64,000 bases of DNA from Roseivivax jejudonensis (lineage in GTDB: Bacteria > Pseudomonadota > Alphaproteobacteria > Rhodobacterales > Rhodobacteraceae): the NCBI RefSeq assembly GCF_900172265.1, contig NZ_FWFK01000001.1, positions 806,001 through 870,000 on the forward strand. The letters run 5' to 3'. Below the pieces are notes generated by a model. That model was given only the letters and a program-made list of their open reading frames with translations. It was not told the origin of the DNA and made no database searches. Positions 1-64,000 of the stretch are shown here, one piece after another. The position numbers and the translations under genes were made by a program. The stretch's first letter is position 1. Every line of letters starts with the position of its first letter.

Positions 1-358
1 TCGCGTCGCCCAACAGCGCCATCTTGCGCCGGCCGCCCGACAGACGTTCCGATCGCCCGAGCTTCAGCGCGTCGCCGATGCCGAATTGCCGCGCGACCTC
101 GGCGCAGGCTTCCTTGCGGACGAGCGCGTTGTAGCGGGGGGCGAGCTGGCCCTCGGCCGCGGTGGGATCGCGAGCCAGAAGCGCCTCGGCCATGACGAGG
201 CCGAGCACGCGGTCACCGAGGAATTCCAGCCGCTGATTGTCCTCGCGATGCGGTCCGGACATCGATCCGTGCGTCAGCGCACGCGCCAGTAGGCCGGGAT
301 CGGCGAAACGGTGCCCCAGCCGGGCCTCGAGATCCGCGAGCGCTGCCGACCGCTTCAC
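1..358 (-). CDS. rnc: Ribonuclease III, N-terminal part (gene cut by window edge)
   Basis: Endonuclease for double-stranded RNA that processes rRNA precursors and structured mRNAs in the cytoplasm. About 119 codons are present; the rest, including the RNA-binding domain, lies off the left edge. The RNase III signature is visible as [14 protein letters not shown]. The GTG start at 358 overlaps the lepB stop codon as GTGA, so translation is probably coupled to lepB. It is the last visible gene of the long minus-strand operon that starts with rpoZ. The start is inferred from the overlap and from the good match beginning [16 protein letters not shown]. Confidence 0.9.
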
Positions 359-1197
359 TCGATCCTCTCGAAGAAGCGATCGGCGCGCCAGGTCCAGAAG
401 AACAGCATCGAGCTGCCGGCGGAGGAAAAGACGACACGCCGCGCCCGGCCCACGAGGTTCTCGTAGGGCACGTATCCGACGCCGCCGGCCACGGTGGGCA
501 CGCGGCTGTCCGAGGAGTTGTCGCGGTTGTCGCCCATCATGAAGTAGTGGCCCTCGGGCACCTCGTAGACCGGCGTGTTGTCCGACCCCTGGCGCGAGAT
601 GTTGAGCACGGAATGCTCGACACCGTTCGGCAGCGTTTCGACGAACTTTTCCTTCACGCAGGTGCCGCCATCCCCGACCGGTCCGTTGGCGCAACGCGGT
701 CGAAGCCGCTGCGGGCCCTGCGGCTGGGCGATCTCCTCGAAGGTGCCGTCCGGGGTCATCTCGACCGCCGTGCCGTCGATCTGCAGCACGCCGTCGACCA
801 TTTGGAGGCTCTCGCCCGGCAGGCCGACGACCCGCTTGATGAAGTCGCGTCCGGTCAAGGGATGGCGAAAAACCACCACGTCGCCGCGCTCGGGCTCCGA
901 GCCGAAGATCCGGGTATTGTCGCCGTCGAGGAAGCCGCAAATGTCGGCGGCGTCGATGTCGATGCCGATCGCCGGAAGATAGAGCGACGGGCAGGATGCG
1001 TAGGAATAGCCGTAGGTCATCTTATTGACGAAGAGGAAGTCGCCGATGAGCAGCGTGTCCTTCATCGAGCCCGACGGGATCCAGAACGGCTGAAAGAAGA
1101 GCGTGCGGAAGATCCCGGCGATCAGGAGGGCGTAGACCACGGTCTTGACCGTTTCGAGAAAGCCCCCGCCGGAGCTCGTCTTCTTGTCGCGCGCCAT
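355..1197 (-). CDS. lepB: Signal peptidase I
   Basis: Inner-membrane serine protease that removes signal peptides from exported proteins. About 280 residues: an N-terminal membrane segment (residues 18-38), the nucleophile motif PSGSM with Ser44, and the general base Lys121 in [10 protein letters not shown], followed by the C-terminal [11 protein letters not shown] box typical of the family. I chose the ATG at 1197 (MARDKK) because it has GGGAAGG upstream; a TTG at 1263 would add 22 low-complexity residues. It lies between acpS and rnc and overlaps rnc by 4 nt. Confidence 0.93.
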
Positions 1198-1318
1198 CTG
1201 GCTCTGCCTTCCCGCCTGCCTCTCGTGCGCGGGCTTCTTGGGCGCCGTCGGGGTGGGAGTCAAGCGAGGCTCGTCGGCGCATCGCCCGACGGGATGGCCG
1301 GCACGCGAAGGCGCGTGG

Positions 1319-1723
1319 TCACCCGGTGCGGGGCCGGGCCTCGATGACGACGAAGGCCTGCGCCCAGGGATGGTCGTCCGTGAGCGTGACGTGGATGATC
1401 GCCTCGTGCCCGGCCGGCGTCATCTCGGCCAGCCGGTCCCGCGCCCAGCCGGTCACGTGCATCACTGGCTGGCCGGTCGGCAGGTTCGTGACCGACATGT
1501 CCTTCCAGGCGATCCCCATGCGCAGCCCGGTACCGAGCGCCTTGGAACACGCCTCCTTGGCGGCCCAGCGTTTTGCGTAGGTGCCCGGCGTGTCGGCCCG
1601 CCGCTCGGCCTTGCGCTGTTCGATGTCGGTGAAAACCCGGTTGCGAAAGCGATCACCGAACCGATCGAGCGTGGCCGCGATACGCTCGATGTTGCACAGG
1701 TCGGTGCCGACACCGAGGATCAT
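1319..1723 (-). CDS. acpS: Holo-[acyl-carrier-protein] synthase
   Basis: Transfers 4'-phosphopantetheine from CoA to the serine of acyl carrier protein for fatty-acid synthesis. At 134 residues it has the usual length. It carries the conserved N-terminal [11 protein letters not shown], whose Asp binds Mg, and the [17 protein letters not shown] motif, whose Glu is the other metal ligand. The ATG at 1723 overlaps the stop of the upstream deaminase gene as ATGA. The PKS and NRPS at the right end of the window also need phosphopantetheinylation, but AcpS enzymes are usually specific for primary-metabolism ACP, so a separate Sfp-type enzyme may be needed. Confidence 0.93.
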
Positions 1724-2169
1724 GTTCCCTCGTAGATCTGCGAAAGCCGATCCGCGCCGTGCCCGCCCGACCAGGTAAAGCTGTTGTCGGCAGCCCGGGC
1801 GAAATCGTCGATGCCAAGGGCGGGAAACTGGAAGAAGGTCGGCGCGCGGGTCTGCGTCATCGCGAAGACGAGGCGCGAGATCCCGGCCCAGCGCATCGCC
1901 GCGAGGCACATCTCGCACGGCTGCATGGAGGCGATCAGCGTCGCCTCCGAAAGGTCCGTGGTCCCGAGCGCGGCGCCGGCGCGGGCGATCGCCACGATCT
2001 CCGCATGGCGGCTGGGATCGCGGGTCTCCCCCACTTCGTTGGCATGCGGGCCGAAGACCTCGCCCCGATGCAGCACCGAGGCCGTGAAGACCGGCGCGCC
2101 CGCGTGCAGCTCCAGCGCACGGTCGATCACGGCGTCCAGCGCCGCGCGTTCGGTTTCCGTCGGGGTCAT
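1720..2169 (-). CDS. Nucleoside/nucleobase deaminase of the TadA-GuaD family
   Basis: Zinc-dependent cytidine-deaminase-fold protein of about 149 residues. The two zinc motifs are clear: RHAEIVAI (HAE, with the catalytic Glu) and PCEMCLAAM (PCxxC). The C-terminal part ([17 protein letters not shown]) is unlike that of a typical tRNA adenosine deaminase, so the substrate cannot be assigned; guanine or another small nucleobase is possible. I placed the start at ATG 2169 (MTPTETER) rather than 2202, because the longer form overlaps the end of pdxJ. It sits between pdxJ and acpS in the housekeeping operon. Confidence 0.75.
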
Positions 2170-2194
2170 CGGTGCTCGTCCCTGGGGCTCGTGA

Positions 2195-2947
2195 TCATCC
2201 ACGGGCTTCGTCCATCAGGCGCCGCATCTCGGCGATTGCGGGCCCGAGGCCGCGAAACACCGCTTCGCCGATGAGGAAGTGCCCGATATTGAGCTCGACC
2301 ACCTGCGGGATCGCAGCCACAGGCCCGACCGTGTCGTAGGCAAGGCCGTGACCGGCATGCACCTCGAGCCCGAGCGCGTGCGCTTTCGCGGCCATGTCCC
2401 GCAAGCGGGACAGCTCGGCGTCGCGCTCCTGCAGCCGGCCTTCGGCGTGCAGATCGCAATAGGCGCCGGTGTGCAGCTCGATGACGGCTGCGCCGACCGC
2501 TGCGGCGGCCTCCACCTGCGTGGCGTCCGCTGCGATGAACAGAGATACGCGCGCGCCGGCCTCCCGCAGCGGGGCGATGAACCGGGTGAGCCGGTCGGTG
2601 TCGCCCGCCACCTCCAGGCCGCCCTCGGTCGTGCGCTCCTCGCGCCGCTCCGGCACGAGGCAGACCGCGTGCGGTTTGTGCTTCAGCGCGATCGCCTGCA
2701 TTTCGTCGGTCGCGGCCATTTCGAAATTGAGCGGCACGCGCAGCATCGCCGCGAGGGCGGAGATATCGTCGTCCCGGATGTGGCGGCGATCCTCCCGCAG
2801 GTGCGCCGTGATTCCATCGGCGCCGGCCTCCTCGGCCAATTGCGCCGCGCGCAACGGGTCGGGCACCGTGCCGCCGCGCGCGTTGCGCAGCGTGGCGACG
2901 TGGTCGATGTTGACGCCGAGGCGCAGGCGGCCGCGTTGCTCACTCAT
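2195..2947 (-). CDS. pdxJ: Pyridoxine 5'-phosphate synthase
   Basis: Condenses 3-amino-1-hydroxyacetone phosphate with 1-deoxy-D-xylulose 5-phosphate, the ring-closing step of vitamin B6 synthesis; a cytoplasmic TIM-barrel enzyme. The 250 residues match the family throughout: [18 protein letters not shown] at the N-terminus, [18 protein letters not shown], and the C-terminal [17 protein letters not shown] phosphate-binding region. The ATG at 2947 has GGAGAAAG upstream. pdxJ beside acpS is a widespread proteobacterial arrangement. Confidence 0.96.
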
Positions 2948-3005
2948 GAACTTTCTCCGATCGGGACGGGACTCGGGGCGAAGCTAGTCCGCGCGCGCGG
3001 CGGCG

Positions 3006-3665
3006 TCAGCCCGCATCTTCACCTTCGCGTTTGCCCTTGGCCGCGCTCTTGGCCTTGAGCGCCGCAAGCTTGGCGGCGAGCACGCCCTTCCGCCGGTTCT
3101 GGTAGGCGCGGATGATCGGCACCGACAGGTAGTAGCAGATTAGGCCGGCGACGATTCCCGGCACCACGCCACCGACCATGTAGGGATAGAAGACCTCGCG
3201 ATAGAAGATCGCGAGTCCCTCCCAGTGCGGTTCGGCCGGGGTGAACAGAGCGATGATATTGTCCCAGAGTTCCTCGCCCGCGCGCACGAACTTCGTGCCG
3301 AGCGTGCCGTGCTGGGTCGGATCGCTCTCGATGCCGAGCATCCAGTAGCCGGTGGTCATCGAGATCACGCCGATCGGCAGGTAGGTCAGCGGATTGCCGA
3401 AAAACGTCCCCAGAAGCGCGGCCACGGCATTGCCGCGCAGCAGGATCGCGAGGAACACCGCGAGGAAGAAGTGCAGTCCGTAGAATGGCGTGAAAGTCGT
3501 GAAAACCCCGGCAAAGATGCCGCGGGCGATCCGCTCGGGCGGATCGGGCAGGCGATGCAGCCGGTGCTGGACGTATCGCGCGGCACGCGCCCAGCCGCCG
3601 CGCGGCCAGAGCGCATGTCCGACCACCTTCCACACCGACCGCTTGTCGCGGCGCTTGAAGACCAC
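3006..3665 (-). CDS. DUF2062 integral membrane protein
   Basis: Membrane protein of about 219 residues with a DUF2062-type domain: RIARGIFAGVFTTFTPFYG followed by hydrophobic segments around residues 55-85, 95-112 and 160-185, and a Lys/Ala-rich cytoplasmic tail (AKLAALKAKSAAKGK). The function of DUF2062 is unknown. It starts with GTG at 3665, 47 bp after the rsh stop codon, and precedes pdxJ by 58 bp, so it is probably co-transcribed with both. No catalytic motif is visible. Confidence 0.8.
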   Translation of the reverse strand: MVFKRRDKRSVWKVVGHALWPRGGWARAARYVQHRLHRLPDPPERIARGIFAGVFTTFTPFYGLHFFLAVFLAILLRGNAVAALLGTFFGNPLTYLPIGVISMTTGYWMLGIESDPTQHGTLGTKFVRAGEELWDNIIALFTPAEPHWEGLAIFYREVFYPYMVGGVVPGIVAGLICYYLSVPIIRAYQNRRKGVLAAKLAALKAKSAAKGKREGEDAG

Positions 3666-3712
3666 GCTGCGCCCCTTCCCCGCGTCCTGCGCGTGCTATC
3701 CGACCGGCCGGG

Positions 3713-5851
3713 TCATTCCGCCGCCTCCGGGCGCGCGGCAAGGCCCGGATCGCGCCGCCGTTCGACAGTCGCGACATCGTCCTCGGCATCGAGGGCGGAC
3801 ATCACCAGGTGCAGATGCTCGGCGTCTCGCAGATCGATATCCATCAGCAGCCTGTAGAAGTCCGGCTTCCGGTCCATGAAATGTAGGTCGGAGATATTGG
3901 CAGAACGCTCACCGATCAATGTGCAAATCCGTCCCAGCACGCCCGCGCCGTTGCCGATCGTCATGTCGAGCGTGACCGTGTAGACCGCCGGATGGTTGCC
4001 GTCGGCCCAGTGCAGGTCGACCCAGCGCGCCGGCTGGTTCTCGACCTCGGCAAGCGCCGCACAGTCGATCGCGTGGACGAACACGCCGCGCCCCCGCCGC
4101 GCGATGCCGACGATGCGCTCTCCGGGCAGAGGCTGGCAACAGGGCGCGCGGGTGAAGCCGACATCGTGATCGAGGCCGATCACGGCGTGGCTGGCATCCA
4201 CCGTCTCGCTCGCCTTCGGACGAAGATCGGGATAGAGCGCGCGCACAACGTCGCGCGCCGAAAGCTCGGCCGATCCCAGCCGCGCGAGCAACGTCTCGGC
4301 ATCGGGCAGGCGCAGGATCTCCGCCGCCTTGTCGAGCGCCTTCGCCGACGCGGTCTTGCCCATCGACGCGAAGGCGGACCGCGCCAGTTCGCGTCCGAGC
4401 TTGATGTAGCGTTCGCGGCCGGCCTCGCGGAGCGACCGCCGGATTGCCGACTTGGCCTTGCCGGTCGTCGCGATGTCGAGCCACGTGGCCTGCGGCGTCT
4501 GCCCCTCGGCCGTGATGATCTCGACCGACTGGCCGTTCTTGAGACGAGTCCAGAGCGGCACGCGGATGCCGTCGACCTTGGCGCCCACGCAGGCGGCGCC
4601 GATCCGGGTATGGATGGCGTAGCCGAAATCGAGCGGCGTCGCGCCCTTGGGCAGCTTCACGACCTCGCCTTTCGGCGTGAAGCAGAAGACCTGGTCGGAG
4701 TACATCTCGAGCTTTACGGCCTCGAGGAATTCGTCGTGGTCGTCCTCCTGGTCGAACTGTTCGGTCAGCGATGCGATCCAGCGTGCGGGGTCGACGGCAA
4801 AGGGGTTCTCCGCCCGCTCGCCGTCGCGATAGGCCCAGTGCGCCGCGACGCCGGTCTCGGCCACGTCGTGCATCTGTCGCGTGCGGATCTGTACCTCCAC
4901 CCGCTTGCCGTCGCGGCCCGAAACGGTGGTGTGGATCGAGCGGTACCCGTTCGACTTGGGCTGGCTGATGTAATCCTTGAATCGGCCCGGAACGGCGCGC
5001 CAGCGCTGGTGAATGGCTCCGAGCGCGGCGTAGCAGTCCTCCTCGGACCGGGTGATCACGCGAAAACCGTAGATATCGGACAGCCGCGAAAAGCCCATCT
5101 CCTTTTCCTGCATCTTGCGCCAGATCGAGTAGGGCTTCTTCGCGCGGCCGAAGACCTCGGCGTCGATCCCGACCTTGTCGAGTTCGTGGCGCATGTCCGA
5201 CGTGATGCGGTGGATGACGTCGCCGGTCTCCTTCTGCAGGTTGATGAATCGCCGGATGATCGATGCGCGGCCCTCGGGCTGCAGCACCCGGAACGCCAGA
5301 TCCTCGAGTTCCTCGCGCATCCACTGCATGCCCATCCGCCCGGCGAGCGGGGCGTAGATGTCCATCGTCTCGCGCGCCTTCTGCACCTGCTTGTCCTGGC
5401 GCATGGCGCGGATCGTGCGCATGTTGTGAAGCCGGTCCGCGAGCTTCACGAGGATCACGCGCAGGTCCTTCGACATCGCGATGAAGAGCTTGCGGAAGTT
5501 CTCCGCCTGCTTGGTCTGCGACGACGACAGCTGCAGGTTGGTCAGCTTGGTGACCCCGTCCACGAGCGTGGCGACCTCGTCACCGAAGGTAACCGAGATT
5601 TCCTGGTAGGTGGATTTCGTGTCCTCGATCGTGTCGTGCAGAAGCGCTGTCACGATCGTCGCGTCGTCGAGCTGCTGTTCCGTCAGGATGGCGGCGACGG
5701 CGACTGGATGGGTGAAATAGGGCTCGCCCGATTGCCGGACCTGACCGGCATGCATCCGCTCGCCGTAGGCATAGGCAGTGCGGATCATCTCCGCATTGGT
5801 GCGCGGATTGTAGTTGTGGACGAGGGCGATGAGGTCGTCCGCCGAAATCAT
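3713..5851 (-). CDS. spoT: Bifunctional (p)ppGpp synthetase/hydrolase (RSH, SpoT/RelA family)
   Basis: Makes and degrades the alarmone (p)ppGpp, which controls the stringent response. 712 residues with the full domain order: HD hydrolase (His48, the HDTIEDT motif at residues 72-78), RelA/SpoT synthetase (GFRVITRSEEDCYAALG and SNGYRSIHTTV), TGS (CFTPKGEVVKLPKGATPLDFGYAIHT) and a C-terminal ACT domain. The intact HD motif indicates that hydrolase activity is kept. Alphaproteobacteria usually have one such bifunctional enzyme, variously named rsh, relA or spoT. It lies 34 bp downstream of rpoZ, as in many proteobacteria. Confidence 0.95.
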   Translation of the reverse strand: MISADDLIALVHNYNPRTNAEMIRTAYAYGERMHAGQVRQSGEPYFTHPVAVAAILTEQQLDDATIVTALLHDTIEDTKSTYQEISVTFGDEVATLVDGVTKLTNLQLSSSQTKQAENFRKLFIAMSKDLRVILVKLADRLHNMRTIRAMRQDKQVQKARETMDIYAPLAGRMGMQWMREELEDLAFRVLQPEGRASIIRRFINLQKETGDVIHRITSDMRHELDKVGIDAEVFGRAKKPYSIWRKMQEKEMGFSRLSDIYGFRVITRSEEDCYAALGAIHQRWRAVPGRFKDYISQPKSNGYRSIHTTVSGRDGKRVEVQIRTRQMHDVAETGVAAHWAYRDGERAENPFAVDPARWIASLTEQFDQEDDHDEFLEAVKLEMYSDQVFCFTPKGEVVKLPKGATPLDFGYAIHTRIGAACVGAKVDGIRVPLWTRLKNGQSVEIITAEGQTPQATWLDIATTGKAKSAIRRSLREAGRERYIKLGRELARSAFASMGKTASAKALDKAAEILRLPDAETLLARLGSAELSARDVVRALYPDLRPKASETVDASHAVIGLDHDVGFTRAPCCQPLPGERIVGIARRGRGVFVHAIDCAALAEVENQPARWVDLHWADGNHPAVYTVTLDMTIGNGAGVLGRICTLIGERSANISDLHFMDRKPDFYRLLMDIDLRDAEHLHLVMSALDAEDDVATVERRRDPGLAARPEAAE

Positions 5852-5885
5852 CGCCCTGTCGTCTCCTTTCGGCAGCGGCCGGACC

Positions 5886-6239
5886 TCAGCCTTGACCCTG
5901 CGCCTCCATCAGTGCGCGCAGGAGCTTCTCTTCGGACATATCGTCCTCCTGCGGCTTGTCGGGCTCGGCCCCCATGAGGAGCGCCATCGCGTCGTCCTCG
6001 GGCTCGTCGACCTCGATCTGGGTCTGGTTCGATTCGATCATCCGCTCGCGCAGCTCGTCGGCCGACTGCGTTTCGTCGGCCACCTCGCGCAGCGCGACGA
6101 CCGGGTTCTTGTCGTTGTCGCGATCGACGGTGATCGGCGCGCCGGACGAGATTTCGCGGGCGCGGTGTGCAGCGAGCAGAACCAGGTCGAACCGGTTCGG
6201 TACCTTGTCGACGCAATCTTCAACGGTGACGCGGGCCAT
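5886..6239 (-). CDS. rpoZ: DNA-directed RNA polymerase omega subunit
   Basis: Small subunit that helps assemble RNA polymerase and forms part of a ppGpp-binding site in proteobacteria. 117 residues: the N-terminal [30 protein letters not shown] is the conserved part, followed by an acidic tail ([16 protein letters not shown]) that alphaproteobacterial versions commonly have. First gene of the minus-strand operon; a sigma70-like promoter sits about 40 bp upstream. Co-transcription with the ppGpp enzyme fits their functional link. Confidence 0.95.
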
Positions 6240-6278
6240 GATGCCTCCAGCCTGATCGGACGGATCCTGAAAGCGCGT

Positions 6279-6307
6279 TCTCTAACGCGGATCATGGGGC
6301 TTGACAA
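6279..6307 (-). promoter_or_regulatory. Candidate sigma70-type promoter for the rpoZ operon
   Basis: On the minus strand there is TTGTCA (6307-6302), a 17-bp spacer and TAGAGA (6284-6279), about 40 bp before the rpoZ ATG. Spacing is ideal and both boxes match the consensus at most positions. No experimental support. Confidence 0.45.
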
Positions 6308-6318
6308 GAGGCGCACCT

Positions 6319-6900
6319 TCAGATCGGCGCGACGTCCCGAAGCGCTTCGGGGGGCAGCGCCGCGAGCATGTCCTCAACGCGCGCGCCGGTTCCGGGATGG
6401 CGCCAGCCCGGCGCGATCTCGGCCAGCGGACCGAGGACGAAGGCCCGGTCCTGCATGCGGGGATGCGGCAGGATCAGCTCCGCCGGGGTCGCCGCGCGCT
6501 GCGCGTCGGCCGACAATGCGCGCCAATCTGCCTGAACCGCGGCATCGGGAAGCAGGGTTTCGCCCACGGCGATCAGGTCCAGGTCGATGACCCGCGCCGC
6601 CCACCGCGTGCTCCGGGTCCGCCCCAGCCGGGCCTCGACCGAATGCAGCGCCGCCAGCACATCCCCGGGCGAGCCTTTCCCCGGCGCCGCCAGAGCTGCA
6701 ACCGCATTAACGAAATCTGGACCCGAACCTTTTGGAATGGCTGGATTCGCGTAGAACCGGCTCAGCCGGCGAAGCGCCAGCCCCTCGCCGCACAATGCGA
6801 CCAGCGCGGCACGAAGCGCCTCGGCAGAGGTTTCGTGCGGACCCGGCAGGTTCGATCCGAGGGCGATCAGGATATCTTGCTCAAAATTCAATAATCGCAT
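6319..6900 (-). CDS. folK: 2-amino-4-hydroxy-6-hydroxymethyldihydropteridine pyrophosphokinase
   Basis: Transfers pyrophosphate from ATP to 6-hydroxymethyl-dihydropterin in folate synthesis. 193 residues. Motifs: IALGSNLPGP near the N-terminus, the RSTRWAARVIDLDLIAVG loop with the Mg-binding Asp residues, and the signature LILPHPRMQDRAFVLGPLAEI. I chose ATG 6900 (MRLLNFEQDI); a longer frame from 6972 would cover the AT-rich divergent promoter region shared with the NYN gene. Confidence 0.93.
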   Translation of the reverse strand: MRLLNFEQDILIALGSNLPGPHETSAEALRAALVALCGEGLALRRLSRFYANPAIPKGSGPDFVNAVAALAAPGKGSPGDVLAALHSVEARLGRTRSTRWAARVIDLDLIAVGETLLPDAAVQADWRALSADAQRAATPAELILPHPRMQDRAFVLGPLAEIAPGWRHPGTGARVEDMLAALPPEALRDVAPI

Positions 6901-7025
6901 ATCGTTAAAGCGCTTAACTGATCGCTTGAAGCCCGACGCATTACATTTATTTTTCAGGTTGTGTGACGCCACCCATTTTCACTCACGGATCGACCGGCGG
7001 CACGCATTCATCGAAGGAAGATTTT

Positions 7026-7595
7026 ATGTTTTACAAAGACGAACGGCTCGCGCTGTTCATAGACGGGTCTAACCTGTACGCAGCCGCGAAATCGCTCGGG
7101 TTCGACATCGACTATAAACTGTTGCGCCAGGAATTCGTCAGGCGCGGCAAGATGCTTCGGGCCTTTTACTACACCGCGCTCCTCGACAACGACGACTATT
7201 CTCCGATTCGGCCCCTCGTCGATTGGCTGCACTACAACGGCTTCACGATGGTGACCAAGCCGGCGAAAGAATACACCGACAGCCAGGGCCGCCGTAAGGT
7301 AAAGGGCAACATGGATATCGAGCTCACGGTCGATGCCATGGAGCTGGCGCCGCGCGTCGACCATATAGTGCTGTTCTCGGGAGACGGGGATTTCCGGCCG
7401 CTGGTCGAAAGTCTCCAACGTCAGGGCGTCCGCGTTTCGGTGGTGTCCACCATCCGCAGCCAGCCGCCGATGATCGCCGACGAGTTGCGCCGACAGGCCG
7501 ACAACTTCATCGAGCTCGACGAGCTGCGCGAGGTCATCGGACGTCCGCCGCGGCACGGTTCGAACGACGGCAATGCCGAGGCCGTGAACGCCTGA
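7026..7595 (+). CDS. NYN domain (LabA/DUF88-like) protein, putative ribonuclease
   Basis: 189-residue protein with the PIN-like NYN fold. Acidic residues expected at a nuclease site are visible in ALFIDGSNLYAAAK, KGNMDIELTVDAMEL and VLFSGDGDFRPLVESLQ. NYN proteins act on RNA where tested, but the substrate of this branch is not known. The ATG at 7026 is preceded by CGAAGGAAG at good spacing. It is transcribed divergently from folK, with a 125-bp AT-richer region between. The C-terminus (RHGSNDGNAEAVNA) is a short polar tail. Confidence 0.8.
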   Translation: MFYKDERLALFIDGSNLYAAAKSLGFDIDYKLLRQEFVRRGKMLRAFYYTALLDNDDYSPIRPLVDWLHYNGFTMVTKPAKEYTDSQGRRKVKGNMDIELTVDAMELAPRVDHIVLFSGDGDFRPLVESLQRQGVRVSVVSTIRSQPPMIADELRRQADNFIELDELREVIGRPPRHGSNDGNAEAVNA

Positions 7596-7602
7596 GCCGT
7601 CC

Positions 7603-8040
7603 GTGAGCGAGACGCTTCTCGCGCTCGGCGGTCTCTTTCTCGCGGCGTTCGGGGCGGCGACGATCCTGCCGTTCCAGTCCGAGGTGGTGTTCGTGGCGCT
7701 GCAGCTGCGCGATGCGGCGGGTATGGGGATGCTCGTCGCGGTCGCCAGCGTCGGCAACGTTCTCGGCGCGGTCGTGAACTACGTGCTCGGCCGCGGCGCC
7801 GAGCGCTTCCGCGGCACGCGCTGGTTTCCCGCGAGCGAGCGCCAGCTCGACCGGGCGCAGGGCTGGTGGGGCCGCTGGGGCGTCTGGACGCTCCTGCTGA
7901 GCTGGGCGCCGTTCGGCGACGCCTTTACCGTGATCGCCGGCATAATGCGGACGCCGGCCTGGCTGTTTCTTGCCCTGGTCACGCTGGCCAAGACCGCGCG
8001 CTACGCGCTCCTCGCGTGGGGCACCGCGGCAGCCGGCTGA
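7603..8040 (+). CDS. YqaA/DedA-type small membrane protein
   Basis: 145 residues with a VTT/SNARE-associated (DedA superfamily) pattern: N-terminal FGAATILPFQSEVVFVAL, then GNVLGAVVNYVLGRGAERF, a short amphipathic part and WAPFGDAFTVIAGIMRTP before the last hydrophobic segment. These resemble YqaA. Members of this superfamily are implicated in lipid movement and membrane homeostasis, but the role of this one is unknown. The GTG start at 7603 is 7 bp after the NYN stop codon, so the two genes are probably in one operon. Confidence 0.75.
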   Translation: MSETLLALGGLFLAAFGAATILPFQSEVVFVALQLRDAAGMGMLVAVASVGNVLGAVVNYVLGRGAERFRGTRWFPASERQLDRAQGWWGRWGVWTLLLSWAPFGDAFTVIAGIMRTPAWLFLALVTLAKTARYALLAWGTAAAG

Positions 8041-8106
8041 CCGCCCGCGCCCCACTGGACCCGCCGCGCCTCATTGCATAGGTCTGGCATTGAATTGGAG
8101 GTGCCC

Positions 8107-9057
8107 ATGGCCAAGCCCCCCCTGACGCTCTACCTCGCCGCGCCACGCGGCTTCTGCGCCGGCGTCGACCGGGCGATAAAGATCGTCGAGATGGCGCTCG
8201 AGAAATGGGGCGCACCCGTCTACGTGCGCCACGAGATCGTGCACAATCGCTACGTGGTCGACGGCCTGCGGGACAAGGGCGCGGTTTTCGTCGAGGAGAT
8301 CAAGGACTGCCCGCCGGACCGGCCGGTGATCTTCTCCGCCCACGGCGTGCCCAAGGCCGTGCCGGCCGAGGCCGCGGCGCGCGAGATGGTCTATGTCGAC
8401 GCGACCTGCCCGCTGGTGTCGAAGGTGCACATCGAGGCCGCCCGCCACCACGAGAACGGCCTGCAGATGATCATGATCGGCCATGCCGGCCACCCCGAGA
8501 CGATTGGCACGATGGGCCAGCTGCCCGAAGGCGAGGTACTGCTGGTCGAAACGCCCGAGGATGTCGCCCGCGTCGAGGTCCGCGACCCCGAGAAGCTCGC
8601 CTTCGTCACGCAGACCACGCTCTCGCTCGACGACACCGCCGAGATCGTCGCGGCGCTGAAGGCGCGCTTCCCCGCGATCGTCGGTCCGCACAAGGAAGAC
8701 ATCTGCTACGCCACCACCAACAGGCAGGAAGCGGTCAAGGCGATGGCGCCCGATTGCGACGCCATGCTCGTGGTCGGCGCGCCGAACTCGTCCAATTCCA
8801 AGCGCCTCGTCGAGGTCGGTGCCCGCGCCGGCTGCGCCTACGCGCAACTGGTCCAGCGCGCAGCCGACATCGACTGGCGCGCACTCGACGGCATCCGGAC
8901 GGTCGGCATCACCGCCGGCGCCTCGGCGCCCGAGATCCTCATCGACGAGGTCGTCGACGCGTTCCGGAGCCGCTACGCGGTGACGGTCGAGACGGTGACA
9001 ACCGCCGAGGAACACGTCGAGTTCAAGGTGCCCCGGGTCCTGCGCGAACCGGCCTGA
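8107..9057 (+). CDS. ispH: 4-hydroxy-3-methylbut-2-enyl diphosphate reductase
   Basis: Last enzyme of the MEP isoprenoid pathway, an iron-sulfur protein that makes IPP and DMAPP. 316 residues. Three conserved cysteines are present, in [24 protein letters not shown] and [12 protein letters not shown], along with the HEIVHN and SAHGV substrate loops. The ATG at 8107 is preceded by TTGGAGGTGCCC, which decides the start over an upstream TTG at 8074. A hairpin between it and the next gene could act as a terminator. Confidence 0.96.
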
Positions 9058-9105
9058 GCGAGGCCGGCCGCGGACCGCCTTGACGGCCGCGGCCAACCCG
9101 GAGAG

Positions 9106-9132
9106 CCTTTCGCGGCACGCCGCCGCGAAAGG
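9106..9132 (+). promoter_or_regulatory. Perfect 10-bp hairpin that includes the Shine-Dalgarno of the LysE-type gene
   Basis: Arms CCTTTCGCGG (9106-9115) and CCGCGAAAGG (9123-9132) with a 7-nt loop. The right arm contains AAAGG, the only plausible Shine-Dalgarno for the ATG at 9141, so folding would hide the ribosome site. There is no U tract, so a simple terminator for ispH is less likely. Confidence 0.5.
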
Positions 9133-9140
9133 ATCGCCCG

Positions 9141-9755
9141 ATGTCCCTGCAGTTCCTCCTGACCGCCATCGTGGTGGTCATCGCGCCCGGGACGGGCGTT
9201 CTCTACACGCTGGCGATCTCGCTCGGACAGGGCCGCCGCGCCGGGCTCTGGGCGGCGCTCGGCTGCACCGTCGGGATCGTGCCGCATCTCGCCGCCGCGA
9301 TCCTCGGACTCGCGGCGCTTCTGCACACCTCGGCGCTACTCTTCGCGGCGGTCAAGTGGGCCGGCGTGGCCTACCTGCTGTGGCTCGCCTGGCAATCTAT
9401 CGGACAGGGCGGCGCGCTCGCCGTGACCGAGGAGCGGCGGGCCGAACGGCCGGGGCGCATCGCGCGCCGCGGTGCGCTCATCAACATCCTCAACCCCAAG
9501 CTCTCGGTATTCTTCCTCGCGCTCCTGCCGCCCTTCCTGTCGGGCGACCCCCACACCGCGGCGGCCGAGATGTCGGCCCTGGGCGGCGTCTTCATGGCGC
9601 TCACCTTCGTCGTCTTCGCCGGCTACGCCGCGATGGCCGCGGCGGCACGCGACCGGCTTCTGGCATCGGCCCGGGCGATGCGCTGGCTCAACCGCAGCTT
9701 CGCCGGCCTCTTCGCCGCCCTGGCCGGCCGCCTCGCGCTCGAACGCGCGGCCTGA
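9141..9755 (+). CDS. LysE/RhtB family amino-acid exporter
   Basis: 204-residue inner-membrane protein with the LysE/RhtB layout: first segment with the APGTGVLYTLAISLGQGRRAG motif, then TM2-TM3 (WAALGCTVGIVPHLAAAILG, VKWAGVAYLLWLAWQSI), a basic loop and three further segments (NPKLSVFFLALLPPFL is typical). Exports amino acids or derivatives; substrate not predictable. It follows ispH by 83 bp that contain a hairpin overlapping its ribosome-binding site. Confidence 0.85.
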   Translation: MSLQFLLTAIVVVIAPGTGVLYTLAISLGQGRRAGLWAALGCTVGIVPHLAAAILGLAALLHTSALLFAAVKWAGVAYLLWLAWQSIGQGGALAVTEERRAERPGRIARRGALINILNPKLSVFFLALLPPFLSGDPHTAAAEMSALGGVFMALTFVVFAGYAAMAAAARDRLLASARAMRWLNRSFAGLFAALAGRLALERAA

Positions 9756-9837
9756 GCGGCCCGGGGCGGGCACCCCCGGCGTGACACCGCGCGCGCCGGC
9801 GCTATCCTGCGGCGCGACCCGACAGGAGGCGCCGTTC

Positions 9838-10290
9838 ATGACAGACATCCCGCGATCCGCGCTGATCCTCACCCTCGCAGGCGCGATCCCCTTCGTCTGG
9901 GGCGCCGCGACCCTCCTCGTGCCCGCGCTCGAGGCCTGGGGGCGGACCACGATCGGCCCGCGTTTTGTCGGCCCGTACATCCAGCTCTACTACGGCGCGA
10001 TCATCCTCAGCTTCATGTCGGGCGTGCTCTGGGGCTTCGCCACGCGCACCTCGGGCAGCCGCGCCGCGACCGGCTACGCGTTGTCGGTGATCCCCGCGCT
10101 ATGGGCCTTCTTCATGACCGGCGGCGGGCCGGTCGCCGCGAACATGAACCTGCTGTTCGGCTTCATCGGTCTCCTCGCCCTCGACGCCGCGTTCTGGCGC
10201 TGGGGACTCGCACCGCCCTGGTGGATGCACCTGCGCCTGCCGGTCACGGTGATCGTCGTCGCCTGCCTCGCGGTCGGCGTCATTGCCTGA
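9838..10290 (+). CDS. DUF3429 membrane protein
   Basis: 150-residue hydrophobic protein with four or five membrane segments and the DUF3429 pattern LYYGAIILSFMSGVLWG. Function unknown. The start at 9838 (MTDIPRSAL) is well supported by AGGAGG 8 bp upstream. Downstream lies copy 1 of the palindromic intergenic repeat, then rnhA. Confidence 0.8.
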   Translation: MTDIPRSALILTLAGAIPFVWGAATLLVPALEAWGRTTIGPRFVGPYIQLYYGAIILSFMSGVLWGFATRTSGSRAATGYALSVIPALWAFFMTGGGPVAANMNLLFGFIGLLALDAAFWRWGLAPPWWMHLRLPVTVIVVACLAVGVIA

Positions 10291-10330
10291 TCCCCGCGCG
10301 CCGCACGCACCCGGCGTGCCCGGTGGATCC

Positions 10331-10375
10331 TTCATCTTGCCGGAAAACCCCGGGGGCGCGGGGGCAGCGCCCCCG
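10331..10375 (+). repeat. Intergenic palindromic repeat, copy 1
   Basis: Starts with TTCATCTTGCC, then an ACCCCGGGGG core and a GGGGGCAGCGCCCCC hairpin. The same three blocks in the same order occur at 13608-13653 (inverted) and 27720-27764. It lies between the DUF3429 gene and rnhA. Form and position suggest a REP-like element or a hairpin stabilising or terminating transcripts. Confidence 0.75.
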
Positions 10376-10428
10376 CTCCGTCTCGCGCCGGGCTTGACGC
10401 GGCCGGGGCGGAGCGCGACAGAGCCGCC

Positions 10429-10896
10429 ATGCCCGATCTCTACGCCTTCACCGACGGAGCCTGCTCCGGCAATCCCGGCCCCGGCGGCTGGGGCGTCCTC
10501 ATGCGCGCTATGGACGGCGACACCGTCGTCAAGGAGCGCGAGCTCTCGGGGGGCGAGGCCGCGACCACCAACAATCGCATGGAACTCCTGGCCGCGATCT
10601 CGGCGCTCGAGGCGCTGCGCCAGCCTTCCGCCATCACCATTGTGACCGACTCGGCCTACGTGAAGAACGGCGTGACCGGCTGGATTCACGGCTGGAAGAA
10701 GAATGGCTGGAAGACGGCGGCCAAGAAACCCGTGAAGAACGAGGAGCTGTGGAAGCGCCTCGATGCCGCGCAGGCACGCCACGACGTGCGCTGGGAGTGG
10801 GTCAAAGGCCATGCCGGACACCCGGAAAACGAACGCGCCGACGCGCTCGCCCGCGCCGGCATGGCGCCGTTCAAGCCTGCGAACGGCCAGCGCTGA
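10429..10896 (+). CDS. rnhA: Ribonuclease HI
   Basis: Degrades the RNA strand of RNA-DNA hybrids. 155 residues, standard length for the bacterial enzyme. The carboxylates D-E-D-D are in [38 protein letters not shown] and NERADALAR; the basic handle [19 protein letters not shown] is present, as is [11 protein letters not shown] with the catalytic His. Confidence 0.97.
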
Positions 10897-10947
10897 CCGG
10901 CCCCGCGGCCGCGCGTGCCGGCCGGCGCACCGTCCGGCAGGGCACGT

Positions 10948-12126
10948 TTACTGCAGGTCGGCGAACGCGCGCTGCAGGCGCTCGCCGGCCTCCGCGACCC
11001 GCTTCCGGGGCGTTGCGAAGTTGAACCGCAGAAAGGTCTCGCCACCGGCGCCGAACGTCGTGCCGTGGTTGGCCGCGATCGACGCGTCCTTCTCGACCCG
11101 GCGGGTGAACTCGGCCCGGTCCATGCCGGTGCCCGAGAAATCTACCCAGGCGAGGTAGGTCGCCTCGAGCGGGACCGACGCCACGCCCGGGATCGCGCCG
11201 ACCATCTCGTCGAACAGCCGCCGGTTGCCGTCGAGATACCCGACAAGCTCGTCCACCCAGGCCGCCCCGTCCGGCGAATAGGCCGCCGTCGCCATGTTCA
11301 TGCCGAAGGCGTTGGGCGAGATCCCGAGCGCGGTGAGCCGCCGCGCGAATGGCGCGCGCAGGTCGGGGTCGGGGATGATCACGTTGCCGACGTGGCCGCC
11401 GGCGATATTGAAGGTCTTGGTCGTCGCCGACATCATCACCGTGCGCGCCATCGCCTCCGGCGCCGCCACCGGCAACGGAACGTGCGTCCGGCCCGGCATC
11501 ACCAGGTCGTGGTGGATCTCGTCGGAGACGAGGACGAGATCGTGGCGCTCCGCGAAAGCGGCGACGCCGCGCAGTTCCTCCGCGGTCCAGACCCGGCCGC
11601 CGGGATTGTGCGGCGAGCACAGGATCACGATCTTCTCGCGCCCGGTCATCATCGCGTCGTAGGCGTCGAAATCGAGCGTGTAGCGGCCCGCCTCCAGCGC
11701 CAGCGGGCATTCGACCACCTCACGACCGGCCCCGCGGATGACCCGGGCGAACGCGTGGTAGACCGGCGTGAACAGAACGACGCGGTCGCCCGGTTCGCTC
11801 CAGGTGTCGACGCAGAGTCCGACCCCGTTCACGAGGCCGTTTGTGGTGAGGATCGAATCGGTCGCGACCTGCCAGCCGTGTCGCTCCGACATCCACCAAC
11901 GGATCGACTCGAGATACGCCCGCGAGTCACCGAAATAGCCGTAGATGCCGTGCGCGGCCATGTCCTCGACCGCGGCCTGCACCGAGTCCGGCGGCCGGAA
12001 GTCCATGTCGGCCACCCACATGGCGATGCCGTCCTCGGGGGTCACGCCATAGATCGGCTCCATCATGTCCCATTTCGAGCACCGCGTGCCCACGCGGTCG
12101 ATCTCTTCGTCGAAGCGGCTGGTCAT
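10948..12126 (-). CDS. PatB/MalY-type PLP aminotransferase or C-S lyase
   Basis: 392-residue fold-type I PLP enzyme. The MalY/PatB subfamily is indicated by KWDMMEPIYGVTPEDGIAMWVADMDF at the N-terminus. The PLP lysine lies in MSATTKTFNIAG, with SPHNPGGRVW and VSDEIHHDLV as the usual Asn and Asp contacts. These enzymes are typically cystathionine beta-lyases (cystathionine to homocysteine, pyruvate and ammonia). It is convergent with rnhA and divergent from def. The true substrate is an inference. Confidence 0.85.
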   Translation of the reverse strand: MTSRFDEEIDRVGTRCSKWDMMEPIYGVTPEDGIAMWVADMDFRPPDSVQAAVEDMAAHGIYGYFGDSRAYLESIRWWMSERHGWQVATDSILTTNGLVNGVGLCVDTWSEPGDRVVLFTPVYHAFARVIRGAGREVVECPLALEAGRYTLDFDAYDAMMTGREKIVILCSPHNPGGRVWTAEELRGVAAFAERHDLVLVSDEIHHDLVMPGRTHVPLPVAAPEAMARTVMMSATTKTFNIAGGHVGNVIIPDPDLRAPFARRLTALGISPNAFGMNMATAAYSPDGAAWVDELVGYLDGNRRLFDEMVGAIPGVASVPLEATYLAWVDFSGTGMDRAEFTRRVEKDASIAANHGTTFGAGGETFLRFNFATPRKRVAEAGERLQRAFADLQ

Positions 12127-12262
12127 GGCATCCCTTCCTGCGTTTGCCCGAAGCTAGCGTCGCGCCCGGCAGGTGCAACCGGGCCCCCGGGGCCGGGACC
12201 GCGGCGAGCCTCACCGCGGCGGGACGTTGCGCTGGCTGCGCGCTTCGCCTAAATCGCGCGGC

Positions 12263-12784
12263 ATGAAGCGCCCGATCCTCATCCACCCCGATCCGCGGCT
12301 GAAGAAGCCGGCCGCGCCGGTCGCGGACCTGTCCGACGATCTGCGCGCACTCGCCGACGACATGCTCGAGACCATGTACGAGGCGCCCGGAATCGGCCTC
12401 GCGGCGCCGCAGGTGGGCGTGCTGACCCGGCTCATCGTGCTCGACTGCGTGAAGGAGGACGATCCCGAGCCCGCGCGCCCGCTGGTGATGTTCAACCCGC
12501 AGATCCTGTCGGCCTCGAGCGAGACGCGGCTCTACGAGGAAGGCTGCCTGTCGATCCCCGACCAGTACGCCGAGGTGGAGCGCCCCGCGCAGGTGCGCGT
12601 CGGCTGGCTCGACCGAGACGGCACGCCGCAGGAAGAGGATTTCGACGGGCTGTGGGCGGTCTGCGTCCAGCACGAGATCGACCACCTCGATGGCAAGCTC
12701 TTCATCGATTACCTGACGCCCATGAAGCGCCAGATGATCACGCGGAAGATGCAGAAGCTGAAGCGCGACATGGCGCGCTCGTGA
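12263..12784 (+). CDS. def: Peptide deformylase (canonical copy)
   Basis: Removes the N-formyl group from nascent proteins. 173 residues with all three motifs intact: GIGLAAPQVG, EGCLSIPD (metal Cys) and QHEIDHLDG (HExxH with the catalytic Glu). It ends 16 bp before a second, divergent deformylase gene. As the complete copy it presumably provides the essential activity. Confidence 0.96.
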   Translation: MKRPILIHPDPRLKKPAAPVADLSDDLRALADDMLETMYEAPGIGLAAPQVGVLTRLIVLDCVKEDDPEPARPLVMFNPQILSASSETRLYEEGCLSIPDQYAEVERPAQVRVGWLDRDGTPQEEDFDGLWAVCVQHEIDHLDGKLFIDYLTPMKRQMITRKMQKLKRDMARS

Positions 12785-12800
12785 CCCGGGCGCCCGCCCG

Positions 12801-13574
12801 ATGAGCGTCCGGCCGATCCTGCGCTGGCCCGACCGGCGCCTGCGCAGTCCTGCCGAGCCGGTGTCCGAGGTCACCGACACGGTGCGCGCCCACTGGCAGG
12901 ACATGATCGACACGATGGAGGCGATGCCGGGCGTGGGCCTCGCCGCGCCGCAGATCGGAGTCGGGCTGCGGCTCGCCGTTGTGGATGCCTCGGCGGAGCG
13001 CGGACAGGCGGTGCGCATGGCCAACCCGGAGATCGTCCATGCCAGCGTCGAGATGCGCGAGCACGAGGAGGCGAGCCCCTGCCTGCCGGGCGTGTCGGCC
13101 CGCCTGTCGCGGCCCCGCGCCGTCACCGTGCGCTTCCTGGACGAGACCGGCGCGGAGACGGAGCGCGATTTCGTCCTGCTCTGGGCCACCAGCGTGCAGC
13201 ACCAGATCGACCACCTGGACGGCCGGCTGTTCGTCGACCGGCTGTCGCGGACCCGCGCCGTCACCGTGCGCTTCCTGGACGAGACCGGCGCGGAGACGGA
13301 GCGCGATTTCGTCCTGCTCTGGGCCACCAGCGTGCAGCACCAGATCGACCACCTGGACGGCCGGCTGTTCGTCGACCGGCTGTCGCGGACCCGCGCCGTC
13401 ACCGTGCGCTTCCTGGACGAGACCGGCGCGGAGACGGAGCGCGATTTCGTCCTGCTCTGGGCCACCAGCGTGCAGCACCAGATCGACCACCTGGACGGCC
13501 GGCTGTTCGTCGACCGGCTGTCGCGGACGAAACGCGACATGCTCGTGCGGCGGTCCCGCAAGGCGGCGCGCTGA
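12801..13574 (+). CDS. Deformylase-like protein with an internally triplicated C-terminal segment
   Basis: 257 residues; without two extra repeat units it would be 165, the normal length for peptide deformylase. Residues 1-105 carry GVGLAAPQIG and a divergent second motif, SPCLPGV, in place of EGCLS (the Cys is kept). A 46-residue unit then occurs three times exactly (residues 106-151, 152-197, 198-243), each with VQHQIDHLDG. The catalytic Glu of HExxH is Gln in every copy. Deformylase activity is therefore doubtful; paralogues next to a true def are common in this group. The repeated helix should disrupt the fold or form a tandem extension. Confidence 0.85.
   Translation: MSVRPILRWPDRRLRSPAEPVSEVTDTVRAHWQDMIDTMEAMPGVGLAAPQIGVGLRLAVVDASAERGQAVRMANPEIVHASVEMREHEEASPCLPGVSARLSRPRAVTVRFLDETGAETERDFVLLWATSVQHQIDHLDGRLFVDRLSRTRAVTVRFLDETGAETERDFVLLWATSVQHQIDHLDGRLFVDRLSRTRAVTVRFLDETGAETERDFVLLWATSVQHQIDHLDGRLFVDRLSRTKRDMLVRRSRKAAR
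13116..13529 (+). repeat. Three exact 138-bp tandem repeats inside the deformylase-like gene
   Basis: Units at 13116-13253, 13254-13391 and 13392-13529 are identical in every base I compared and preserve the reading frame (46 codons). CTGTCGCGG occurs just before the first unit and at the end of each unit, so the array could have arisen by slippage or recombination between these short repeats. Confidence 0.95.
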
Positions 13575-13607
13575 ACCGGAGGCCCGCCCGGCCCCGCGGC
13601 CGCGCGG

Positions 13608-13653
13608 CGGGGGCGCTGCCCCCGCACCCCCGGGGTTTATGGCAAGATGAAGC
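13608..13653 (-). repeat. Intergenic palindromic repeat, copy 2 (inverted)
   Basis: Read on the minus strand it starts TTCATCTTGCC (13653-13643), followed by AAACCCCGGGGG and GGGGGCAGCGCCCCC. It sits between the deformylase-like gene and the UMF1-type transporter in a 193-bp gap in which I see no gene. It matches the copies at 10331 and 27720. Confidence 0.75.
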
Positions 13654-13767
13654 GTCGGCCGGGGTGCAGGCGCAATCCGGGGCGCGCCCGGCGGCGGCCG
13701 ATGCGGGCTTGCCGTCCGGCGGGCGGGCCTGTTTGATCGCGCGAGGGCAGGCGCAGGGGCAGGCGAC

Positions 13768-15102
13768 ATGGACGGCACGGCGCGGCGGCGGATCTGGGGC
13801 TGGTTCTTCTTCGACTGGGCGAGCCAGCCCTACAACACGCTGCTGATCACCTTCATCTTCGCACCATATGTGACCGAGGTGCTGGGCGACGGCAGCGCGG
13901 CACAGACCGCCTGGGCCACGGGGATCGCGCTGGCCGGGATCGTCATCGCGGTGCTGGCGCCGGTTCTCGGCGCGCTGGCCGATACCGGCGGCAACCGGCT
14001 GCGCTGGATCCAGGGCTTTTCGGTGCTCTACGTCGTCGGCTCGGGCATGCTCTGGTATGCCGAGCCCGCGGATTTCGACCTCTGGCGCACGCTGTTCTTC
14101 TTCGCGATCGGCCTCGTCGGCATGGAGTTCGCCACGATCTTCACCAACGCCATGCTGCCGGACCTGGGCCCGCGGCGGGACATCGGGCGGCTCTCGGGCA
14201 ACGGCTGGGCGTTCGGCTATCTCGGCGGACTCGTCAGCCTCGTGATCATGCTGGTCTTCCTCGCCGAGAGCGGAGACACCGACACCACCTTCGTCGGGCT
14301 CGATCCGGCCTTCGGACTCGACCCGGCGGCGCGCGAGGGAACGCGCGCGGTCGGTCCGCTGACGGCGCTGTGGTACGCGGTGTTCATGGTGCCGTTCTTC
14401 CTCTGGGTGCGCGACCCGCGCGCGGCGCCCGCGCCACCGGGCGCGGTGCGCCGGGCGCTGGCCGAGCTCGGCACCACGGTGCGGCGGCTGCCGGCGACGC
14501 CGTCGCTGTTCGCCTACCTCGCCTCATCGATGTTCTATCGCGATGCGCTGAACGGGATGTACGCCTTCGGCGGCATATACGCTGCCGGCGTGCTCGGTTG
14601 GTCGGTGGTCGATACCGGCGTGTTCGGGATCCTCGCGATCGTCTCCGGCGCGCTCTTCGCGTGGCTCGGCGGAAAGGCCGACGCGCGGTTCGGGCCGAAA
14701 CCGGTGATCGTGACGTCGATCCTCGCGCTCACGGGGGTGGCGGTGTCGATCGTCCTGGTGAGCCGGGAGAGCCTGTTTCTCGTGCCGCTGCCCGAAGGAT
14801 CGGCGGCGCCCGACATCGCGTTCTACGTCTTCGGTGCCACGATCGGCGCCGCCGGCGGTGCGCTGCAATCGGCGTCACGCACGATGATGGTGCGGCAGGC
14901 GCGCGCCGAGCGCATGACCGAGGCGTTCGGTCTCTATGCGCTGGCCGGCAAGGCGACATCATTCCTCGCGCCGGCGCTCATCGCGTTGGCAACCTGGGCC
15001 AGCGGATCGCAGCAAGTGGGCGTCTCGCCGCTGATCCTGCTTTTCGCGGTGGGGCTCTTGCTGCTAGTCTGGGTCAAACCGGACGGAGATCGAGCAGCAT
15101 GA
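13768..15102 (+). CDS. MFS transporter, UMF1/Atg22-like family
   Basis: 444-residue membrane transporter. The opening [20 protein letters not shown] is characteristic of the UMF1 (Atg22-like) branch of the major facilitator superfamily, and about twelve hydrophobic segments follow. The long periplasmic or cytoplasmic loop at residues 165-195 ([20 protein letters not shown]) is usual for this branch. Substrate unknown. Its stop overlaps the mepA start as ATGA, so the genes are translationally coupled. Confidence 0.85.
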
Positions 15103-16028
15103 TCCGCCACATCACGACCGCCGCGCTGGCGCTGGCGCTCGCCGCCTGCGGCGGCAGCACGAGCCGGGACGCCGCGTTCTCGGACGCCCCGCGGGCCGAG
15201 CCGACCCCGGTCTCGGCGGTGATCTCGTCACGCAGCGCGCGGCAGCTCTTCGGCACCGAGGCGACCGCGTCGGCGCAGCGGCCCGAGCCGTTCGGGTACT
15301 ATTCCGAGGGGTGCGCCGCCGGGAACGTGCAGCTGGCCGAAACCGGTTCCACCTGGCAGGCGATGCGGCTGAGCCGCAACCGCAACTGGGGCCAGCCGAT
15401 CCTGATCGATTTCCTGCAGGATCTGAGCCGCGTCGCCGCGGCACAGCCGGGCGGCGAAGGGCTCTATATCGGGGATCTCTCGCAGCCGAAGGGCGGTCCG
15501 ATGCTGACCGGGCACGTGAGCCACCAGATCGGCCTCGACGCCGATATCTGGCTGGTGCAGCCCGATCGCCTCGATCTCAGCCGCACGGAGCGCGAAAACC
15601 TGTCCGCGACCTCGTTCCGGCGGTCCGCCGGCGCCTTCGTGAACAGCCGCTGGAGCCGCGCGCAGCACGAGATCATCAAGGCCGCCGCCGAGGATCCGCG
15701 AACGGACCGGATCTTCATCTTCCCCGGCGCGAAGGTGCAGATGTGCAACGACGAGACCGGCGACCGATCCTGGCTCAACAAAATCCGCCCGCTCGGCGGC
15801 CACCATTATCACTTCCACGTGCGGCTGGCCTGCCCGCCCGGTGCGACCGCGTGCGAGAGCCAGCGGCCGCCGCCGCCCGGAGACGGGTGCGCCGAGGCAC
15901 AGCAATGGGTCGACAACATCCTGGATCCGCCGCCCCCGGACCCGGCTGCACCGCCCCCGGAACCCAGAGGCGAGCTCATGCTCGCGGATCTGCCCGCGCA
16001 ATGTTCCGGCGTCCTCGCCGCGCGCTGA
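15099..16028 (+). CDS. mepA: Penicillin-insensitive murein endopeptidase (M74), lipoprotein
   Basis: Periplasmic zinc peptidase that cuts D-Ala-mDAP cross-links in peptidoglycan. 309 residues. A lipoprotein signal ends at ALALAACGG (Cys near residue 17). MepA motifs: [20 protein letters not shown] with zinc His and Asp, and [11 protein letters not shown] with the HxH pair. The C-terminus is extended by a proline-rich stretch ([14 protein letters not shown]). The start at 15099 overlaps the transporter stop; the 3' end overlaps the next gene by 28 bp. Confidence 0.93.
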
Positions 16029-16891
16029 GCGCCGGCCTTCTCCTCCTGCTCGCGATCAGTTGCTCCGCCGGCCCGCCCGGCGGCGCGGAGCTGGTGTCCG
16101 AGACGGCGTGGACGGGAGACGACCGCGCATTCGGCGGGTTCTCCGCGATCGAGGTCAGCGCGGACGGCAGTGGCTTCGTCGCCATCAGCGACCGGGGCCG
16201 GATGGTCGACGGCACGCTGGAGCGCGACGCGCAGGGCACGATCACGGCGATCGCGCACGGCCCGCTTCTCACCCTGCAGATGGCGGATGGTCGGCCGATC
16301 CGCGGAGAAGCCGCGGACGCCGAGGGGCTCGCGATCCGCGGCAGCCACCGCTTCGTGTCGTTCGAGGGACATCACCGCGTGCTGCGGCTCGATGCCGAGG
16401 GCGTGGCGAGCCCCCTGCCCCGGCCGCCCGCGTTCGAGGAGATGCACGTCAATTCGGGGCTCGAGGCACTGGCCGTCGATGCGCAGGGCAGCCTCTACGC
16501 GGTGCCCGAGACCACCGGAGAGGCCACGCGCCCCTTCCCGCTCTGGCGCTATGCCGGCGGGCGCTGGCGCGTCATCGCCGAGATCCCGCGTCGCGGCGGC
16601 TTTCGCCCCGTGGGCGCGGATATCGGCCCGGACGGGCGGCTCTACCTGCTCGAACGCGCCTTTACCGGCTTCGGCTTCCGCAGCCGGGTGCGGCGGTTCA
16701 CGCTCGGCCCCGGTGCCCCGGACAACGAGACGGAGCTGCTGCGGAGCGCGATCTTCCAGCACGACAACCTCGAAGGACTCGCGGTCTGGCGCGACGCGTC
16801 CGGACGGCTGCGCCTGACGATGGTGTCGGACGACAACTTCAACCCGCTCCAGCGCACCGAGATCGTCGAGTACCGCCTGCCCCGCGACTGA
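16001..16891 (+). CDS. Esterase-like/phytase-like domain lipoprotein
   Basis: 296-residue exported protein of the phytase-like (esterase-like activity of phytase) family, probably a beta-propeller: repeated patterns such as [48 protein letters not shown] and [13 protein letters not shown]. The N-terminus has a lipobox-like [10 protein letters not shown]. The actual substrate is unknown and phytase activity should not be assumed. It overlaps mepA by 28 bp in another frame, so it is co-transcribed with it. Confidence 0.8.
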
Positions 16892-17000
16892 GCCCGCGGA
16901 TCGGCCCTTGCCTTGCCGTCCCGCGGCCGCTATGCGCGCGGCGTTCCGGCCGGTGCCGGAGCCAAGTCCCCGCAACCTTGCAAAAACGGGAAGTCCGCTC

Positions 17001-17630
17001 ATGACCCGCGCTCACATCCCCGGCATCCTTGCCATGGCGGCCGTCGTCGTCGCCTCGAACATCCTCGTTCAGTTCCTGCTCGGGCAGTGGCTGACCTGGG
17101 GCGCCTTCACCTATCCGATCGCCTTCCTCGTGACCGACCTGATGAATCGCGTCTACGGGCCGGGCCCGGCGCGCAAGGTCGTGCTGGCGGGCTTTCTCGT
17201 CGGCGTCGCCTGCTCGTTCGTGGGCACGCAGATCCAGGGCGACTTCGGCCCGCTCGTGACGCTGCGCATCGCCATCGGTTCGGGCCTCGCGTTCCTGACG
17301 GCGCAGCTCCTCGACGTGTCGATCTTCGACCGTCTGCGCGAGGGCCGCTGGTGGCGCGCGCCGCTGGCCTCGACCCTCGTCGGATCGACCGTGGATACCG
17401 CGATTTTCTTCACCGTCGCGTTCTCGGGCGCGCTGACCCTGCTGGAGCCGACAAACGACGTCTCCTGGGCCGGGGAAATGCTGCCGCTTCTGGGTGTCGG
17501 CCCGGCGGTTCCGCTCTGGGTGTCCCTTGCGGTGGCGGACTGGCTGGTGAAGCTGTCGCTCGCGCTCGTGGCGCTCGTTCCGTTCCGTGTGATTGCATCG
17601 TGGGCACTGTCGCGGCCACAGGCGGCCTGA
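17001..17630 (+). CDS. VUT/YhhQ-type queuosine precursor transporter
   Basis: 209-residue membrane protein with six hydrophobic segments and the VUT (YhhQ) signatures WGAFTYPIAFLVTDLMNRVYGP and STVDTAIFFTVAFSG. YhhQ in E. coli imports the queuosine precursors preQ0 and preQ1, so the same role is inferred. Start at ATG 17001 with GGGAAG upstream. I looked for a preQ1 riboswitch in the 109 bp before it and saw none that I recognise. Confidence 0.88.
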   Translation: MTRAHIPGILAMAAVVVASNILVQFLLGQWLTWGAFTYPIAFLVTDLMNRVYGPGPARKVVLAGFLVGVACSFVGTQIQGDFGPLVTLRIAIGSGLAFLTAQLLDVSIFDRLREGRWWRAPLASTLVGSTVDTAIFFTVAFSGALTLLEPTNDVSWAGEMLPLLGVGPAVPLWVSLAVADWLVKLSLALVALVPFRVIASWALSRPQAA

Positions 17631-17667
17631 CCCCGGTTTTTTCATTTGACGCAAAGGATATCCGTGC

Positions 17668-17710
17668 CACCCTCCTTGTACGTTTCCATCAGCAGAAAGG
17701 AGGTGATCCA
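17668..17710 (+). promoter_or_regulatory. Extended anti-16S Shine-Dalgarno with an upstream pairing segment
   Basis: AGAAAGGAGGTGATCCA (17694-17710) is 17 nt identical to the complement of the usual alphaproteobacterial 16S rRNA 3' end. CACCCTCCTT (17668-17677) can pair with AAGGAGGTG (17697-17705) with one bulged C across a 19-nt loop, hiding the ribosome site. TTGACG at 17646-17651 could be a -35 box, but I see no convincing -10. Confidence 0.6.
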
Positions 17711-17767
17711 GTGTCGAGAGAAGCATTGGAGAGAGGTGTCGGAACAGTGTGGAGGATCGCCGCCTAG
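17711..17767 (+). CDS. Putative 18-residue leader peptide
   Basis: GTG start 7 nt after AGGAGG of the extended Shine-Dalgarno; 18 codons (MSREALERGVGTVWRIAA if initiated with Met) ending in TAG at 17765-17767. No family recognised. A second mini-ORF follows at 17786-17827. The strong ribosome site and the nearby terminator make translation plausible, but nothing proves it. It may be a regulatory leader or the coding part of a dual-function small RNA. Confidence 0.45.
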   Translation: MSREALERGVGTVWRIAA

Positions 17768-17785
17768 GGCAGCCCCTGGCGGAGG

Positions 17786-17827
17786 ATGGTCCGCATTGGC
17801 GAAGGTCTAACCGACCCCGCCTCCTAG
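17786..17827 (+). CDS. Possible second mini-ORF of 13 residues
   Basis: ATG at 17786 directly after GGCGGAGG, encoding MVRIGEGLTDPAS, with TAG at 17825-17827. The GGAGG is almost adjacent to the ATG, a poor spacing, so initiation is uncertain; the same GGAGG could pair with CCTCC at 17820-17824. Listed because it lies inside the same compact transcription unit. Confidence 0.2.
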   Translation: MVRIGEGLTDPAS

Positions 17828-17834
17828 TTCTCGA

Positions 17835-17865
17835 AGGGTCGCCCATGCTCCGGGCGGCCCTTTTT
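17835..17865 (+). terminator. Rho-independent terminator
   Basis: Stem AGGGTCGCCC (17835-17844) with GGGCGGCCCT (17852-17861), one G-U pair, loop ATGCTCC, followed by a run of T at 17861-17865. It ends the short transcript that begins before 17694 and may also stop transcripts from the queuosine-precursor transporter gene. Confidence 0.85.
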
Positions 17866-17903
17866 GTTCATGGCATTCGACCCGTTGCCCACCCGGGCGC
17901 GCG

Positions 17904-18374
17904 CTAGCGCCAGAGCGTCGCGTGCGTGACGGCCGAAGGCCCTGTGAGAACGGGCAGGATCTCGGTCTCGATCTCGTGGATGCCGAACTGCTCGGACATA
18001 CCGTGCGGCAGCACGTAGTCGAGGTAGCCTTCGGCTGCATCGCGCCGGTCGAACAGGTAGGTGCCACGACCGCGTCGCGTGTCGGCGTCGAAGGCCCAGA
18101 CCTTCCAGACGAGGCCCGGAACCTCGCTCAGGAACGGGGCGGTGTCGTCCATCCGGGCGAGGAAGTCATCGGTGGCCTCCGTCACGCGAAAACTCACCTG
18201 CACGAGCACCGCGCCGGCGCGGTCGGGCACGGCGCTGCGCGGCGTATCGTAGGCCGCGGCGATCCCGCGCAAGAGAAACCGCGACAGCGATGCCGCCATG
18301 CGCTCGGCGACGGGTCGAGGCGGATCTGCCCAGGGGCCCGCCTTCAGCGCGCCACGGTCGCAATGGAACGTCAT
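17904..18374 (-). CDS. YdhR-like dimeric alpha-beta barrel protein
   Basis: 156-residue protein resembling the YdhR family: VLVQVSFRV ... PGLVWKVWAFDADTRRGRGTYLFDRRDAAEGYLDY matches the ferredoxin-like barrel of YdhR (PGLIWK..., gxYLFxDxxxAxxYL). YdhR is called a putative monooxygenase by fold only. The N-terminal 60 residues are an extra part. ATG 18374 is preferred over a start at 18425, which would run into the region divergent from arfB. Confidence 0.7.
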   Translation of the reverse strand: MTFHCDRGALKAGPWADPPRPVAERMAASLSRFLLRGIAAAYDTPRSAVPDRAGAVLVQVSFRVTEATDDFLARMDDTAPFLSEVPGLVWKVWAFDADTRRGRGTYLFDRRDAAEGYLDYVLPHGMSEQFGIHEIETEILPVLTGPSAVTHATLWR

Positions 18375-18494
18375 ACCGCACTCCCGGTCATCGTGTCCAA
18401 TGTGATGGCCGTTAACATGCGGCACGGCGCGAGTCGGGTAAAGCGAAATCTGCGGGACTGGCCAGCACCGTCGGTGCGGACTACCACGTAGTGC

Positions 18495-18920
18495 ATGAGC
18501 CTTCGTATCAGCCCGCAGATCACACTCGAGGATTGGGAGATGACCGAGCAGTTCGTCCGCGCCTCCGGGCCGGGCGGGCAGAACGTGAACAAGGTCGCGT
18601 CGGCTGTGGAGCTGCGGTTCGAGGCCGAACGCTCGCCCAACCTTCCGGGCCCGGTGAAGTCACGGCTGCGCCGCCTTGCCGGCCGGCGGTGGACGAAGGA
18701 CGGCGCGGTGGTGATCCAGGTCGACGAGACCCGCAGCCAGGCGCGCAACCGCGACATCGCCCGCACGCGCCTGTCGGAACTTGTCGCGAAGGCGCTGGAA
18801 AAACCGAAACGCCGGATCCCGACGAAGCCGTCCGCCGGACAGAAACGCAAGCGCATCGAGGCCAAGAAGGCGCGCGGCCAGGTCAAGGCGATGCGCGGCC
18901 GGATCGATCCCGCAGACTGA
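18495..18920 (+). CDS. arfB: Alternative ribosome-rescue factor, peptidyl-tRNA hydrolase ArfB
   Basis: Releases stalled peptides from ribosomes lacking a stop codon. 141 residues: the GGQ motif in RASGPGGQNVNKVASAVELRF and a C-terminal basic tail (GQKRKRIEAKKARGQVKAMRGR) that enters the mRNA channel in E. coli ArfB. Length and tail distinguish it from RF1/RF2. It is monocistronic, divergent from the YdhR-like gene and convergent with the MarR gene. Confidence 0.94.
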   Translation: MSLRISPQITLEDWEMTEQFVRASGPGGQNVNKVASAVELRFEAERSPNLPGPVKSRLRRLAGRRWTKDGAVVIQVDETRSQARNRDIARTRLSELVAKALEKPKRRIPTKPSAGQKRKRIEAKKARGQVKAMRGRIDPAD

Positions 18921-18929
18921 CGCGTCGCC

Positions 18930-19430
18930 TCAGGCGTCGCCGGAGGCGCTGCCGATCCGCTGCATGAGGGACACGAGCGTCGAACGCTCCTCGGGCGTGA
19001 TCCCGGCAAGAACGCGATCTTCGTGCTCGGTCGTCAGGGCCAGCGCACGTTGCGCCAGCGTGCGCCCGGCCGCCGTTGGCGTGAGGGCGTAGGCGCGCCG
19101 ATCCGTCGGCACGCGCGTGCGCAGCACGAGGTTGCGGCTTTCCAGTTCGTCGAGGATGGACACGAGGTTCGGCCGCTCGATCGCCAGCGCGTCGGCCAGC
19201 TGCGATTGCCGCAGACCGGGGTTGTCCACCACCACGACGAGCACCGACATGGTGATCATGCGCAGATCGATTTCCTTGAGCGTGCGTGCCATGTCCGCCT
19301 GAAGCAGGTTGGCGGCACGCCTCATGTGGTAGCCGACGAACTGATGAAGAATCGCGTCGTCGATGACAGCGTCCGCCTCGGGCTCCACTGCAATCGGCGC
19401 GTTCTTGTTGTGTGAATCCATATGACCCAT
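18930..19430 (-). CDS. MarR-family transcriptional regulator
   Basis: About 166 residues with a MarR winged helix-turn-helix: LQADMARTLKEIDLRMITMSVLVVVVDNPGLRQSQLADALAIERPNLVSILDELESRNLV, then the wing RVPTDRRAYALTPTAAGR. Likely a ligand-responsive repressor. The start could be ATG 19430, ATG 19421 or GTG 19439; none has a clear ribosome site. It lies 108 bp downstream of the dehydrogenase gene in the same direction, so control of the TRAP transporter-dehydrogenase cluster is a reasonable inference. Confidence 0.85.
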   Translation of the reverse strand: MGHMDSHNKNAPIAVEPEADAVIDDAILHQFVGYHMRRAANLLQADMARTLKEIDLRMITMSVLVVVVDNPGLRQSQLADALAIERPNLVSILDELESRNLVLRTRVPTDRRAYALTPTAAGRTLAQRALALTTEHEDRVLAGITPEERSTLVSLMQRIGSASGDA

Positions 19431-19538
19431 GTCACTCACTGGGTTGAATCATGACCGTTTCGGCCCCACCGGGCAAGACTGGTGCGCCGCGGCGCAGCAC
19501 CGACTTATGCACGAGAGCCGCACTCAGACCTTCCGCTC

Positions 19539-20303
19539 CTATCGCGGCGGCAGACGAACGGCCCCGTCGAGCCGGACCGTCGTGCCGTTGAGATACGCAT
19601 TCTCGACGATACTTCCGACGAGATGCGCGAATTCGTCCGGGTCGCCGAGCCGCGACGGAAACGGAATCGTTCCGGCGATCGCCTCGGTCGTTTCGGGCGG
19701 CAGTCCTTCCATCATCGGGGTGTGAAACAGCCCCGGCGCGATCGATATCACCCGGATCCCGTGGCGTGCCAACTCGCGCGCCGCAGGAAGGCCCATCGCC
19801 GCCACGCCACCCTTCGACGCGGCATAGGCACATTGCCCGATCTGCCCCTCCTCGAACGCGATTGACGCCGTGTTGATGATCACCCCACGCTCGCCCGTAT
19901 CGAGCGGATCGAGGGCCGACATCACGCGCGCGGCATGGCTCATGACGGTGAAGCTGCCGATCAGGTTGACGCCGACGACCTGCGCGAACAGGTCGACCGA
20001 CAATTCGCCGTCACGTCCGACGATCCGCGCCGCAGGCGCGATGCCGGCGCAGTTCACCGCGATTCGCGGCGTCGCGCCCAGCGCCTTTGCCGCGGCATCG
20101 ATCGCGCTGCCCACGGCCGCGGAGTCCGTGACATCGGCGGACAGCGCGACGCCCCCGACCTCGAGCGCCGCGGCCTCTGCCGCCTCAGCATCGCGGTCGA
20201 TAACCGCGACGCGGGCCCCGCGGGCCGCGAGATGCCGCACCGTCGCGCGGCCGAGGCCGCTTGCCCCACCCGAAACCACTGCCACTGCGTCGGAAATCTG
20301 CAT
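19539..20303 (-). CDS. Short-chain dehydrogenase, 3-hydroxyacyl-CoA dehydrogenase type II-like
   Basis: 254-residue NAD(P)-dependent SDR. Cofactor motif SGGASGLGRA, NCAGIAPA (NAG-like), catalytic Ser in INTASIAF and YAASKGGVAAM (YxxxK). The segment GERGVIINTASIAFEEGQIGQCAYAASKGG resembles the HSD10/type II 3-hydroxyacyl-CoA dehydrogenase branch, which acts on fatty or branched-chain acyl-CoAs. The start at ATG 20303 is preceded by GGAGGAG. It sits 93 bp downstream of dctM, so the imported substrate may feed this step. Confidence 0.82.
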   Translation of the reverse strand: MQISDAVAVVSGGASGLGRATVRHLAARGARVAVIDRDAEAAEAAALEVGGVALSADVTDSAAVGSAIDAAAKALGATPRIAVNCAGIAPAARIVGRDGELSVDLFAQVVGVNLIGSFTVMSHAARVMSALDPLDTGERGVIINTASIAFEEGQIGQCAYAASKGGVAAMGLPAARELARHGIRVISIAPGLFHTPMMEGLPPETTEAIAGTIPFPSRLGDPDEFAHLVGSIVENAYLNGTTVRLDGAVRLPPR

Positions 20304-20345
20304 TCGATTGCTCCTCCGCACGACTATTAGCACGGAAAACTATAT

Positions 20346-20364
20346 CGAACATTTATTGTGTCCG
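20346..20364. promoter_or_regulatory. Imperfect inverted repeat upstream of the dehydrogenase gene
   Basis: CGAACA (20346-20351) and TGTCCG (20359-20364) form near-palindromic arms around an AT-rich centre in the dctM-dehydrogenase gap. Size and base content suit a MarR-type operator, and a MarR gene is nearby. Weak evidence only. Confidence 0.3.
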
Positions 20365-20396
20365 ATTTCGAGACGCGGTCCGCTGTAAACCCGCCC

Positions 20397-21710
20397 TTAC
20401 ATTATCGGAAAGAGCGTGATGACCGGAAACAGCACGAGCAGAATGACACGCAGGATGTCCGACCCGACGAACCAGAGCACCGCACGGTAGGTTTCGGTCA
20501 TCGGGGTCGCGCGATCCATCGAATTGATGATGAAAAGGTTCATTCCCACCGGCGGCGTGATGAGCCCGACCTCGACCACGATCAGGACGAGGATCCCGAA
20601 CCAGATCGCCATGTTCTCCGGCGACATGCCGAAATCGAGAACCGAGATCACGGGAAAGAAGATCGGGATCGTCAGCAGGATCATCGACAGGCTGTCCATC
20701 AGGCAGCCGAAGGCGAGGTAGAACAGGAGAATCAGCGTCAGGACGGTCCACGGACTGAACCCCTGCCCGACCACCCAGGCCGACAGTTCCTGCGGCACCT
20801 GGCTGAGCGCGAGAAAGGAATTGTAGAAGCCCGCCCCGAGCACGATGAAGAAGATCATCGCGGTCGCGGTCGCCGTCGCGATGATGCTTTCGCGGAACAC
20901 GCGCCAGCTGAGGTTCCCCGACAGCAGGGCGGCGATGCCCGTGCCCGCGGCGCCGACCGCGGCCCCCTCCGTCGGCGTGAACCACCCGAGGTAGATACCG
21001 CCCACGACCAGAAGGAACACGAGCAGCACCGGCCAGACGCGCGCCAGCGCCGCCCAGCGTTCGGCATAGGGCTGCGGCTCACGCGTGCCCGCGCGGTCGG
21101 GATAGAGCCGCACGTAGATCGAGATGGCGATGACATAGCCCACCGCCGCGAGCACGCCGGGAATGAACGCGGCGAGGAACAGCTTGGCGATGTTCTGTTC
21201 GGTGAGGATCGCGTAGATCACGAGGATCACCGACGGCGGAATCAGGATGCCGAGCGTGCCGCCCGCCGCCAGCGTGGCGGTCGAGAACCCTCCGGAATAG
21301 CCGTAGCGGCGCAGTTCCGGCAGCGCGACCCGGCTCATCGTCGCCGCCGTCGCGAGCGATGAGCCGCAGATGGCGCCGAAGCCCGCGCACGCGCCGACCG
21401 CCGCCATCGCCACACCGCCCTTGCGATGCCCGAGCCACGCCTCGGCGGCCTTGAAGAGCGACGTCGACATGCCGGACAGCGTCGCGAACTGCCCCATCAG
21501 CAGGAACATCGGCACGATGGTCAGCGAATAGCTCGAGAACGTGGTGTAGGCTTCGGTCTTGAGCTTCGACAGGAACATCGAAGGCGTGCCGATGGCGAGC
21601 CACAGACCGCCCATTCCGCACAGCAGCATGGCGAGCCCGATGGGCGCGCGCAGAAAGATCATCAGCAGCAGGATCGGAAAGGACGCGTAGCCCAGCTCGA
21701 GCGTGCTCAA
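20397..21710 (-). CDS. dctM: TRAP transporter large membrane subunit (DctM)
   Basis: 437-residue permease subunit of a tripartite ATP-independent periplasmic transporter, powered by an ion gradient. About twelve membrane segments; typical DctM stretches are CAGFGAICGSSLATAATMSRVALPEL, GGTLGILIPPSVILVIYAILTEQ and GWFTPTEGAAVGAAGTGI, and the end VVEVGLITPPVGMNLFIIN. I take TTG 21710 as start because it overlaps the dctQ stop (TTGA) and gives the usual length; no closer ATG fits. Confidence 0.92.
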   Translation of the reverse strand: MSTLELGYASFPILLLMIFLRAPIGLAMLLCGMGGLWLAIGTPSMFLSKLKTEAYTTFSSYSLTIVPMFLLMGQFATLSGMSTSLFKAAEAWLGHRKGGVAMAAVGACAGFGAICGSSLATAATMSRVALPELRRYGYSGGFSTATLAAGGTLGILIPPSVILVIYAILTEQNIAKLFLAAFIPGVLAAVGYVIAISIYVRLYPDRAGTREPQPYAERWAALARVWPVLLVFLLVVGGIYLGWFTPTEGAAVGAAGTGIAALLSGNLSWRVFRESIIATATATAMIFFIVLGAGFYNSFLALSQVPQELSAWVVGQGFSPWTVLTLILLFYLAFGCLMDSLSMILLTIPIFFPVISVLDFGMSPENMAIWFGILVLIVVEVGLITPPVGMNLFIINSMDRATPMTETYRAVLWFVGSDILRVILLVLFPVITLFPIM

Positions 21711-22291
21711 TGGTCGGCCTCCAGGTGGCCCGGCAGCGGCGTCGTGCCAGTCACTGCGCCGCGCAGGCGGGCGTAGGCACAGTACAGACCGATGATCACC
21801 GCCGCGACGGCGCCCGCGAGACTGGCCGCATAGGCCCACCAGATCGGAAATTGCAGGAGGAACGTCGTCTCGCCGTAGCGCATCTTGTCGCTCATCCCGA
21901 GATAGAGCCGCCACGCGATCAGCGCGAGCGTGGCCGTCAGGACGCATTCCCAGAACGCCAGGATCCAGCGGTTGCCGCGCTGGGGCAGCGCCTGCGTGAA
22001 GATGTCGACCGTCGCATGCGCAGAGTAGAGCTGGCACACCGGCAGAAAGGCGAAGATTGCAAACGCGACGCCAGCCTCGACGATCTCGAAATCGCCGTTG
22101 ATCGGCCCGACACCGGAGCCGACGAGCGCTGCGGCCAGGCCGGGCGCGATGCTCGTTAGGGCGTCGGAGTGGCCCAGCGTGTTCAGCCCGCGGCCCAGAA
22201 CGCTGAGACAGGTCAGTACGACGAGACCGGTCAGGACGAGCCCGCCGATCTGCGCCATGACCCGGGCGAGGCCGGTGACGAAGCTGAGCAT
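21707..22291 (-). CDS. dctQ: TRAP transporter small membrane subunit (DctQ)
   Basis: 194 residues with four membrane segments, as in DctQ proteins: VLTGLVVLTCLSVLGRG, VEAGVAFAIFAFLPVCQLYSAHATVDIF, RWILAFWECVLTATLALIAWRLYLG and FPIWWAYAASLAGAVAAVIIGL. It lies between the binding protein and DctM genes, overlapping the DctM start by 4 nt. Confidence 0.9.
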   Translation of the reverse strand: MLSFVTGLARVMAQIGGLVLTGLVVLTCLSVLGRGLNTLGHSDALTSIAPGLAAALVGSGVGPINGDFEIVEAGVAFAIFAFLPVCQLYSAHATVDIFTQALPQRGNRWILAFWECVLTATLALIAWRLYLGMSDKMRYGETTFLLQFPIWWAYAASLAGAVAAVIIGLYCAYARLRGAVTGTTPLPGHLEADH

Positions 22292-22346
22292 GTCCGGCCC
22301 TCCCGTCGGGCGGCGGGACCGGCCGAGCCGGCCCCGGCGGCCCCTG

Positions 22347-23375
22347 TCACTCTGCCGAGTATTCCTCGATCAGTTCGTTCGCGCGATCGTAAAGACCCTG
22401 ACCGTCCAGCCCGCGTTCGTCCATTTCGGCGATCCACGCGTCGATTGTCGGCGCGGCCGCTTCATCCCATTCCGCCACCTGCTCCTCGGACAGCGTGATG
22501 ATGTTGTTGCCGGCCTCGACGGCCGCCTCGCGCGCCGGGGTGTCGTAGGATTGCATGGTCTTGCCGGCAAAGCCCGAGAACTCGAGCCCCGAATTGTCGT
22601 CGATCACCTGCTTCAGGTCATCGGGCAGGCTGTCGTAGGTGTTGCGGTTCATCGCGAAGATGAACGACGTGGTATAGAGCATCTCGGGCCCGAACTCGGT
22701 GTGGTTCTGGACCAGCTCGGGGATGCGCAGTGCGCTCGTGACCTCCCAGGGGATCACCGCGCCGTCAACCACGCCCTTGGACAGCGCCTCCGGGATCGCG
22801 GGCACCGGCATGCCGACCGGCGTCGCGCCGAGCCGTTCGAACATCATGTTCGTGGTACGCGTCGGCGCGCGCAGCTTCACCCCGTTGAGGTCGTCCACGG
22901 TCTCGATCGGTTCGCTGGAATGGATCACGCCCGGTCCGTGCACCCAGGTGGCCAACACCTTGAAGTCCGAGAAGTCGTTTTCGAACATCGTCTCTTCGGC
23001 CAGCGTCCAGTACGCCTTCGACGCCGGTTCCGCGTCGGACACGGTGAACGGCAGTTCGAACACCTCGGCACGCGGGAATCGGCCAGGCGTGTAGCCGGCA
23101 ACGGTCCAGATCACGTCGGCCACGCCGTCGATCACCTGGTCGACGAGTTGCGGCGGCGTGCCGCCCAGCTGCATCGAGGGATAGTGCTGAACCGCGATGC
23201 GGCCCTCGGACTGCTCCTCGACCCGCTCCTTCCACACTTCGAGGATATGCTGCGGCACGTTGGCCTGCAGCGGCAGAAACTGGTGCATCCGCAGTGTCAC
23301 CTCCTGCGCCGAAGCGGTGCCGGCCATCCCGGCGAGCGCGGCGGCCGCCAGAAGCGTTCTACGCGTGATCTTCAT
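22347..23375 (-). CDS. dctP: TRAP transporter periplasmic substrate-binding protein (DctP)
   Basis: 342 residues. Signal peptide MKITRRTLLAAAALAGMAGTASA, then the mature DctP fold: VTLRMHQFLPLQANVPQHI, the dimer/ligand region VDGAVIPWEVTSALRIPEL and the expected Arg in KLRAPTRTTNMMFERLGATPV that usually pairs with a carboxylate. The ligand is therefore probably an organic acid, but its identity cannot be read. First gene of the set, with a 24-bp palindrome 147 bp upstream. Confidence 0.93.
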   Translation of the reverse strand: MKITRRTLLAAAALAGMAGTASAQEVTLRMHQFLPLQANVPQHILEVWKERVEEQSEGRIAVQHYPSMQLGGTPPQLVDQVIDGVADVIWTVAGYTPGRFPRAEVFELPFTVSDAEPASKAYWTLAEETMFENDFSDFKVLATWVHGPGVIHSSEPIETVDDLNGVKLRAPTRTTNMMFERLGATPVGMPVPAIPEALSKGVVDGAVIPWEVTSALRIPELVQNHTEFGPEMLYTTSFIFAMNRNTYDSLPDDLKQVIDDNSGLEFSGFAGKTMQSYDTPAREAAVEAGNNIITLSEEQVAEWDEAAAPTIDAWIAEMDERGLDGQGLYDRANELIEEYSAE

Positions 23376-23521
23376 GATATCCTCCCCTGTCGCACCTTGC
23401 GGCGACCTTTTGCGCGCCGCGCTCCATCGCGGCCCGGAACGGGGTCATGTGCCAGCCCCTCTGGCCAACGTCACGTCCCCGGATCGATGAGTGCAAATCC
23501 GGCCCGGCGATGCAAGACCAA

Positions 23522-23545
23522 TTCGCCGACCGAACGGTCGGCGAA
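23522..23545. promoter_or_regulatory. Palindromic candidate operator upstream of dctP
   Basis: Perfect 11-bp arms TTCGCCGACCG and CGGTCGGCGAA around AA. The centre GACCGAACGGTC resembles TetR-family operators. It lies in the 281-bp gap between dctP and the TIGR02302 gene. No T run follows on either strand, which argues against a terminator. Confidence 0.5.
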
Positions 23546-23656
23546 CTGCGTCGCCGCCCTGCACGTCACGGTGAGGCTAGGCGTGCGCTGGTTCCGCGCC
23601 AGATGCGCCGCGACCGCGCGATGGGACTTTGCGAACATCCCGCGGCGCAAGAGCGC

Positions 23657-26332
23657 TCAGAACCGCTCCAACAGCCGTTCGAGATATTCGAGTTCCTCGT
23701 CCGGGCGCTCGCCCTCGCCCGAGCGGCGGCGGATCTCGTCGAGAAGCTCCCGCGCCCGGCGATAGACATCTTCGCCCTGCAGCATCGTCTCGTTGGTGCC
23801 GATCTGGCCGTTGGACCCCGTGTCGCGGCCCAGCGGATCGCGCTGCTGGCCCGGATCCTCGCCCCGCGCCATGCCCTGCTGGCCCTGCTGGCCCGGCTGC
23901 TGGCCCTGCTGTTCGGCCATCGCCTCGCCAAGGTTGCGCATGCCCTCGCGCAGCGCTTCCATCGCCTCGGACTGGCGGTCGATCGCGCCGGCAAGGTCCT
24001 CCTCGCGCAGGGCGCGTTCGGCACCATCCATCGCGCCCTCGGCCCGGTCCAGCGCCTCGGCGGCACGGTCGCCGGCCTCGCTGCCGCCGCCGGGAAGGTT
24101 CTGACGCTGCCGGTTCAGTTCCTGGCGAAGCGCGCCCTGCCGGTCGGCGAGGTTCTCCTCAAGCGACTGCTCGCCGCCCTGGCCCTGGCCTTGCTGGTTC
24201 TGCGCCTGGCCCTGGCCTTGCCCCTGGCCCTGCTGGTTCTGCTGACCCTGGCCGCGGCCCTGCTGCTGGCCCTGCCCCTGCTGACCCTGCTGCTGGCCCT
24301 GTTGCTGACCCTGCTGACCCTGTTCACCCTGCCGCTGCTGGCCCGGATTGAACTGCTCCTGCAGGTCGCGGAAGGCCTGATCGGACAGGTCCTGCTGTTC
24401 GCGCAGCGTGTCGGCAAGGTCGTCCATTGCCTGCTCGCCGGGGCTCTGCTGCCCCTGACCCTGGCCCTGGGTGACCCGCATGTTCTCCATCATCTGCTGG
24501 AGCTCTTCCAGCGCCTGCTGCGCCTCGGCCATGCGGCCCTGCTCCATCAGCTCCTGGATGCGGTCCATCATCTCCTGCAGGTCGCTCTGCGACATCTGCA
24601 TCATGTTCTCCGCGGGGTTCTGCGGCATGTCCGGGTTCTGCTCGCTCTCCCGCTGCGCCTGTTGGGCCAGCTGGCGCATGTAATCGTCCGTTGCCTGCCG
24701 GAGCTCCTGCATCAGCTCGGCGATCTCCTGCTCCGAGGCCCCGTTGCGCATCGCCTCGTTCAGCCGCTCCTGCGCGCGCGCTAGCCGCTCGCGGGCGTCG
24801 TCGAGGTCCCCGTCCTCCAGGAGCACCGCGAAATCCCACATCGCCGCTGAAATCTCGTCACGCTCCTCCGTCGTCAGGCCGTCCTCGGCGTAGGACTCGA
24901 GATTGGTGCGGATCGTGCGCATCCGCAGATAGTGCTTGGCTTGCCGGAACACGTCGTCGGGCCGGTGCGCCACCGCCCGCAGCACACGTGCCACGTCCGC
25001 TGCGTTCTCGCGGGACCAGAGAAGCGCGCGCCGCTGCTCGATCACCGTGGCCGCCATCGGATCGAAAAACCGCCGCCCCGGCAATGTCAGCACCTCGGCC
25101 TCCGACGTTCCGGTCTGGCCGGCGTCATCGGTCACGCTCAGCGAGATCTCCACCGGCAGATTGGCCCACGGATGCTGCGAGAAGTTGTCGACAAGCGCTT
25201 CCTCGAAATCCGACCGATCCCCGGCGATCGGCATCGGCAGCGCCACCTCGATCGCGGGCCGCTCCTCGGGCGCGGTCTCGAGGCCATAGCGGCGGTCGAC
25301 CTCCTCGAGCGCCAGCGTCATAGTGGCCGTGCCCGATGCGACGCCGTAATCGTCCTCGGCGGAAAAGGCGAGCGACGCCTCGCCGTCCCACGTCGTCTCG
25401 AAGAGACCGGCGCGTGCCACGGTCGGCGCGGCGTCGGCCTGCATCAGAACGTCCCAGGCCCGCCCCCCGGGGCCCTCGACCGCGACCCGCCCCGATCGCG
25501 CGATCTCGAAGGCCTGCGCGGTGTTCTGCGCCTCCTCCGCGCTCTGTTCGAACGGGCGTCCCGACACCGTCTCGGTCACGCTCAGCGCGCCCGCTTCACC
25601 ATACATGCGCAACGTCACGCGGGCGCCCTCCGGCACCTCGACCTCGGCCGCGGAAATGTCGTTGAGATACAGTGCCGGCCGCCGGGTGTAGGCCGGCGGC
25701 TCGATCCAGCCCTCCCAGGTCGGACCGGTTGCAAGCTCGCTGCCACCCCCCGGCCCCATGCCCGTGACCGACTGAACGCGCAGCACCGAGCCGAACAAAA
25801 GCGCAATGCACAGCGCAAGGAGCGCGACGTAGCGCAGCGCGAAGGGGTCGGCCTCGGCCACCCGCAGGTCCGGCCGCACGCCGCGGGCCTCGCTGAGCCG
25901 CTCGCGCATCCGCGCCTGGTACGCGGACCAGAGCGCCGCCGAGGCGCCATCGCGGTCACCGACCGCCTGCCGGTCGAGCGCGCCGCGGATCGGATGACCC
26001 GGCATGGTCGCATCGAGCCGGGCCAGCGCACCCTCCCGCGTTGGCCAGGAGAACAGGCGCATGCCCCGCCACAGCGCCCAGAGCGCCGCGGCCAGCGCCG
26101 CCGCGCCGACCAGCCAGACGACCCCCACCGACACCATCTCGTGCAGGCCCATCATCAGCGCCGCCAACGTCACGAACAGCACCGACCAGAGCGGCCAATA
26201 TGCGCGCACCACACGTTCCGCCCCCATCCCGAGGCGGGTCAGCGCCAGCGGTCGCTTCACGCGGCGCAGGATATCGGAAGCGGCACGAGGCGCGTCGGGT
26301 TCGGCGGCGGGGCGGCGTGTGTCGTCGACCAT
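23657..26332 (-). CDS. TIGR02302/DUF4175 large membrane-anchored protein
   Basis: 891 residues. Two membrane segments near residues 45-85 (WPLWSVLFVTLAALMMGL, VVWLVGAAALAAALWALW), another at about 170-190, a periplasmic-looking beta-rich part, then long helical segments with strong coiled-coil character (ISAAMWDFAVLLEDGDLDDARERLARAQERLNEAM) and an extremely Gln/Gly-rich tract (about residues 635-705: QGQQGQQQGQQQGQQGQGQ). This is the alphaproteobacterial TIGR02302 family of unknown function. It lies downstream of lysA. Repetitive Q/G codons make this a slippage-prone part of the window. Confidence 0.85.
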   Translation of the reverse strand: MVDDTRRPAAEPDAPRAASDILRRVKRPLALTRLGMGAERVVRAYWPLWSVLFVTLAALMMGLHEMVSVGVVWLVGAAALAAALWALWRGMRLFSWPTREGALARLDATMPGHPIRGALDRQAVGDRDGASAALWSAYQARMRERLSEARGVRPDLRVAEADPFALRYVALLALCIALLFGSVLRVQSVTGMGPGGGSELATGPTWEGWIEPPAYTRRPALYLNDISAAEVEVPEGARVTLRMYGEAGALSVTETVSGRPFEQSAEEAQNTAQAFEIARSGRVAVEGPGGRAWDVLMQADAAPTVARAGLFETTWDGEASLAFSAEDDYGVASGTATMTLALEEVDRRYGLETAPEERPAIEVALPMPIAGDRSDFEEALVDNFSQHPWANLPVEISLSVTDDAGQTGTSEAEVLTLPGRRFFDPMAATVIEQRRALLWSRENAADVARVLRAVAHRPDDVFRQAKHYLRMRTIRTNLESYAEDGLTTEERDEISAAMWDFAVLLEDGDLDDARERLARAQERLNEAMRNGASEQEIAELMQELRQATDDYMRQLAQQAQRESEQNPDMPQNPAENMMQMSQSDLQEMMDRIQELMEQGRMAEAQQALEELQQMMENMRVTQGQGQGQQSPGEQAMDDLADTLREQQDLSDQAFRDLQEQFNPGQQRQGEQGQQGQQQGQQQGQQGQGQQQGRGQGQQNQQGQGQGQGQAQNQQGQGQGGEQSLEENLADRQGALRQELNRQRQNLPGGGSEAGDRAAEALDRAEGAMDGAERALREEDLAGAIDRQSEAMEALREGMRNLGEAMAEQQGQQPGQQGQQGMARGEDPGQQRDPLGRDTGSNGQIGTNETMLQGEDVYRRARELLDEIRRRSGEGERPDEELEYLERLLERF

Positions 26333-26389
26333 GCGGTCTCCCGTGTTCGGGACGGCGGGCCGCGTCCCTAGGGGGTCAGGGCCGCCGGA

Positions 26390-27664
26390 TCACTCCTGTC
26401 GCAGCCATTCCGGGATGGTATCGCGTGAAATGATCTCGTCAAAGGTCGGGCGCGCGCGAATGACGGCATGGTGATCGTCCTTCACCAGCACCTCCGGCAC
26501 CAGCGGCCGGGTGTTGTACTCGCTCGCCATCACCGCGCCGTACGCCCCGGCCGAGCGGAACGCGACGAGGTCCCCGGCCCTCAGCGGCGGCAACGGCCGC
26601 GCCCGCGCGAACGTGTCGCCGCTCTCGCAGACCGGGCCGACCACGTCGTAATCGACGCGCGGCGCGCCCGGATCCGGCTCAACCACAGGCACGATGTCGT
26701 GCCAGGCATCGTACATCGCCGGGCGGATGAGATCGTTCATCGCGGCGTCGAGAATCAGGAACTGCCGGCCCTCGCCCGCCTTCACGTAGATCACGCGCGA
26801 CAACAGGATTCCCGCGTTCCCGGCGATGAGCCGCCCCGGCTCGATCTCGATCTCGCAGCCAAGGTGCCCCACCGTGCGCCGGATCAGCGCGCCGTAGTCG
26901 AACGGCAGCGGCGGCGCGTCGTTGACGTTCCGGTACGGGATGCCGAGCCCCCCGCCCAGATCGAGACGGCGGATGTCGTGCCCGTCGCCGCGCAGCGTCT
27001 CCGTCAGCGCCGCGACCTTGCGATAGGCGGCCTCGAACGGCGCGAGCTCGGTCAGCTGCGACCCGATATGCACGTCGAGTCCGACGACCTCGATCCCCGG
27101 CAGCCGCGCCGCCTCCGCGTACACCTCCCGCGCCCGCGAGATCGGCACCCCGAACTTGTTCTCCGACTTGCCGGTCGCGATCTTCGCATGCGTCCTCGCG
27201 TCGACGTCGGGATTGACCCGGATCGTCACCGGCGCACGATGGCCCCCGGCCACCGCGACCCGGCTGATCGCGGCCAGCTCCGGCTCGCTCTCGACGTTGA
27301 ACTGCCGCACGCCGCCGGCCAGCGCCTGGGCGATCTCCGCCTCGGTCTTGCCGACGCCCGCGAACACGATGCGCGATCCCGGCACGCCGGCGGCCCGGGC
27401 CCGCGCGTACTCTCCGCCCGACACCACGTCCATCCCGGCGCCGAGCCGCGCCAGCGTGGCGAGGATCGCCTGGTTCGACGCCGCCTTCATCGCGTAGCAC
27501 ACGAGGTGCGGCAGTCCCTCCAGCGCCTCGTCGAACAGCCGGAAATGCCGCTCCAGGGTCGCGGTCGAGTAGACGTAGGCCGGCGTTCCGACGGCGGCGG
27601 CGATCTCCTCGAGCGGCACGTCCTCGGCGTGCAGCGCGCCGTTGCGGTACAGAAAGTGGTCCAT
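26390..27664 (-). CDS. lysA: Diaminopimelate decarboxylase
   Basis: Converts meso-diaminopimelate to lysine, PLP-dependent, cytoplasmic. 424 residues. PLP Lys in HLVCYAMKAASNQAIL, the GGGLGIPY glycine loop, EPGRLIAGNAG and the CESGDTF motif of the dimer partner. The ATG at 27664 is preferred over 27724, which lies inside the palindromic repeat. In line with argH and the small lipoprotein genes, the whole block 28569-26390 may be one operon. Confidence 0.96.
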   Translation of the reverse strand: MDHFLYRNGALHAEDVPLEEIAAAVGTPAYVYSTATLERHFRLFDEALEGLPHLVCYAMKAASNQAILATLARLGAGMDVVSGGEYARARAAGVPGSRIVFAGVGKTEAEIAQALAGGVRQFNVESEPELAAISRVAVAGGHRAPVTIRVNPDVDARTHAKIATGKSENKFGVPISRAREVYAEAARLPGIEVVGLDVHIGSQLTELAPFEAAYRKVAALTETLRGDGHDIRRLDLGGGLGIPYRNVNDAPPLPFDYGALIRRTVGHLGCEIEIEPGRLIAGNAGILLSRVIYVKAGEGRQFLILDAAMNDLIRPAMYDAWHDIVPVVEPDPGAPRVDYDVVGPVCESGDTFARARPLPPLRAGDLVAFRSAGAYGAVMASEYNTRPLVPEVLVKDDHHAVIRARPTFDEIISRDTIPEWLRQE

Positions 27665-27719
27665 CGCGTCCCCCGGGCTTCCGCGCCCCTCTAGCCGAGC
27701 CGGGCGCGACGCTCCACCC

Positions 27720-27764
27720 TTCATCTTGCCGCAAACCCCGGGGTCCGGGGCAGCGCCCCGGGGG
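27720..27764 (+). repeat. Intergenic palindromic repeat, copy 3
   Basis: TTCATCTTGCCGCAAACCCC followed by GGGG and the hairpin CCGGGGCAGCGCCCCGG. Same block order as the copies at 10331 and 13608 (inverted). It lies between the DUF2834 gene and lysA, both on the minus strand. Confidence 0.75.
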
Positions 27765-27806
27765 GCGTGGCCGGGCGGCCAGGTCGGTCGCGCCGGGCGG
27801 GCCGCC

Positions 27807-28127
27807 TCAGCCTACGCTCCGCCGCCCCCGCAGCCAGAGATAGAGCGGGAGACCGCAGCTGACGCCGATACAGTAGATCGCCGGCACCGCCACGAGCGAC
27901 GTCCAGTCGCGGCGGGTCACCGCCTCGGCGCAGATCCAGAGCGTCAGCGCGATCGCCGCGATCGTCAGGTCCCACACCAGCCCCGTCGTCGAAGCGTTCA
28001 CGTACCACGCGTCGATCAGCGCGCCGAGCGACCAGCCGTTGCCCGAAAGGTACGTGACGAACCAGTACATCGGGTGGACCGCGCCCCACAGCGCGAGTGC
28101 CAGCCAGACCGGCTGCAGCCGTCTCAA
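27807..28127 (-). CDS. DUF2834 membrane protein
   Basis: 106 residues with three membrane segments and a DUF2834-like middle (WSLGALIDAWYVNASTTGLVWDLTIAAIALTLWICAEA). Function unknown. The start overlaps the stop of the upstream lipoprotein gene as ATGA. It precedes lysA by about 140 bp that contain copy 3 of the palindromic repeat. Confidence 0.75.
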   Translation of the reverse strand: MRRLQPVWLALALWGAVHPMYWFVTYLSGNGWSLGALIDAWYVNASTTGLVWDLTIAAIALTLWICAEAVTRRDWTSLVAVPAIYCIGVSCGLPLYLWLRGRRSVG

Positions 28128-28426
28128 CGGCTGACCCCGAAGGTGACGTTGCCGCGGCGGAAGATCACGCCGCCGCCGCCGGTCACGCCGTCCGATCCGC
28201 CGCCGAGCTCGACATAGCCGGTGGTCTGTGTCCGGCCGTCCCCGTCCGGGAACAGCGGACCGTCGCGGGCCTCGCGCTGCCGGCGCAGGGCCGGGGCGTC
28301 GTCGCGGCCGAAATACCGGTCGATCTTTGCCTCGCGGTCCGAGATCGACGGCCCGTCGGGGCCCGGGCCGCAGGCCGCGAGGCCGAGCGCCACGGCGGTC
28401 AGGACGAGAGCGCCCCGCATCGTCAT
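28124..28426 (-). CDS. Small lipoprotein of unknown function
   Basis: 100 residues: a lipoprotein signal ending in GLAACGPG (Cys about residue 19), a polar middle (DREAKIDRYFGRDDAPALRRQREARDGPLFPDG) and a C-terminal Gly-rich, beta-like part (YVELGGGSDGVTGGGGVIFRRGNVTFGVSR). No domain recognised. The ATG at 28426 shares a base with the TGA of the upstream mini-gene (TGATG), and its own stop overlaps the DUF2834 start, so all three should be coupled. Confidence 0.7.
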   Translation of the reverse strand: MTMRGALVLTAVALGLAACGPGPDGPSISDREAKIDRYFGRDDAPALRRQREARDGPLFPDGDGRTQTTGYVELGGGSDGVTGGGGVIFRRGNVTFGVSR

Positions 28427-28569
28427 CACGCCCCGCCGCCGAACCCGGCCTCGCCGGCCACCGCGACCGGGTCGGCCCGCTCCGCCGGGCGCGGCTCCGG
28501 CGGCTCCGGCGCGCCGTCCGCCCCGCAGGCGGCCAGGGCGGCGAAGGCGAGGATCAGCCAGCGTCTCAT
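28426..28569 (-). CDS. 47-residue lipoprotein, possible LptM-like peptide
   Basis: Begins [20 protein letters not shown]: a typical lipoprotein signal with the lipobox LAAC at residue 15, followed by a Pro/Glu-rich tail. Its ATG overlaps the argH stop (ATGA). In E. coli and many proteobacteria the tiny lipoprotein LptM lies near lysA/dapF; position and shape fit, but the usual CGQKGPLYLP motif is not conserved here ([10 protein letters not shown]). Function is therefore only a suggestion. Confidence 0.65.
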
Positions 28570-29957
28570 CCGAGGATCTCCTTCCACCGCGCGATCTGCG
28601 CGCGCACCTGATCGGGCGCGGTCCCGCCGTAGCTCGTCCGGCTCGCGACCGAATTCCGCACGCCCAGCACGTCGAACACGTCCTCGGTGATCGCGCCGTG
28701 CACCTCCTTCATGTCCTCCAGCGCAAGGTCGGGCAAGTCACAGCCGCGTGCCTCGGCCACGGCCACGAGGCTGCCGGTGACGTGGTGCGCCTCGCGGAAG
28801 GGCAGCCCGGCCACGCGCACCAGCCAGTCGGCGAGGTCCGTCGCGGTCGAGAACCCGCTCGCCGCCGCGGCCTCGAGCGCGGGCGCGTTCGCCGCCATGT
28901 CGCGCACCATGCCGTCCATCGCCGCCAGCGACAGAAGCCAGTTGTCCGCCGCGTCGAAGACCTGCTCCTTGTCCTCCTGCATGTCCTTGGAGTAGGCGAG
29001 CGGCAGGCCCTTCATCACCGTCATCAGCGCCACCTGCGCACCGAAGATGCGGCCGATCTTGGCTCGGATCAGCTCGGCGGCGTCGGGGTTCTTTTTCTGC
29101 GGCATGATCGACGAGCCGGTCGAGAACCGGTCCGACAGCACGACGAAGCGGAACTGCGCCGACGACCAGATCACCAGCTCCTCGGCAAAGCGCGACAGGT
29201 GCATCGCGCTGATCGACGCGACCGACAGGAACTCGAGCGCGAAATCGCGGTCCGACACCGCGTCGAGCGAGTTGGCGCAGGGCCGGTCGAACCCGAGCGC
29301 CGCCGCAGTCATGTCGCGGTCGATCGGAAAGCCGGTGCCGGCCAGCGCGGCGGCCCCCAGCGGACATTCGTTCATCCGCGCCCTTGCGTCGCGCACGCGG
29401 CTCAGGTCGCGGCCGAACATCTCGACATAGGCCATCATGTGATGCCCCCATGTCACCGGCTGCGCCGTCTGCAGATGGGTGAATCCCGGCATCACCCAGT
29501 CCGCGCCGGTCTCGGCCTGCGCGAGGAGCGCTCGGACGAGCGCGAGGAGCTGCGCCTCCGCGGCATCGAGCTGGTCGCGAACCCAGAGGCGGAAATCCGT
29601 CGCCACCTGGTCGTTGCGCGATCGCGCGGTGTGCAGCCGACCGGCCGCAGGTCCGACGATCTCCTTCAGCCGCGCCTCGACGTTCATGTGGATGTCCTCC
29701 AGCGCGGTGGAAAACGTGAACGTGCCGCCTTCGATCTCTGACAAGACGGTGAGCAAGCCTTCCCTCATCGCCTCGGCGTCGCTAGCCTCCACGATGCCCG
29801 TCGCGGCCAGCATCGCCGCGTGGGCCCTCGAGCCCGCGATGTCCTGTGCCGCGAGCCGCTGGTCGAACCCGATCGAGGCATTGATCGCCTCCATGATCGC
29901 GTCGGGCTTGTCGGCGAAGCGTCCGCCCCACATCTGGTTCGAGGTCGTCTCGGCCAT
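28566..29957 (-). CDS. argH: Argininosuccinate lyase
   Basis: Splits argininosuccinate into arginine and fumarate. 463 residues. Family signature [16 protein letters not shown], active-site [14 protein letters not shown] and [16 protein letters not shown]. The ATG at 29957 gives the standard N-terminus ([13 protein letters not shown]). It is divergent from the TlpA-like gene with only 22 bp between the two start codons, so the promoters must overlap the neighbouring genes. Confidence 0.97.
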
Positions 29958-29979
29958 GTCGTCACCCTTCGGAGGCTTA

Positions 29980-30537
29980 ATGAAACGGGTCATCGCGCTC
30001 TATACCGCGCTGTCGCTCCTGGCAATTCCGGCCGCGGCCGACATCGACGCGGCCAGGGATCTCGCCACCGGCGACATGAAGAAGCTCAATTTCCACGAAA
30101 CGCCGCAGCCCGCGGGCGCCGCCGCGTTCGAGACCTTCGACGGAGAGCCCGCGTCGCTTGCAGAGTACAAGGGAAAGTGGGCGCTGGTGAACTTCTGGGC
30201 AACGTGGTGCGCGCCCTGCCGCAAGGAGATGCCGATGCTCTCCGAGCTTCAGCGGGAACTGGGCGGCGACGCGTTCGAGGTCGTGACCATCGCCACGGGG
30301 CGCAGCCCGAAACCGGCGATGACGGACTTCTTCGACGAGATCGGCGTCGACAACCTTCCGACGTTGCGCGACCCGTCATCGGCGCTTGCCCGCGAAATGG
30401 CGGTCCTCGGCCTGCCGATCACCGTCATCCTCAACCCCGAGGGCGAGGAGATCGCCCGGTTGCAGGGCGATGCCGAGTGGGACTCCGATGTCGCCAAGCA
30501 GATGCTGCGCACATTGATCGGCACCGAAACGAACTGA
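29980..30537 (+). CDS. tlpA: TlpA-like periplasmic thioredoxin
   Basis: 185 residues. Signal peptide [20 protein letters not shown], then a thioredoxin fold with the active site [18 protein letters not shown] and the cis-Pro region [18 protein letters not shown]. TlpA proteins reduce periplasmic disulphides, for example in cytochrome oxidase assembly or cytochrome c maturation. Ribosome site GGAGG at 29971-29975. A location beside argH is common in Rhodobacterales. Specific partner not visible here. Confidence 0.9.
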
Positions 30538-30609
30538 CGGCGGCTTCCGAGGAAACCGCCGCCAGAATTGGGTGCCCCGCCCCAAGAGCCTGACATTACC
30601 GGGGCACCC
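30538..30609. terminator. Two consecutive hairpins between tlpA and the RTX gene
   Basis: First hairpin: CGGCGG (30538-30543) with CCGCCG (30556-30561), extended by TT/AA. Second: GGGTGCCCCG (30570-30579) with CGGGGCACCC (30600-30609), 20-nt loop. The flanking genes are convergent, so a bidirectional terminator is likely although no strong T run is present. Confidence 0.5.
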
Positions 30610-30626
30610 ATGACGCAGCGCGCGCG

Positions 30627-32717
30627 TCAGACGAAATCGAAATCGTCTGTCGTCAGCGCCGCCTGCGTCACCCCCACGACGATGATCGATTGACCCTGAT
30701 AGGTCAGTTCGACCGCATCCTGTCCGTCGAAGACCCTGTCGGTCATGTCGAGAGCGTCGACCCGACCCTCGAGCCCCGATCCCGGCGCGTTCTCGACGCC
30801 CCGCAGCCGGATCGTGTCCAGGCCGTCCTCGAAATCGGAGATCACGTCGGTCTCGCCGGCAACCCCCTCGCGCCAGACGAAGGTGTCGGCACCGGTCCCG
30901 CCGATGAGCATGTCGTTGCCCTCGCCGCCGTTCAGGACGTCGCTCCCGGCCCCGCCGGACAGCACGTCGTCGCGTCCGCCGCCGGCGACGAAGTCGTCGC
31001 CCTCGCCGCCCGTCACCGTGTCGTCGCCGAGACCGCCGCCCAGCGAGTCGTCGCCAGCGCCGCCCTCGAGACGGTCGGTGCCGCTGCCGCCGCCGAGCGA
31101 ATCGTCGCCGCCGTTGCCGATCACGGTGTCCTGGCCGAAGGACCCCCCGGCGGTGTCGTCGCCGGAGCCGCCGACGATCCTGTCGTCGCCCGAGCCACCG
31201 GCCAGCACGTCGTGCCCGGTGCCGCCGTCGACCGTGTCGTGGCCTTCGCCGCCGCCGATCGTGTCGTCCCCGTCGTTTCCGTCGAGAAGATCCCGGCCGA
31301 GCCCACCGCCGATGCTGTCGGCGCCACCTCCGCCGATCACCCGGTCGTCGCCATCGGACGCGGCGATATTGTCGTCACCGTCCCGGCCTTCGATCGTATC
31401 GTCGCCGGTGCCGCCCAGAAGGTCGTCATCGTCCCCGAGACCGACGATGCTGTCGTCGCCGCCCAGCCCGTCGAGTCTGTCGCGGAACGGCGTGCCGATC
31501 AGCACATCGTCGTCAGAAGTTCCGATGCCGCGACGGCCGGCGCCCGTGGCGTCGCCATCGTCACCGCCGCCGGAGCCATCATCGCTCCCACCGGAGCCAT
31601 CATCGCCTCCGCCCGAGCCGTCATCATCACCGCCGCCGGAGCCGTCATCGCCACCGCCCGAGCCGTGATCGCCTCCACCCGAGCCGTCATCGCCTCCGCC
31701 CGAGCCGTCATCGCTACCGCCGGAGCCGTCATCGCCTCCACCCGAGCCGTCATCGCCCCCACCGGAACCGTCATCGCCACCGCCGCCGGAGCCGTCATCG
31801 CCACCGCCGCCGGAGCCGTCATCGCCTCCGCCCGAGCCGTCATCGCTACCGCCGGAGCCGTCATCGCCGCCGCCCGAGCCATCGTCACCGCCGCCCGAGC
31901 CATCTCCGGAGCCGGGCCCATTGCCGTCGAGCAGGTCGTCGAGCGTCACCGTGCCATCGGTGAACTCGAACATCTCGACACCCGAGATCGTGTCGGTGCC
32001 GGTCTCCGTCGTCAGTGTGACTCCGCCGGCTGTGGTACCGACCAGTGCATCGTCGAAGGCCGAGCCGGCGATCACGGTGTCCTCGCCGTCGCCACCGGCG
32101 ATCAGGTCGTCGCCCGCGCCACCGTCGAGGACGTCATTCCCGGAGCCGCCGACGATCGAGTCGTCTCCATCCTCGCCGCTGAGCATGTCGGCGCCGCCGT
32201 CGCCGGAAATCGTGTCATTGCCGGCGCCACCGGCAATGGTATCCGCAGACGCGAGTCCCGACATCGTGTTGTCGAATCCGTCACCCTGGTAATCATCGAG
32301 TCCCGGCGTCCCCGCGAACGGATTGGCAAAGACCTCGATATCCTTGTCCGCCGAAATGTCGAGAGTGAGAAGGATTGCGCCAATTCCGCTCGACGGACCG
32401 TCAGGATAGTGGAAGAAGATCTGGCCATCGGCTTCGAAGACCGCGACCTCGACCTCGTCTCCAAGTGGCACGACAAGTCCGGTCAGCGGCACCTCAAGCC
32501 CTGCCTGGGCGGTACCGCCTCCGATATAGGTGATCGTGTCTCCGTCGAATGTCGAACTGTCGTCGTCGCGCGTCGACAACGTGCCATCATCGTCCGCGAG
32601 CGTCCCGGTGCGCGATGCGCCGAACCCGCTCAGAACCAGCGTTCGTCCGTTCTGGAGAAGATCCGCCTCGACGAGCGAGCCGATATACGGTGTGACTTCG
32701 ATCTCTTGGCTGGGCAT
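30627..32717 (-). CDS. Secreted RTX (hemolysin-type calcium-binding repeat) protein
   Basis: 696 residues. An N-terminal beta-rich domain (about 1-150), a short RTX block (155-215: GGAGNDTISGDGGADMLSGEDG), a spacer, a low-complexity linker of (D/S)DGSGGG repeats (about 267-387) and a second RTX block with roughly twenty nonapeptides (GGxGxDxLx, about 400-600), ending ALTTDDFDFV as in type I secretion substrates. No signal peptide, as expected for that route; no TolC/HlyBD genes are in the window. AGGAGG precedes ATG 32717. Role could be adhesion or a surface layer; no enzymatic domain is recognised. Confidence 0.85.
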   Translation of the reverse strand: MPSQEIEVTPYIGSLVEADLLQNGRTLVLSGFGASRTGTLADDDGTLSTRDDDSSTFDGDTITYIGGGTAQAGLEVPLTGLVVPLGDEVEVAVFEADGQIFFHYPDGPSSGIGAILLTLDISADKDIEVFANPFAGTPGLDDYQGDGFDNTMSGLASADTIAGGAGNDTISGDGGADMLSGEDGDDSIVGGSGNDVLDGGAGDDLIAGGDGEDTVIAGSAFDDALVGTTAGGVTLTTETGTDTISGVEMFEFTDGTVTLDDLLDGNGPGSGDGSGGGDDGSGGGDDGSGGSDDGSGGGDDGSGGGGDDGSGGGGDDGSGGGDDGSGGGDDGSGGSDDGSGGGDDGSGGGDHGSGGGDDGSGGGDDDGSGGGDDGSGGSDDGSGGGDDGDATGAGRRGIGTSDDDVLIGTPFRDRLDGLGGDDSIVGLGDDDDLLGGTGDDTIEGRDGDDNIAASDGDDRVIGGGGADSIGGGLGRDLLDGNDGDDTIGGGEGHDTVDGGTGHDVLAGGSGDDRIVGGSGDDTAGGSFGQDTVIGNGGDDSLGGGSGTDRLEGGAGDDSLGGGLGDDTVTGGEGDDFVAGGGRDDVLSGGAGSDVLNGGEGNDMLIGGTGADTFVWREGVAGETDVISDFEDGLDTIRLRGVENAPGSGLEGRVDALDMTDRVFDGQDAVELTYQGQSIIVVGVTQAALTTDDFDFV
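31556..31918 (-). repeat. 21-bp coding minisatellite in the RTX linker
   Basis: Imperfect repeats of about 21 bp (plus-strand core GAGCCGTCATCGCC) encode repeated GGDDGSG units, about sixteen in all. Phase is kept in multiples of three, so copy changes would alter linker length without a frameshift. Confidence 0.8.
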
Positions 32718-33381
32718 GTCAGCCTCCTGAAACAAAAAATATACCGACACCGGCGCGGGACACGCGCCGGACCGAGTTTTCATTCCGCCGCACTCAAGAA
32801 ATGGCGTACCGATCCCGCCTCGCGGAATTGAGCCGCAAGCCGAATTGATCAGATTGCCGTTGAGTCGGGTTCGACTATTCGCCAGCCATCCGCGATGCTT
32901 TCATCCGGACAGCTAAGCAGGCGAATGTCGAACCGCTAAGTTATCATGTTCGGATACGCATTCAGATTACCCCTAAATCCTGATTGCCCTTGAATTCACA
33001 TTAGCATTTTTCAGTCCGCAGAGAGCGAAAATTTAGAGGGCAGAAATGGAATGTGCCCCTGAATTTCCTTCAATCCTTGAGCAATCTCATCCATTTTGGT
33101 CGCGCGCGACTGGAATCCAACGCTACCATCAAGCGCAAGCCTCTGTTTCTTCGAAAAAATCCCGATATACTCAGTTGCAAATGATGTCATCTACTACTGT
33201 TATCATTCATATTCGCCACAATCCGGCCCGAAAATGACCTTCGTTCCGACGCTTGCCGCACCTTGAGAGCCGCCTGTCGGGCCCGGAGATCGCGACGCTG
33301 CGGCACGAATCACGGCCGAGGCGTTCCGGCTTTGACAGCGCGCGCCCGAGTTTTCAGTATCGCGCCTCGAGGGAGGACAGG
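32718..33381. other. AT-richer intergenic region without a supported gene
   Basis: 664 bp between the divergent RTX and small membrane protein genes. The part 32860-33240 is clearly poorer in G+C than the rest of the window and holds no convincing ORF; a 63-codon frame at 33046-33237 lacks a ribosome site and family-like features. TATATT just upstream of the RTX ribosome site could be a -10 box. Probably the regulatory region of the RTX gene, or a remnant of acquired DNA. Confidence 0.5.
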
Positions 33382-33774
33382 ATGCCGCTCGAAGTGCTCA
33401 TCGCGCTCGTCGTGTGCGGGATCGCGGGCATCGCGATCCTGACGCATCTTTTCGGCCTGTCGTCGCGCAGCGTGTTCGAGGATGAGGCGGCGGCCCGCGC
33501 CGCCTGGCTGCGCGAATTCCCGCAGCTTTCGCCGGGCGAGGTCACGCTCGCCACCGACAGGCACGCTGCGCTCGTCACCACGCGCAAGGGGCCGGGTCTC
33601 GTCTGGAGCTTCGGCGCCGACACGACCGCGCGCCTGCTTACAGGAGCCCGGGTGTCGCGCGACGCCCGCGGCCTCGTCATACGCCTTCCCGACTATTCCG
33701 CGCCGCGCATCCGACTGTCGCTCGACGACGACGAGGCGGCGCGTTGGACCACTCTGACCGGAGACGCCGCATGA
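33382..33774 (+). CDS. Small single-pass membrane protein
   Basis: 130 residues. One N-terminal membrane segment (PLEVLIALVVCGIAGIAILTHLF), then a soluble domain of about 100 residues (SPGEVTLATDRHAALVTTRKGPGLVWSFGADTTARLLTGARVSR). Not recognised as a named family, although this type of protein with a PH-like or beta-rich tail is common in alphaproteobacteria. GGGAGG precedes ATG 33382. Its stop overlaps the start of the sterol desaturase-like gene (ATGA). Confidence 0.7.
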   Translation: MPLEVLIALVVCGIAGIAILTHLFGLSSRSVFEDEAAARAAWLREFPQLSPGEVTLATDRHAALVTTRKGPGLVWSFGADTTARLLTGARVSRDARGLVIRLPDYSAPRIRLSLDDDEAARWTTLTGDAA

Positions 33775-34706
33775 GCGCCGATATGTCCTACCCCGATGTC
33801 GTATCCTGGGCCGTGCCGGTCTTCATTGCGCTCATCCTGATCGAGCTGGTCTGGATCGTCACCCAGCGCCGCGGCGGGCGCTACGAAACGCGCGATGCGC
33901 TCACCTCGCTCGTGATGGGTGCCGGCAATGTCGCCTCGGGCATCGTGCTCGGCTTCGTCGCCTACGGCTTCTTCATGGCGCTCTGGGCGATCACGCCGCT
34001 CGATCTCGGCACGTCGGTTTGGGTGGTCGCGCTGTGCTTCGTGCTCGACGACCTGCGCTACTACTGGGTGCATCGCTTCGGCCATCGGATCCGCTGGGTC
34101 TGGGCCAGCCACGTGAACCATCACTCCAGCCAGCACTACAACCTGACGACCGCCCTGCGGCAGACCTGGACCGGGACCTTCACCTTCATGATGGTGGTGC
34201 GCGCGCCGCTGATCCTGCTGGGCTTTCATCCCGCGATGGTGCTGTTCTGCGGCGGACTGAACCTGATCTACCAGTTCTGGATCCATACGGAGGCGATCGG
34301 CAGGCTGCCGCGCTGGTTCGAGGCGGTGATGAACACGCCCTCTCACCATCGGGTGCATCACGGCCGCAATCCGCGATATCTCGATGCGAACTACGCGGGC
34401 GTGTTCATCGTCTGGGATCGCCTTTTCGGCACCTTCGTGCCCGAATGCGACGACGAGCGTGTGGATTACGGCCTCGTCCGCAATCTCGGCACGTTCAATC
34501 CCATCCGCGTGGCGTTTCACGAGTGGGTGGCGATCTTTCGCGACGTGACGCAGCCTGGCCTGACCGCGCGGCAGCGGCTGATGTACGCGGTCGCCCCGCC
34601 GGGCTGGAGCCACGACGGCTCGCGCGAGACGTCCGACATGATCAAGGCGCGCCACGCGACCGGCACCCCGAACAGCCACGCCGGGGCCGGTATCCCGGGA
34701 GAGTAG
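33771..34706 (+). CDS. Sterol desaturase/fatty acid hydroxylase family membrane protein
   Basis: 311 residues with four hydrophobic segments and the di-iron histidine clusters of the family: YYWVHRFGHRIRW (HxxxH), HVNHHSSQHYN (HxxHH) and SHHRVHHG (HxxHH). These membrane enzymes hydroxylate or desaturate lipids with O2. The substrate is unknown: carotenoids, hopanoids, ornithine lipids or fatty acids are possible. Coupled to the preceding membrane protein gene. Confidence 0.88.
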   Translation: MSADMSYPDVVSWAVPVFIALILIELVWIVTQRRGGRYETRDALTSLVMGAGNVASGIVLGFVAYGFFMALWAITPLDLGTSVWVVALCFVLDDLRYYWVHRFGHRIRWVWASHVNHHSSQHYNLTTALRQTWTGTFTFMMVVRAPLILLGFHPAMVLFCGGLNLIYQFWIHTEAIGRLPRWFEAVMNTPSHHRVHHGRNPRYLDANYAGVFIVWDRLFGTFVPECDDERVDYGLVRNLGTFNPIRVAFHEWVAIFRDVTQPGLTARQRLMYAVAPPGWSHDGSRETSDMIKARHATGTPNSHAGAGIPGE

Positions 34707-34766
34707 GGCCTTGCAGGCGGCCGGGGCGCCCCCGTAAGCGGACACCAGGCAATCCACCGGGGCGGC

Positions 34767-35465
34767 ATGACCGATCACACGTTTCTGGAGTCGATGTTGG
34801 TCATCAATCCCGGCGCGCTCGACCGCGTCGTCGGGCGTGAAACGCTTGTCGTGACCGGCGCCCCGCGCGGCATGACCTCGGTGGTGTCCTACACGCTCTT
34901 CGAGCTCGGCTATTTCCTCGGCGACAAGATACAGCCGCGCAATTTCGAGGATGTCGGCTTCACCAAGGCGCTTCCCGACCCCAAGCTGTTCCCAAAGCCT
35001 CTGACCGAGCGGCGCGTGCTGATCGACCTGATCGCGGAGCGCAACGCCGCGCATGACAGGTGGGGGTTCAAGCTGCCCCGCGCCCTGCACTATATCGAGC
35101 AGCTGCCCGCGCTCCTGCGCAACCCGGTCGTCGTGCTCTGCGTCCGCAATCCGCTGGCGACCTGCGCTTCGGTGGCCACCCGCGAAAGCGGGCTCTCCGA
35201 CGGGCTTGCCACCGGCTACCGCAACGCGCTGCGGTCCGTAACGGCGATGGAGCACCTGATGAGCGCGTCGGACCTGCCCTCGATCCTCGTCGACATGGAT
35301 TCGGTCCAGCGGCGCCCGGGGCGGTTCCTGCGCGATTTCGCCAAGCTTCTGAAGCTCGAGGGCGATCTCGACGCGATCAAGGCGGGCATCGCCGAACCCG
35401 GATACAAGCGTGCGGCCAAGCAGCCCGGGGTGACCTACGTCAACGCCAAGGGTGATCCGATCTGA
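34767..35465 (+). CDS. Sulfotransferase-like P-loop protein
   Basis: 232 residues. The segment ETLVVTGAPRGMTSVVSYTLFELGY looks like the 5'-PSB loop of PAPS-dependent sulfotransferases (TGAPRSGTTxL-like, with the Ser/Thr pair altered), and the region VVVLCVRNPLATCASVATRES resembles the 3'-phosphate loop (RNPxxxxxS). If active, it would transfer sulfate from PAPS; the altered first loop makes this uncertain. It follows the hydroxylase gene by 60 bp and could modify its product. Confidence 0.55.
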   Translation: MTDHTFLESMLVINPGALDRVVGRETLVVTGAPRGMTSVVSYTLFELGYFLGDKIQPRNFEDVGFTKALPDPKLFPKPLTERRVLIDLIAERNAAHDRWGFKLPRALHYIEQLPALLRNPVVVLCVRNPLATCASVATRESGLSDGLATGYRNALRSVTAMEHLMSASDLPSILVDMDSVQRRPGRFLRDFAKLLKLEGDLDAIKAGIAEPGYKRAAKQPGVTYVNAKGDPI

Positions 35466-35477
35466 CCAACCGGCCGG

Positions 35478-36404
35478 TCAGCGGCAGTAGCTGCCGCTGC
35501 GATACCGCGCCGTGTCGAAATGGAAATGATCCTGGTGGAAACGGTCGGAATCGGGCCCGAGCGTGGTGCCGAAGATTCCGCAAGCCGCGCGGTAGGCACG
35601 CCGCAGGATAGGACCCTGGTTGTCGGAATAGTAACCACCCTGCACGGTCAGGTTGGTGCCGTCGCGCAGCCGGATCGCGGAGATGTCGATCGCCCGCCCC
35701 TTGCCGTGCTCGGACACCTTGGCACCCGGCTGGTTGTTGCGCGTCCGGCACGCGTAATGCGCCGCGACACGCAGCTCGGAAACGCCGCCGCCGACCTGAC
35801 CGACGGCCGGCTTCAGCCCGCGATCGACCCACGCCTTCAGCGCCCGCGCGGTGGGACAGTCGATCATCGCCTGCTGGCTGAGCGCGACGCCGGAGACACT
35901 GCGCACGCGGACACCGTCGCGGATGCCGCAGGCGGCGATGCGCCCGGGCACGTAGCCGACCGCCTCGCCCTGGATCGCCGGATCGCCGCAAATGGATCCA
36001 CGCCGCCGCTCCGCCTGCCGGGCCATGACCCGCTGCACGAAGGCGCGGCTGCGCGCGATGGGGCGCAGGGCGCGCGGGACGGCCTGCGGTGTCGCGGCCG
36101 CGAACGCGCGAAGGTCCTGCCCCTCGTAGCCGGGGAATTCGTCGACCGGATCCGCGCGCGGCACCGGGTCGAGCTGCGTCCACCGCGCCACCAGCTTCGC
36201 GGCGATCGCATCCTCGATCACGCTGTCCGGCCGAGCACGCGGCCGCACGTAGGTCTGCGCCTCCTCCGTCACGGGTTCGGGCGCCGCCGCATCGGGCGCC
36301 GCCGCATCGACCTGCGGGCGGGCGACCGGACGGGGCGAGACATCGGGCGCGGCAAAGGACGGCGCCGCGATCAGCATGGCAAGACCCAGGATCAGCGGTC
36401 TCAT
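35478..36404 (-). CDS. Extensin-like domain protein
   Basis: 308 residues. Signal peptide [18 protein letters not shown], a Pro/Ala-rich stretch, then an extensin-like C-terminal domain: CGDPAIQGEAVGYVPGRIAACGI, SQQAMIDCPTARALKAWVDRG, HYACRTRN, KVSEHGKGRAIDISAI and DHFHFDTARY. The His/Asp arrangement (SEHGKGRAID, HFHFD) resembles M15-type peptidoglycan peptidases, so a cell-wall role is likely. Last gene of the hisC-tyrA operon, with a 4-nt overlap. Confidence 0.82.
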   Translation of the reverse strand: MRPLILGLAMLIAAPSFAAPDVSPRPVARPQVDAAAPDAAAPEPVTEEAQTYVRPRARPDSVIEDAIAAKLVARWTQLDPVPRADPVDEFPGYEGQDLRAFAAATPQAVPRALRPIARSRAFVQRVMARQAERRRGSICGDPAIQGEAVGYVPGRIAACGIRDGVRVRSVSGVALSQQAMIDCPTARALKAWVDRGLKPAVGQVGGGVSELRVAAHYACRTRNNQPGAKVSEHGKGRAIDISAIRLRDGTNLTVQGGYYSDNQGPILRRAYRAACGIFGTTLGPDSDRFHQDHFHFDTARYRSGSYCR

Positions 36405-37327
36405 CGTTCCACCCGCGCGCGGCCGAAATCCGGCGCGTCCGTATCCTGGCCCGCTTCGATGATGCCCCGCCGGATCGCGCGGGTGCGCGTGAAATAGTCG
36501 AAGAGCGCGTCGCCGTTGCCGGTCCGGATCGCGCGCTGCAGCGCAAAGAGTTCTTCGGTGAAGCGCCCCAGAATCTCGAGCGTCGCGTCCTTGTTCGTCA
36601 GGAACACGTCGCGCCACATCGTCGGGTCGGACGCGGCGATGCGGGTGAAATCGCGAAAGCCTGCAGCGGAATACTTGATGACTTCGCTGTCCGTCACGCG
36701 ACGCAGATCGTCGGCCACACCGACCATCGTGTAGGCGATGAGGTGCGGAGTATGCGACGTGACGGCGAGGACCAGATCGTGATGATCCGGCTCCATCTCC
36801 TCGACAAGGGCGCCCATCCCTTCCCAGTAGCGACGCAGCCGCGCGACCGCCATGGGATCGGTCCCGGCCTCCGGCACCAGCAGGCACCAGCGGTTCTCGA
36901 AAAGGGTGGCGAAGCCGGATTCGGGCCCCGAATGCTCTGTCCCGGCGAGGGGGTGCCCGGGCACGAAATGCACGCCCTCGGGCAGGTGCGGGCCCACGTC
37001 GTCGATCACCCGTCGCTTGACCGACCCCACGTCGGTCACCGTCGCCCCCGGTTTCAGGTGCGGGCCGATGGCCTGCGCCACCGCCCCCATCGCGCCGACA
37101 GGCACCGCCAGAACGACGAGGTCGGCGTCGGCCACCACCTCTTCTGCGCTGTCGCAGACCTCGTGGCAGAGCCCGATCCGGCGCGCGGTCTCGCGTGTCT
37201 CCTCGGACCGCGCGTAGCCGGCCACGTGATCCGCGAGCCCCGCACGTCGCGTCGCCCAGAACATCGAGGACGCGATGAGACCGAGGCCGATCAGCGCGAC
37301 CTTTCCGTAGACCGCCGTGTCGCTCAT
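36401..37327 (-). CDS. tyrA: Prephenate/arogenate dehydrogenase
   Basis: Oxidative decarboxylation of prephenate (or arogenate) for tyrosine synthesis, cytoplasmic. 308 residues: Rossmann motif [41 protein letters not shown] with the catalytic His, and [14 protein letters not shown] near the C-terminus. The start at ATG 37327 overlaps the hisC stop. Whether prephenate or arogenate is used cannot be told from sequence. Confidence 0.92.
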
Positions 37328-38409
37328 CGCGCCCCCGCCTTGAAGAGTCCGACCGCGTGCGCGACACGGCGGCACGACGCTTCGTCGCCGATCGAGATGC
37401 GCAGCGCCGCGGGCAGCTTGTAGGTACCGACGCGCCGCACGATCAGGCCCTGCTTCTGCAGGTAGAGATCGCAGGCCTCGGCCTCCTCGGCGTCCGCGAA
37501 CCGCGCGAGGATGAAATTGGCGCAGGAGGTGTCGGACGGCACGCCATGCTCCATCAGCGCCTCGGCGAGCCATGTCCGGAGCCGCGCATTCTCGCTGCGG
37601 CATTTTTCCACGAACTCGCTGTCGCGGATCGAAGCCTCGGCCGCCGCCAGCGCCGGGGCCGAGAGGTTGAACGGCCCCCGGATCCGGTTGAGCACGTCGA
37701 TGATCTGCTGCGGCCCGTAGCCCCAGCCGACGCGCATGCCCCCAAGGCCGTAGAGCTTGGAGAAGGTGCGCGTCATCACCACGTCACCGCGCGTCTCGAC
37801 CAGGGCGGCACCGCCGTCGTATCCCTCCACGAACTCGGCATAGGCCCCGTCGAGAACGAGGATCGCCCCGTCGGGCAACTCCTCGGCCAGACGCTCGATC
37901 TCGGCGAGACCGATCATCGTCCCGGTCGGATTGTTCGGATTGGCGAGAAAGACGAGGCGCGTGCGCTCCGTCGCCGCCGCGAGGATCGCGTCGATATCGG
38001 TCACGCGTTCCTTTTCCGGCACTTCGACGGGCGTGGCGCCGGCGGCGCGCGCGCTGATCTTGTACATCCCGAAGCCGTGCTCGGTGTGGATCACCTCGTC
38101 TCCCGGCCCGGCATAGGCCTGGCACAGGAAATGGATGATCTCGTCGGACCCGACGCCGCAGATGATGCGGCGCGCGTCGAGGCCGTGCACCTCGGCGATG
38201 GCATGGCGAAGCGCGGCGTGGTCGGTCACCGGATATCGGTGCATCTCGTGCAGGACGCGGCGCACCGCCTCTTGAGCCGCCGGGCTGGGGCCGAACGGGT
38301 TTTCGTTCGACGACAGCTTCACGACGTTCGTCACGCCCTCCACGGCGGACTTGCCACCCTGGTAGAGCTCGATCTCCATGATCCCCGGCTGCGGCTTGAT
38401 CTCGCCCAT
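37324..38409 (-). CDS. hisC: Histidinol-phosphate aminotransferase
   Basis: 361-residue PLP aminotransferase. [27 protein letters not shown] and the PLP-lysine motif [19 protein letters not shown] are typical of HisC. Besides histidine synthesis these enzymes often also transaminate tyrosine and phenylalanine precursors, and the coupling to tyrA (ATGA) suggests that role here. First gene of the operon hisC-tyrA-extensin-like gene. Confidence 0.93.
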
Positions 38410-38522
38410 CTCGCGTGCCTCCTGCCCGGTCGTCTTAACCGCCCGACGGAACGGAGAAAAGCGTCAAAGCCGCACGCCGGTCCTGCCGGCCGATCCGCGC
38501 GAAGCGAGCCGGCCGGTCGTGG

Positions 38523-40313
38523 TCAAGCGGCCGCGCGCAGGGGCAGGTCGCGAGGCGCGGCGCGGTCCTCGGGGATGTCGAACAGCCCGGTCGACAGCGA
38601 CCACTCCGACAGCGCGGGCCGGGTCGACCATACCGCCAGCGGGATCGCCCCGATGAAGGCGATCAGGATCGGCGCCGCGAAGGCCAGAACCGCCGGCAGG
38701 AACGTCCAGAGCCACGCCGCCAGCGCGAGCCCGAGCAGCGTCTGCGGCCACAGCACGTTTGCCGCCTCGTGCCATTCCAGCCGGTCGCGCGCGCGCTGTT
38801 GCGCGGCCCAGCCGACCTTGCGCCCGAACGGAAGCCCGATCAGGAACCGCGTGATCGACACCGCGACGATGGGCGCGACCAGCATGGAGAACACGATTTC
38901 GACCGCGAGCCCCGCCAGTAGCCGCGAGGCGCCGCCATAGGCCGTCGTGCGCTCGGGATTGGCGAGGACCTGCGCCACGCCCATGATCTTGGGCGCGAGG
39001 TTCAGCGTCATGATCAGCGCGAAGAAGCCGAGCCCCATCCAGAGCGGGACCGCTCCCACCTGACCCGGCACTGCCGCCAGCGCCGCGCCGGTGATGATGA
39101 ACGCGATCCACGCCGGTGCGGCCGCGTACATCTGGATCGCCAGCAGAAGCTGCAGCCGCGATACGGGCTTCAGACCTGGCAGCCCGAGCAGGCGGAAATA
39201 CTGCATGTTGCCGGCCGTCCAGCGCAACTCGCGACGGATGAAGTCAGGCAGGCTCGGCGGATTCTCCTCGCGGCTGTCGCCTTCCTCGGCCAGCACGCGG
39301 ACCTCGTAGCCCGCCCGCCGCATCAGCACCGCCTCGACCTGGTCGTGGCTGAGGATGTGCCCCGACAGCGGCCCGGAGCCCGGAAGCACCGGCAGCATGC
39401 AATGCCGCCGAAACGGCTCGGCGCGGATCAGGATGTTGTGGCCCCAGTTGGGACCGCAATCGCCCTGCCACCACGCGGAGCCCAGCGTGTAGGAGCGCAT
39501 GCCGTGGCGCATGCCGAACTGGAACGCGCGGGTAAAGAACGTGCGCGCCGGGAGACCGGTCACCAGCGATTGCAGCATCCCGATCTCGGGGCTCGCCTGC
39601 ATCACCCGGACAAGCCGCAGAACCGCATCGGCGCCCATCTCGCTGTCCGCATCGAGGGGCAGAAAGAAATCGATGCCGGTGACCCGGTGCAGGAACTCGG
39701 CGATGTTGCCGGCCTTGTAGCCGACGTTGTCGCTCCTCCGGCGATAGCGGATGGCGGCGCCCGGCCGCGCCGCCTGCCACGTGGCCACAAGCGCCTCTTC
39801 GCGTGCGGCCACGTCGTCGCGATCTGTGTCGCTCAGAACGTGGTAGGAGAACCGGTCGGCCCAGGGCGTCGCGCCGAGCTCCGTCTCCAGCCGGCGCAGC
39901 CGCGCGATGGACGCGTCCGGATCCTCGTTGCGCAGCGGCATGACCACCGCGGTCCGCGCGGCGATGGGGCCGCCCCGACGCGCGCGATCGAGCGCCGGCG
40001 TCACCACCGCGGCGGCCCGCGCGCCATGCCGAATATCGAGGGCGAGGCCGATCAGGCTGTTCCACAGCCCGATCGACAGCCAGGGCAGCGTAATCGCGTA
40101 GGCTGCGAGCATCGCGATTTCGAGCCAGAGAAGTCCGCCCACCGACAGGAGGGCCGTCATCCCGGCGAACAGGGCCGCGATGGTCGCGAGGTTCAGCACG
40201 AGCACGAGGCGGCGTCGGCCTCGCAGCGTCCCGCCCGGATCATGCCTCACGTCACGGCGGGTCCCGGCGACAGCGCGGCTGCCCTCGAGACTGTGGCGAT
40301 CGAGTTCCTGCAA
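38523..40313 (-). CDS. opgH: Glucans biosynthesis glucosyltransferase H
   Basis: Inner-membrane GT2 enzyme that polymerises the beta-glucan backbone of osmoregulated periplasmic glucans. 596 residues: two N-terminal membrane segments, a catalytic domain with LSDTDRDD, FFLPLDADSEMG and RRELRWTAGNMQYF (the R-W motif), and several C-terminal membrane segments. TTG 40313 has GGGAGG 5 nt upstream, so I accept it as start. No opgG partner is next to it, which is unusual since opgG and opgH are normally adjacent. Confidence 0.9.
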   Translation of the reverse strand: MQELDRHSLEGSRAVAGTRRDVRHDPGGTLRGRRRLVLVLNLATIAALFAGMTALLSVGGLLWLEIAMLAAYAITLPWLSIGLWNSLIGLALDIRHGARAAAVVTPALDRARRGGPIAARTAVVMPLRNEDPDASIARLRRLETELGATPWADRFSYHVLSDTDRDDVAAREEALVATWQAARPGAAIRYRRRSDNVGYKAGNIAEFLHRVTGIDFFLPLDADSEMGADAVLRLVRVMQASPEIGMLQSLVTGLPARTFFTRAFQFGMRHGMRSYTLGSAWWQGDCGPNWGHNILIRAEPFRRHCMLPVLPGSGPLSGHILSHDQVEAVLMRRAGYEVRVLAEEGDSREENPPSLPDFIRRELRWTAGNMQYFRLLGLPGLKPVSRLQLLLAIQMYAAAPAWIAFIITGAALAAVPGQVGAVPLWMGLGFFALIMTLNLAPKIMGVAQVLANPERTTAYGGASRLLAGLAVEIVFSMLVAPIVAVSITRFLIGLPFGRKVGWAAQQRARDRLEWHEAANVLWPQTLLGLALAAWLWTFLPAVLAFAAPILIAFIGAIPLAVWSTRPALSEWSLSTGLFDIPEDRAAPRDLPLRAAA

Positions 40314-40411
40314 GGCGACCTCCCTGGTTGCGCTCCCCTAGGGGTTTGGAGCGCAAGCCCAAGGTTTCCAGTGAAAAATCGGTGACGCCCTCCGCGACGG
40401 CGGAGCCCTGC

Positions 40412-41704
40412 TCAGACTTCGACCGCGAATCGCTCTTGGGCGCCGACGCCGAATACGCGCTTGTAGCGCTCGATTTCGTCGGCCGGGCCCATCGCCTTCT
40501 CCGGGTTGTCCGAAAGCTTCACCGTCGGCTGGCCGTTCGCCGCGACGGCCTTGCACACAAGGCTGAACGGCGCGAGCCGATCGCCCTCGGCCAGCCCCCT
40601 GAAGTCGTTGGTCAGCAGCGTGCCCCAGCCGAAGGAGGTCCGCACCCGGCCGGCAAACTGCTTCTGCAGCGCCTCTATTCGCTCGACATCGAGCCCGTCC
40701 GAGAAGATCACCAGCTTCTCGCGCGGATCTTCGCCGCGCGACTTCCACCACTGGATCGCGGTTTCCGCGCCCTTTACGGGGTCGCCGGAATCTATGCGGA
40801 TCCCGGTCCAGCCGGCCAGCCAGTCGGGCGCACGTTCGAGAAAGCCCTCCGTGCCATAGGTGTCGGGCAAGATCATGCGAAGGTTGCCGTCATGCTCCTC
40901 GTGCCAGTCGGCCAGCACGTCGTATGGCGCGCGCGCCAGCGCGGCGTCGTCTTCAGCCAGCGCCGCATAGACCATCGGCAACTCGTGCGCGTTGGTGCCG
41001 ATCGCCTCCAGGTCCCGGTTCTTGGCGATCAGGCAGTTCGATGTGCCCGTGAACGATGCGCCGAGACCTTCGCTCATCGCGCGCACACACCAGTCCTGCC
41101 AGAGAAAGGAATGCCGCCGGCGCGTGCCGAAATCGGCGATCTTGAGCCCGTCGAGCGCGCGCAACCGCTCGATCTTCTCCCAGAGCTTGGTCATCGCCCG
41201 GGCATAGAGCACCTGCAGCTCGAAGCGCCCCAAGTCGTGCAGGACGGCGCGCCCGCGCAGCTCCATCAGGACGGCAAGCGCCGGGATCTCCCAAAGCATG
41301 ACCTCGGGCCAGGCGCCCTCGAAGGTCAGCTCGTACTGGTCGCCCACGCGTTCGAGCGTGTAGGGCGGCAGCCGCAACGCCTCGAACCATTCCATGAAGT
41401 CGGGCCGGAACATCTGCCGCTTGCCGTAGAACGTGTTGCCGCGCAGCCAGGTCGACTCGCCCCGCGTCAGCGAAAGCGACCGGATATGGTCGAGCTGCTC
41501 GCGCAGCTCGCCCTCGTCGATCAGCTTGGCCAATGGAATGTGCGTGCTGCGGTTGATCAGGCTGAAGGTCACCTGCGTGTCGGGCCGGTTGCGGAAAACC
41601 GACTGGCACATCAGCAACTTGTAGAAGTCCGTATCGATCAGCGAGCGGACGATCGGATCGATCTTCCACTTGTGATTCCAGACCCGCGTGGCGATGTCGA
41701 CCAA
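40412..41704 (-). CDS. pncB: Nicotinate phosphoribosyltransferase
   Basis: Makes nicotinate mononucleotide from nicotinate and PRPP for NAD salvage. 430 residues: [44 protein letters not shown] (the phosphorylated His region), [11 protein letters not shown] and [11 protein letters not shown] are all present. TTG start at 41704 with GGAGGG upstream. It lies 72 bp downstream of pncA, which makes its substrate. Confidence 0.95.
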
Positions 41705-41776
41705 GGCACCCTCCGTCAGCTTCCCGACGCTTAAAGCAGCCCCCGGGCGGCCAAGGCAAGCCGCGGCCGCCGCACC

Positions 41777-42370
41777 TCAGCCGAGGGTGACGCCTGCGGA
41801 CTCCATCCGCGCGCGCGCCTCGGCCGCCGATCCATCCGCGTCGATCGCCCGGCAGAGCGCCTCACGGACATGCACGCGAAACCCCAGCTTGGCCGCGTCG
41901 AGCGCCGACCAGGCGACGCAGAAATCATAGGCCAGACCGACGAACGTGAGCTCTTTGATCCCGCGCTCGCGCAGGTAGCCGGCGAGGCCCGTCGGCGTTG
42001 CGTGGTCATTCTCGAAAAAAGCCGAATAGCTGTCGATGTCGCGGCGAAAGCCCTTGCGGATCACCATGTCGGCGCGCGCCGTGTCGAGGTCCGGATGAAA
42101 GGCCGCGCCCTCGGAGCCGATGATGCAGTGGTCGGGCCAGAGCACCTGAGTGCCGTAGTCCATCTCGACGGTCTCGAGCGGCGCCTTGCCGGAGTGCTGC
42201 GACGCGAAGGAGGAGTGACCATCGGGATGCCAGTCCTGAGTCAGAACGACGGCCCCGGCCTCGGGCATCAGCGCGTTGATCGACTCAACCACTTCCGATC
42301 CGCCGGGCACCGCCAGCGCGCCGCCCTCGCAGAAATCCATCTGCACGTCGATCACGATCAGTGCCTGCAT
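41777..42370 (-). CDS. pncA: Nicotinamidase
   Basis: Hydrolyses nicotinamide to nicotinate. 197 residues; catalytic triad of Asp (LIVIDVQMDFCEGG), Lys (DMVIRKGF) and Cys (VGLAYDFCVAWSALDA), with the metal-binding DWHPDGHSSF. GGAGGAG precedes ATG 42370. Together with pncB it forms a two-gene NAD salvage operon, divergent from trhO. Confidence 0.96.
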   Translation of the reverse strand: MQALIVIDVQMDFCEGGALAVPGGSEVVESINALMPEAGAVVLTQDWHPDGHSSFASQHSGKAPLETVEMDYGTQVLWPDHCIIGSEGAAFHPDLDTARADMVIRKGFRRDIDSYSAFFENDHATPTGLAGYLRERGIKELTFVGLAYDFCVAWSALDAAKLGFRVHVREALCRAIDADGSAAEARARMESAGVTLG

Positions 42371-42482
42371 GGCCGGTTCTCCTCCTGCGGACGTCGCCTC
42401 GTGACGGCAGAGCCTAGCGGCGCCGCGTCGACCCGCAACCCCGGGCCTTGATCGCGCGTCCGGCCGCTCGTATCTCGCGGCC

Positions 42483-43400
42483 ATGTTCACCGTTGCCGCG
42501 CTCTACCGCTTCACGCCCTTCGACGACCCTGCCGCTCTTGCGCCGGGCATCGAGGCCGTGGCGCGCGACGGCGGCGTCACCGGCACGCTTCTGCTGGCGA
42601 CCGAAGGGCTGAACGGCACCGTCGCCGGCCCCGGCGAGGGGATCGCGGCGCTTCTGGCGCATCTGCGCGGGCTGCCGGGCTGTGCCGATCTGGAGCCGAA
42701 ACTTTCCACCGCGACCGAGCGGCCCTTTGCGCGGCTGAAGGTCCGGTTGAAGCGCGAGATCGTCACGATGGGCCAACCCGGGGTCGATCCCCGCGCGGCC
42801 ACCGGCCATTACGTGTCGCCGTCCCAGTGGACCGAATTCATCCGCGATCCCGAGGTTGCCGTGATCGACACCCGCAATGCCTACGAGGTCGCCATCGGCA
42901 CCTTCGAGGGCGCGATCGATCCCGGCACCGACAGCTTTCGCGACTTTCCGGCCTGGTGGGCCGCCAATCGCGACCGCTTCCACAACCGCAAGATCGCGAT
43001 GTTCTGCACCGGCGGCATCCGGTGCGAGAAATCGACGAACTGGCTCCTGTCGCAGGGGGTCGAAGAGGTCTACCACCTCGAGGGTGGAATCCTGAAATAC
43101 CTCGAAGAGGTCCCCGAGGCCGAAAGCGCCTGGCAGGGCGAATGCTTCGTCTTCGACGGCCGCGTGTCGGTCGGCCACGGGCTGCGCGAAGGACCGCACA
43201 TCCTGTGCCACGCCTGCCGCCGCCCGATCCGGCCCGAGGATCGCCAGCACCCGGACTACGAGGAAGGCGTCGCGTGTCACCACTGCGCCGCCGAGACGAG
43301 CGCCGAGGACAAGGCCCGCTTTCGCGAGCGCCAACGCCAGATCGCCCTCGCCCGCGCACGCGGAGAGACGCACCTTGCCGCCGAGGCGTCCGAAGACTGA
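42483..43400 (+). CDS. trhO: tRNA uridine(34) hydroxylase, rhodanese-type
   Basis: Oxygen-dependent hydroxylation of U34 in tRNA to 5-hydroxyuridine. 305 residues: an N-terminal ferredoxin-like part (VAALYRFTPFDDP), a rhodanese domain with the active Cys in MFCTGGIRCEKSTNWLL and VYHLEGGILKYLE, and a C-terminal region with Cys pairs (HILCHACRRPIR, CHHCAAE) that may bind metal. Matches the YceA/TrhO family throughout. Confidence 0.92.
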   Translation: MFTVAALYRFTPFDDPAALAPGIEAVARDGGVTGTLLLATEGLNGTVAGPGEGIAALLAHLRGLPGCADLEPKLSTATERPFARLKVRLKREIVTMGQPGVDPRAATGHYVSPSQWTEFIRDPEVAVIDTRNAYEVAIGTFEGAIDPGTDSFRDFPAWWAANRDRFHNRKIAMFCTGGIRCEKSTNWLLSQGVEEVYHLEGGILKYLEEVPEAESAWQGECFVFDGRVSVGHGLREGPHILCHACRRPIRPEDRQHPDYEEGVACHHCAAETSAEDKARFRERQRQIALARARGETHLAAEASED

Positions 43401-43434
43401 GCACGGCCCCGGTCGCACACCTCACGAACCGTCG

Positions 43435-43467
43435 AACAAAAGGGCGCGCCGCGATCGCGACGCGCCC
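43435..43467 (-). terminator. Rho-independent terminator after hslU
   Basis: Nearly perfect stem GGGCGCGCCGCG...CGCGACGCGCCC (43442-43467) followed on the minus strand by TTTTGTT. It lies in the 128-bp gap between convergent trhO and hslU, so it may also serve trhO. Confidence 0.85.
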
Positions 43468-43528
43468 CTTCGCATAGTGATGACTGAGCGCGCGAAAGCG
43501 CACCGGTCACCGCGCCGCCCGCTAGCGC

Positions 43529-44836
43529 TTACAGCACGTAACGGCTCAGGTCGGTTGACCGGCTGAGATCGCCGAGATGCTTTTCGACGAAGTCGTCGTC
43601 GACGGTCACCGTGTCGCCGGCATGGTCGGGCGCGACGAAAGACAGCTCCTCGAACACCCGCTCCATCACCGTGTAGAGCCGGCGCGCGCCGATGTTCTCG
43701 ACCGACGCGTTGACCTCGGCGGCGATACGGGCGAGCGCGGCGATGCCCGCCTCGGTGAACTCGACGGTCACGTGCTCGGTCGCCATCAGCGCGGTGTACT
43801 GCCGGGTCAGCGCGTTGTCGGTTTCGGTCAGGATCCGGACGAAGTCGCCCTCGGTCAGATCGCGTAGGTTGACCCGGATCGGCAGGCGGCCCTGCAGCTC
43901 GGGCAGGAGGTCCGACGGCTTGGCAACGTGGAACGCGCCCGACGCGATGAACAGGATATGGTCGGTTCGCACCGGGCCGTGCTTCGTCGATACGGTCGTG
44001 CCCTCGATCAGCGGCAGCAGATCGCGCTGCACGCCTTCGCGGCTCACGTCGCCACCGCGCGCGTCGGACTTGGCGCAGACCTTGTCGATCTCGTCGAGAA
44101 ACACGATCCCGTTCTGCTCGACCGCGTCCAGGGCCGAGGTCTTGACCGCCTCGTCGTCGAGCAGCTTGTCGGCCTCTTCCTGGATCAGCACGTCGTAGCT
44201 TTCGGCGACCGAGAGCCGCTTGCGCGTGGTTCGCCCGCCGAAGGCCTTGCCGAAGAGATCGCCGAGGTTCATCCCGCCCATGCCCTGGCCTGGCTGGCCG
44301 GGAATCTCCATCATCGGCAGCGACGGCGCGTTCTCCTTCAGCTCGAGATCGATCATCGTGTCGTCGAGCTCGCCCGCCTTGAGCTTCTTGCGGAACATCT
44401 CGCGCGTGGCATCGCGCGCGTCCTCACCGGCGATCGCGGCGATCACCCGGTCCTCGGCCGCCTGATGCGCGCTCGCCTTGACGTCCTCGCGCATCTGCTC
44501 GCGGGTCATCGTCATCGCCGCGTCCATGAGATCGCGCACGATCTGCTCGACGTCGCGGCCGACATAGCCGACCTCGGTGAACTTCGTGGCCTCGACCTTG
44601 ACGAAAGGCGCGCGCGCCAGCTTGGCGAGCCGGCGCGAGATCTCGGTCTTGCCGACACCGGTGGGCCCGATCATCAGGATGTTCTTCGGGTAGACTTCAT
44701 CGCGGATGTCGTCCGAAAGCTGCTTGCGGCGCCAGCGGTTGCGCAGCGCGACGGCCACGGCGCGCTTGGCGTCCTTCTGGCCGATGATGAACCGGTCGAG
44801 CTCGGAGACGATCTCGCGCGGGGTCAGGTCTGTCAT
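43529..44836 (-). CDS. hslU: ATP-dependent protease ATPase subunit HslU
   Basis: AAA+ unfoldase of the HslUV protease. 435 residues: N-terminal [33 protein letters not shown], Walker [13 protein letters not shown], Walker [12 protein letters not shown], pore/I-domain segment (residues 110-235) and a C-terminus ending SRYVL as needed to dock into HslV. It lies 42 bp downstream of hslV in the same operon. Confidence 0.97.
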
Positions 44837-44878
44837 GTGGGAAATCCTTCGATCCGGTCGCGTCGCTGGGCGCGGGCC

Positions 44879-45436
44879 TCAGCCCTCCAGCGTCTCGACC
44901 GTGAGGTTGCCGTTCGTGTAGACGCAGATGCTGGCGGCGATCTCCATCGCGCGGCGCGCGATCGCCTCGGCGTCATGCTCACCGTCGATCATCGCGCGCG
45001 CGGCGGCCAGAGCGTAGTTGCCGCCCGATCCGATGGCCGCGATCCCGTCCTCGGGCTCCAGCACGTCGCCCGCGCCGGTCACCACGTAAAGCTGGGCGCC
45101 GTCGGTCACGATCAGCATCGCTTCGAGCTTCTGCAGGTACTTGTCGGTGCGCCAGTCCTTGGCCAGCTCGACGCAGGCGCGCTGCAGCTGGCCGGGGGTC
45201 GCCTCGAGTTTCTGTTCGAGCCGCTCCAGCAGCGCGAACGCGTCGGCGGTCGACCCGGCAAAGCCGGCAACCACGTCCGACCCGCCCGGCGAGAGCCGGC
45301 GCACCTTGCGCGCCGAGCCCTTGATGACGGTCTGCCCGAGGCTGACCTGCCCGTCACCCGCGACGACCACGCGGCCGCCCTTGCGCACGCCGATGATCGT
45401 CGTGCCGTGCCAGCCCGGAAAGCTGTCCTCTGCCAT
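44879..45436 (-). CDS. hslV: ATP-dependent protease peptidase subunit HslV
   Basis: Proteasome-like peptidase of HslUV. 185 residues; the nucleophile is the Thr of [22 protein letters not shown] after processing, and [12 protein letters not shown] and [17 protein letters not shown] are conserved. ATG 45436 is chosen because it gives this N-terminus. A heat-shock-type promoter lies 30-58 bp upstream. Confidence 0.97.
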
Positions 45437-45465
45437 GCGCCATCCTTCCATTGGTCTGGCGCGGC

Positions 45466-45494
45466 ATATGGGGTGTCCGCGCGGCAGGGGCAAG
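45466..45494 (-). promoter_or_regulatory. Candidate RpoH (sigma32) promoter for hslVU
   Basis: Minus strand CTTGCC (45494-45489), 17-bp spacer, CCATAT (45471-45466). This fits the alphaproteobacterial heat-shock pattern CTTGNN-N15-17-CCATAT, and hslVU is a classic RpoH target. Confidence 0.6.
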
Positions 45495-45544
45495 CGGACG
45501 GGGTCTGACGGCGCGGCAGGGCGCCGCACGGCGGCCGGCCGGGA

Positions 45545-46309
45545 TCAGGCCGGGCGCGCGCCGAGACGCTGGCGCAGCGCACCCAAGGCGAGTCGCGGCA
45601 GGAGCGCGGCACATGCGGCGTAGCGCGGTACCAAGCGCCGCGGGTGCGACGCTGCGCGCCATGCCCATTCGAGCGCCACGCGGCGCACCCAGAGCGGTGC
45701 CCGCGCCTGCGTGCCGGCGAAGAAATCGAGCCCAGCGCCGATCGCGGCGAACCCCATGCCCGGAAGGCGGCGCCGCCCGACTGCGGCAAAGATCTCCTGC
45801 TTCGGCGCGCCCAGCGCGACGAAGCACATCCCGGCGCCCGAGGCCTCGAGTTCGGCGAACACCGCCTCGGCCCCCGCGCCTTCGGGATCGAAGCCCATCG
45901 GCGGCGCGATGCGCGCCACCACGCGCAGCCCCGGAACGATGCTCTCCAGATGCGCCGCGGCAGCGTCGAGCGCCGAGGCGGTGCTGCCCACGAGCGCGAC
46001 CCCGACGGCGTGGCGCGCCGCCAGCCGCGACAGCGGCACGATCAGGTCGGCACCCGGAACGAGATCCACCGGACGCCCGGCCAGTCGCGCCGTCCAGACG
46101 ATCGGGTTGCCGTCCGCGGTCACGAGGTCTTGCGCGGCATAGGCCGCGCGGAACCGATCGGAGCGTGCGAGTTTCACGAGATGATCGAGGTTCAGCGTCG
46201 CGAGAGCGAACCCCTCGCCGGCAGCCAGACGGCGCGACACGACCGACGACAACGTCGTCCAGTCCGGCACGGTGATCCGCACGCGACAGGCCTTCACGAT
46301 GTATTCCAT
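45545..46309 (-). CDS. WecG/TagA/CpsF family glycosyltransferase
   Basis: 254 residues, GT26-type. Characteristic segments: FALATLNLDHLVKLARSDRF, AYAAQDLVTADGNPIVWTARLAG, CFVALGAPKQEIFAAVG and GFAAIGAGLDFFAGTQARAPLWVRRVALEW. Family members add ManNAc, ManNAcA or GlcNAc to a lipid-linked sugar in capsule, teichoic acid or ECA synthesis. ATG 46309 is preferred to longer forms. It faces away from the polysaccharide genes that start at 46602, which makes it the left border of this cluster. Confidence 0.88.
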   Translation of the reverse strand: MEYIVKACRVRITVPDWTTLSSVVSRRLAAGEGFALATLNLDHLVKLARSDRFRAAYAAQDLVTADGNPIVWTARLAGRPVDLVPGADLIVPLSRLAARHAVGVALVGSTASALDAAAAHLESIVPGLRVVARIAPPMGFDPEGAGAEAVFAELEASGAGMCFVALGAPKQEIFAAVGRRRLPGMGFAAIGAGLDFFAGTQARAPLWVRRVALEWAWRAASHPRRLVPRYAACAALLPRLALGALRQRLGARPA

Positions 46310-46601
46310 GACAGCGATCCCGGCTCGAAATGTGGCCAGCCCCCGCTGTGGTCTAGCACAGTTTCGCCGCAAAGCGAGGCCATCCGCTCGCGGATCCGCG
46401 CGGATGGCACGCGGCTGCATCGCTTTGCCCAACGATGCGCCGCTGCGGCACGGGATTGTTTCCACCGATCGTGACACGTCGTATTTGAGCCATGTTTTGA
46501 TGGTCTGAGCCCGTCGAGGGCGGGCCGAAATCGAATCGGGACGGAATGCGCATGGGCCGGCAGCGGCGCCCATACGCCGCGCACCGCGCGGCACCGAAGC
46601 C

Positions 46602-47732
46602 ATGAGCGGCGGCACGATCACGATGATCGGCTGCGGGTTCGTGGCCGATCTCTACGCCCGCGCGTTGGCACTCCATCCCGAGATTCGGCTCGCCGCGGTT
46701 TGGGACCACGATCCGGCTCGACTTGCAGCGTTCGCCGCCCATTGGAGCCTGCCCGCGGCGCGCAGCCTCGATGATGCGCTGGCGTCCACGCCGGCGGACG
46801 GTCTGGTGCTCAACCTCACGAACCCGGCCGCGCATTTCGATATCACCGCCGCCTGCCTGTCGAAGGGCCGGCACGTCTACTCGGAAAAACCGCTGGCCCC
46901 CGATCTCGACGAGGCGCGCGACCTTGCCGCGCGCGCCGCCACAGCGGGACTGCAGCTGGGCTCGGCGCCCTGCTCGGTCCTTGGGGAAGCGGCGCAAACC
47001 CTCGGCCACGCGATCCGCTGCGGGGTCGCCGGCACACCCCGCGCCGTCTACGCCGAGCTCGACGACGGGTTCGTGCCGCAGGCCGCCTATCGCAAGTGGA
47101 TCTCCGAAAGCGGCGCGCCCTGGCCGTTCGAGGACGAGTTCCGCACGGGCTGCACGCTGGAACATGCCGGGTACTACCTGTCGTGGCTGATTGCGTGGTT
47201 CGGCCCGGTTCGTACCGTGGTCGCCGCGTCGTCCGAGACCGTTCCGGACAAGGAGGGCACCGGGCCCATGGCGCCGGACCTGTCCGTCGCGACCCTCTTT
47301 TTCGAGACCGGGCCGGTGGTGCGGCTCACCTGCTCGATCGTCGCCCCGCACGATCACCGGATCCGGGTCATCGGCGACGGCGGTATCCTCGAATGCAACG
47401 CGGCCTGGGACAACAGCGCGCCGGTGCGCTTTCGCCGTCGCGTGACCCTGCGGCGCCGGCTCATCGAATTGCCGGTCGGCCGCCGGATCCGCCTTGGCCG
47501 CGAAACCCACCCCAAGGTCGGGCGCTGGGGGGCGGCGTCGATGAACTTCCTCCTCGGCCCGGCCGAAATGCTGGAGGCCATCGCCGCCGGTCGCCCGAGC
47601 CGCCTCGGCGGCGACTACGCGCTGCATCTGACCGAGGTGACGCTCGCGATCCAGAATTCCGGCGAAACGGCGGGCGCGCAGCGGATGACCACGACCTGCA
47701 CCGCGATGGAGCCGATGCCGTGGGCGAAGTGA
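46602..47732 (+). CDS. Gfo/Idh/MocA-family oxidoreductase
   Basis: 376-residue NAD(P)-dependent sugar oxidoreductase. Rossmann part MIGCGFVADLYARAL, and the conserved EKP in HVYSEKPLAPDLDEARDL; the C-terminal beta sheet domain follows (GPMAPDLSVATLFFETGPVVRLTCS). Probably acts on an activated sugar for a surface polysaccharide. Its stop overlaps the GTG start of the epimerase gene. A homologous pair of domains is fused in the protein at 50935. Confidence 0.85.
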   Translation: MSGGTITMIGCGFVADLYARALALHPEIRLAAVWDHDPARLAAFAAHWSLPAARSLDDALASTPADGLVLNLTNPAAHFDITAACLSKGRHVYSEKPLAPDLDEARDLAARAATAGLQLGSAPCSVLGEAAQTLGHAIRCGVAGTPRAVYAELDDGFVPQAAYRKWISESGAPWPFEDEFRTGCTLEHAGYYLSWLIAWFGPVRTVVAASSETVPDKEGTGPMAPDLSVATLFFETGPVVRLTCSIVAPHDHRIRVIGDGGILECNAAWDNSAPVRFRRRVTLRRRLIELPVGRRIRLGRETHPKVGRWGAASMNFLLGPAEMLEAIAAGRPSRLGGDYALHLTEVTLAIQNSGETAGAQRMTTTCTAMEPMPWAK

Positions 47733-48694
47733 ACGGCAACGACGCGACCCGGATCGTCGTCACCGGCGCAAACGGGTTTCTCGGCCGGGCGATCCTTTCA
47801 GAGGCGCAGGCGCGCGGGCTGTCCGCCGCCGGCCTCGTCCGCCGCCCGGCTCCGGACCGTTCGGAGGCCGACGTCCACGTCTGCGATCTTGCCGCACCGG
47901 GCGCGGATCTCGTTCCCATGCTCGAGGGTGCGACGGCGGTGATCCACGCCGCGGCGCACCTTGGCGGAGACGCCGCCGCACACGAGCGAGACACGATCGG
48001 CGCGACCGATGCGCTGCTGGACGCGATGGCCGCCGCCGGTGTGCCGCGACTCGTGCTCGTCGGCTCCGTTGCGGTCTACGACACGATGGCCGTAGCCCCC
48101 GGAACCCGGATCGACGAGACCAGCCCCGTCGCGCCGCCGGAGCACGCCGCCGACGCCTACGCCGCCGCGAAAATCCGGCAGGAGGCGGTGGTCAGCACGC
48201 GCACGTCCGCAGCAGGAATCGCCCTGACGATCCTGCGCGCCGGGGCCGTCTACGGCCCCGGCCGGCTCTGGAACGCGCATCTCGGTGTCGGGCTCGGTCC
48301 GGTCCTGATCCGCTTGGGAAGGGGCGGCGTGGTGCCGCTGGTCGACCGCGCCCGCGCGGCCCGCGCGCTCGTCGACGCGGCGGAGGGACGCGCCGGGGAC
48401 GGCATCCTGAACCTTCTGGACGACGATCTGCCCGACCGGGCCCGGTTTCTCGACGCGATGCGGGAGACGGGCTGGCCGCGCGCGGTCCTGCCGCTGCCCT
48501 GGCCGACGCTTGTCCCCGTCGCGCGGGCGCTGCGCGGCTGGCAGGGGCGTCCGGGCCTTCTGCGCGAGGCGGCGCTGCGTGCGCGCATGGCGCCGTTTCT
48601 CTGGCCCAACGACCGGCTGCGGTCCGCACTTCCGGATCGCGACCGGGGCACCTTCGCCGCCCGGTTCGCCGCTGCGGCGGGGGGCGCGCAATGA
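47729..48694 (+). CDS. NAD-dependent epimerase/dehydratase
   Basis: 321-residue extended SDR. Nucleotide motif VVTGANGFLGRA, VIHAAAHLGG, catalytic Ser in LVGSVAVYD, and YAAAKIRQE (YxxxK). The GTG start at 47729 overlaps the preceding TGA as GTGA; an in-frame GTG at 47720 is less likely. Likely modifies an NDP-sugar; the substrate is not readable. Its stop overlaps the GT4 start (ATGA). Confidence 0.85.
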   Translation: MNGNDATRIVVTGANGFLGRAILSEAQARGLSAAGLVRRPAPDRSEADVHVCDLAAPGADLVPMLEGATAVIHAAAHLGGDAAAHERDTIGATDALLDAMAAAGVPRLVLVGSVAVYDTMAVAPGTRIDETSPVAPPEHAADAYAAAKIRQEAVVSTRTSAAGIALTILRAGAVYGPGRLWNAHLGVGLGPVLIRLGRGGVVPLVDRARAARALVDAAEGRAGDGILNLLDDDLPDRARFLDAMRETGWPRAVLPLPWPTLVPVARALRGWQGRPGLLREAALRARMAPFLWPNDRLRSALPDRDRGTFAARFAAAAGGAQ

Positions 48695-49953
48695 CGCGTC
48701 CGCGACTGGCCTACCTCACAGGGGAATATCCCCGCGCGTCGGACACGTTCATTCAGCGCGAGGTGGCGGGGCTGCGCGCCGTGGGGCACGACGTCCTGAC
48801 CTGTTCGGTACGCCGCACCGGGCCCGAGCACCTCGTCGGCCCCGAGCAGCGCGCCGAACAATCCGCCACCTTCCACGTGCTGGAGGCCGCGCGCCGGCCC
48901 GCAACGCTGCTCGCCGCGCACCTGCGCTGGATGCGCGCGCCGCGCCGCTACCTGGCAGCTCTCGGGCTGGCCTGGCAAACCGCGCCGACCGGACTGCGCG
49001 GACGGCTTTACAACCTCATCTACTTCGCGGAAGCCGCGGTTCTGGCCGCCCACCTGTCGGATCGGGGCGTCAGCCACCTGCACAATCACATCGCCAAGTC
49101 ATCCTGCACCGTCGCGATGCTCGCCTCGGCCCTGTCTGGTCTGCCCTACAGCTTCACGATCCACGGGCCGGACATCTTCTTCGCTCCCGAGCATTGGCGG
49201 ATCGACGAAAAGGCGCGGCGCGCCCGCTTCGTTTCGTGCATCTCGGATTTCGCGCGCTCGCAGCTCATGTGCTTCGCCCCGACCGAGACGTGGCCGCGGC
49301 TGCACGTGATCCATTGCGGCGTGGACCCCGATCGTTACGCCGCCCGCCAAGCCACCGCGCCCGGCACCCGCCTCCTGTTCGTCGGGCGGCTCGCGGGGGT
49401 GAAGGGCGTGCCGCTCCTGCTCGACGCGGTGGCCGCGCTCGCGCCCGCACATCCCGAGCTTGCGCTCGATCTCATCGGCGATGGGCCGGAGCGCGCGGCG
49501 CTCGAGGCGCGGGCGCGCGATCTGGGCATCGCGGCGCGCTGCCGCTTCCTCGGCTACCAGGGGCAGGACGAGGTCGCACGCGCGCTCGGCGAAACCGACC
49601 TTCTCGTGCTGCCGAGCTTCGCCGAGGGCGTGCCGGTCGTCCTGATGGAGGCGCTCGCCGCTGCCGTCCCGGTGGTCACCACACGCATCGCCGGCGTTCC
49701 CGAGCTTGTCGAAGACGGCGTGCATGGCCGGCTCGTGCCGCCCGGGGACGGCACCGCCCTCACCGCGGCGATCGACGCGCTCCTGCAAGACCCCGAGGTC
49801 CGGGCCCGGTTGGGGGCGGCCGGTCAGGCCAAGGTCCGCGCCGGCTACGACGCGGGAATCGAGGCGCGGCGCCTCGCCACGCTCTTCGCCGCCTACGCGG
49901 GCGGGCCGACGCCGGCGGCGCCGCCCGCCAAGCGGCCGGAGCCCACCGCATGA
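48691..49953 (+). CDS. GT4-family glycosyltransferase
   Basis: 420 residues, GT-B fold. N-terminal YLTGEYPRASDTFIQREVAGLRAVGHDV is typical of exopolysaccharide GT4 enzymes; the donor-binding part has LLFVGRLAGVKGVPLLLDAV, LIGDGPERAALE, and the E-x7-E motif in PSFAEGVPVVLMEALAAAVPVV. It lies in a plus-strand operon with overlaps on both sides. Confidence 0.9.
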   Translation: MTRPRLAYLTGEYPRASDTFIQREVAGLRAVGHDVLTCSVRRTGPEHLVGPEQRAEQSATFHVLEAARRPATLLAAHLRWMRAPRRYLAALGLAWQTAPTGLRGRLYNLIYFAEAAVLAAHLSDRGVSHLHNHIAKSSCTVAMLASALSGLPYSFTIHGPDIFFAPEHWRIDEKARRARFVSCISDFARSQLMCFAPTETWPRLHVIHCGVDPDRYAARQATAPGTRLLFVGRLAGVKGVPLLLDAVAALAPAHPELALDLIGDGPERAALEARARDLGIAARCRFLGYQGQDEVARALGETDLLVLPSFAEGVPVVLMEALAAAVPVVTTRIAGVPELVEDGVHGRLVPPGDGTALTAAIDALLQDPEVRARLGAAGQAKVRAGYDAGIEARRLATLFAAYAGGPTPAAPPAKRPEPTA

Positions 49954-50921
49954 GCGTGGTCGATCTCGTGCTCATCGGGCGCAACGAGGGCGCGCGCCTG
50001 CGTGCCGCCCTCGCTTCGGCAAAGGGGCAGGCCCGGCGCCTCGTCTACGTCGATTCGGGCTCCACCGACGACAGCGTCGAGGCCGCGCGCGCGGCGGGGG
50101 CCGATGTCGTGACGCTCGACATGTCGGTGCCCTTCACCGCGGCACGCGCCCGCAATGCCGGAGCGTGGCACCTGCTCGAGTCGCCCGACCCGCCCGACTA
50201 CCTGCAGTTCATCGACGGCGATTGTGCGATCGTGGCCGGCTGGATCGCCGACGGCGCAGACCGGCTCGACGCCGCGCCGGAGCTTGGCCTCGTCACCGGC
50301 TGGCGCGCCGAGACCGCGCCGGAGTCGAGCGTGTACAACCACCTGTGTCACTGGGAATGGCGGCGCCCGGCGGGCGAGATCCGCGCCTGCGGCGGCGACA
50401 TGCTTGTTCGGGCGGCGGCCTTCCGCGCCATCGACGGCTTCGACCCGACCGTCATCGCCGCAGAGGACGACGAGTTCTGCGCCCGCCTCCGCAAGGCCGG
50501 CTGGCGGCTCGAACGGCTCCCCCGGGAGATGACCCGCCACGACGCCGCGATGACCCGGTTCGGCCAGTGGTGGCGCCGCGCGGAACGGACCGGCCACGGC
50601 TTCGCTCAGGTCGGGCACCTGCACCCCGACACCTTCGTCACGGAGCGGAGGCGCGTTGTGGTCTACGCGCTCGCCCTGCCGCTCGCGGTCGGCGCGGCCC
50701 TCGTGGTTGCGCCGTGGGTGGCTGCGGTGCTGGTGCTGGCCTACCCGCTGAACTGGTCGAAGAGCACTGCCGGCCTGCGGCGCGACGGGATCGCGCCGGA
50801 CGCCGCCCGCCGGCTCGGCCTGCTGCTGACCCTGTCGAAGTTTCCGAACCTGATCGGCATGGCGCGATTTCACCTGCGCCGCATGCGCCGCGCCCCGATG
50901 CGGCTGATCGAATACAAGTAA
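49950..50921 (+). CDS. GT2-family glycosyltransferase with C-terminal membrane segment
   Basis: 323 residues. GT-A fold: VDLVLIGRNEGARLRAAL, YVDSGSTDDSVEAA, LQFIDGDCAIVAGWIAD (DxD-like) and EDDEFCARLRKAGWRLERLP. Two hydrophobic segments at about residues 235-272 (VVVYALALPLAVGAALVVAPWVAAVLVLAYPL) suggest membrane association. Overlaps the GT4 gene by 4 nt; followed after 13 bp by the oxidoreductase-epimerase fusion. Confidence 0.88.
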   Translation: MSVVDLVLIGRNEGARLRAALASAKGQARRLVYVDSGSTDDSVEAARAAGADVVTLDMSVPFTAARARNAGAWHLLESPDPPDYLQFIDGDCAIVAGWIADGADRLDAAPELGLVTGWRAETAPESSVYNHLCHWEWRRPAGEIRACGGDMLVRAAAFRAIDGFDPTVIAAEDDEFCARLRKAGWRLERLPREMTRHDAAMTRFGQWWRRAERTGHGFAQVGHLHPDTFVTERRRVVVYALALPLAVGAALVVAPWVAAVLVLAYPLNWSKSTAGLRRDGIAPDAARRLGLLLTLSKFPNLIGMARFHLRRMRRAPMRLIEYK

Positions 50922-50934
50922 GCGAGATCACACC

Positions 50935-53022
50935 ATGACCCCTACCCGCATCGGCCTGATCGGCGCCGGATACATTGCAACCTGGCATGCGGACGCCATC
51001 GCGGCGACCGACGGCGCAAACCTCGCCGCCGTCTGCGACACGTCCGGTGCCGCCGCCCGCGCGCTGGCCGAGCCCCGCGGCGTGCCCGCCTACGACAGCC
51101 TCGCGGCCCTGATCGACAGCGGAACCTGCGATGCGGTTCACATTCTGACCCCACCCGACAGCCATCTCGCGCTCGGGCTGCAATGCCTCGAGGCCGGGCT
51201 CGACGTTCTGATCGAGAAGCCGGCGGCGCTGAGCGCCGACGAAACGCGACAGCTGCGCGATGCGGCGCACCGTGCGGGGCGGCACTTCCGTCCCGGTCAC
51301 AACTTCCTCGGTCTGCCATCCTACTCGCGGTTGAAGGCGCTGGTCGCCTCGGGCGACCTCGGTCGCGTATCGGCGGCCGAGATCACGTGGGCGCTGCCCC
51401 TCGCGCCGCTGCGCTCTGGGCCGTACAACCTCTGGCTCCTGCGCGAACCGAAGAACCTGCTTCTGGAGATCGGACCGCACCTTGCGGCGTTCGCGGTCGA
51501 CCTGTTCGGCCCGCTCGACGTCATCGCCGCCGACGCCTCGAAGCCGGTCATGCTGCCCGGCGACGACCCCCGGCCGCAGAGCTTCCGGATCCTCGCACGG
51601 GCCGGCGATGTCGACGTGACGTTGAGCCTGAGCATGGTCGAGACGGTGGACGACCGCTCGGTGACACTGCGCGGCTCGTCGGGGCGCGCGCGGCTCGACT
51701 ATGCCGCCGACACGCTGGTGGTGGAGCGAGAGAACGCCTCCGACCTCGTGCTGAACCCTTTGCGCCGCCAGATCGCGCTGGCGCGCGGCCATGCCCGGGA
51801 GGGACTCACCAACGCCGCGATCCAGGTGCGCTCGCTCAACATGCGCTCACCCTACGCACAGAGCTTTCGTGGCATGTGCGCGGCGATCTACGGCTCCGCG
51901 CCCGATGAGCGCTACGACGCCGACAACGCCGTACAGGCGATGCAGGCGCTCGATGACGCGCTCGCGCTTTTGCCGACGGACACGCTTATCCCGAAGGCAC
52001 CGGCGGTGGCGACGCGCGCGCCGCGGCCGACCGCGCTCGTGATCGGCGGAACCGGCTTCATCGGGCGCGCCCTGACCCGCGCGCTCGTGGCCCGCGGCAC
52101 CGACGTACGCGTGCTGTCGCGCGGTCGCCACGGCCCGTTCCCGGATCTGCCCGATTCCGTCGAGACCGTCGGCGCGTCCCTGAAGGATCGCGCCGCGCTC
52201 GTTCAGGCGATGGACGGCATCCGCCACGTCTACAACCTCGCCCGCGCGCTTGGCACGAACTGGCAGGACTGCCTGGACAACGACGTCGCCCCGGCGGTCA
52301 CCATCGCCGAGGCCGCGCTGGAAGCCGGGGTCGACCGGCTGGTCTATACCGGCACGATCGCGAGCTACGACATGTCGGACCGCTTCGGCCGCATCACCGA
52401 GGCAAAGGGCTTCCCAAACGACATGACCGACCGCAATCTCTATGCCCGGTCCAAGGCCGAGTGCGAACGCCGCCTCATGCAGATGCATCGCGAGAGGGGC
52501 CTGCCGCTGACCATCGCGCGGCCAGGCATCGTCGTCGGGCCGGGCGGGCCGCTGCAGCACTGGGGCATCGGCCGCTGGCACGGGGCCGGCGCCGTGCGGA
52601 TCTGGGGCCGCGGCGACAACATCCTGCCCTTCGTCCTGAACGACGACGTGGCGGACGGCCTGATCCGCATGGCCGAAAGCGATGTGGCCCTGGGCGAGGA
52701 TTTCAACCTCGTGGGCGAGCCGATGCTGACGGCGCAAGGCTATTTCCGCGCGATTCACGAGCGTCTGGGCGCACGGATCCGCGTTTCCACCGGAAACCTG
52801 ACCGCCTTCTGGGCGGCGGATGCGGTCAAGGCGACGCTGAAGCGACGTGCGCTCGGGCGGCGCGACGTGATCCGTCCGTCGCGCGCCGACTGGATCAGTC
52901 GCGCGCACCTGTCGCGCTTCGACAATACGAAACCCAAGGACCTGCTGGGCTGGCAGCCGGTGTCGGATCGCGAGGCGTTTTTGCGCGCAGCGATCGACGA
53001 TGCTGGCCTGTTCGGCTTTTGA
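50935..53022 (+). CDS. Oxidoreductase (Gfo/Idh/MocA) - epimerase (SDR) fusion protein
   Basis: 695 residues with two enzymes in one chain. Residues 1-350 are a Gfo/Idh/MocA oxidoreductase (RIGLIGAGYIATWHADAI, VLIEKPAALSADETRQL); residues 365-695 are an NAD-dependent epimerase/dehydratase (ALVIGGTGFIGRALTRAL, YTGTIASYDMSD, NLYARSKAECE). The same two families occur as separate adjacent genes at 46602-48694. Fusion suggests they act in sequence on one sugar substrate. It ends the plus-strand operon, with a small hairpin after it. Confidence 0.88.
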   Translation: MTPTRIGLIGAGYIATWHADAIAATDGANLAAVCDTSGAAARALAEPRGVPAYDSLAALIDSGTCDAVHILTPPDSHLALGLQCLEAGLDVLIEKPAALSADETRQLRDAAHRAGRHFRPGHNFLGLPSYSRLKALVASGDLGRVSAAEITWALPLAPLRSGPYNLWLLREPKNLLLEIGPHLAAFAVDLFGPLDVIAADASKPVMLPGDDPRPQSFRILARAGDVDVTLSLSMVETVDDRSVTLRGSSGRARLDYAADTLVVERENASDLVLNPLRRQIALARGHAREGLTNAAIQVRSLNMRSPYAQSFRGMCAAIYGSAPDERYDADNAVQAMQALDDALALLPTDTLIPKAPAVATRAPRPTALVIGGTGFIGRALTRALVARGTDVRVLSRGRHGPFPDLPDSVETVGASLKDRAALVQAMDGIRHVYNLARALGTNWQDCLDNDVAPAVTIAEAALEAGVDRLVYTGTIASYDMSDRFGRITEAKGFPNDMTDRNLYARSKAECERRLMQMHRERGLPLTIARPGIVVGPGGPLQHWGIGRWHGAGAVRIWGRGDNILPFVLNDDVADGLIRMAESDVALGEDFNLVGEPMLTAQGYFRAIHERLGARIRVSTGNLTAFWAADAVKATLKRRALGRRDVIRPSRADWISRAHLSRFDNTKPKDLLGWQPVSDREAFLRAAIDDAGLFGF

Positions 53023-53028
53023 GCGCCT

Positions 53029-53047
53029 CGGGGATCGACAATCCCCG
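53029..53047 (+). terminator. Weak hairpin after the fusion gene
   Basis: CGGGGAT (53029-53035), loop CGACA, ATCCCCG (53041-53047), followed by TTAATG. Only two T residues follow, so it is a weak terminator or a transcript-stabilising structure. Confidence 0.4.
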
Positions 53048-53176
53048 TTAATGAGCCGCATTTTTGACGACATTTGATGTTGAATTGCGGGGAAGCAATA
53101 CGGATCTCTCTGCCATGTCGCATGACGCTCACGAGTTCACCGGACGCCGGCCTTCACGGCGCGCGCGGGGCTGACC

Positions 53177-54280
53177 ATGGCCGACCGACCGAAGTTTCGC
53201 CGCCGCCGCGGCCGCACGCCGGAGCGCACTGAAGACGACGATCTGCGCCCCGTTCCGCCGCTCGAAACACGCGCGGAACGCCTGGAACGCCGGGAGGCCG
53301 AGCGCCGCACCGACGATCGGCGCGAGTTCGACCGCGGAGAAACGGACCGGCGCACCGCCGAGCGGCGCGCGGCCGATCCCGACCCCGCGCCGGCCGTGGC
53401 CAAGGCGCCGGAGGCCGCAAGTCCGGGCGCGATCGAGACGCCTGCGCCTTCGACCGCTGACGCCGCGCACGCACCGGCCCATGCAACCACGCGGGCGGTG
53501 GCGCACGATGCGCAGGATACGGCGCGTCAGACCCTTCCGGCTGCCGACGACCCCGAGCGGCTCTGGGCCAGCATGCCAAGCTTCGCGGTCGATGACCGCG
53601 CGCTCGAGCGCAACCGCATCATCAGCGCCAGCCGCAGCGATCCCGCACACGTGTCCTTCGACGTCCTGCGGACGCGGATCCTGCGGGCCTTGTCGGATCG
53701 TCAGTGGCGGCGCGTCGCGGTGACCTCGCCCACGCCGGGCTGTGGCAAGACTTTCACCCTCGCCAATCTCGCGATCTCGCTGTCGCGCCAGGCGGATCTT
53801 CGCAGCGTGGTGCTCGATCTCGACATGCGGCGGCCGGAACTGCACCGGGTGTTCGGGATCAAATCACCCAAATCGATCGGCGACATGCTGCGCGGCAAGA
53901 CCCTTCCCGAGCAGCACCTGCTCCGGCTGGGGCCGAACGACTTTCACGCAGGGCGCAGCATCGCCTTCGGCTTCAACGGCACGCCTGAACCGTTCGCGGC
54001 AGAGCTCCTGCAGGATCCGAAGACGGCCATCGCGCTCGACATGATCGAGGCGAGACTCAAGCCCGACGTCATGCTGTTCGACCTGCCGCCGGCGCTTTCG
54101 GGCGATGACGTGCTCGCCCTCCGGCCGCATTTCGACGCCGTCCTGCTGGTGGTGGGCGGTGGCGTCAGCGCGCAAAGCGACGTGCGCGAGGCGGAACAGC
54201 GCCTCGGTGCCGACACGCCGCTTCTCGGCGTGGTGCTGAATCGCGCCGAAGGCATCAACGAAAAGAAATACGCTTACTGA
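53177..54280 (+). CDS. Polysaccharide biosynthesis BY-kinase-like ATPase
   Basis: 367 residues. The N-terminal 150 are unusual: charged (ERLERREAERRTDDRR) then Ala/Pro-rich and probably disordered. The C-terminal domain has a P-loop VTSPTPGCGKTFTLANLA, the Walker A' SVVLDLDMRRPELH and DVMLFDLPPAL, as in the cytosolic part of CpsD/ExoP/Wzc kinases. The C-terminal tyrosine cluster is reduced to KKYAY. It probably controls polymer length or export together with the Wzz protein encoded convergently at 54297-55622. Tyrosine-kinase activity is not certain. Confidence 0.82.
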   Translation: MADRPKFRRRRGRTPERTEDDDLRPVPPLETRAERLERREAERRTDDRREFDRGETDRRTAERRAADPDPAPAVAKAPEAASPGAIETPAPSTADAAHAPAHATTRAVAHDAQDTARQTLPAADDPERLWASMPSFAVDDRALERNRIISASRSDPAHVSFDVLRTRILRALSDRQWRRVAVTSPTPGCGKTFTLANLAISLSRQADLRSVVLDLDMRRPELHRVFGIKSPKSIGDMLRGKTLPEQHLLRLGPNDFHAGRSIAFGFNGTPEPFAAELLQDPKTAIALDMIEARLKPDVMLFDLPPALSGDDVLALRPHFDAVLLVVGGGVSAQSDVREAEQRLGADTPLLGVVLNRAEGINEKKYAY

Positions 54281-54296
54281 GGCCCGCGCAGGGCGC

Positions 54297-55622
54297 TCAG
54301 AATTCGGTGCGCCCCGGCAGCAGCCGCTCGATCAGGCCCGCATCGCCGAGCCCGGCGCTCACCGCACGCAGGGCTGCGATCACCGCGAACACCAGCGCCA
54401 GCAGCCCACCGGTCCAGAGCCAGCGACGCCGGCTGTGATCGCGGCGCGACCGGACGGTGGGAATGGACACGACCGGGACGATACCAAGCTGGTGCTCCAT
54501 TTGCGCCGGCGTGCGGATCACCGGACGCGCGATCTCGAGAAGCAGCGCCAGCCCGAGCGCGAGGAACAGGCTTGCCACGCCGCCGGCCGCCGCGACCTTG
54601 CGCTTGCTGCGCGAGATCGAGGTTTCCGGCGGCAGCGCCGTTTCCAGCACCTCGTACCGGTCCGATGCCTCGCGCTCGAGCAGGACCTGCGCCATCTCGG
54701 CGTCGGCGCGGCGGCGTCCGACAACGGAATACCGCTCCTGCAACTGGTCGAGCTCGCGCTCGAGCCCGGCGAGCGTCCGTTCGATCTCGGGCGCGCGGGC
54801 GATGTCCGCCTCGATCCGGTCGATGCGCGCCTCGATCAGGCCCTTCTGCTCGTTCAGAAGATCGACCTGCCGCTCCTGGCTGGCGGCGCGCAGACGCGCC
54901 GCGTTGTTCTCGAGCGCCAGGATCTCGCGGTCGAGCGTCAGGAGCTGGTCGCGCAGCGCGGCGAGTTGTGTCCGCAGCGCCTCGAGCCCCTCGGGAAGCG
55001 CGTCGGAGTTCTCTCGCTTGAAATCGGCAATCTCGTTCTCTGCCTCGGAGATCTCGGTCGCGACGCGCGCGGCTTCGGCATCGAAGAACGACAATGTCTC
55101 GGCGGTGCGCGTGGCGCTGCGGCTGCGGGCCTGCGCGATCACCGAGCCCATCAACTCGTTCGCGACGGCCGCCGCGTCCTCGGGATCGTCGAGGCGGACG
55201 GTGATGCTGAGCCCCGAGGGCACGACATCGGTCTGCCACGGCTGCGCATTGCCGCGCAGCTCGTCGAGCGTGATCGCGGAGCGCAACATGAATACCCGTT
55301 CGCTGAACGAAACCGCGTCGGGAAAGAGATCGAAGGTGTCGAGGATCTCGATCAGGTTGTCGCGGGCCATCAGCCGCTGCTCGATCAGGCGAACGCGGCG
55401 GCTTGCTTCGCGCCCCGTGGCCTGCGCCGTCATCGAGTCGGTCATATCCTCGGTGACGCGCGCGTCCTCGATCTGCACCACCGCGGTGGCCTCGAACAGC
55501 TTGCCCTGCTGCGACGCGATGAACACCGACGCTGCGCAGCCCAGCACGAACACGAGCACGATGAGGAACGCGCGACGCCGCAGCGCCGCGAAGACCTCGG
55601 ACAGGGACTGAAACTGGCTCAT
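54297..55622 (-). CDS. Wzz/GumC-type polysaccharide chain-length protein
   Basis: 441 residues. A membrane segment near residues 18-38 (FLIVLVFVLGCAASVFIAS), a periplasmic domain with long coiled coil (about 180-340: EISEAENEIADFKRENSDALPEG and many Leu/Glu/Arg heptads), then two C-terminal membrane segments (GGVASLFLALGLALLLEIARPVI; WLWTGGLLALVFAVIAAL). This is the Wzz/co-polymerase fold without the kinase domain, which the neighbouring gene probably supplies. It faces the BY-kinase gene (16 bp between stops), so the two are not in one operon. Confidence 0.87.
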   Translation of the reverse strand: MSQFQSLSEVFAALRRRAFLIVLVFVLGCAASVFIASQQGKLFEATAVVQIEDARVTEDMTDSMTAQATGREASRRVRLIEQRLMARDNLIEILDTFDLFPDAVSFSERVFMLRSAITLDELRGNAQPWQTDVVPSGLSITVRLDDPEDAAAVANELMGSVIAQARSRSATRTAETLSFFDAEAARVATEISEAENEIADFKRENSDALPEGLEALRTQLAALRDQLLTLDREILALENNAARLRAASQERQVDLLNEQKGLIEARIDRIEADIARAPEIERTLAGLERELDQLQERYSVVGRRRADAEMAQVLLEREASDRYEVLETALPPETSISRSKRKVAAAGGVASLFLALGLALLLEIARPVIRTPAQMEHQLGIVPVVSIPTVRSRRDHSRRRWLWTGGLLALVFAVIAALRAVSAGLGDAGLIERLLPGRTEF

Positions 55623-55781
55623 GTCGTCACTCTCGCAAAGGTGCCCCCGATGCGCGGATCGGGGCATTGAAGCGCGTTTCGCGGCAACCCTGCCCCCATC
55701 CTGCCTCAAACTTATCGCCGCGGCCGCTTTCTTGCCACGTTATAAACCGCGATTGACGGAAACAGCGCGTTTCTCAGACGC

Positions 55782-55814
55782 ACGGGCGGTCACGACATCG
55801 GCATGACCGCCCGT
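55782..55814. terminator. Strong hairpin downstream of the NRPS gene
   Basis: Perfect 11-bp arms ACGGGCGGTCA (55782-55792) and TGACCGCCCGT (55804-55814) with an 11-nt loop, in the 220-bp gap between the NRPS stop and the Wzz start, which are on the same strand. No T run follows, so efficiency is uncertain. The rest of the gap (55623-55781) probably holds the Wzz promoter; a TATAAC box is present on the minus strand. Confidence 0.5.
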
Positions 55815-55842
55815 GGGCTCTCTCGGTACTTTCCGCTTCGGG

Positions 55843-58800
55843 TCAGGCGCGTCGGCGGGCCCGCATTTCGCGCCGGCGGGCCATCGCATCGCTGCGCGTC
55901 TGCGCCCGCTCGTTGGCGTTGACCGGAGTGGCCCCGGCCGCCTCGCTCACCACGCTCCCCGACAGTTCGGCCACCCGCGCAGCGAGGTCCGACAACACCG
56001 GGAAGCGGAAGATATCCGTGATCGAGAGGTCGGGAACGCCCAGCTCTTCACGGATGGCGCGATGCGCCTGCACCGCGAGCAGGGAATGACCGCCGAGATC
56101 GAAGAAGCTGTCCCGCGCGCCGGGTGTCGCCACGCCCAGGACGCGCGTCCAGACCGACGCCACGCGGGCCTGCACGGCGGAAGCGCTGGCCGCCGGAACG
56201 ACGGTGCCGGCGCGGCTCATGGCCGGCCGCTGTTCGGCGGCCGGGGCCGACCGTGCCGAGCGCGCGAGTTCCGGCGCGGGCAGCGCGCCACGATCGACCT
56301 TCTTGTTCGGCGTCAACGGAAACGCGTCGAGCCTGATGAACCGGCGTGGCACCATGATCTTCGGCAGCATCCGCGACAGCGCTTCCCGCAGCGCCACGTC
56401 GGCCTGCGGCGCTCCGGTGTAGTACCCGACCAGCCGCGTGTCGCCCGGCCGATCCTCGCGGGCGAGCACGACGGCCTGCTGCACGCCCGGCTGGCTCTCG
56501 AGCGCGGCCTCGATCTCTCCGAGTTCGATGCGGTGGCCGCGGATCTTGACCTGCGTATCGACGCGGCCGACGAAATCGATCCGGCCGTCCGCGCGACGCC
56601 GAACGAGATCGCCCGTGCGATACATCCGCCCGCCGTGGAACGGGTTGTCGACGAACCGTTCCGCGGTCAGCTCGGGCCGGTTCCAGTAGCCGCGGGTGAC
56701 CCCCGCACCGCCGATCCACAATTCGCCCGCCACGCCGACGGGCACCGGCGCGCGGTCCGTGTCGAGGACATAGAGCTGCGTGTTGGCGATCGGCCGGCCG
56801 ATGTTGACGACGCCCGGTCCGGGCTGGGCCGGCTCCACCGACGACCAGATCGTCGTTTCGGTCGGCCCGTACATGTTGGAGATGCGCGCCCGTGTGATCG
56901 ACTCGAAATCGGCGACCATGGCCCCCGGCAGAGGCTCGCCGCCGAAGAAAAGGTGCCGCACGCGCGACAGTGCAAACCGCGCCTCGTCGTTCATCGCGAT
57001 CATGCGCGCCATCGACGGCGTGCATTGCAGGTGGGTCACCTTGTGCCGGACGATCTGCGCGGCGATCGAGAAATCGTCGCGCGCGGGCTCCGCATCGGCG
57101 TTGGCTCGCGCAACCACCTCGGCCAACGGCCGCAGCCCGTCGAGGATCGTATCCGGCGCGATGCCGTAATCGATCAGGCAGGCGATCTCGGTCACGCCGA
57201 TCCCGCGCAACTCCTCGGCGCGGGCGACGGCATCGTCCACGGTGCCAAACAGGCCGCTTTCGTTGAAGTACCGTTCGAACGCGAAGTCGAGGATCCCCTC
57301 CAGCTCGTCCTCGGACAGCGACCCGAGGTCCAGCTGCATCGGGTTTTCGACGCCCTTGGGCTTCTTGAAGGCGGGAAACGCCCAAGCATATTGCTTGATG
57401 AGGCCCGCCGCCGAGCGCAGGTAATCCTTCATCGGCTCGCGCGCGACCTCGCGCGCGGCCTCGCGCGTCTCGGCGAGGTAGGTGTGCAGCATCAGCGTCA
57501 CACTGCGCTCCGACGGATCGTGGCCGGCCTCGCGCAGCGCATCGTGATAGAGCGCGATCTTCTCCTTCACCTCGTCGACCGATTGCCCGAGGAGATGCGT
57601 CAGGACGTTGGCGCCCAGCCGCCCGGCTTCCTTCCAGGTCTCGGGATTGCCCGCGGTGGTGACCCAGACCGGCAGCTCCTTCGACACCGGCCGTGGCTGT
57701 GTCACAACCTCTTGCGGTGTGCCGTCCTGCTTCGGGAATGCCACCGCCTCGCCGCGCCAGAGCCGGCGCAGGACATCGATCGTCGAGATCATCGCGGGCT
57801 TGTTGGCGGGCGGCGTGTTCTCGGGGCGCAGGACGAAGTCGTCCGGCTGCCAGCCGGACGCGATGGCGAGGCCCGCGCGACCGTTCGTGAGGTTGTCGAT
57901 GACCGCCCATTCCTCGGCGATGCGCGCGGGGTGATGCAGCGGCGCGACGCAGGATCCGGCGCGCACGCCGATCTTTTTCGTCATTCCGGCGACGGCGGCA
58001 CCGGTGACCGACGGGTTCGGGTAAGGACCACCGAAGGCGTGAAAGTGCCGCTCCGGCGTCCAGACCGCCACGAACCCGTTCTCGTCTGCAAAGCGCGCGC
58101 CCTCGAGAAGCGTACGGTACTTGTCCGGGCCGACCCCGTCGTCGTTGCCCCAGTAGTAGAGCGAGAACTCCATTCCGCCGCGACCGAGCCGTCCGCCCGA
58201 GATCATGCCGCGATCGGCGTCCGAGCTTAGCACGACGGTGTAGCCGCGCGCGGTCGCGTAGAAGAGTTCGAGCACCGAGATGTCGAAGCTCAACGATGTC
58301 ACGGCGAGCCAGGCGCCGCCGGGCTCCTGCACGTGCGCGTCCATCCCGGCGTAGAAGTTCGCGACGTTGCGGTGTTCGATCATCACGCCCTTGGGCACCC
58401 CGGTCGAGCCGGAGGTGTAGATCAGGTACGCGAGATCGTCCGGGCCGGACCGGGGCGCCGGCGCCTGCGTCGGCGCGGCGGCGAGCCGTGGATCGGTGTC
58501 GAGGACGAGCGTGTCCGCGTCCGTCTCCGGCAAGGTTCCGGCGAGCGCGGATTCGGTGACGACGACCCGCGCGCCGCTGTCCGACAGGTAATGGCGCAGG
58601 CGGTCGGCCGGATAGGCCGGATCGAGCGGCAGGTAGGCGCCGCCGGCCTTCAGTATCGCGTATGCCGCGACGACGAGGTCCGGCCCGCGCCGGCAGCACA
58701 GCCCGACGACGACGTCCCGACCGACACCCATGTCGCGCAGGACATGCGCCGCCGCATTCGCCCGCGCGTCGAGCGCGGCGTAGCTGATGCGGGTGTCCTC

Positions 58801-60390
58801 GAACACGAGCGCCGTAGCATCCGGCGTGCGCGCCACCTGCTGCTCGAACAGCGCGTGCATGGTTTCGGGCGCGACGGGCGTCTCGGTTTCGTTCACCGCC
58901 TCGAGAACAAAGCCGCGTTCGCTCTCGGGCATGATTGGCAGAGGCGCGTCGCGCTCCGTCTCGGCCAGCGCGACGAGCCGCGCGGCGATCATTTGCGCGA
59001 AGGCGGCATCGACCCGGCCGGTATCGGCATGCAGCGTTGCTCCAGCCTCCGTCAGCTCGACGGTGATCGCCGCGCCGGGCACCGCGCCCGCGCCCTCGGA
59101 CAGACCGATCGCCGGCGTGGCGAGGGCGCGCAGCGCGGGATCCCGCAACCGCAGATCACGCGCGAAGCCGCCGCGATCCGCGATCGCGCCGCGCGCGTCG
59201 GCGAGGCCGGCGGCGATGTCGGTCAGCGTCCCGGCCCCGGTCACCTCGAGCGGCACCCAGCCGGCAACCAGCCCGTCCTCGGCCAGTGCCGCGATCTCGG
59301 CGTCGCGAAAGGCCAGCGAGGGCGTTGCGCCCTCGGCGCCGAATTGCGCCAGCGCGGCCACGACCTCGTGCGGCAGTCGCGGCAGCGGAAGCGCGATCAG
59401 CTCGCCCGCGCCCGTGCCGGCGCCGTGCACCACGGCCGGCACCATGCGCGACAGCCGCGCGCGCCAGAACCCGTCGTACCGCGCCACATCCGTTTCGTCG
59501 GCGCGGGGGCCGGCCACGACCGCATTCACCGGAAGCACGGCGTCGAGTTCCGCATCAGCGCCCTCGAGCGTGGCGACCGACACCGACAGGGCGCCGCGAC
59601 CGCAGGCGATGACCGCCCGATCGCCATCATGGCGAAGCACCGTGCCGGGTGCGCCGTCACCCGCAACGGCCTCGGCCGCCGTCACTGCCAGAACGGCTCC
59701 GGAAAGGCGGAGCTTCGGCACGCAGAGCGGGTTCCAGTAGCCGCCGTGATCCAGCGCGCGGCACAGACGTGCCAGATCGTCGGCCGGCCGTGCGGGGTCG
59801 AGGACACCCTGTCCCTCCGGCCGATCGGCCTTGGCGTGATAGGTGCGGCGCGACAGGTCCTGCGGGGTGCGCTCCGGCGCGCCGGTTTCCAGTTGTGCCA
59901 GCAGCGTATCGAAGGACGCAAACGCGGCCTCGAAACACTTCATGTTCAGCGTGAGGGCGGTGTCGCGCGGCCCGATCTCCACAGCCTGCGCGGCGAGGAT
60001 GTCGCCTTCGTCCACGCCGCCCTCGATCACGTGCCAGGTGATGCCGTGCCGGGCCTCGCCCTCGATCAGCGCCCAGACCGGCGCGTTGAGCCCGGCATGC
60101 CGCGGCAGCGGGCCGTCGTGAAAGTTCACGGCGCCACGGGCCGGAACCGCCAGCGCGGTGTCCGGTATCACGTCGAGGTTGGCCACGCTCAACAGCCAGT
60201 CGCAGGCCGGAAGTGCCTTGGCCGCGTCCTTCGGCGCGAACACGGCAAGCTGCGCCTCGCGCGCCCAGTCCGCCACGGCGTCGGACCGGGTGACCACCGC
60301 AACGATCAGATGCCCACGCGCGACCAGCTTGCGGCCACACTCCACGGTCAGCGTATCGTTGCCCCAGAGGACGGCGGTGAATGCACTCAT
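55843..60390 (-). CDS. NRPS: formyltransferase - truncated C - adenylation domain interrupted by luciferase-like monooxygenase - PCP
   Basis: 1515 residues. (1) 1-230: methionyl-tRNA formyltransferase-like domain; Asn89, His91 and Asp127 (NFHDGPLPRHAG, GGVDEGD) keep the spacing of the Fmt triad. (2) 300-490: looks like the C-terminal remnant of a condensation domain, no HHxxxDG. (3) 505-725: adenylation core with YTSGSTGVPKG and A4 FDISVLELF. (4) 738-1095: inserted FMN-dependent luciferase-like monooxygenase (EFSLYYWGN, WTPERHFH). (5) 1100-1375: rest of the adenylation domain (NMYGPTE, YRTGDLV, NKKVDR). (6) 1405-1475: carrier protein, Ser1436 in DLGGHSL. Matches the MupA/Atu3671 monooxygenase-NRPS type. 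No thioesterase. Last gene of a minus-strand operon. Confidence 0.9.
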   Translation of the reverse strand: MSAFTAVLWGNDTLTVECGRKLVARGHLIVAVVTRSDAVADWAREAQLAVFAPKDAAKALPACDWLLSVANLDVIPDTALAVPARGAVNFHDGPLPRHAGLNAPVWALIEGEARHGITWHVIEGGVDEGDILAAQAVEIGPRDTALTLNMKCFEAAFASFDTLLAQLETGAPERTPQDLSRRTYHAKADRPEGQGVLDPARPADDLARLCRALDHGGYWNPLCVPKLRLSGAVLAVTAAEAVAGDGAPGTVLRHDGDRAVIACGRGALSVSVATLEGADAELDAVLPVNAVVAGPRADETDVARYDGFWRARLSRMVPAVVHGAGTGAGELIALPLPRLPHEVVAALAQFGAEGATPSLAFRDAEIAALAEDGLVAGWVPLEVTGAGTLTDIAAGLADARGAIADRGGFARDLRLRDPALRALATPAIGLSEGAGAVPGAAITVELTEAGATLHADTGRVDAAFAQMIAARLVALAETERDAPLPIMPESERGFVLEAVNETETPVAPETMHALFEQQVARTPDATALVFEDTRISYAALDARANAAAHVLRDMGVGRDVVVGLCCRRGPDLVVAAYAILKAGGAYLPLDPAYPADRLRHYLSDSGARVVVTESALAGTLPETDADTLVLDTDPRLAAAPTQAPAPRSGPDDLAYLIYTSGSTGVPKGVMIEHRNVANFYAGMDAHVQEPGGAWLAVTSLSFDISVLELFYATARGYTVVLSSDADRGMISGGRLGRGGMEFSLYYWGNDDGVGPDKYRTLLEGARFADENGFVAVWTPERHFHAFGGPYPNPSVTGAAVAGMTKKIGVRAGSCVAPLHHPARIAEEWAVIDNLTNGRAGLAIASGWQPDDFVLRPENTPPANKPAMISTIDVLRRLWRGEAVAFPKQDGTPQEVVTQPRPVSKELPVWVTTAGNPETWKEAGRLGANVLTHLLGQSVDEVKEKIALYHDALREAGHDPSERSVTLMLHTYLAETREAAREVAREPMKDYLRSAAGLIKQYAWAFPAFKKPKGVENPMQLDLGSLSEDELEGILDFAFERYFNESGLFGTVDDAVARAEELRGIGVTEIACLIDYGIAPDTILDGLRPLAEVVARANADAEPARDDFSIAAQIVRHKVTHLQCTPSMARMIAMNDEARFALSRVRHLFFGGEPLPGAMVADFESITRARISNMYGPTETTIWSSVEPAQPGPGVVNIGRPIANTQLYVLDTDRAPVPVGVAGELWIGGAGVTRGYWNRPELTAERFVDNPFHGGRMYRTGDLVRRRADGRIDFVGRVDTQVKIRGHRIELGEIEAALESQPGVQQAVVLAREDRPGDTRLVGYYTGAPQADVALREALSRMLPKIMVPRRFIRLDAFPLTPNKKVDRGALPAPELARSARSAPAAEQRPAMSRAGTVVPAASASAVQARVASVWTRVLGVATPGARDSFFDLGGHSLLAVQAHRAIREELGVPDLSITDIFRFPVLSDLAARVAELSGSVVSEAAGATPVNANERAQTRSDAMARRREMRARRRA

Positions 60391-60395
60391 GTCTC

Positions 60396-61391
60396 TCACT
60401 CCGCTGCCTGCGGACGCGCGGCAGGGCGAGCAGTATCGCCGGGCCGAAACAGGCGTCGCAGGTCATGGCGCACCAGCGTGCGCAGAAATCCCGGCGGATC
60501 CGCCGGCGGTTGTCGCTTTATCGTCTGCTTGAGCCTGTGCAACACGCCGCCGGCGAGATGCGCCGTGGTCGCGGCGGCGGCGTGCCACCGCCCTCCGGCC
60601 GTCTCGAAATAATGCCACCGGCTCGCGAACCAGTAATCCGGCACCCGGCTCCAGGTCTTCATGCCGGTCGAGACCGAGCCGATATGCTCCACGGCGCTCT
60701 CGCGCACGTAGTGGACCTCGTGGCCCGCCGCGCGCACCCGACGACACAGGTCGGTTTCCTCGTAGTAGAGAAAGAAGCTTTCGTCGAAGAGCCCGACGTC
60801 GTCGAGCACCGACCGGCGCATCATCATCGACGCCCCGGCGAGCCAGTCGACCCGCCGCGTCGCCTCGGGAACGTCCATCGGCACGCGCTGCCGCGCGAAA
60901 ACGCGCGAGATGAGGCCGATCCGCGCCGCGCCCTCGAACTCGGACGCCACGGAGGGGAAGCGGAACGACGTGATGTGGGGGTCGCCCTCCGGCCCGTGGA
61001 TGTAGCTTCCGGCGATCCCGGCCTCGGGATGGCCCTCCAGCCGGTCGAGGAGAATGCGCACCGCATTCGGCGCCGGAAAGGCATCCGAATTGAGGATGTA
61101 GACATAATCCGGCGCTTGGTCGTCGGCGCGCCCCGCGCGAATCCCCGCGTTCATGCCCGCGCCAAAGCCGCCGTTGTGCCCGCTCTGGATCACCCGAACC
61201 GGCACCGGCCAGTCCGCCTCGGCCACGCCTGTGCGCAGCGCCGCTTCCGACCCGTCGCCGGAATCGTTGTCGACCACCACGATTTCGCCGTCGAGACCCG
61301 ACATCGCCGTGGCCACGGCGCGCGTCGCACGCAGGGTCATGTCCGGCGTGCGCCAGTTCAGGACGACGGTCAGGAGGCGGGGGTCGCGCAT
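60396..61391 (-). CDS. GT2-family (rhamnosyltransferase-like) glycosyltransferase
   Basis: 331 residues, GT-A fold: LLTVVLNWRTPDMTLRATRA, VVVDNDSGDGSEAAL, SGHNGGFGAGMNAGIR, YILNSDAFPAP (DxD-like) and FLYYEETDLCRRVRAAGHEV, as in WbbL-type rhamnosyltransferases. Placed between PKS and NRPS genes, so it may glycosylate the product. ATG 61391 is favoured because GGAGTGACAGACATG mirrors the NRPS start (GGAGTGAGAGACATG); a GTG at 61400 that overlaps the PKS stop is the alternative. Confidence 0.87.
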   Translation of the reverse strand: MRDPRLLTVVLNWRTPDMTLRATRAVATAMSGLDGEIVVVDNDSGDGSEAALRTGVAEADWPVPVRVIQSGHNGGFGAGMNAGIRAGRADDQAPDYVYILNSDAFPAPNAVRILLDRLEGHPEAGIAGSYIHGPEGDPHITSFRFPSVASEFEGAARIGLISRVFARQRVPMDVPEATRRVDWLAGASMMMRRSVLDDVGLFDESFFLYYEETDLCRRVRAAGHEVHYVRESAVEHIGSVSTGMKTWSRVPDYWFASRWHYFETAGGRWHAAAATTAHLAGGVLHRLKQTIKRQPPADPPGFLRTLVRHDLRRLFRPGDTARPAARPQAAE

Positions 61392-61396
61392 GTCTG

Positions 61397-64000
61397 TCAC
61401 TCCGCCGCCTCGGCCACGCGGAATGGAAGAACGGTTCCGCGTTCGGCGTCGACGGCCTCTGCCCGCGCGATCGCCGCGCGCAGCTTCGCCGCGAGCACCC
61501 GCACATTGGGTTCAAGCACCATCGAATCGTGGTCGCCGGGCACCTCGTGCACCTCGACGCCCGGGACGAACCGGCCCCAGTCGTTGTCCGGGTAGAGATA
61601 GGCGCGCTGGTGATCGACCAGTCGGCCGCCCGACACCGTCCAGTACCCGCGCAGCGGCGGCCGGAACAGCGCGACGCGCCCGTCCCACGGCCGCATCTCG
61701 TACGCGCCGACTGCGCCGAGAAAGGCAGCCTCGATCTCGGCGTTGTGGAATGCTGTTTCCGCTGCCGTGCCGTCCCGCGCGCGGCGCTTCTCGATCTCCC
61801 ACGCGATTCGGTTGCGCGCCCACGTCACCGGGTAGCTCAGCCCCTTGCGGCGCAGCTCGTGCAGCTGGATCAACGCCCGGTCGCGTCCGCTCAACGGGGT
61901 GCGCTGCGGCAACGGCGTGTCGAGGAGGACGACAAGCGCCACCTGGTCGTCCATCGACTCGAGCTGGTGGGCGATCTCGTAGGCGGTGATACCGCCGCCC
62001 GAGAAGCCGCCGACGAGGTAGGGGCCCCGAGGCTGAACCTGCTTCATCTCGGCGATGTAGTCGCTCGCCGCCTCGGCCAGCGTCGCGTGCGGCGCCTCGT
62101 CACCATAGAGCCCCTTGGCCTGCAGCCCGTAGAACGGCCGGTCGGCCCCGAGCAGGTGCGCGAGGTGGCGCAGGTTGAGCACATTGCCGAACATCCCGGC
62201 GACGAGGAAGAACGGCGTCTGCGCCCCGCCCTCTCCGTCGTGCATCGCGACGATGTGCTTGAACCGCCGTTCCGGCCGGGTCTGGGCCGGCGTTTCGCCC
62301 GCGCCGCCGGTCCGCTCCTCGATCAGCGCGGCGCAGGCCCGGATCGTGGGCGCCTCGAACAGGATCGAGATCGGGAAATCGACGCGATATGCCTTGCGGA
62401 TCATCGCGAACAGCCGGACCGCGATCAGGCTGTGCCCGCCGAGATCGAAGAAGCTGTCCTCGACGCCGACGCGGGACACGCCAAGAAGCTCCTCCCAGTA
62501 GCCGGCGAGCGTCTTCTCGATCTCGGTCTCCGGCGCGGCGTAGTCGCTGTCGAGTTCGGGGCGCTCGAAGGTCTGGCCGGCGCCGCGCGCCTCCACGCTC
62601 TGGCCCGCCTGACGGGTCAGCGCATCGAGGTCCATCGACGACACCACCACCTGGCTCGGTCCGGCGGCCATGGCGCGCGCGAAGGCGTCCGCGCCCTCCT
62701 CGGGCCGGATCCCCTGTTCCAGGTTGTGGGCCAGCCGCTCTTCGGCCGGCGACAGCGGCTGAAGGCCGGCACCCGCCTCGGTCTCGATCTCCGCCGCGGT
62801 CACCTTCTGCGGCGCCGCGAGCCGGGCCGCGTCGTCGAGCCGACGGATCGTGAAGCCCTCGATCTCCACAAGAACGGTTCCGTCCGGCGCCGCCAGCGTC
62901 ACGTCGAACCGCGCGCTCTCGCCGTCGGCGCGGTTGTCGCCGGCATTGCGTACGTGGCTCACGATCCGTTCGCCCAGCGGCGCGTGGACGCGCACGCGTC
63001 CGTAGGACACCGGAACCCACAGATGCGTCGGGCGATACCCGGCAATCAGCTCCATCGCCCAGCCCGTCGCGATATCGAGGAGCGCGGGATGCAGCACGCA
63101 GCCGTCCTCGCGCGCCTCTCGCGGCAGCGACAGTTCGGCCACGCCTTCGCCGTCGCGGTGCGCGCGGCGATCCAGCACGCGCCAGCGCGGACCGAACGAC
63201 AGGTGCACCTCCTGCCCGGTGACGAGCTTGCGGCCCTCCGCGCTTTCCTGCGCCGGGCCGAGCCGCGACCACAGCGCGGCGACGTCGATCCGGCGCGGCG
63301 CGGGCCGGTGGCCCAGCGCGATGAAACCCTGCGCCGCCGGCACGAACCCGGTCTTCCCGCCGGCTGTGGCGTCGGCCAACAGCTCGAAGCCATAGCCGGC
63401 CTCATTCCGGGTCAGGCGCACGCGCACGTCCCGCGCTCCGCCCGCGGGCACGGCCACGGCGCGAAGGAACGTCAGGTCGCGCAACTCGAACGCCGCACCT
63501 TCTCCCTGCGCCGCCATCGCGTGCGCCGCGAGCGTGAGCGATCCCGTCCCGGGAAGCAGCGCCTCGCCTGCCGCGGTGCGATGTTCGTCGATGATCCAGT
63601 CGGCTTCGGACACCCGCGTGTCGAACGTGCGTCGGCCCTCCCGGTCAAAGCTCGCCGTGCCCAGAAGCGGCAGGCCGGTGTCCGCCCTGGGGGCGGGCTC
63701 AACCTCGCCCGTGCGCGCGGCCACCGCCTCGGCCGCCATGCCGACCTCCGACCAGATGCCCCAGTTGAGCGCGACCACGCGCGTGCGCCCGCCGGCCCGT
63801 GCCCGGGCAAAGGCGTTGAGATACTCGTTCGCCGCGACGTAATCGACCTGCCCGGCCGGCGCCGTCACGGTGGACGAGGACGAAAACAGCGCCATCCAGT
63901 TCAGCGACCCGTCCGGGAACAGCCGGCCGAGCACGTCTGTCCCGTGGATCTTCGGCGTGAACACGTCCTCGACGCTCGCCGGGCTCTTCGACAGGAGCGG
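61397..64000 (-). CDS. Type I polyketide synthase, C-terminal part (KR-DH-ACP-TE), cut by window edge
   Basis: 867 residues visible; the N-terminus (KS and AT expected) lies beyond the right edge. In order: the end of a ketoreductase (ALFSSSSTVTAPAGQVDYVAANEYLNAF, catalytic Tyr), a dehydratase (ADWIIDEHRTAAGEALLPG with catalytic His; LHPALLDIATGWAM with Asp), a linker with DAFARAMAAGPSQVVVSSMDL, an acyl carrier protein (DSFFDLGGHSLIAVRL) and a thioesterase (VGGFSGGGITAYEIAHQL, nucleophile Ser). KR before DH is not the common modular order. The TE should release the product. Confidence 0.9.
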   Translation of the reverse strand, partial: PLLSKSPASVEDVFTPKIHGTDVLGRLFPDGSLNWMALFSSSSTVTAPAGQVDYVAANEYLNAFARARAGGRTRVVALNWGIWSEVGMAAEAVAARTGEVEPAPRADTGLPLLGTASFDREGRRTFDTRVSEADWIIDEHRTAAGEALLPGTGSLTLAAHAMAAQGEGAAFELRDLTFLRAVAVPAGGARDVRVRLTRNEAGYGFELLADATAGGKTGFVPAAQGFIALGHRPAPRRIDVAALWSRLGPAQESAEGRKLVTGQEVHLSFGPRWRVLDRRAHRDGEGVAELSLPREAREDGCVLHPALLDIATGWAMELIAGYRPTHLWVPVSYGRVRVHAPLGERIVSHVRNAGDNRADGESARFDVTLAAPDGTVLVEIEGFTIRRLDDAARLAAPQKVTAAEIETEAGAGLQPLSPAEERLAHNLEQGIRPEEGADAFARAMAAGPSQVVVSSMDLDALTRQAGQSVEARGAGQTFERPELDSDYAAPETEIEKTLAGYWEELLGVSRVGVEDSFFDLGGHSLIAVRLFAMIRKAYRVDFPISILFEAPTIRACAALIEERTGGAGETPAQTRPERRFKHIVAMHDGEGGAQTPFFLVAGMFGNVLNLRHLAHLLGADRPFYGLQAKGLYGDEAPHATLAEAASDYIAEMKQVQPRGPYLVGGFSGGGITAYEIAHQLESMDDQVALVVLLDTPLPQRTPLSGRDRALIQLHELRRKGLSYPVTWARNRIAWEIEKRRARDGTAAETAFHNAEIEAAFLGAVGAYEMRPWDGRVALFRPPLRGYWTVSGGRLVDHQRAYLYPDNDWGRFVPGVEVHEVPGDHDSMVLEPNVRVLAAKLRAAIARAEAVDAERGTVLPFRVAEAAE

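Follow-up and report, generated by a model that had tools for sequence, protein, structure and literature searches.

A putative formylating and oxidising NRPS loading module beside polysaccharide genes in Rhodobacteraceae

Background

What is the role of a nonribosomal peptide synthetase (NRPS) whose adenylation (A) domain is split by a flavin oxygenase, whose N terminus is a formyltransferase, and which lies beside a polyketide synthase (PKS) and glycosyltransferases? We examined such a gene in a 64-kb stretch of Roseivivax jejudonensis DNA (positions 806001-870000 of its contig, in a genome of 4.31 Mb), referred to as the window in this text. Oxygenases within glycine A domains are already in print, namely in the form of MOX domains for myxothiazol, melithiazol and 38 Serratia/Pseudomonas pathways (PMC11342130), with corallorazine-like pathways included (PMC11342130, PMC9396620). 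In the route described there, hydroxylation of the alpha carbon is followed by loss of the amine, and a terminating TE frees glyoxylate (PMC11342130). Since these systems already have oxygenases in glycine A domains, there is nothing new in the insert as such. The loading role proposed below, the interleaved glycosyltransferase and the link to glycans look new: a formyltransferase-A(oxygenase)-PCP protein with this PKS and glycosyltransferase in polysaccharide clusters was not recognised in the mostly open-access literature that we searched.

Architecture of the NRPS

The NRPS reading frame (55843-60399, minus strand) gives 1518 aa when read from a GTG and 1515 aa when read from the ATG at 60390; its stop codon occupies 55843-55845. 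The 1515-aa protein is organized as follows:

55846..60390, minus strand: NRPS, in the order formyltransferase (F), linker X, A domain (N part), luciferase-like monooxygenase (LLM), A domain (C part), PCP, basic tail
59566..60390, minus strand: F domain, residues ~1-275, with N89, H91 and D127 (Formyl_trans_N, Pfam)
58951..59484, minus strand: linker X, residues ~303-480, degenerate; possible origin discussed below
58180..58878, minus strand: N-terminal part of the A domain, ending just past A4 (AMP-binding 515-726, Pfam, and the insert boundary)
57115..58167, minus strand: LLM insert, residues 742-1092 (TIGR04020, 478.2 bits, E 1.4e-143)
56266..57084, minus strand: C-terminal part of the A domain, with the remaining specificity-code residues (TIGR01733 1099-1308 and AMP-binding_C)
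55972..56166, minus strand: PCP domain, residues 1409-1473 (PP-binding, Pfam)
55846..55953, minus strand: basic C-terminal tail, with a MxxRRxxMR-type ending that recurs in the family loci inspected

A Pfam search of the protein returned Formyl_trans_N (64-153), AMP-binding in two stretches, Bac_luciferase (751-1067), AMP-binding_C (1292-1364) and PP-binding (1409-1473); neither a Condensation domain nor a TE was found in it. A preliminary description of this DNA had placed a monooxygenase within the A domain at 57106-58179 and a formyltransferase at the N terminus. Both domains are present, and positions 58179 and 57106 correspond to residues 738 and ~1096, the edges of the LLM. The finer borders had to be shifted. 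The A domain does not break directly after FDISVLELF, since about 25 further residues follow (to VVLSSDADRG), and it restarts about 70 residues ahead of NMYGPTE; the placement between the motifs that we take to be A4 and A5 stands. The same description had proposed a structure prediction of the split domain. Our AlphaFold2 model of residues 305-1390 has a mean pLDDT of 84.9 and a pTM of 0.69, and a second model of residues 1-492 has a pLDDT of 95.3 and a pTM of 0.90. Rfam and tRNA scans of the 64-kb window gave no matches.

A scan of genome contigs gave 549 relatives, of which the best 80 were kept. By organism name these are Rhodobacteraceae, with Hydrogenophaga flava (L083) as the exception. 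The NRPS frame is unbroken in 80 of these best 80 loci (1460-1604 aa), and chance or misassembly can therefore be ruled out as the origin of the split gene.

The F domain keeps N89, H91 and D127 in all 81 aligned NRPS, and its N-terminal position is that of a formylating F-A-PCP initiation module. One sequence from outside the family (L122) has F aligned at the catalytic H position in a pairwise alignment. The best solved sequence match of the window NRPS is LgrA (linear gramicidin), which shows the same F-A-PCP order. However, no oxygenase is named for LgrA, and linker X between F and A is a feature of the window NRPS. The LgrA crystal constructs carry a second module behind the PCP, whereas a PKS comes next in the window.

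Linker X might be what is left of one lobe of a condensation (C) domain, because C-A didomain structures align over a longer stretch of our model (~1150 columns) than A-only structures do (~880). We also considered a working C domain in this place and rejected it. Among eight linker X segments, Pfam gave a weak Condensation match in one (E 0.12) and none in the window's own, and a Foldseek search with the F+X model listed formyltransferase-type structures and no C domain among its first 50 matches. The PCP serine is present in 80 of the 81 aligned NRPS, the remaining sequence having an X there. That the basic tail serves as a docking element is a guess.

The oxygenase insert and the glycine code

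With 478.2 bits against a curated cut-off of 244.45 bits, the LLM is a member of TIGR04020 (NCBIfam), in line with its earlier assignment to the MupA/Atu3671 group. Its nearest solved homologue, PuwE (PDB 6ket, E 1.3e-97), is a separate chain of 362 aa, whereas the window LLM is built into the A domain. Column identity, averaged for each part of the NRPS, is highest in the LLM (0.841) and lowest in linker X (0.455). The position between A4 and A5 is that of MOX-type glycine A domains. With the corallorazine-like proteins and with MtaG (myxothiazol) and MelG (melithiazol), the window NRPS shares an oxygenase housed in a glycine A domain; the site in MtaG is presumably the same A4-A5 site.

The A domain carries the ten-position specificity code DILQFGMIWK, its positions being located by the GrsA numbering. 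Over the 81 aligned NRPS, we found DILQMGMIWK (42), DILQFGMIWK (27), DILQYGMIWK (7), DILQLGMIWK (4) and DILQFGLIWK (1), so that the pattern DILQ[MFYL]G[ML]IWK is common to all of them. A code of the same type is found in 7 of 7 outgroup A domains that carry an LLM insert. The window code differs at one position from DILQLGMIWK, the code of all four glycine-activating MOX domains described in PMC12283262, which also names fabrubactin. The A domain thus has a glycine-type code, as the preliminary description's link to glycine would have it, and judging from this code it very probably loads glycine. The LLM would then probably hydroxylate the glycine alpha carbon.

In a tree of 42 LLM domains (midpoint root, with a long-branch warning), the 35 domains inserted between A4 and A5 group together with a support of 94/81, just below the tool's star. 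This grouping would fit a single insertion event. One further LLM (L125:8062-10833) sits at a later site of its A domain, past most of the C-terminal part. It falls outside the A4-A5 group in the tree and therefore perhaps represents an independent insertion.

A conserved PKS-GT2-NRPS block

The genes around the NRPS in the window are:

61397..64000, minus strand: 3' part of the PKS; the remainder lies past the window end (PKS at L004:6397-12807)
60396..61400, minus strand: GT2 glycosyltransferase between PKS and NRPS (Glycos_transf_2 / Glyco_tranf_2_3)
54297..55625, minus strand: Wzz-like chain-length determinant, downstream of the NRPS (TIGR03007 at 1.3e-30, below cut-off; PF02706 just below cut-off)
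53177..54280, plus strand: polysaccharide tyrosine-autokinase-like ATPase (TIGR03018 at 2.8e-24 and TIGR01007, below cut-off)
46602..53022, plus strand: sugar and glycan genes, namely Gfo/Idh/MocA, epimerase, GT4 and a fused Gfo/Idh-epimerase (Pfam)

The adjoining PKS that had been noted before is, when completed, a one-module protein of 2136 aa with the order KS-AT-KR-DH-ACP-TE. It starts with the KS and finishes with the TE, and no loading domain was found ahead of the KS. The KS, AT, ACP and TE residues as well as the KR Tyr and Asn are intact in 76 of 76 aligned PKS; the KR Ser position holds S in 62, T in 13 and C in one. The DH has His and Asp in all 76, with a Gly at the position that is usually Gln or His.

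Among the best 80 of the 549 relatives, NRPS and GT2 are found in all 80 loci and the PKS in 79; in the exception (L016) the contig starts just ahead of the GT2. All 79 loci that reach the PKS show the order PKS-GT2-NRPS. The two gaps within the block range from -18 to 35 nt and from -13 to 33 nt in these 79 loci, as computed from alignment-based starts and with the PKS cut by the contig end in L031, L036, L051 and L056.

The block is also carried by a Phaeobacter (L077) and a Tritonibacter (L061). In P. inhibens T5 a PKS (Inhi_1972) and an NRPS (Inhi_1974) are reported, and the numbering leaves room for one gene between them (PMC4062626). By description, these genes and the PKS/NRPS genes of Tritonibacter mobilis (PMC11225332) may be the block described here. 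The accessible portions of both reports make no mention of a built-in oxygenase, a GT2 or a polysaccharide link.

We also observed some variants of the block. In L137 a further A domain and a TE directly follow the NRPS, so the assembly line may be extended in some species. A PPTase gene lies behind the NRPS in L076, L083, L084, L128 and L142. The betaproteobacterium Hydrogenophaga flava (L083) has the entire block with GT2, GT4, PPTase and a second NRPS, and the nesting of its LLM within the Rhodobacteraceae in the tree suggests horizontal transfer.

Polysaccharide genes around the block

On the minus strand, the order of transcription is GT2, flippase, PKS, a second GT2 (the one within the block), NRPS and the Wzz-like protein. 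The plus strand at the locus carries a GT4 and the autokinase-like ATPase and, farther left, the Gfo/Idh/MocA, epimerase and GT4 genes. By its gene content, the region around the NRPS is a polysaccharide cluster. Homologues of the Wzz-like protein and of the ATPase occur in 64 and 49, respectively, of the best 80 of 549 loci. For both proteins (53177-55625) the best-matching models are the XrtA (exosortase) versions TIGR03007 and TIGR03018, in each case with a score under the cut-off. An exosortase gene was not found near the cluster, the sole PF09721 match of the genome being on another contig (C9:194866-195609). The fused gene at 50935-53022 encodes 695 aa, with a Gfo/Idh/MocA oxidoreductase and a sugar epimerase/dehydratase domain. 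Past the window end, a gene (L006:4572-8015, minus strand) encodes a long protein that looks secreted and has a GHSL motif close to its mature start; this protein has homologues in 48 of the best 80 of 549 loci and is a possible polysaccharide esterase or acyltransferase. A short SGNH-like protein of L083 (22612-23553) was tried as its kin and discarded (blastp E 0.12, not significant).

We then took a sample of 149 Rhodobacteraceae genomes spread over genera. TIGR04020 is above cut-off in 53 of them, at 55 places, which leaves 54 LLM loci apart from the window. The GT2 is followed by the NRPS in 49 of these 54 loci, 47 of them with a whole PKS and two cut (L154, L172). In three of the remaining five (L134, L177 and L187) the NRPS gene is located upstream of the PKS gene and this GT2 is missing; L138 and L162 are cut. 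Homologues of polysaccharide genes outside the block were found in 49 of the 54 loci, a count that is partly circular for the Wzy-like query and one GT2 query, both derived from the block's relatives; if just the queries that stem from the window's genome are counted, 42 of 54 remain. As controls we took 20 stretches of 20 kb each in the window's genome, none of which was matched by the same queries. These controls were spaced by hand in this one genome and do not include its four other flippase matches. A flippase, chain-length, polymerase or glycosyltransferase neighbour is thus present in 49 of 54 family loci vs 0 of 20 controls. The arrangements vary (flippase/Wzz side, Wzy side, GT4 or GT2 side) and keep glycan genes beside the block. 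The loci without polysaccharide matches are L134, L147 (which has a GT4 by Pfam) and the cut L138, L162 and L187. Five of the loci with other neighbours encode a membrane protein that is 46-52% identical to the Wzy_C-matching protein of L076.

Related loci outside the family

TIGR04020 is above cut-off in 11 of 385 genomes of a class sample (five of them in the family) and in 19 of 398 genomes of a phylum sample (ten in the family), the two samples overlapping. Among 14 non-family loci, five encode F-A(LLM)-PCP with a KS-AT-KR-DH PKS, the genes being colinear in L121, L122 and L129 and divergent in L126 and L128. The NRPS gene lies upstream of the PKS on one strand in L121, L122 and L129, in L134 and L177 of the family, and in L187 within its contig. 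In the five non-family pairs, neither this GT2 nor any of the window's glycan genes gave a match; one of these pairs, L126, has a polysaccharide export gene. L129 has a further A domain after its block, with no TE match within the stretch.

The other non-family loci are built differently. L130 combines an A(LLM) domain that has a C-like N terminus (our own reading) with a divergent PKS. By blast and motif, L133 is of the C-A(LLM)-PCP kind. L125 is the locus with the later A-domain site mentioned above, and the LLM lies elsewhere in L108, L123, L124, L127, L131 and L132. In L130 (7342-12921) the A(LLM) domain shows a gap of ~1.2 kb within its C-terminal part, which is probably a second inserted domain. 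Methyltransferases often sit at this place of A domains.

Proposed function and alternatives

On present sequence evidence, the best reading of the NRPS is a formylating, oxidising loading module for the one-module PKS. This reading rests on the lack of C and TE matches in the NRPS, the formyltransferase-fold N terminus, the PKS that runs from KS to TE, and the gene order in colinear relatives. That the NRPS acts before the PKS is very likely. The A domain would load glycine onto the PCP, where the F domain, as inferred from its family, would formylate the nitrogen. The flavin oxygenase, again to judge from its family, would hydroxylate the alpha carbon of the formylglycyl unit. The resulting N-formyl-alpha-hydroxyglycyl group, or glyoxylyl upon collapse, would be handed to the KS of the partner PKS, which would add one malonyl unit, followed by reduction and perhaps dehydration. 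The TE would release or transfer a four-carbon acyl group such as 4-formamido-3,4-dihydroxybutanoyl, its unsaturated form or the corresponding gamma-lactone. In Rhodobacteraceae, this unit may be made for the adjoining exopolysaccharide as an acyl or glyco-acyl decoration, and the GT2 may act on the acyl unit or on a sugar bearing it.

Attachment to the exopolysaccharide is suggested by the glycan neighbourhood and by the GT2 between both megasynthase genes; on these grounds we put a role of the assembly line in exopolysaccharide at about an even chance. The GT2 is not needed for the NRPS-PKS chemistry, since colinear relatives do without it. Further points against the explanation are the unusual DH motif, the F aligned at the catalytic H position in L122, the five non-family pairs with neither GT2 nor glycan-gene matches, and L134 with its lack of polysaccharide matches. 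As a whole, an oxidised formylglycine loading module with a PKS serving exopolysaccharide remains our best explanation, to which we give roughly equal weight for and against.

Less probable, though a serious competitor, is an orphan secondary metabolite, i.e., a free small molecule (a signal, chelator or inhibitor) whose glycan neighbours reflect an old shared genomic region. The five non-family pairs without matches to the window's glycan genes are in its favor, as is L134 with no polysaccharide match, and two reports treat roseobacter PKS/NRPS genes as secondary metabolism (PMC4062626, PMC11225332). However, the glycan genes stay beside the block across its varied arrangements, and the GT2 is interleaved in most family loci.

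It seems unlikely that the hydroxylated N-formylglycine falls apart into formamide and a glyoxylyl-PCP that the PKS extends, with loss of the nitrogen. Such a collapse is described for MOX in glycine A domains (PMC11342130), but the formyl group would then be wasted although the F domain is conserved.

Formylation of an amino sugar of the polysaccharide instead of glycyl-PCP is very improbable. Foldseek matches of the F domain do include the sugar N-formyltransferases ArnA, FdtF, QdtF, WbkC and WlaRD, yet methionyl-tRNA formyltransferase is the top match, and the fusion of F to A-PCP, which LgrA shares, also occurs in the five non-family loci.

Most improbable is the chain release with a terminal amide that the preliminary description had drawn from MtaG and MelG: despite the same type of insert position and a near-identical code, Pfam finds no upstream C domain and no TE after the PCP in the NRPS (the TE sits in the partner PKS), F caps its N terminus, and in colinear relatives it lies upstream of the PKS, which most likely acts after it. 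By their descriptions, modules of the MtaG/MelG type act on a delivered chain, cleave it and leave an amide, which sets them apart from a module that begins with a formyltransferase and has a PKS next. As the main role, we reject amide release on domain order.

Implications

The loading-module reading can be carried one step further, tentatively and at slightly less than an even chance. The PKS-NRPS line would then be standing exopolysaccharide machinery of many marine Rhodobacteraceae, equipping the polymer, with the aid of the GT2, with an oxidised acyl group derived from N-formylglycine, which might be an N-acyl hemiaminal or resemble a formamido-butenolide. Within glycine A domains, such an oxygenase is known to serve chain release; here it is found in an apparent PKS loading module. 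Should the unit indeed become part of the exopolysaccharide, decorating a bacterial surface polymer would be a normal task of megasynthases, and a roseobacter gene block that is common but unassigned would gain a testable role in biofilms and attachment.
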